Shown in pieces: positions 1-20,351 of a DNA stretch of 20,351 bases. Both the position numbers and the translations under genes were made by a program. The number at the start of each line of letters is the position of its first letter. Positions within the stretch are counted from its first letter, which is position 1. The stretch is from a virus, in the IMG/VR virus record IMGVR_UViG_3300030430_001067, positions 1 to 20,351 of that record; one strand, 5' to 3'. Below the pieces are notes generated by a model. The model searched no databases. It was not told the origin of the DNA and saw only the letters and a program-made list of their open reading frames with translations.

Positions 1-150
1 TGAAACGAGAACGGCGATTATATCGGTCTACAGTTGGAAGTGGAGAAGCCAAGAGATAAGCAGGCAGCACCTACGCCTCCACCACCGCCCCCTCCACCAC
101 CTCCAGCGCCCACAGGCTTTGATGACTTTGAAGATGACATCCCCTTCTAG
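1..150 (+). CDS. SSB-like single-stranded DNA-binding protein, C-terminal fragment
   Basis: Only the last 48 codons before the TAG at 148-150 are visible. The frame encodes a short beta-strand-like stretch, a Pro-rich linker with ten consecutive prolines (codons at 76-105), and the tail GFDDFEDDIPF. An acidic tail ending in DDIPF is the classic C-terminal tip of bacterial and phage SSB proteins, which recruits replication and repair partners; this is family knowledge. The visible part lacks the OB fold, so the call rests on the tail and linker. It could equally be another small phage ssDNA-binding family that ends in the same tip. The in-frame triplet at bases 1-3 is TGA, so the N-terminal part cannot be read in frame from this window; a boundary or frame error is likely. 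The next gene begins inside its 3' end. Confidence 0.62.
76..105 (+). repeat. Deca-proline codon run in the SSB-like linker
   Basis: Ten successive CCN codons, using CCT, CCA, CCG and CCC, encode an unbroken run of ten prolines flanked by Thr and Ala. Mixed codon use argues for selection on the peptide rather than simple slippage of one triplet. Poly-Pro runs are known to slow ribosomes unless EF-P acts. The run ends about 15 codons before the stop. Confidence 0.85.
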
Positions 151-502
151 CCATCAAGACAGTCGGCACGATGAGATGCGCGAGCAGTGCCAGGCATTTC
201 ACAACGCACACCCAGAGGTGTGGAAGCTGTTCGTGCATTTCACCTTTACGATGATCCGCAAGGGTTACCCGAACTATAGCTCCAAAGCTATCTTCGAGCG
301 TATCCGATGGGAGAAAGATCAAGGCGGCGATGGGATTAGTCAGTTCAAGCTGAACAACAACTACACTGTTTTCTACGCCCGTCGTTTCATGCGGATGTAT
401 CCAAAGCATGATGGGTTTTTTAGAACGCGAGAACTCAAGAGCGTAGATCGACCGGCGACAGAGCTACCAGAACTAACACCGAGTTACTTTGAAAATGGAT
501 AA
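122..502 (+). CDS. Conserved phage protein of unknown function
   Basis: About 126 aa. The core, roughly residues 25-104, carries FHNAHPEVW, an FERIRW stretch, FKLNNNY, a YARRFM helix and GFFRTRE. I recognise this pattern as a small family scattered through tailed phages, usually near replication genes, with no known function. It is soluble, with no signal or membrane segment. The start is uncertain: TTG at 119, ATG at 122, 134 or 176 are all in frame and none has a clear Shine-Dalgarno. ATG 122 overlaps the SSB-like gene by 29 bases and would rely on coupling; ATG 176 gives a 108-aa protein closer to the family core and leaves a 25-base gap. It ends at TAA 500-502, overlapping the next gene by 8 bases. 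An enzyme or DNA-binding role cannot be told from sequence. Confidence 0.8.
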   Translation: MTLKMTSPSSHQDSRHDEMREQCQAFHNAHPEVWKLFVHFTFTMIRKGYPNYSSKAIFERIRWEKDQGGDGISQFKLNNNYTVFYARRFMRMYPKHDGFFRTRELKSVDRPATELPELTPSYFENG

Positions 503-650
503 CTGGCACATGAAATGCTTGGACTGCAATCGTAAAGGTTATCTTCGAGATTTCCCGAAGAAGTGTCCGTCATGCGGCTCTGGGTCACTGCTGATTACAG
601 ATTTGAGGTTTAGAAAAAGGGAACAAGAGGACAAAAAATGCGAATCGTGA
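495..650 (+). CDS. Zinc-ribbon mini-protein, two CxxC knuckles
   Basis: A 51-aa frame from ATG 495 to TGA 648-650. It has KCLDC at residues 7-11 and KCPSC at 23-27, that is C8-x2-C11 and C24-x2-C27, the spacing of a rubredoxin or zinc-ribbon knuckle pair separated by 12 residues. The C-terminal half is basic and charged (an RFRKREQEDKK-like stretch), which suits a nucleic-acid or protein contact; that role is inference. It overlaps the upstream gene by 8 bases and the downstream gene by 13, so it fits a tight coupled run. An internal ATG at 510 is an alternative start that keeps all four Cys. No Shine-Dalgarno is obvious. The four well-placed cysteines and the overlaps are the reason to call a gene this short. 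Confidence 0.75.
   Translation: MDNWHMKCLDCNRKGYLRDFPKKCPSCGSGSLLITDLRFRKREQEDKKCES
625..630 (+). promoter_or_regulatory. Shine-Dalgarno for the 638 gene
   Basis: AAGAGG lies 7 bases upstream of ATG 638, inside the 3' end of the zinc-ribbon gene. It is the only convincing ribosome binding site in the plus-strand block and fixes the start of the small exported protein. Confidence 0.7.
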
Positions 651-823
651 CGTGGATTATTCTTTTGGCGGCAACGGTGCTGGCGCACTCGCACGTCCAT
701 CAGTGGCGTTTGGTTGACCAGTACATCAACGAAGATGGCGATACCGTGTGTTCTTGGTTATGCGACTACACTGGGCTTGAATACAGGATAGAGACAATCG
801 GCTGCTGGAATCCCAACGATTAG
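638..823 (+). CDS. Small exported Cys-containing protein
   Basis: 61 aa. Residues 1-17 form a signal-peptide-like segment: a short basic start (MR), a hydrophobic core about residues 3-14, and LAHS before a plausible cleavage site. The mature part is about 43 aa with three cysteines (C38, C42, C56), many aromatics and a VCSWLC motif. This suggests a periplasmic mini-protein with one possible disulfide. Small secreted Cys proteins of this look occur in marine phages, with unknown function; superinfection exclusion or envelope interference are guesses. The start is well supported by AAGAGG 7 bases upstream. It overlaps the zinc-ribbon gene by 13 bases. It is the last plus-strand gene, and its TAG (821-823) overlaps the convergent TAA of the giant late gene. 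Confidence 0.75.
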   Translation: MRIVTWIILLAATVLAHSHVHQWRLVDQYINEDGDTVCSWLCDYTGLEYRIETIGCWNPND

Positions 824-827
824 TTGG
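813..827. terminator. Small inverted repeat at the convergent gene junction, possible weak bidirectional terminator
   Basis: CCAAC (813-817), loop GATTA (818-822), GTTGG (823-827): a perfect 5-bp stem with a 5-base loop. The stop codons of the two converging genes (TAG at 821-823 and, on the other strand, TAA at 822-820) lie in or at the edge of the loop. No T-tract follows on either strand and the stem is short, so intrinsic termination would be weak; chance is a real alternative. Confidence 0.3.
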
Positions 828-3800
828 CTATCGCTCTAAGCCTTGATCCGACATCGATTGTGGGAAGATCAGCTAATTTGTATAGCTCTGGCACAACATC
901 CAATACATAACGCTCGCGCAGATTAATCTCACGAACTAAGCGTTGTTTCTCTTCTGGCGTTATATCTCGTCGCATGACTGCTTCTCTCTCTTTTCTGAGA
1001 GCAGACAGATCTCTACGCACACGGTCTACGTCACGCTTCATACTGAGAAGATTCTCTCTACCAGCAGTAAATCGCTCCAGTTCTTCTAGTCTGCCAGCGT
1101 TGGCTAGGTCATTGTAACTATTGTAGAAACGGTTGATGTAGTTACTCATTTCGTAAAATCGTTCTTTCTCTGCACCACCGAACTCGTTTGTGAAGAACCT
1201 TTTGATAACAGGATATTCTCTGATCCTCATCGCAGGCATCACTGCTTGATTGTCGCCTTGCAGTTCCTTACTTCTCAAAACCAAGTCGCTCGTATCTAAC
1301 AAATAAGAACCTATCGTGCCGGTGTATCCTCGAATCAAATAGTCCGTCTTGATTGGACTCACGCCCAAGGTCTGGCCTATGAGCTTTGCTAACTCACTGG
1401 TGCCGATAGTTTCTTGAAACTCTTGTGCGTCTCCCTGATCAATAAACACAGGCGTTATAGGTCTGCCTCTGTATGCACTGTAGTTTGCGAGAACCTCAAT
1501 AGCAGGAGCCACCGCCTGTACCCCGAACGGGTTGATCTCTAAGGTGCTCACTATCCCTCTGCCTAGAGAAGCAGCGGTCTCTCTTGCTGTCGCGTCATCT
1601 GTCGCGTATCTCAGTATTCTTTCAGGAATAGTTTTGAATAACAGGCCAACCTCAAACGGTATTGGGTATCTGAACGCAACACCGTCAGGGCCAGGGACAA
1701 TCCAGAAATTATCTTTGATCTCTTCTGTTTGCTCTTTGTACTGCTCATCATCGCTGACCATCATGTAGTACATGGCAGTTACTGCGGCTATCGTGGAGCC
1801 GCGCATGATAAAAGAACGCGCCGCCTGACCGCGATCTAGATTCTTGTTGGCGTTTCTCTTGCCCCGAGCAGCGTTCAACAGCAAGTCCAAGCCCTGAAGC
1901 CTAGCATTCAAGAAAGGTATAGCCGTTGTTAGCAGACGCATCACAGGATGACTGCCTCGGCGACCAAAGTTCATAACCTCTTTTGCTTGGAAGACCGCTT
2001 CCGCTTCATCCCCTGTACGAGCGAGAACATCGTCGTACACCGCCTTTCTAGTTGCGAAGTCTGATCTGGTGGTCACGTCACCCATAAAGTTCCACAACCC
2101 GATAAAAGGTTTGGCAACCCCAAGTGTGGTGTCTTGTACGAAACCGCGCTCTTTAAGAAGATTATTAAGATACTTGCCGATGTCTTTTGGATCTTTGGAG
2201 TAGTCATAGCCACCGACAACGCCGGTTCTTTCTAGATCCGTCATGTCCTCAGTGAAACCTTTTAAGGTGCTTGCCACTGGAACGAAGTTAGCGCCAGACG
2301 TTACATAGGCAGATAACGTATCTCGCATCATGTTGGCTAGGATAAACCCAGGCTCTCTTGTGACCATCTCCCTTAGTAGGTTTGCCGGTGCTCCAAGAAC
2401 AGTCTCCAGTATGTCGAAACCGTTGCCTCCGGCGAGTGGCTGCAATGATTGATAGACAAGTGGGTCTTCTATCGTAAATTTACGATCTTTCCCGTTTACC
2501 CTGAAGCTCACCGTAGGTCTACCGTCTACAGCTTCCCCTTGGGGTATCTCGCTACTCATACCGTAACGAACCATGTTTCTAACAACACGCTGCTGGGCAA
2601 CGTTCTTCATGCCCATATCAATCGCGGCATTTAGATTCATAACAACTGCATCAAGCAACGGTACGTTAAGCTGTTTTTCGCTGCCTGTTATCGGCTTGAA
2701 GGTAGATACAGATGTGAGGTTGTTGAACATATTCGGTATGCTCGTTAAATCCTCACCCATAGCCTGTCTATAGAACGGGACATAATCTGATTTAGCGGCC
2801 CAGATCTCAGCCATTTCTTCTGTTAGAACACCAGTATCCCGCAAGAACTTGATCGTGTTTCTATTGTAGGACTGCCAAGCGTCATACCAGTCCTTGATGA
2901 TTGAGTTTCCGTTTTCATCAAGATACTGCTCTGCATGCTCGATCACTAATCTGTGCTGCTCTGGTGTGCCTGGCGAGTCAATGCCTCTGGCCCTCAAGCC
3001 TTGCGCTCTTTTAGCTATCGCATACGCCTGTGCGTCTTCCTCAAGAGAACCATGTTCCTTGGTGAACAACATGCCCATAACATCTATCAAGCCACCAAAC
3101 TTCACGGTCTCACCCGCTCTGTCAGAGTTCTCAGTAAACGTGTGCTCGAAATCTACGACTTTGGTCAGACCATTTTCGTATACAGGCACACCGTTTGCGA
3201 TGGCTTGTGCAGCTATTGCGTTCGATCTATCCGCTGCCATGAGCGCGGGTATCGCCGCCGAACTAGCCAGCACGTCCCTATCGAACTTATTCTCATACGC
3301 CTCTATCTGTGCGTACTGAAAAATAGCGCCCTGCTTTGCTCTGGTCAGGAGTTGATCTATCGGCCCTTGATCTAAAGCGTTGAGATAGGTATCGCCCGGA
3401 GTCTCATCCTCTGGGTTAGCGATGAGCATGTTATCCATAGCAGACTGCACATACTCTGGACGCTCTGGCGCATTTGCTCGAGAGAACATCGCTCTTTCTT
3501 CCGGCGGCAGCACTGCACCTCTTTCTGGGTCAGCGGCTACAGCTTGAGCGTATGGGTCTGCTGATGGATTGAACTTAGGGACAAAGCCGGTTGGTGCGTT
3601 CTCGGCAGTGGATATGTTTTGCTCTACTACCTCTTTGACCTTGCCCTCTGGAATACGTTTAGATTCTAGCCTCGGCGCTGCTCTGCTAAACGCTGGGCCT
3701 TCTTCTTGGCGGTCAACTGTTGCAGTCTCTGGACGAACAACTCCATCTTGCCTTCTGGCACTTGGCTGATCATCGTCGGCTCGCTTTCTGTCTGCGTCCC

Positions 3801-6800
3801 TGAGTGCTTTTTCAACCCTTCCACGAGGTACTCCTTCTTTATCAGCAAGGATCTCTGCTGCGTCAAGATAGTCGTTATCAGAGCCTCGACCGGGTTGGAC
3901 ACCCAGCGCCCTGAACAACTGCTTCTCAGGATACCACATCAGCGCCTGAAAGTCGGCAGTCGTTATGTCGTAGCCTTGATCTCTCAGTCTCTCTCTAGCA
4001 GCCTCTACAACCTCACGCATGTAAGCTCTCTCTACAACGCCCTTTGGCGTTGCCTGAAGCTGCGGTGCCATGTTCTTTACATAGGTTCCAGTCTTCTTGA
4101 AGATCTCTGGCTTGACGTGATTTACGCCCTTTTCAGCTTTGTATTCTTTGTAGAACCTTTGGTATCGGCGCTCGACATCCCGAATAAACTCATCGAATAG
4201 CTGGGGGTCTTGATAAACCTCAGTGCGTGTTTGATCGTTGCCCTTGAGAACTTCATTAATCAGCTTGCGAGGCAGTCCACCAGTCTTCTTTACCAGAGTC
4301 TTCAGTTCGTTTCGACGCTCTACCCTTGCCTCATCGCCCAAGCCATCTGTGAACGGCCTACCGATGGCTCGGTTCCACATACGCATCCACCAGATATCCA
4401 TAGTCAACGGATCGTAGTTGCCTCGGATATTCTGATAAAAGCCTTGGCCTATCTTTGGCCCAAGGATGTAGCTGCCTTTGACAACCACATCAGCACCTTC
4501 TGCGCTGGGCACCTTGATAGCTTCAAATCCAACTTCAGCATTGAAGTCATCAGCGAAAGCAGAAAGCTCCCTGACTGTGAAGTCCTCGTCTAGAAAGTCC
4601 CTAATGGCTTGGTTCTGACCGCTCTTGCTAAACTCATTGTGGAACTTAAACGCTTCCAACATGGCGGCATTGCGCTCACCACCTTTGTTGAATTCTTTCG
4701 TATTTTCTGGAAAGCGACCGTTCTTCATGTGATATCTAAAGATATCTGTCGCCATCTCAAAGTTATCCACAACCGCCTGTCCGTTTGACGTGACGGCAAG
4801 ACCAAAATCAAACACCGCCTCTGTATCAGGCGACTGCATAATCTGCGGCTCGACAAGTTGCATGACAGCCTTTGCTGCTTTTATCTTGCTGTCATACCAG
4901 CCAATCGCATTCGCATCGTTCTCAAGGGCTACCAGAGCCTCTGTGGCGAGCATGTCTGACAATATGTCGATGTTCTCTGGAATGTACTCAAACGGCTCTG
5001 TGCGGCCTGTAGCGTTCTGCCAGCGGTCTTGTAAGAACTGTGCAGCCTCAACAAGCGTTCTCTTCTGCTGCGGTTTGTAGGTGTTGTCTTTCATCTGCTT
5101 CAACTCTTCCTGAGTCGGTAACAGATTCGTGTTAGTCATCCCTATTTGGGCTGCTTGGCCCATAGGACTTAGAGGTGCAGTTCTAGAGAAAACAAAGTCT
5201 GCCATGCGAGGCTGACCCAAACGTCCCTCTTCCTCTGTTCCTGTCGTTGTTGAGGTGGGTGTTCTGACGGTGCCTGTAGGAGCATAAGAAGCCAGACCGG
5301 CCCGACGTTCCGTTAGTTGTAACGTCCTGACATCGCGTGATCTGGCACCTATTCTGCCGGTGCTGATGTCCTGAATAATAGAATCGAATGATGTGAAGCC
5401 AGAGCCGTCCAAGGCGCTTTTTAGCTTCACCATGAACTGTCTGATTCTGTTTAGTAGTGCTCTTGGCTTTCCAGCGACAATCTTTGGATTAGCTCTTTGA
5501 TCTCTTACTAGCTCAGCAATAGCCTCTTCATTCTGCTGAACAGGGTTTAGTTCCTTGTAGTTTTCTCTGGCCCAATTGAGATAGGTTTGATTGCCAGACT
5601 TCTTGAGTTCCTTCGCTTTCTTGCTAAGTAGATTCCATTCTTTCACCTTGAAGAGATCCATCATCCTCATGGCGTGAACGCTTTCATGGTTCAGCGTACT
5701 GATGAGAGCGGCCTCGACTTGCTCTTCAGTCATTGACGGATCTGTTTTCACCGCGTCAACAGACAAAAAGATCCTGTTGAGATCTGGAGAAAAGTATCCT
5801 TGACTTACTAGGCCAGCGGCTTTGCCCTCTGGATCAGCCTCCTCTTGGCGAACAAACGTGCGAGACCCTAGATCACCACCGACAACATCTTCTCGCGCAA
5901 CCTCTTCGCCTGGTTGTCGCGGCCTGATGCCATAAACAACATTACCATCAGCGTCTCTTGATGATGATCGGAGAGCGTAGTCCACATTTACAGGGACATC
6001 TGAAAGGCCCAAGCCCTTCATCTCGCGCTCCATAGCTGCTCGAAAGCGATCTAGTGCAGCTTCATCTACAGGGGCAGGCGAAGGCAGTAGTGCGACTGGT
6101 GCCGTCTGCTCAGGAACGCCTTGGGCTTGAACGTCTGAGATAACCTGATTGGCTGAGTCAAGATCAGTGATACCCGACTCTTCAGCCACTGTCACTGCGC
6201 TTGCATTAGGGTCTCTTTGAAGGGTTTCGACCGCTTTCTTGAACTGATAGCCAGTGTATGGCTTGAGCTTGAATACAGGCAGCTTGGTTGGAGAATCGAA
6301 TCTTGGCAGAGAGCGGAGCTTTTGCGCGAATAGCTTGAACTCACCCTCTGTCATCTGACTGAGGTTTGTGTCTGGAGCAACCCCAGCAAAACGCTCAGCG
6401 AGATACTTCAACTCTGGGGAGTCTATTGGCGATGTAATGTTTTTTGCGTCTAGTACGTTTTGCAAAAACTGCCTAGAGACAAACTTATCTCTGTAGACGG
6501 ATTCATCTACACGACCAATGCCTGTGTTTGCGTTGGCTTTATTGGCAAATGCTTGAGCTTCGCCTGCATTCCTGCCAAACGGCACGATGCGAGGCATGTT
6601 TTTCTTGGGTCTGCCGGTTTCTAGGTAGGCTTGTTTTTCTTGAGGATTTAGTTTTCTGCCTCGAATAACCTCGCCTGCACTGCTGACCACAACATAGTTG
6701 GGCACTGTAGCATTGCGCTTGCGCCTGTCTTCCACACGATAGCTTTCTGTCTCTGGCAGACCATTGACGCGAGTGTCTGTCAGATTAACTAGCTTGTCGC

Positions 6801-8475
6801 CTAAAACATCTTTGGCTTCTTGTAACGTGAAGTTGTTCGATGCGGTTTTGCCGTCTTGAAGTCGTTGACGGTTGATCTTCTGTGAGGCCGTCATTCTTGC
6901 TTCTTGACGCACCCCCGCACGAACATCTCGGATAACGTCTTCTAGCTTTTCGCCCTCGTAGAATCCTCTGTCGAATGTGGTTTCTGCGGCACTGTCTATC
7001 GCAGCGGATGTGAAGGTTTGTGCATCGGGGTCATTTGCCGCAAAGTTATAGCGTTGCAGGGTTTTCTTTTGGTCATCAGAATACATTTCTGGTGACGACT
7101 GAATGACTGCGTCACCACCGTTGTAGACGGAGTCAACCTCCACTTGCTTATTGAGAGCAGAAGCTAACGCCGCTGCCCGACCTTGAGTTTCTGACGGCTC
7201 TGCGTATGTGTAACCTTCAGAATCAATTACTTGATAACGCTTTATTCCGTCTTGCCCGACAGGCTCAGATCGAACACTGAAAGACGAGTTAGCTGATGGG
7301 AAATAAATCCCCATTAACTGCTTTATGCCTGAGGCAGTTTCATCAACAGGCGCTTGCTCGCCTATAGGCAACTGGCCTATACGCTCTCTTACAACACGAA
7401 ACCTTTCTTCCTCAGCCGTGGGCGCATTTTCGCGCTCTTGTCTCAACGTCTCTTGGAATGCTTGATCTAGCTCAAGGTCTGCTGACAGAGCCTCTGATCT
7501 TGCTTGTATGTTCTTTTCGTTCTGCTCTAGCTTGGCTTTTTCTTTCTCTAGCTGAGCATCGAAAGACGCTTTGTTTCTGCGTCCTGCTATGGCATTCACT
7601 ACCAAGTCTGCGCCAGCACCGACTGCACCACCGATAGTTAGATCGTCATACAAGTTGCCACCCAGCAACTCCAACTGCTCGTTGTAAACACCCTTCTCAA
7701 TGGCATTCTGGGCGATAGTTGCGCTAACTTCTTGGATGGCCTCTAGCGATCCGCTTCTCAAGGCAGACTTGAGTAGTTCCGTAGCACCAACAGGGAGCTT
7801 TTCTAGCGCATCTGGGTTTAGACGCTTGAGCAGTGTTGCTGGCAGTGCCAACTCGGACAAACCGACGAAGCCACCACTAACAATCGAGAGATCTTCTTGG
7901 TTTTCACTGACATCTATACCGGCATCTCTTGCAGCCTGTATACGTTGAGCCTGATCCCCAGCGCCAGCACCAGCGGCTAAGGTGCCACCAGCCACGGCTT
8001 CTGCCGCCCCCATACCACCTAGCGCGGCAACAGGTTTGCCTGCCAAACCAGCAAGTCTCAACGCTCCGGCAGGCGTAAAGAATGAAGCTAAAGAACCTAC
8101 ACCTTCTCCGAACTTTGTTAGCCAGGTATCTTGGTAGGCTTGATCAGCACCCATGTACTCATCGATTGCCTTTCTACCCTCGCGTGATGCAGCGACGAGA
8201 GCATTGTCATCACCACTATCAATGACATCTTCCAGACCAACAACGTTTGTAGCTGCGTCAGCAAGCTCTGCTAAACCCTCGCCAGCAGACAAGAAGGTGT
8301 TTGCAAACCCTCGAGGTATGGCTTTGAGCGTTTCTCCTGCCTGACCGAGTGCAGTGCGCTGATCAGCAAACTGATCAATGCCGAGAACCTCATTAACCGC
8401 CCTCTGAATTACATCATCGTCAGTTCCATCAGGGAACTGTAATGTGCGTCCATCAGGAAGTTTCGCTCGAATCAT
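820..8475 (-). CDS. Giant LPD38-type large polyvalent virion protein
   Basis: 2551 aa, the dominant gene of the window. Architecture seen: an N-terminal small motif (about 5-32, with FPDGT and DDVIQRAV) common at the start of phage polyvalent and internal proteins; Gly/Ala-rich amphipathic segments about 125-300; coiled coil 301-375; mixed alpha/beta region to about 800; an HExxH metallopeptidase-like module about 826-1030 (HESVH at 930-934); a conserved unknown region about 1100-1370; charged linkers; a region about 1700-1900; an LPD38-like region about 2030-2250 with one hydrophobic helix at 2221-2240; and a C-terminal coiled coil about 2440-2530. FSR tripeptides sit at 1096, 1596 and 1664. 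Large polyvalent proteins are known to be packaged in capsids and delivered into the host. Being last in the late operon, after other repeat-rich virion-type proteins, fits an ejected internal protein. Start ATG is in a TAATG overlap, with an AAGG-containing site upstream. Confidence 0.85.
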   Translation of the reverse strand: MIRAKLPDGRTLQFPDGTDDDVIQRAVNEVLGIDQFADQRTALGQAGETLKAIPRGFANTFLSAGEGLAELADAATNVVGLEDVIDSGDDNALVAASREGRKAIDEYMGADQAYQDTWLTKFGEGVGSLASFFTPAGALRLAGLAGKPVAALGGMGAAEAVAGGTLAAGAGAGDQAQRIQAARDAGIDVSENQEDLSIVSGGFVGLSELALPATLLKRLNPDALEKLPVGATELLKSALRSGSLEAIQEVSATIAQNAIEKGVYNEQLELLGGNLYDDLTIGGAVGAGADLVVNAIAGRRNKASFDAQLEKEKAKLEQNEKNIQARSEALSADLELDQAFQETLRQERENAPTAEEERFRVVRERIGQLPIGEQAPVDETASGIKQLMGIYFPSANSSFSVRSEPVGQDGIKRYQVIDSEGYTYAEPSETQGRAAALASALNKQVEVDSVYNGGDAVIQSSPEMYSDDQKKTLQRYNFAANDPDAQTFTSAAIDSAAETTFDRGFYEGEKLEDVIRDVRAGVRQEARMTASQKINRQRLQDGKTASNNFTLQEAKDVLGDKLVNLTDTRVNGLPETESYRVEDRRKRNATVPNYVVVSSAGEVIRGRKLNPQEKQAYLETGRPKKNMPRIVPFGRNAGEAQAFANKANANTGIGRVDESVYRDKFVSRQFLQNVLDAKNITSPIDSPELKYLAERFAGVAPDTNLSQMTEGEFKLFAQKLRSLPRFDSPTKLPVFKLKPYTGYQFKKAVETLQRDPNASAVTVAEESGITDLDSANQVISDVQAQGVPEQTAPVALLPSPAPVDEAALDRFRAAMEREMKGLGLSDVPVNVDYALRSSSRDADGNVVYGIRPRQPGEEVAREDVVGGDLGSRTFVRQEEADPEGKAAGLVSQGYFSPDLNRIFLSVDAVKTDPSMTEEQVEAALISTLNHESVHAMRMMDLFKVKEWNLLSKKAKELKKSGNQTYLNWARENYKELNPVQQNEEAIAELVRDQRANPKIVAGKPRALLNRIRQFMVKLKSALDGSGFTSFDSIIQDISTGRIGARSRDVRTLQLTERRAGLASYAPTGTVRTPTSTTTGTEEEGRLGQPRMADFVFSRTAPLSPMGQAAQIGMTNTNLLPTQEELKQMKDNTYKPQQKRTLVEAAQFLQDRWQNATGRTEPFEYIPENIDILSDMLATEALVALENDANAIGWYDSKIKAAKAVMQLVEPQIMQSPDTEAVFDFGLAVTSNGQAVVDNFEMATDIFRYHMKNGRFPENTKEFNKGGERNAAMLEAFKFHNEFSKSGQNQAIRDFLDEDFTVRELSAFADDFNAEVGFEAIKVPSAEGADVVVKGSYILGPKIGQGFYQNIRGNYDPLTMDIWWMRMWNRAIGRPFTDGLGDEARVERRNELKTLVKKTGGLPRKLINEVLKGNDQTRTEVYQDPQLFDEFIRDVERRYQRFYKEYKAEKGVNHVKPEIFKKTGTYVKNMAPQLQATPKGVVERAYMREVVEAARERLRDQGYDITTADFQALMWYPEKQLFRALGVQPGRGSDNDYLDAAEILADKEGVPRGRVEKALRDADRKRADDDQPSARRQDGVVRPETATVDRQEEGPAFSRAAPRLESKRIPEGKVKEVVEQNISTAENAPTGFVPKFNPSADPYAQAVAADPERGAVLPPEERAMFSRANAPERPEYVQSAMDNMLIANPEDETPGDTYLNALDQGPIDQLLTRAKQGAIFQYAQIEAYENKFDRDVLASSAAIPALMAADRSNAIAAQAIANGVPVYENGLTKVVDFEHTFTENSDRAGETVKFGGLIDVMGMLFTKEHGSLEEDAQAYAIAKRAQGLRARGIDSPGTPEQHRLVIEHAEQYLDENGNSIIKDWYDAWQSYNRNTIKFLRDTGVLTEEMAEIWAAKSDYVPFYRQAMGEDLTSIPNMFNNLTSVSTFKPITGSEKQLNVPLLDAVVMNLNAAIDMGMKNVAQQRVVRNMVRYGMSSEIPQGEAVDGRPTVSFRVNGKDRKFTIEDPLVYQSLQPLAGGNGFDILETVLGAPANLLREMVTREPGFILANMMRDTLSAYVTSGANFVPVASTLKGFTEDMTDLERTGVVGGYDYSKDPKDIGKYLNNLLKERGFVQDTTLGVAKPFIGLWNFMGDVTTRSDFATRKAVYDDVLARTGDEAEAVFQAKEVMNFGRRGSHPVMRLLTTAIPFLNARLQGLDLLLNAARGKRNANKNLDRGQAARSFIMRGSTIAAVTAMYYMMVSDDEQYKEQTEEIKDNFWIVPGPDGVAFRYPIPFEVGLLFKTIPERILRYATDDATARETAASLGRGIVSTLEINPFGVQAVAPAIEVLANYSAYRGRPITPVFIDQGDAQEFQETIGTSELAKLIGQTLGVSPIKTDYLIRGYTGTIGSYLLDTSDLVLRSKELQGDNQAVMPAMRIREYPVIKRFFTNEFGGAEKERFYEMSNYINRFYNSYNDLANAGRLEELERFTAGRENLLSMKRDVDRVRRDLSALRKEREAVMRRDITPEEKQRLVREINLRERYVLDVVPELYKLADLPTIDVGSRLRAIAN
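1726..2388 (-). other. LPD38-like domain region
   Basis: Residues about 2030-2250. The order of blocks (a REPGFILANMMRD-like stretch, a GDVTTRSDFATRKAVYD-like stretch, then NFGRRG, then an AIPFLNARLQG-like stretch) matches what I recognise as the large polyvalent protein associated domain 38 from phage giant proteins. A hydrophobic helix follows at 2221-2240. The domain has no known activity; membrane association during genome entry is one possibility. Confidence 0.55.
5386..6000 (-). other. HExxH metallopeptidase-like module inside the giant protein
   Basis: Residues about 826-1030. The sequence holds HESVH at 930-934 (bases 5674-5688), preceded by a hydrophobic helix and followed about 50 residues later by EEAIAELV (983-990), which offers Glu candidates for the third zinc ligand. 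HExxH followed by a downstream Glu helix is the gluzincin-type layout. Upstream strands such as RIFLSVDAV fit the edge strand of such folds. Protease activity is inference; phage polyvalent proteins often carry peptidase-like domains. Confidence 0.6.
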
Positions 8476-10967
8476 TAGATTCGCTTGCCTTGTTCATCAA
8501 AAGATATTACCTGATCATCAGATTCTTCTTCCTGCTCCTCATCTTTTGTTAATTCAGCTACAGATATGTTCAACGTTCTAGCTGCCTTCTGAAGCAGTAT
8601 GTCTTGTACGTTGCTAATTGCTTCGTCTGACTTGCCTGCAAGGCCCATTTCACGCATTGAGTCTGTTACGAAGTCAAGCGCGGCTCTTCTATTCAATGCA
8701 TCTTGAGACTTGAACTGCTGATCACGATATCTATCTGTCGAGGCCAGAGAGGCCAACTTAGATTCGAGAGCTAGATCGAAGTTTAATATTGTTTGCTCAG
8801 ACTTATTGACCGCAACGCCAAGCTTGTTGAGCGTATCTATCTCAAATCTCATTGCGTCTATCTGGTCTTGCTCTTTCTTAACTTGATTAGCAAACGCAGC
8901 GTCTATTTGGGATTTTTCTAGTCCCATTTGTATGGCTTGCTGACGCGCTTGCAAAGCCCTCCTCTGTGCGTTGCTAGTGGCAACCGCTTTGCCTGCATCA
9001 GAAAGCCCTGCGCCGAGATCACCCCTAGCAATTCCTGCTCCCAACGCTATCAGTGCTTGAGCGCCTCGCTCATTCTTTATTTCATCTAGCTGAGACTCCA
9101 TCTGCTCTTTATACTTAGAGGCGAGACCCTCATAGGAAAGTTCTGGCCTTTCCCTAGTTCTAAGAAGTTCAGCAAAAGATAGCCCTCTAGCCGCCTCTTG
9201 CCCTGCAAAACCCACGTCACTGGCTGCAATTTGAGCCTGCCTGTTTCGCAAACCCTCAAGCTCTAGATATCGAGACCCAGTGCCCTGAACGGATTCTCCA
9301 GCAGTGCCTCCTCTGCTGGTGTCCTTTTCGTCTACCGTGGTAGATCTGTCTGAAAGGCTTGACGATGTATCTCTAGTAAGGGCGGTTTCAACAACCTCTG
9401 AATCTGTCGCGGAGCCTGTTAACAACCCTCTTCCGCCATCAGTTTGCACTGCACTAGACTGATTGTTAGCTATATCAATCAGTTCTTCAAAATTACCAAT
9501 AGCTGCACTAGGTTCTCTGTCTCGTCTCGCTTGAGATTCTTCCGCTAATCTGCGTCTAGCTATGATTTCCGACTTCGTTCCCTCTGGCAAGAACGGTATC
9601 AAAGGGGCATCACTCTTTGCTCTTTCGATTCTTTCCATAGACTCCAACAGAGCAGCTCTTTCTGAACTGTCTGACACATTTCTGCCTGATGGATCTCTTA
9701 TAAAGCTAAATAGATTAGTAGAGGGATCTGCTTTCATAAACTCAGGAATCAAACCTGAAACAATCTCTCTGTTTCTAGCCTGAAATTGTGCATCGCTCAG
9801 ACCGCCTGTAACAGCAGAGCTTGGTTCTCTGCCACGCCGTGCTTGGGATTCTGCAATAAGTTGTGCTGCTAGATCAGGAGTATCAACCGCCGGTGGTGCG
9901 CTAACGGGGGCAGATCCATCAACGCTAGAGGGTGCTGGCATATCAGAGCCAAAGAGATTGCCAACACTCCTATCACCTGTAGCTGGCGGGGGTGCAAGAG
10001 CTTGATTTATTAAATCGACAACATTGGTGCCGCCACCTGTTGGGGTTTGCGCCAATATCTCCTCTGCAACTCTCGGGCTAGGAGCAGGGCCACTAACGTT
10101 TGATAACGCTGGCATGTCCGAACCTAGCAAGTTACCCACACTACGAATGCCTGTTGCCGGAGGCGGTGCAAGAGCAGCATTGATTGTTTGTCTGTACGAA
10201 GCAAAATCAGGCATGGCAAAGTCTGCTTGAGCAGCAGGACTTGCTGGGGCAGATCTTAGAGCTTGTATTTGAGCTTGCAAGGCATCCGCCGTTCCCTCTG
10301 GGGCACTACCTATCCCTCTTTGTGAGGGCGCAGATCTCTCCACAGGCACGTTTGGTAGTGTCTGGGATTGCGCCATCTCTCTTGTCGTGAAGCCTACTTG
10401 AGGGGACAACAGATCATCCATTGTTCTTGGCTCAATAAACTCCATTCCTGCTGGGATGTTCCCTTGCTGTCTTGCGAAAATGTCAGCATATGCATCTTGA
10501 CTGTAAGCATCAGGCTGCATCGTTGCTTCCATAGTGCCTATTGTCGGCAAGCCAAGTTGGGCCATACGCTCCTCATTAAGCCCTAGCCTACGAATCTCTT
10601 GCGCGATCTGCTCATCAGTCAAGCCTTGCGCTCTTAACTCTGCAAGTCTTGGATCATCAGGAAAAGGAATAGCGCGACCTTCAGCCATCTGCATTGGAGG
10701 AGCCATTTGTGGTTGCTGCATACCCATCATAGCTGACTGCATTTGCGGCTCTGGTGGTGCCATCGCGGCGATGCCTTCCTGTATCACCTGATCTTTTATA
10801 GTCCCTTGCGGCTGTCTTTCCTGAAATCGTTTACGCATATCACCCCGTCGCTGTATCTCAGATACAACTAGGAACTGAGGCACTCGACCTGATGGCATCT
10901 GTGCTTCTCTCTGTAAGGCTTGATCAGGCAAGCCTTTGATCATGTCTTCGATTTCTAAGATGTTCAT
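8475..10967 (-). CDS. 830-aa virion-type protein with internal duplications, unknown function
   Basis: The N-terminus (about 1-55) is a conserved helical segment with LPDQALQRE, then SGRVPQFLVVSEIQRR, a pattern I recognise from phage internal or virion proteins. A Met/Gln/Pro-rich stretch follows (65-100). The middle (about 200-500) is low-complexity Pro/Ala/Ser with a duplicated 35-residue block (262-296 and 320-354, 28 of 35 identical) and a shorter repeat of ESQARR-x-REPS (373, 477). The C-terminal third (about 560-800) is helical, with a small Gly/Ala stretch at 637-660 that could contact membrane, ending in a very acidic tail (EEQEEESDD at 810-818). No enzyme motif is visible. Start ATG overlaps the previous stop in TAATG, with GAGG 6 bases upstream. 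The position between the 596-aa and 2551-aa proteins suggests an internal or ejection protein; this is inferred from place and composition. Confidence 0.7.
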   Translation of the reverse strand: MNILEIEDMIKGLPDQALQREAQMPSGRVPQFLVVSEIQRRGDMRKRFQERQPQGTIKDQVIQEGIAAMAPPEPQMQSAMMGMQQPQMAPPMQMAEGRAIPFPDDPRLAELRAQGLTDEQIAQEIRRLGLNEERMAQLGLPTIGTMEATMQPDAYSQDAYADIFARQQGNIPAGMEFIEPRTMDDLLSPQVGFTTREMAQSQTLPNVPVERSAPSQRGIGSAPEGTADALQAQIQALRSAPASPAAQADFAMPDFASYRQTINAALAPPPATGIRSVGNLLGSDMPALSNVSGPAPSPRVAEEILAQTPTGGGTNVVDLINQALAPPPATGDRSVGNLFGSDMPAPSSVDGSAPVSAPPAVDTPDLAAQLIAESQARRGREPSSAVTGGLSDAQFQARNREIVSGLIPEFMKADPSTNLFSFIRDPSGRNVSDSSERAALLESMERIERAKSDAPLIPFLPEGTKSEIIARRRLAEESQARRDREPSAAIGNFEELIDIANNQSSAVQTDGGRGLLTGSATDSEVVETALTRDTSSSLSDRSTTVDEKDTSRGGTAGESVQGTGSRYLELEGLRNRQAQIAASDVGFAGQEAARGLSFAELLRTRERPELSYEGLASKYKEQMESQLDEIKNERGAQALIALGAGIARGDLGAGLSDAGKAVATSNAQRRALQARQQAIQMGLEKSQIDAAFANQVKKEQDQIDAMRFEIDTLNKLGVAVNKSEQTILNFDLALESKLASLASTDRYRDQQFKSQDALNRRAALDFVTDSMREMGLAGKSDEAISNVQDILLQKAARTLNISVAELTKDEEQEEESDDQVISFDEQGKRI
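9906..10184 (-). repeat. Duplicated 35-residue block in the 830-aa protein
   Basis: Copy 1 covers 10080-10184 (residues 262-296), copy 2 covers 9906-10010 (residues 320-354). Both contain ALAPPPATG, RSVGNL and GSDMPA, with 28 of 35 residues the same. The unit offset is 58 residues (174 bases). The blocks sit in a proline-rich, probably flexible region. Confidence 0.85.
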
Positions 10968-12757
10968 TAGCCGCCTCGCAATGCGTTATACAGACCTACG
11001 CCGCCGATACCTGCACCCAGTAGCTGTTGGGTTTCGCTTGGGCCACCGAACGTGGCAGTGGTTGTCCCTGGTGTAACGGGCAGTCCTTGAAGGATCTGAC
11101 TGAAGAAAGCAAGCTGCTCTCTTGGGAACGCCTGCTGACGTAGGAAGTCCTGATATCCAAGATCCAAGCCGCGTTGCTGTAGTTCCCGCTGTATCTGCCC
11201 TGCTGCCTGCAAGTTACGTAGACGATCAAACGCCATACGCTGCTCGTCGGTGCCAAGCTGTCCGAGCAGTCTAGCTGCATCAAGTTGCTGCCCTCTGGTG
11301 GCGCGATCTGCCTCCAGACCCGCAAGACCTAGCCTAGCTCTGGTCTCTTCAAGCTGCGCCTGCTCTTGACGTGCTCGCATACGCGCTTCGTTTTCTGCTT
11401 GGTTGACACGCTCTTGTAGCTCTTGTGCGCTGAGTCCTAGACGTGCAGCTTCTTGTCTTGCAGCTTCTCTAGCTTGGAATACAGCACGATCCTCTTGCTG
11501 TTGCGCCAAACGCAACTGTTGATTCTGAGCAAAGGCATCTTGTTGGAATCGCTCTTGCGCTTGTCTGGCAGCATCCTCTTGCTGCTGAGCAGTCATGCCC
11601 ATCTCGGCTGCACGTTGACGTGCCTGCTCGCCTGCTTGGAAAGCTTGTTGTTGGAACTGCTCTCTCTGGGCTGCAACGTCGGCAGTCTGACCAAATGCAG
11701 CTTGTCTGAATTGTTCCTGTGCTTGTCGTGCTGCGTCTTCCTGCTGCTGAGCTGTCATGCCCATTTCAGCGGCCCTCTGCCTAGCTTGCTCACCAGTCTG
11801 GAACGCTTGCTGCCTGAACTGCTCTGCCTGTTGTGCCGCTCTTTCTCTTTGCTCTGATGCGGTCAAACCGAACTGCGCTTCCTGCAATCTCGCGGCCCGA
11901 TCAGCCTCAAATGCTTGTTGTGCTTGCTCAAATGCAGCCTGACTGCCGCGAGTTTGTATATCAGCCAACTGTTGACCTAGGTTACGCTCACGCTCTGCCT
12001 GCATGATCGCTTCTCGATATCCGCCCAATCCGCCAGCTTGTGCGGCTGTTTGTGATATCTCAGCGGCCTGTATGTCAGACTGACGTTGCGCCTCACGCTT
12101 TTCGATATCCGTTACCAACTGCTGGTAAGGATTCATGTAAGACTCTAACGTTGCAGGGTCAGCGATAGTGCCTGCTTGAAACCCCGGCCCTAAGTCCACT
12201 TGCCCTGTGTATTGAGACTGGATATCTCTTGCTTGATAAAGAGGATCAAAACGACCAGCTTCATACCCTGATTCTAGAGGGCCAACATCAAACCCAGACT
12301 GGCGCTCACGGGCTTGATACATTGGGTCAAAGGCACCCGCCTGATAGCCAACATCACGCTGTCCTGCTTGGAATCCCTGACCCAAAAATCCAGCGTCGTA
12401 GCCAGTGCCGATGTCTCCCGCTTGGTACTCAGAAAACTGCATGGGAGGTCTGAATCCTCTAGCAACGTCCATCCCAGCACCAACGCCTTGAAATCCCACA
12501 CCTGTGGCTATATCTGATGCAGACCTAATCTGTTGTGGTGTGCCAGCTTGTGCTATCTCAGCCATGCCCTGCATACCCGCCTGCTCGAATGGCGAGAACT
12601 CTGCTAGACGCTGACCTGGAAAGGTTTCGTAAGGTCGTGTCGATTCATATACCGTTCTACCCAGAAGCTCTTCATAAAATGGTTGAGCGTATTCTGGTAG
12701 ATTTGTTTGTGTTACGACGCTCTCTTGTACGCCGCCGCCGCCACTACTCTTACCCAT
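10967..12757 (-). CDS. 596-aa nonapeptide-repeat and coiled-coil virion-type protein
   Basis: The N-terminus (1-75) has a Gly-rich start then PEYAQPFYEELLGR, conserved in phage proteins I have seen next to ejection genes. Residues 110-200 are a tandem 9-residue repeat with an aromatic at position 2 (GYxAG type). Residues about 215-500 are almost entirely Gln/Ala/Arg/Glu and predict a very long helical or coiled-coil rod with a 44-residue duplication (312-355, 366-409). The C-terminus (540-596) turns hydrophobic and Gly-rich and ends in LLGAGIGGVGLYNALRGG, a possible membrane-seeking helix. No catalytic motif is seen. Start ATG abuts the upstream stop (TAAATG) and has a strong GAGAGGAG site. 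A rod with terminal glycine-rich helix in a podovirus late operon suits an internal core or channel-forming ejection protein, by analogy with T7 core proteins; this is inference. Confidence 0.72.
   Translation of the reverse strand: MGKSSGGGGVQESVVTQTNLPEYAQPFYEELLGRTVYESTRPYETFPGQRLAEFSPFEQAGMQGMAEIAQAGTPQQIRSASDIATGVGFQGVGAGMDVARGFRPPMQFSEYQAGDIGTGYDAGFLGQGFQAGQRDVGYQAGAFDPMYQARERQSGFDVGPLESGYEAGRFDPLYQARDIQSQYTGQVDLGPGFQAGTIADPATLESYMNPYQQLVTDIEKREAQRQSDIQAAEISQTAAQAGGLGGYREAIMQAERERNLGQQLADIQTRGSQAAFEQAQQAFEADRAARLQEAQFGLTASEQRERAAQQAEQFRQQAFQTGEQARQRAAEMGMTAQQQEDAARQAQEQFRQAAFGQTADVAAQREQFQQQAFQAGEQARQRAAEMGMTAQQQEDAARQAQERFQQDAFAQNQQLRLAQQQEDRAVFQAREAARQEAARLGLSAQELQERVNQAENEARMRARQEQAQLEETRARLGLAGLEADRATRGQQLDAARLLGQLGTDEQRMAFDRLRNLQAAGQIQRELQQRGLDLGYQDFLRQQAFPREQLAFFSQILQGLPVTPGTTTATFGGPSETQQLLGAGIGGVGLYNALRGG
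11531..11824 (-). repeat. 44-residue duplication in the Gln/Ala-rich rod
   Basis: Copies at 11693-11824 (residues 312-355) and 11531-11662 (residues 366-409), offset 54 residues (162 bases), with 39 of 44 residues identical. The shared core is GEQARQRAAEMGMTAQQQED. The DNA copies differ at many synonymous sites, so the duplication is old and maintained at protein level. Confidence 0.85.
12158..12430 (-). repeat. Tandem 9-residue (27-base) repeats
   Basis: Starting at residue 110 the protein repeats every nine residues: units begin at 110, 119, 128, 137, 146, 155, 164 and 173, then a 10-residue unit at 182 and a last at 192. Examples are GFQAGQRDV, GYQAGAFDP, MYQARERQS, GFDVGPLES, GYEAGRFDP and LYQARDIQS. 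Position 2 is always Tyr or Phe; positions 4-5 are mostly Ala-Gly or Ala-Arg. Confidence 0.9.
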
Positions 12758-13264
12758 TTACAAACTCCTCTCGTATACGACATACGATCTGCTGAAGTCA
12801 TCTTGCTCCAGCCACTTCCAAAATCCCATACGGGCAGTGGCCTCTATGCCTGTGCAGTCGTTGTCTCTACCGAAATTCTTAAACTTCTCTAACATATCCC
12901 AGACCCAATCGTTAAAACGATCACCACCTAAAAACTGAACCGCGATCATGCGCTTCTCTGGATACTGCAATATCTCTGTCGTGCCCACACCATCTATGTT
13001 GTTCTCGGTATCGAACGCAAGCCAAAGCTGTTGATTGCCGTTGAGTATTGATGCGTACAAAAACTCCATATTCCATCTGCCGTGTGAACGCTTAATCGCT
13101 CTAGCAAGCTGCTCTCTGACATCAGGCCACAAACTGTTCAGATAGTTGGGGGGCACCATCGTTATCGTGTGTGTGATCTCTCTAGGTGCATCCTTGCGGC
13201 AAACCTTTGGCTCTCTGGATAGATCTTTGATCTTGCTTTCATCAAACTCTAAGAGGCTGTTCAT
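12758..13264 (-). CDS. GNAT-fold-like phage virion-associated protein
   Basis: 168 aa. From about residue 32 the order of helices and strands, ITHTITMVPPNYL, a WPDVREQLARAI helix, QQLWLAF strand, a GVGTTEIL strand, RMIAVQFLGG, a long helix, then CTGIEATA and the closing SYVVYERSL strand, follows the GNAT fold of small phage acetyltransferase-like proteins. The place where acetyl-CoA binding needs (R/Q)xxGx(G/A) reads QFLGGD (110-115), so the pyrophosphate loop is only partly kept. Residues 1-30 are a charged extension. Phage members lie beside internal virion protein genes, and T7 gp13 is a comparable small protein. It may be a structural or assembly factor, or a divergent enzyme. ATGA overlaps with the gene upstream; the next gene starts immediately after the stop. 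AGGAGG lies 12 bases upstream. Confidence 0.72.
   Translation of the reverse strand: MNSLLEFDESKIKDLSREPKVCRKDAPREITHTITMVPPNYLNSLWPDVREQLARAIKRSHGRWNMEFLYASILNGNQQLWLAFDTENNIDGVGTTEILQYPEKRMIAVQFLGGDRFNDWVWDMLEKFKNFGRDNDCTGIEATARMGFWKWLEQDDFSRSYVVYERSL
12765..12772 (-). promoter_or_regulatory. Strong Shine-Dalgarno for the 596-aa gene
   Basis: GAGAGGAG on the minus strand, 7 bases before ATG 12757-12755. This is the strongest ribosome binding site in the late block and lies within the last codons of the GNAT-like gene. Confidence 0.75.
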
Positions 13265-15270
13265 GCAGGCAAAGCTCCTCCTGCCATAGCACCGAGAGGT
13301 GCGGGTTGTTTAGTGGTGCCAGTGCGCTCTTGCCGCACCCGATCCATCATACCCTCAAGCTCTTGCACACCAGCATTGGTGTCACCGTCTCCGATGCCAG
13401 ACACAACATCAGCAGGCACGATAAACTCACCCGGAGAAACCGCTACGGGCTGAGAGTCTCCAATCATCCCCTGCACTTGATCATCCATGCCACCGCCTTG
13501 GCCGGTAATCACGCCCTCTTTTTGTGAGTTAGGGACAACGGATTCGAGAACCTGTGATCGCAGCATTTGGAAAGCTTCCGATCCGAACTCATCTATGAAT
13601 CGATTGATCACGGCCTCTGACTCTTCTTCAGACAATCTGCCGAGCAGCGCCATAGAGACCTGCTCTATCAAGCGCATTGCTGCTTGTTGATTCATCTCCG
13701 TTCCGCCACCTTCCTGCATCCTTGTGGCGTATTGAGAACCGTAGGTAGCATCCATGATGTCATCGAAGTAATCCTGATCACCTTCAAACTCGCCAGCCTC
13801 ATATGCATCAACTATCTTCTGTGCCTCACGTCTCCTTCTGCTTATCCCCCTTTTGGGAGCGCGACCCTCAAGAACTCTTTGTGCCCTTCTGACCTCTGCC
13901 GGAACTGAACGAGCCATCCCCGTGCCACCAGCTTTACCGATGCCACCTATGCCTTGCATTAAAGCGGGATCGATTTGTGGTGTGGTGCCCGGAGCCGGAG
14001 TTCCTGGTGTTGGCACACCTGTCTGATCTGATGTCACGAAAGGACTTCTGAAGTAACTAATTTCTGGGTCGAAGCCCGGCCTATAATTCATAGGCAACTC
14101 GCTTGGAGTCTTTACTGGGCCGCGCAAACTAGCTTGTCTTGCAACAATCTGTGCTGGTCGTAGAGCACGATTAACATCGATGTCTCTTATGTCGCCACCA
14201 TATCTCATCTGCATAGGCTCTCTGCCCATCATCTGCAACTCGTTGTATCGTCGCTGGAAGTCAGAGGGGTTAACGGATGTGATGCCGCCTTGTGCCGCAT
14301 ACTGTGCGCCGTAGTTTAAGCCATAGTCAGATGCCACCTGTCCCGTTGCAGTGGTCAGTATGTCTCTTGACCGTCTTAAATCTTCTTCTCTATCAGCAGC
14401 CTGTCTGCCGAACATACGATCACGTTCTTCTTGGGCTTCAATCGCGGCTCGCTGTCCTTCTCCTATTGCAATAGGGGCAGCAACGGCAGGAGATAGCAAA
14501 GCTTTCCCTGCTTCCATAGCAAATTTTCCTGGATCACTTCTAAAAGAATCCAAGACATTTCGTCTCGCAACATCTGTAGCAGAGGAAAGACCTCTTTGGG
14601 CCATTTCAATTTGGCTGGGCATCGGAGGCCCAGCTTGTCCAGCAGGCAAAACTTGAGGCGAACTTAAATCTGCTATTGTTTTTTGAGAGGCTTGCATTTT
14701 TGCAAGTTGCTGAGCGTACTCTGGGCTAGCCTTATCAAGCGCCATCATGGCTTTTTGTGAAGCATCTAACGCTTTTTCTGCCCCAGACAAAGTACCTGTT
14801 AGATCAGATACCGTTTCAGTCGCTGAAAGAACATCTGGGCTAGTTGCAATGGAGGCGGCTTGTGCGGCCTTATCAACTCCTACCGATGTCACTGATGACG
14901 TTAAAGCTTTTGTGGGATCGAAGTCTTCTCCTGTCGCTAAAGAGCGTATACCCTCGGCAGCGACCCCTTTAATACCCGCGCCAAGAGCTGTTTTTACAAG
15001 TCCTGCTTGAAGCCCACTAAGCAAAGAACTGCTTATTGCTCCGCCTACTACATTGCCTAATAAAGGGGCTAACAAAGCTGGCAAGAACGCTTCAGGCTGT
15101 CCAGTCATCGGGTTGGTTGTAAGCTTCCCTGTGGGCGACAGAGAGGCAATACCAGCCACTTCTATCGGGTTCATGTGTACCATCATGCTGTCGCCGAAAC
15201 GGCCTTGCTGGGCCATCTGATCAGCCATGGCTTTCATGGGCGGTTGTGGCATTGGGTTTTGATACATCAT
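13261..15270 (-). CDS. 669-aa virion-type protein with GEFIVPADVVS C-terminal module
   Basis: The N-terminus (about 20-65) has GDSMMVHMNPIEVAGIASLSP and TNPMTGQPEAFLP, conserved in phage structural proteins of this type. Residues about 63-135 are Gly/Ala/Leu rich with two hydrophobic helices (about 65-105) that could insert in or contact a membrane. A helical region (150-310) and a flexible Pro/Gly region (400-450) follow, then an Arg-rich patch with RRRR (478-481). The C-terminal module (about 590-646) contains GGGMDDQVQGMIG, PVAVSPGEFIVPADVVSGIG and MMDRVR, a motif set that recurs in large tail and injection proteins of many phages. Short GGI/GGD turns occur at 328, 358 and 521. Function is not known; place and hydrophobic helices suggest a neck, tail or ejection role. 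ATG-ATG start in a TAATG overlap, with GGAG upstream. Confidence 0.72.
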   Translation of the reverse strand: MMYQNPMPQPPMKAMADQMAQQGRFGDSMMVHMNPIEVAGIASLSPTGKLTTNPMTGQPEAFLPALLAPLLGNVVGGAISSSLLSGLQAGLVKTALGAGIKGVAAEGIRSLATGEDFDPTKALTSSVTSVGVDKAAQAASIATSPDVLSATETVSDLTGTLSGAEKALDASQKAMMALDKASPEYAQQLAKMQASQKTIADLSSPQVLPAGQAGPPMPSQIEMAQRGLSSATDVARRNVLDSFRSDPGKFAMEAGKALLSPAVAAPIAIGEGQRAAIEAQEERDRMFGRQAADREEDLRRSRDILTTATGQVASDYGLNYGAQYAAQGGITSVNPSDFQRRYNELQMMGREPMQMRYGGDIRDIDVNRALRPAQIVARQASLRGPVKTPSELPMNYRPGFDPEISYFRSPFVTSDQTGVPTPGTPAPGTTPQIDPALMQGIGGIGKAGGTGMARSVPAEVRRAQRVLEGRAPKRGISRRRREAQKIVDAYEAGEFEGDQDYFDDIMDATYGSQYATRMQEGGGTEMNQQAAMRLIEQVSMALLGRLSEEESEAVINRFIDEFGSEAFQMLRSQVLESVVPNSQKEGVITGQGGGMDDQVQGMIGDSQPVAVSPGEFIVPADVVSGIGDGDTNAGVQELEGMMDRVRQERTGTTKQPAPLGAMAGGALPA

Positions 15271-15599
15271 TAGCTCGTCTCCACTCCGAAGAGATTGAAT
15301 GAGAAGTCTCCTGAACTAGCGTACACCTTCACCACATCTGTCTGGCTTAGGCATATACCGATGACTACCGTTCTAGTGGTGGTAGCCGCTAAGTCTTCAT
15401 CGTAAAAAATAAACTGCTTGTTGTCGGCAGTAGCCCCACCAACGTGGATGCTGACCCGAAAGGTGCCAGAAGAACCGCCCCTGTTAACAGCTACTAACGA
15501 ACTGACGGTTGTTTGTGTGAGATCTGGAACTGTATATAGCGTGGTCGTGGTTGTGGCGCTTGGCGCTACTTGACCTAATACCTTGATGACATCTGTCAC
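15270..15599 (-). CDS. Small beta-rich structural-type protein
   Basis: 109 aa, Thr/Val/Ser rich, with no predicted helix of note. The order VIKVLGQVAPSA, TLYTVPD, SSLVAVNRGGSSGTFRVSI, FIFYDEDL, VVIGICLSQTDVVKVYA, FSFNLFGVE is one I recognise from small phage proteins that sit beside tail and neck genes and look like a single beta-sandwich. A decoration or tail accessory role is inference. The start is GTG (15599-15597) within a GTGA overlap with the upstream gene's TGA, and there is no Shine-Dalgarno, so translation probably depends on termination of the 64-aa gene. Confidence 0.72.
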   Translation of the reverse strand: MTDVIKVLGQVAPSATTTTTLYTVPDLTQTTVSSLVAVNRGGSSGTFRVSIHVGGATADNKQFIFYDEDLAATTTRTVVIGICLSQTDVVKVYASSGDFSFNLFGVETS

Positions 15600-15790
15600 G
15601 ATGCACCCATCAACAAGAACTGAAACCGACGCATAGCAAGAGACCCTGGCTTATCGCCCTGAGTCTTGGCTAGTTCTACATCGTTTTCTATCTGATCTAA
15701 CGCCTGCTCCAGTGTGCGTCGAGTGATCGCTTCGTTACTAACGTCGTACTCTGGTGCAGGCACTGGCAATGGATTCTGTCGTGTTGCCAT
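15596..15790 (-). CDS. Conserved small phage protein, helical
   Basis: 64 aa with a Pro-rich N-terminus (residues 6-14) followed by a helix-forming stretch, ITRRTLEQALDQIENDVELA, then LAMRRFQFLLMGAS. I recognise short proteins of this design next to nozzle-like genes in podoviruses, without known function. It may be a scaffolding or tail-assembly peptide; that is a guess from size and place. TAATG start overlap with the 617-aa gene, with AGGACGG upstream, and a GTGA overlap with the next. Confidence 0.68.
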   Translation of the reverse strand: MATRQNPLPVPAPEYDVSNEAITRRTLEQALDQIENDVELAKTQGDKPGSLAMRRFQFLLMGAS

Positions 15791-17643
15791 TAGCGCCTAC
15801 CGTCCTGTCGCATGTCGAATCGCAAATCACCTAGTCGCCAGCCGTAACCAAGTCCAGAACTCTCAATACGCACCACTGCGTGTCGTGCGCGAGTCCTGAT
15901 GTTGGACTGTGTGGTGCTAGATGTAACTGTTGCTGTGGCCTGTGTTGTCGGCGTCTCTAGCGGGAAGTTGCTGCCTTTAATCGTAAAGTCCACAGACGCA
16001 TCCGAGGTCAACCCGCTAAACTTGAAGTCAGGAACAATGCGGCTTATCATCATAAACCTATCGCCCTCCCCGATCTCCAGATCTCCTGATTCTACAAACG
16101 CAGTCATCGCTGACCCATCGTCATCGAACCCTGTTTCATGGTTGTACAAGAAGTTTGCGTCCGTCACACCCGTGTTCACAGATGACGCTATCGGATTGGA
16201 GTTTTGTGAGTATCCGATCCAAGCACCTCGATCTAGTGTGCCAACAGCCCAAAGATTCTCTGCATAGTTATATGACACATAGTTCGTAATCTCTGTATTG
16301 TCGGTTCCTACAGGGTAGAACCAGATCACCTCTGAAAAGTCATTGTTCTCAGCAGCAAACACCTTGAACGCTTGGCCCTTGTTCAGGTTAGAGAACACAT
16401 GCTCCTTCACACTGCATGGCAGTGGCTGCACCGAACCGTTGTAGACATAGAACCCACCAGAGTCCATGAAGTACACCGCACCTCTGGCGTTGACCGCTGC
16501 GTTAGGCGAGATCATAGATACATCGGTGCTGAGCGTTGCAAACTGAAATGTAAAAGGCGCACCCGTAAAGCGCATAGAATGCAGGCTCACGTCGGTAAAG
16601 ATCAGTATCTCTTGTCGTGTTTGCACCGCACCAACGATCTGGGAACCTGAGTTGATTCGTACACCACCGGCTGTATTGGTGGCTGTAGGTGTCCAGTCAG
16701 CCGCATTCTCTTGATCAGAGAATCTTACAAGCAGCGGGTCTATGTTTGATGAGCCTATCGGATTCACACCAAACGCAATGACGTGCTGATCGATATCAGA
16801 TACTAGAACCTGCAATGCCACAGTCGGTACATTAGAAGCACCCGCCAGTGCGGTGGCGTTGATGGCTCTCGTCCCTGTGCCAGATGATTCATCCCAGTAG
16901 TAGATGCCGCCACCACGGACATTGAAGATTAGATCCTCGCCAAAGTTATCTTGACTGAATAGTCTTAGCTGACCGGCAGCAGCAATACTGCTAGAACTAC
17001 CCCAAGTGCCAGAACCCCATGTGCCTGCACCCCAACCTGTGCCCTTTACGAATGTGTTGAGACCTGTGTTGATCTGATAGGTCGCAACCGTCGAGCTACC
17101 ACCATTACCTGTGTCACTAGAGTTAGCCGTGACAGCACCGCTTGTGTCCTTGGCCTCAATGGTGAATGTGTTTGTCGTGGGCACAGACGCGATCTGATAT
17201 TCCTGATTAAGAACAGTCGCGGTGATGTTGCCTCCGAGTGTTGCCGCATCACTAAACGTTACAAAATCGTTGACCACTGCGCCGTGTGCATTCTCAGTCA
17301 CAGTGATAGTGGATGACCCATCGGTTGCGGCAAACGTGGCATCGCCAGCACCTGATGTTAGCCTGATCGGTGTGACATCGTTATACCCAGAACCCTCGGC
17401 CACATAGAATTTTAAGTTGGTGCCAATTCCAATGTAGTTGATAGATTCTAGTGATGACCAGTTATGCAGTGATCGGCACACGCCCAGAAAACTAGCGTCA
17501 CTGTACTTTGTCCAGCCACCGATCTTTTCTACTCGGCCTTTGCGGAATCGAATCTTGTCAGAGTCGAACCAGCCAGCGTCTGCTGTGTATTCGGTTCCCT
17601 CTTTGTTAACGCCAGGGGCGAACTGTACCTTCGCCAGCGTCAT
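15790..17643 (-). CDS. Tail nozzle / DNA-stabilisation-like phage protein
   Basis: 617 aa, nearly all beta. The N-terminus FAPGVNKEGTEYTADAGWFDS then DKIRFRKGRVEKIGGW is a hallmark of a widespread podovirus tail family. An inserted sandwich-like domain lies about 95-195 (HGAVVNDFVTF, LNQEYQIASV, NTFTIEA). A low-complexity turn region rich in Gly and Trp follows (GWGAGTWGSGTWGSS, 203-217). Residues 220-540 have repeated strand blocks (for example VALQVLVSDIDQHVIAFG, EILIFTDVSLHSMRF, GAVYFMDSGGFYVYNG), propeller-like. The C-terminus VRIESSGLGYGWRLGDLRFD is also typical. By analogy with T7 gp12 and P22 gp10 the role is tail nozzle or stabilisation of packaged DNA. This is inferred from architecture, not from direct similarity. 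It starts in TAAATG after the 319-aa gene with a weak GGTGGG site. Confidence 0.75.
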   Translation of the reverse strand: MTLAKVQFAPGVNKEGTEYTADAGWFDSDKIRFRKGRVEKIGGWTKYSDASFLGVCRSLHNWSSLESINYIGIGTNLKFYVAEGSGYNDVTPIRLTSGAGDATFAATDGSSTITVTENAHGAVVNDFVTFSDAATLGGNITATVLNQEYQIASVPTTNTFTIEAKDTSGAVTANSSDTGNGGSSTVATYQINTGLNTFVKGTGWGAGTWGSGTWGSSSSIAAAGQLRLFSQDNFGEDLIFNVRGGGIYYWDESSGTGTRAINATALAGASNVPTVALQVLVSDIDQHVIAFGVNPIGSSNIDPLLVRFSDQENAADWTPTATNTAGGVRINSGSQIVGAVQTRQEILIFTDVSLHSMRFTGAPFTFQFATLSTDVSMISPNAAVNARGAVYFMDSGGFYVYNGSVQPLPCSVKEHVFSNLNKGQAFKVFAAENNDFSEVIWFYPVGTDNTEITNYVSYNYAENLWAVGTLDRGAWIGYSQNSNPIASSVNTGVTDANFLYNHETGFDDDGSAMTAFVESGDLEIGEGDRFMMISRIVPDFKFSGLTSDASVDFTIKGSNFPLETPTTQATATVTSSTTQSNIRTRARHAVVRIESSGLGYGWRLGDLRFDMRQDGRR

Positions 17644-18603
17644 TTAGCGTCTACCCACCAGTGATGCGATACCTGAATGTATACCTACAGGGCCGCCCGT
17701 CGCCTTCCCGACGTTCATTGTTGGCCTTATGTTTGGCGTCACGCCTAATCCCGTACCCGTCCTGTTTCCTGCGAGTGCTCTCTGTCTGATTGATTCTTCA
17801 GGTGTTTGTGAGACAGGAGGCGCTGGCCTAGCAGGGCCAAAATCCAGCCTTGGCATTATGGGTTGAGAAGCTCGCAAGCTGCCATCAGCATTTCTGCTAG
17901 ATGCTGGCTCTCCAAACCTTAGACCAGAGTCTACTCGGTTTCTCAGACTTTCTGGGCCTAGAGATCGCATTATCGGCGGGTCTGTTCTGAGCCTTTGGCT
18001 CGCGTCCATCATCGGAGGAGGCGCTCCCGTAAAATCTCGGACAGGGGAAGGTGTCTCAATTGGCTCTTGGACAACGACAGGTGTCTCAATTTGCGCAGGC
18101 TGTGGTTGCCTATTCATTACTGGCTGTATGCTTTCTGGGCCTTGAGATCTATAGACGGGGTTCATTACAGTGCCTCTGTCTAAAATATCAGGATCTATTT
18201 TGACAGATAACATATCGGGCTGTGGTTGCCTATCCATGACCGGCTCTTGCTCTGACGGCCTAACAGTCCTTGCCCCTCCCATGCCGATTTTTCCTCGACC
18301 AATTCTTCCAAAATCTGGACGCCCCATAACTGGTCTTGGGAATGATCTTCGAGGGAACCCTGTTGCTGGATCAACCATCCTACCGAATGGAGATTGCTGC
18401 CCTGAGAGTAAAGCCCCTAGCCCTGTAGGAACTCCGTAACTGTAGCTTGGACGACGATAAAAGTTTGTAGCACCCGATCCGTAAAACTGCCCGAATGGAG
18501 GTCTAGGCTGCGGCCTGAATATAGCTGAAGAGCCGAATCCTCTGTTTGGAATAGTCTGAGCAGAACCTTTAGATGCGCTAAGGGCCGGAGTGCTTTTAGC
18601 CAT
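17644..18603 (-). CDS. Proline/arginine-rich disordered protein, unknown function
   Basis: 319 aa with about one residue in seven proline and many Arg, Gly, Ser and Gln; no membrane helix or globular core is apparent. Short near-repeats are visible: PVMGRPDFG (91), PVMDRQPQP (121), PVMNRQPQP (161); YRSQGPES (151) and MRSLGPES (212); QPIM and DPPIM. The C-terminus is conserved-looking and Gly-rich (KATGGPVGIHSGIASLVGRR). I do not recognise the family. It lies between lysozyme and the tail nozzle-like gene, so it could be a virion tail accessory, DNA-packaging or scaffold protein. Basic charge and disorder would allow DNA or RNA contact. The start is well supported by CTGGAG 10 bases upstream and a TAATG overlap. 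Confidence 0.65.
   Translation of the reverse strand: MAKSTPALSASKGSAQTIPNRGFGSSAIFRPQPRPPFGQFYGSGATNFYRRPSYSYGVPTGLGALLSGQQSPFGRMVDPATGFPRRSFPRPVMGRPDFGRIGRGKIGMGGARTVRPSEQEPVMDRQPQPDMLSVKIDPDILDRGTVMNPVYRSQGPESIQPVMNRQPQPAQIETPVVVQEPIETPSPVRDFTGAPPPMMDASQRLRTDPPIMRSLGPESLRNRVDSGLRFGEPASSRNADGSLRASQPIMPRLDFGPARPAPPVSQTPEESIRQRALAGNRTGTGLGVTPNIRPTMNVGKATGGPVGIHSGIASLVGRR
18098..18233. repeat. Short direct DNA repeat within the disordered gene
   Basis: GGCTGTGGTTGCCTAT occurs at 18098-18113 and 18218-18233, 120 bases apart, and encodes the QPQP-containing repeat. Flanking bases remain similar (PVMNRQPQP and PVMDRQPQP). This is the best-preserved DNA-level repeat I found, so this duplication is more recent than those in the other late genes. 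Confidence 0.7.
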
Positions 18604-19022
18604 TATATATATTCTCCAGATCTAATCATTTCAGTAACACGGATAGCTCTTGTGCCAACTTGCTTCGCCCATTTGCTATCCATAAACTCATCCGCTGCAA
18701 CATCAAACTGCTCCCTGCTCATGGCAGTTAAAGCGTTAACAAACCCACGCAGTTTGGTAAGACCAAGATTAAAACAAATATCGACCATCGCATCGCGCCT
18801 AGCATCGTTCAGTCCGCCGAACCAAAAGTAAGTGTCTTGTAGCTCTTCTTGTACTCGCTTGATATCGTTTTCGAGAAGATAATCTATCTCGTCATCAGAC
18901 AATCCTAGGCCGGACTCTGAGATATTTCTGCCCACGCCTATCGTTTCGTAGCCAGCAGAGCACAAGTAAACCTTTGACTTCACGCCCTCATGGCGCTTAA
19001 TCATTTCAACTAGCTTACTCAT
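18603..19022 (-). CDS. Endolysin, T4-type lysozyme (GH24 family)
   Basis: 139 aa. Cleaves the glycan of peptidoglycan to end infection. Residues 10-33 carry RHEG, then YLCSAGYETIGVGRN, the active-site signature of phage lysozymes. Aligned to T4 lysozyme (E11, D20, T26), the residues are E12, C21 and T27 with exact E-x8-C-x5-T spacing. The Asp is therefore replaced by Cys, which is a known allowed variant of the motif. Later helices fit the family (ALTAMSREQFDVAADEFMDSKWAKQVG and a TRAIRVTEMI helix). There is no signal peptide or SAR segment, so export to the periplasm would rely on the holin next door. The protein is shorter than T4 lysozyme (164 aa) but complete. TAATG overlap with the holin. 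Confidence 0.92.
   Translation of the reverse strand: MSKLVEMIKRHEGVKSKVYLCSAGYETIGVGRNISESGLGLSDDEIDYLLENDIKRVQEELQDTYFWFGGLNDARRDAMVDICFNLGLTKLRGFVNALTAMSREQFDVAADEFMDSKWAKQVGTRAIRVTEMIRSGEYI
18614..18617 (-). promoter_or_regulatory. Shine-Dalgarno for the 319-aa gene
   Basis: GGAG (within CTGGAG) on the minus strand, 10 bases upstream of ATG 18603-18601, inside the lysozyme 3' end. It supports the start at a gene whose family I cannot recognise. Confidence 0.65.
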
Positions 19023-19399
19023 TACTTACCAACACCTTTGACCCTTTCGTAGGATCTGGCACCGCCGAGACCCAACATGCCAAGAAGTAAAGGCATCATT
19101 ACACCAGCATCCGCCTGAGGGATAACAACGCCAAACCCCGCTGCAATTGGAGCAACTAGAAAGTTGACCATCAGCCCCAGCACACAGGTGTAACCGGCTA
19201 GAGGACGCCAACTCGACTGGAACCAGTTGCCTTTAGCATCAAGCTTCAAAACCTCGATCTGCTCTAGCGCGATCTGCTGACCATGCTTTTCGGACATGGT
19301 GGCGATTTCGTGGGCCAGCTTATTCTTAGTGTCAGCGTCAGGAATAAACTTATCCAGTAAACCTGTGACTGGGCCGATTAGCTGTCCGACTAAACTCAT
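19022..19399 (-). CDS. Holin, three-TM gene-transfer-agent type
   Basis: 125 aa. The N-terminal half is soluble and amphipathic (LIGPVTGLLDKFIPD, then a charged helix to about 54). The conserved SWRPLAGYTCV motif (63-73) leads into a hydrophobic helix about 68-90; a second follows at about 99-112, then ARSYERVKGVGK. SWRP followed by two hydrophobic helices and a conserved Arg-Ser-Glu-Lys tail is the pattern of the GTA-type 3-TM holin family, whose members form membrane lesions that release endolysin. The gene lies directly upstream of lysozyme, the usual order. It starts in an ATGA overlap with the EF-hand gene and has GAGGGAG 6 bases upstream. Confidence 0.85.
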   Translation of the reverse strand: MSLVGQLIGPVTGLLDKFIPDADTKNKLAHEIATMSEKHGQQIALEQIEVLKLDAKGNWFQSSWRPLAGYTCVLGLMVNFLVAPIAAGFGVVIPQADAGVMMPLLLGMLGLGGARSYERVKGVGK

Positions 19400-19740
19400 C
19401 TACCGCTCCCTCTGTTTGACCATGCCTGCGCTCCAAAGAACGCTGCCAATATACCTGCGACCGACACAAAGTAGACTGAAGCCATATCACCTAGAATACT
19501 TGCAGCCTGAACTAGACCAGCCCAACTGCTTACCACCACTAACGATGGATACAAGAGCATTCCCCACAGAGCAAACCAACTCATACTGCGCTGAGCCTGC
19601 GCCCTTTCATTGCTGATTTTTAGCTCTTGTAGCTCTTTGCTAGTCTCTAGCTCATCATCAGTGACAACGCCGTCACCATCGGTGTCGTACTGATCGTAGT
19701 CTGATCCAGGTTCTAATTTCTTCGCTGCCATCTCAGTCAT
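19396..19740 (-). CDS. EF-hand membrane protein of the lysis cassette
   Basis: 114 aa. Residues 19-30 are a canonical 12-residue EF-hand loop: D19, D21, D23, T27 and E30 provide the calcium ligand positions, with Gly at 6. A charged helix (31-50) follows, then two membrane segments about 52-75 and 80-104, with AQRSMSWFALW leading in. Small EF-hand plus two-TM proteins of this layout are known to me from marine phages and lie near holins; their function is not established. A calcium-responsive holin regulator, pinholin-like partner or anti-holin is inference. Start ATG 19740 overlaps the upstream gene by 8 bases and lacks a Shine-Dalgarno; ATG 19731, one base after that gene's stop, is the alternative. 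The 3' end overlaps the holin start (ATGA). Confidence 0.8.
   Translation of the reverse strand: MTEMAAKKLEPGSDYDQYDTDGDGVVTDDELETSKELQELKISNERAQAQRSMSWFALWGMLLYPSLVVVSSWAGLVQAASILGDMASVYFVSVAGILAAFFGAQAWSNRGSGR
19406..19412 (-). promoter_or_regulatory. Shine-Dalgarno for the holin
   Basis: GAGGGAG on the minus strand, 6 bases upstream of ATG 19399-19397, inside the EF-hand gene. It is among the better ribosome binding sites of the late block and contrasts with the neighbouring lysis genes, which have none. Confidence 0.65.
19651..19686 (-). other. Canonical EF-hand calcium-binding loop
   Basis: Residues 19-30, with Asp at positions 1, 3 and 5, Gly at 6, Thr at 9 and Glu at 12. All side-chain ligand positions are suitable, so calcium binding is plausible. 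Only one loop is present; EF-hands normally pair, so dimerisation or weak affinity is likely. Confidence 0.8.
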
Positions 19741-19948
19741 AAAATTGTGTATTTTGCGGCACCTTTACAGGGATGCAGTAGGCTGTAATATTTTCTTGGT
19801 TGTTCAGGCGCTTGCCCTCTATGGGCTTGATAGACCCTTGTTCGAGCCAAAAAGCGAACTGATTGCACCTGTGAATGTTGCGAAAGTGAAATCTACCTGC
19901 GACTTGCTCGCCCTCGACAAGCATGACAAGCAGAAACGCCATAATCAT
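19733..19948 (-). CDS. Small conserved-looking phage protein with hydrophobic N-terminus
   Basis: 71 aa. Residues 1-11 (MIMAFLLVMLV) are hydrophobic and could be a short signal or anchor. The rest is soluble, with two cysteines (C28 in an IHRCNQFA stretch, C58 in AYCIPV) and many polar residues. Proteins of this size and pattern appear beside lysis genes in marine phages, with unknown function. Start ATG at 19948 sits in an ATGA overlap with the upstream gene and has no Shine-Dalgarno; a second ATG follows at 19942. It may be a lysis accessory in the envelope, given its place. The 3' end overlaps the EF-hand gene by 8 bases. Confidence 0.68.
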   Translation of the reverse strand: MIMAFLLVMLVEGEQVAGRFHFRNIHRCNQFAFWLEQGSIKPIEGKRLNNQENITAYCIPVKVPQNTQFYD

Positions 19949-20351
19949 CCGAAGGCTTTTAGAATCAAGACAAAGATCAAGACTGCAATGCCGCCTCCGA
20001 TGATAAGAGTCGTGCCGCCCACCAGCAGTTGTTGAATGAGGATTTGTTTTTCGCGCTTACGTTTTGCCATTAGCCTCGCGTGTGTCCTCCTGTCTTGTTC
20101 CTGCTGCCTAATTGCTTGATCGTAGTCTTCTAGCAGTTTGGGGTCTGCAACCAGGAGCAAATCCCTCAGATCTTTTTGATATCTTTCTTGGTTCCTACGA
20201 AGCATTTGTAGCTTGAGGATGTCATTCTTTGAGAGCGCATTAAACGTCGAGCTTCTACGTTGTACCTCGAAGTTGTTAAGAGCTTCTCCGAAATCAGACA
20301 CAAGAGCCATCGCTTGTTGCACGTTGGCTTTGCCTTCATTGACATTTTGAA
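19945..20351 (-). CDS. Coiled-coil protein with C-terminal TM anchor, 5' end outside the window
   Basis: The frame stays open through the right edge, so the gene is partial: bases 20323-20351 still encode residues (NVNEGKANV-like) with no ATG. A GTG at 20322 is possible but is probably internal. The visible 125+ residues are a charged helix rich in Gln, Arg and Lys with a likely coiled coil, then a strongly basic stretch (MAKRKREK), then one hydrophobic helix at the end (about the last 25 residues, GGTTLIIGGGIAVLIFVLIL). Orientation with the basic stretch before the helix puts the N-terminus in the cytoplasm. It resembles a tail-anchored membrane protein. A spanin-like role is not supported, because i-spanins anchor at the N-terminus. 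TGA overlaps the next start (ATGA). Confidence 0.7.
   Translation of the reverse strand, partial: QNVNEGKANVQQAMALVSDFGEALNNFEVQRRSSTFNALSKNDILKLQMLRRNQERYQKDLRDLLLVADPKLLEDYDQAIRQQEQDRRTHARLMAKRKREKQILIQQLLVGGTTLIIGGGIAVLIFVLILKAFG

Follow-up and report, generated by a model that had tools for sequence, protein, structure and literature searches.

In the window (the whole stretch of 20,351 nucleotides analysed here), the gene at positions 19396–19740 on the minus strand, delineated by its open reading frame, Pfam, AlphaFold2 and a family profile, encodes a membrane protein of 114 amino acids with an EF-hand loop and two transmembrane (TM) helices, below called the EF protein. It is a candidate holin-class protein of the lysis module, that is, a two-TM hairpin with cytoplasmic termini and an EF-hand loop binding Ca2+ (or Mg2+); we put the probability of this reading at about one half. 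The EF protein looks like a lysis protein itself, not a mere accessory of the GTA-type holin. The holin-class reading builds on the combination of an invariant loop under purifying selection, the predicted loop–helix–TM1 arrangement, the single copy of the gene, and the lysis-gene neighbours that recur in differing phages. No description of an EF-hand holin was found in the open-access papers searched. Judging by the sequences, the EF protein of many marine phages, usually encoded next to lysis genes, is probably a metal-binding holin-type lysis protein, new to the literature searched. Lysis timing is understood mainly from coliphages; for a control of lysis by ions in seawater, a widespread lysis protein of marine phages whose Ca2+-type site is invariant would offer a concrete candidate.

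The loop DTDGDGVVTDDE covers residues 19–30 (positions 19651–19686, minus strand) and is spelled D19-T-D21-G-D23-G-V-V-T27-D-D-E30; its assignment relies on the sequence and on the conservation of the ligands in relatives. The loop pattern has a single match across the six frames of the window, 0.007 matches being expected per shuffled window proteome, hence a chance origin can be dismissed. Taken alone, the window protein scores 17.9 bits with Pfam EF-hand_5, under the cut-off of 25.9, and the profile of the EF family (60 sequences) matches the calmodulin EF-hand with E 6e-9. With this profile similarity and a 12-residue loop having oxygen ligands at positions 1, 3, 5, 9 and 12, the protein has two marks of the EF-hand superfamily, and the complete EF-hand loop claimed in the earlier note is confirmed. 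The usual paired helix-loop-helix form was not observed, as the EF protein has one loop. The entering helix comprises only residues 14–18 in the window protein and is absent in a relative of the CRP-345 type (L180), while the exit helix is present. Thus, strictly, the element is a loop with an exit helix, or an "F-hand". A dockerin identity was considered and rejected, since dockerins need two tandem F-hand repeats and the window protein and its aligned relatives have a single loop.

The AlphaFold2 monomer model (mean pLDDT 78, pTM 0.41) consists of the short helix 14–18, the loop, a continuous helix 28–73 that includes TM1, and TM2 at residues 87–113. By the model and hydropathy taken together, TM helix 1 spans about residues 54–73 (positions 19522–19581, minus strand) and TM helix 2 about residues 87–108 (19417–19482, minus strand), so the two TM helices previously reported to follow the loop are present as two hydrophobic segments and two modelled helices. 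The CRP-345-type member, with few residues ahead of the loop, has the same modelled hairpin layout. Lysine and arginine are absent between the TM segments and present at the C-terminus, and from this distribution an N-in/C-in orientation is predicted. The EF loop is thereby predicted to lie on the cytoplasmic side, a topology derived from the sequence and from the monomer model, whose pTM is 0.41. In this orientation the EF protein would sense ions entering the cell, not seawater directly. The earlier suggestion of a response to seawater calcium across the membrane is accordingly weakened, the predicted cytoplasmic loop having no direct reading of the outside, and it would be rescued by an influx-triggered feedback. 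A search of the PDB with the model yielded nothing better than E 5, and a search of BFVD gave one viral match, an uninformative protein of 84 amino acids without a name (E 2.3e-4).

Relatives were collected from four viral-contig scans, each represented by its best 80 loci, ten phage records and two MAG contigs, so that 328 loci were analysed in addition to the window. All loop ligands are intact in 326 of the 328 complete relatives among the matches listed (320 by regular expression, the rest by eye), some search patterns of three of the four scans being located in the loop or next to it; in the best 80 loci of the A1 scan, whose search patterns lay outside the loop, it is present in 79. The ligand consensus is D1, [DN]3, [DN]5, [STD]9, E12. 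The exceptions are L117, with E12 replaced by Q, and the soil phage DLP_6, which has no loop; one further relative (L088) is truncated. Among 31 distinct close genes, pN/pS is 0.03 at the ligand codons and about 0.11 in the linker helix, the TM region and the remaining loop codons. Synonymous variation is present at the ligand codons and nonsynonymous variation is nearly absent. Hence the loop ligands are under strong purifying selection, and the loss of ligands in relatives that, according to the earlier note, would speak against its proposal does not occur.

Exactly one copy of the EF gene was found in each of the 19 genomes searched; this speaks for a single function whose gene has changed place within the late region. 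In bacterial genomes relatives were seen on two MAG contigs only, and therefore no clear host origin emerges. The loop-bearing members among the isolates infect Pelagibacter, OM43 and Roseobacter, and the cassette of the lake phage DSL-LC04 has a related gene order but no EF gene. The isolate hosts are consistent with a link of the family to seawater, and only that.

In the window, the EF gene is followed by a gene for a GTA_holin_3TM holin of 125 amino acids (19022–19399, minus strand; PF11351 E 6.4e-15, PHROG 3427 holin E 1.2e-28), and then by the endolysin, a phage lysozyme of PF00959 (18603–19022, minus strand; Pfam E 9.7e-15). The EF and holin frames have four bases in common, the ATGA stop/start overlap at 19396–19399 (minus strand), and both this overlap and the GTA-type holin as the next gene had been correctly recognised before. 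ATGA is not the sole spacing to the holin in the family: among the 65 listed loci with PF11351 next to EF, 32 have a four-base overlap and 25 a three-base gap. Directly upstream of the EF gene lies the conserved u71 (19733–19948, minus strand), encoding 71 amino acids with a hydrophobic N-terminus, and before it u125 (19945–20322, minus strand), encoding a helical protein with a C-terminal TM segment; the 5' end of the latter is cut by the contig edge, its relatives having about 154 amino acids. The u125-u71-EF-PF11351-lysozyme order is the usual one in window-type phages. The cluster of u125 and phrog_32327-like proteins is the commonest EF neighbour, with 136 members spread over most groups.

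Among the 329 loci listed, the gene after EF encodes PF11351 in 65, a tape-measure-like protein in 54, phrog_2524 in 53, a spanin2-type protein in 11, and phrog_6637 in four. The phrog_2524 family has no PHROG function; its N-terminus is related to PF11351 (hhalign 74%), and the next gene is usually an M15 endolysin. In 12 window-type loci PF11351 is absent, and an i-spanin (phrog_739) is present, followed, where the contig is long enough, by an o-spanin (phrog_812) and lysozyme; no window-type locus combines PF11351 with the spanin pair. Two loci, L063 and L069, have extra genes between the o-spanin and lysozyme, one of which, judged by its sequence, contains a radical-SAM-like cysteine motif. 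In L081, neither Pfam nor PHROGs shows a lysozyme domain in the product of the gene at 3292–3873 (CRP-207 gp73), annotated as a putative lysozyme; this product has a hydrophobic stretch at the N-terminus and resembles a coiled coil.

Viewed from the holin side, EF adjoins close relatives of the window PF11351 holin in 31 of the 72 evaluable cases (29 upstream and two with the EF match downstream). A two-TM protein of the phrog_10198 type, exemplified in phage C72C1, about 69 amino acids long and devoid of an EF hand, takes the same upstream slot in 10 of the 72, and other genes are found in the remainder. Small membrane proteins, EF among them, thus often replace one another in the slot beside the PF11351 holin. 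Hence, of the coupling to the GTA-type holin suggested earlier, the frequent adjacency stands, both among the listed EF loci and among the holin relatives, whereas an exclusive tie does not: EF also precedes phrog_2524 and phrog_6637, is kept in phages without PF11351, and resides outside lysis cassettes in many T4-like phages.

PF11351 was not found in G001–G006, CRP-207, CRP-345, HTVC008M or Melnitz, of which the last four are complete records and the virus contigs may be fragments; EF occurs without PF11351 in most records searched. Similarly, phrog_2524 was not found in G001–G004 or in the same four complete records, the positive control being detected in four of five records. Two genomes lacking both, the 50-kb G002 and the complete CRP-345, have EF ahead of the spanins and lysozyme. 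In the G002 cassette, two strong TM segments are seen only in the EF protein. The phrog_32327-type neighbour there has one strong C-terminal and a marginal N-terminal segment, and for this reason it stays an alternative holin candidate in the spanin-type genomes. In the CRP-345 cassette, two strong TM segments are seen in the EF protein and in its spanin2-type neighbour, and in no other protein. The EF protein is a small TM protein encoded with the endolysin and/or spanins, as is characteristic of the holin class, and its placement beside holins, spanins and endolysins recurs in otherwise different phages.

The same context bears on the possibility that the EF protein is dedicated to regulating the adjacent holin, as an antiholin or a trigger; it would then be a Ca2+/Mg2+ sensor in the cytoplasm, holding or releasing the PF11351 holin. 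This possibility agrees with the position of EF immediately upstream of the holin, with the pairing with three holin-like families, and with the four-base overlap, found among the loci listed in 32 of 65 cases with PF11351 and in 33 of 53 cases with phrog_2524. Two-gene holin/antiholin sets are known, including one with a PF11351 holin, TeaA of ICP1, paired with the antiholin ArrA (PMC7182436). However, a regulator should disappear along with its partner, whereas EF is kept where PF11351 and phrog_2524 are both absent and, in many T4-like loci, is not placed near a holin; moreover, close relatives of the PF11351 holin often have no EF gene. This makes the regulator doubtful, and its strict form is disfavoured, as EF should go when PF11351 goes, and it stays. 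An antiholin dedicated to PF11351, expected to occur only with that holin, was thus rejected. The T4-like phages suggest yet another function, in the virion or in tail assembly: the EF protein would be a membrane factor that helps to assemble the baseplate hub or to eject DNA, and its place near the lysis genes of small phages would be fortuitous. In HTVC008M and Melnitz, T4-like pelagi- and methylophages, EF is situated between gp51, the hub assembly catalyst, and a tape-measure-like gene; in the 54 listed loci with EF upstream of the tape measure it lies away from lysis genes, and in five window-type loci EF is directly ahead of a virion gene with no intervening lysis gene. On the other hand, gp51 is directly followed by the next large gene in cyanophage S-SM1 and in Pseudomonas phage pf16, so that EF is an insertion in T4-like phages, and a core T4-like tail or hub assembly gene was ruled out. 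In other T4-like members (L146, L157, L275, L281) EF comes just after the i-spanin and o-spanin, and the relatives that are not T4-like mostly have it among lysis genes. We regard a virion role as the least probable of the readings considered. In the Melnitz paper, no holin is named and a curli pore is proposed as a pinholin analogue (PMC9004378); the EF protein would be a holin candidate for the T4-like pelagi- and methylophages.

Under the holin-class reading, the EF protein would be a holin or co-holin accumulating in the inner membrane. Since EF hands on their own normally have to pair, metal binding may be coupled to oligomerisation of the protein. Seawater contains about 10 mM Ca2+. Divalent cations entering the cytoplasm as the membrane leaks or depolarises might promote assembly of the EF protein and sharpen triggering. 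In the window phage, it would act jointly with the co-translated PF11351 holin; in the spanin-type relatives it is perhaps the holin itself. The strongest form of this scheme, in which the EF protein is the hole-former or co-holin of many marine phages and its assembly, driven by Ca2+ entry, triggers lysis by positive feedback, seems unlikely to us, slightly more so than the dedicated regulator; if true, it would extend to the T4-like pelagi- and methylophages, where no named holin was found. A better, if still less than even, chance is given to a structural loop, with constitutively bound Ca2+ or Mg2+ stabilising the N-terminal domain of a lysis protein whose timing is independent of calcium. 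Cytoplasmic Mg2+ is abundant, the results obtained here show no regulation, positions 3 and 5 of the loop tolerate N, and position 9 varies between S, T and D, all of which would suit a site that does no sensing. Yet E12 is invariant but for one E-to-Q replacement, and an invariant E12 is expected for bidentate coordination of Ca2+ rather than Mg2+, although this leaves structural and regulatory Ca2+ unseparated. The holin-class reading has its own difficulties. In about 122 of the loci listed a separate holin-like gene adjoins EF, hence there the EF protein need not be the holin, and both the tape-measure-side loci and the many close PF11351 relatives without an EF gene count against it.

Several known systems resemble the EF protein in part. 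PF11351 holins are likewise small membrane proteins of lysis cassettes, helical and cytoplasmic in their N-terminal part and with two hydrophobic segments towards the C-terminus, but they lack the metal-binding loop, and no sequence relation to the EF protein was detected. In particular, a divergent PF11351 paralogue was rejected, since there is no Pfam match and the hhalign probability is 0.2%; with phrog_2524, hhalign shows weak similarity of TM2 alone. Class II holins such as S21 of phage 21 have two TM helices and both termini in the cytoplasm, as predicted for the EF protein, the likeness being that of predicted topology and not of sequence. S21 has no EF hand, and its partner is a SAR endolysin. 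Calmodulin EF-hands have the loop ligands and the exit helix in common with the EF protein, which differs in having one loop, a short or absent incoming helix, and a fusion to two TM helices.

The LysF1a/LysF1b pair of mycobacteriophages Girr and NBJ consists of a two-TM N-in-C-in holin-like protein and, beside it, another TM lysis protein; efficient lysis requires both, and LysF1a does not act purely as an antiholin (PMC13056207). A two-TM N-in-C-in member is thus common to this pair and to the EF system, where the topology is predicted. LysF1a is shorter than the EF protein, acts in Gram-positive hosts, and is described without an EF-hand or calcium (PMC13056207). A phage lysis protein with an EF-hand-like calcium site is the endolysin LysGH15 (PMC4022735), its site being located in the enzyme, whereas the loop described here is in a membrane protein.

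Two other genes of the window deserve mention. The one at 638–823 (plus strand) encodes a protein of 61 amino acids, hydrophobic over an N-terminal stretch, with cysteine and tryptophan residues that look conserved, and G002 has a similar open reading frame at 13854–14039. The gene at 820–8475 (minus strand) encodes a protein of 2551 amino acids with an LPD38 domain close to the C-terminus.
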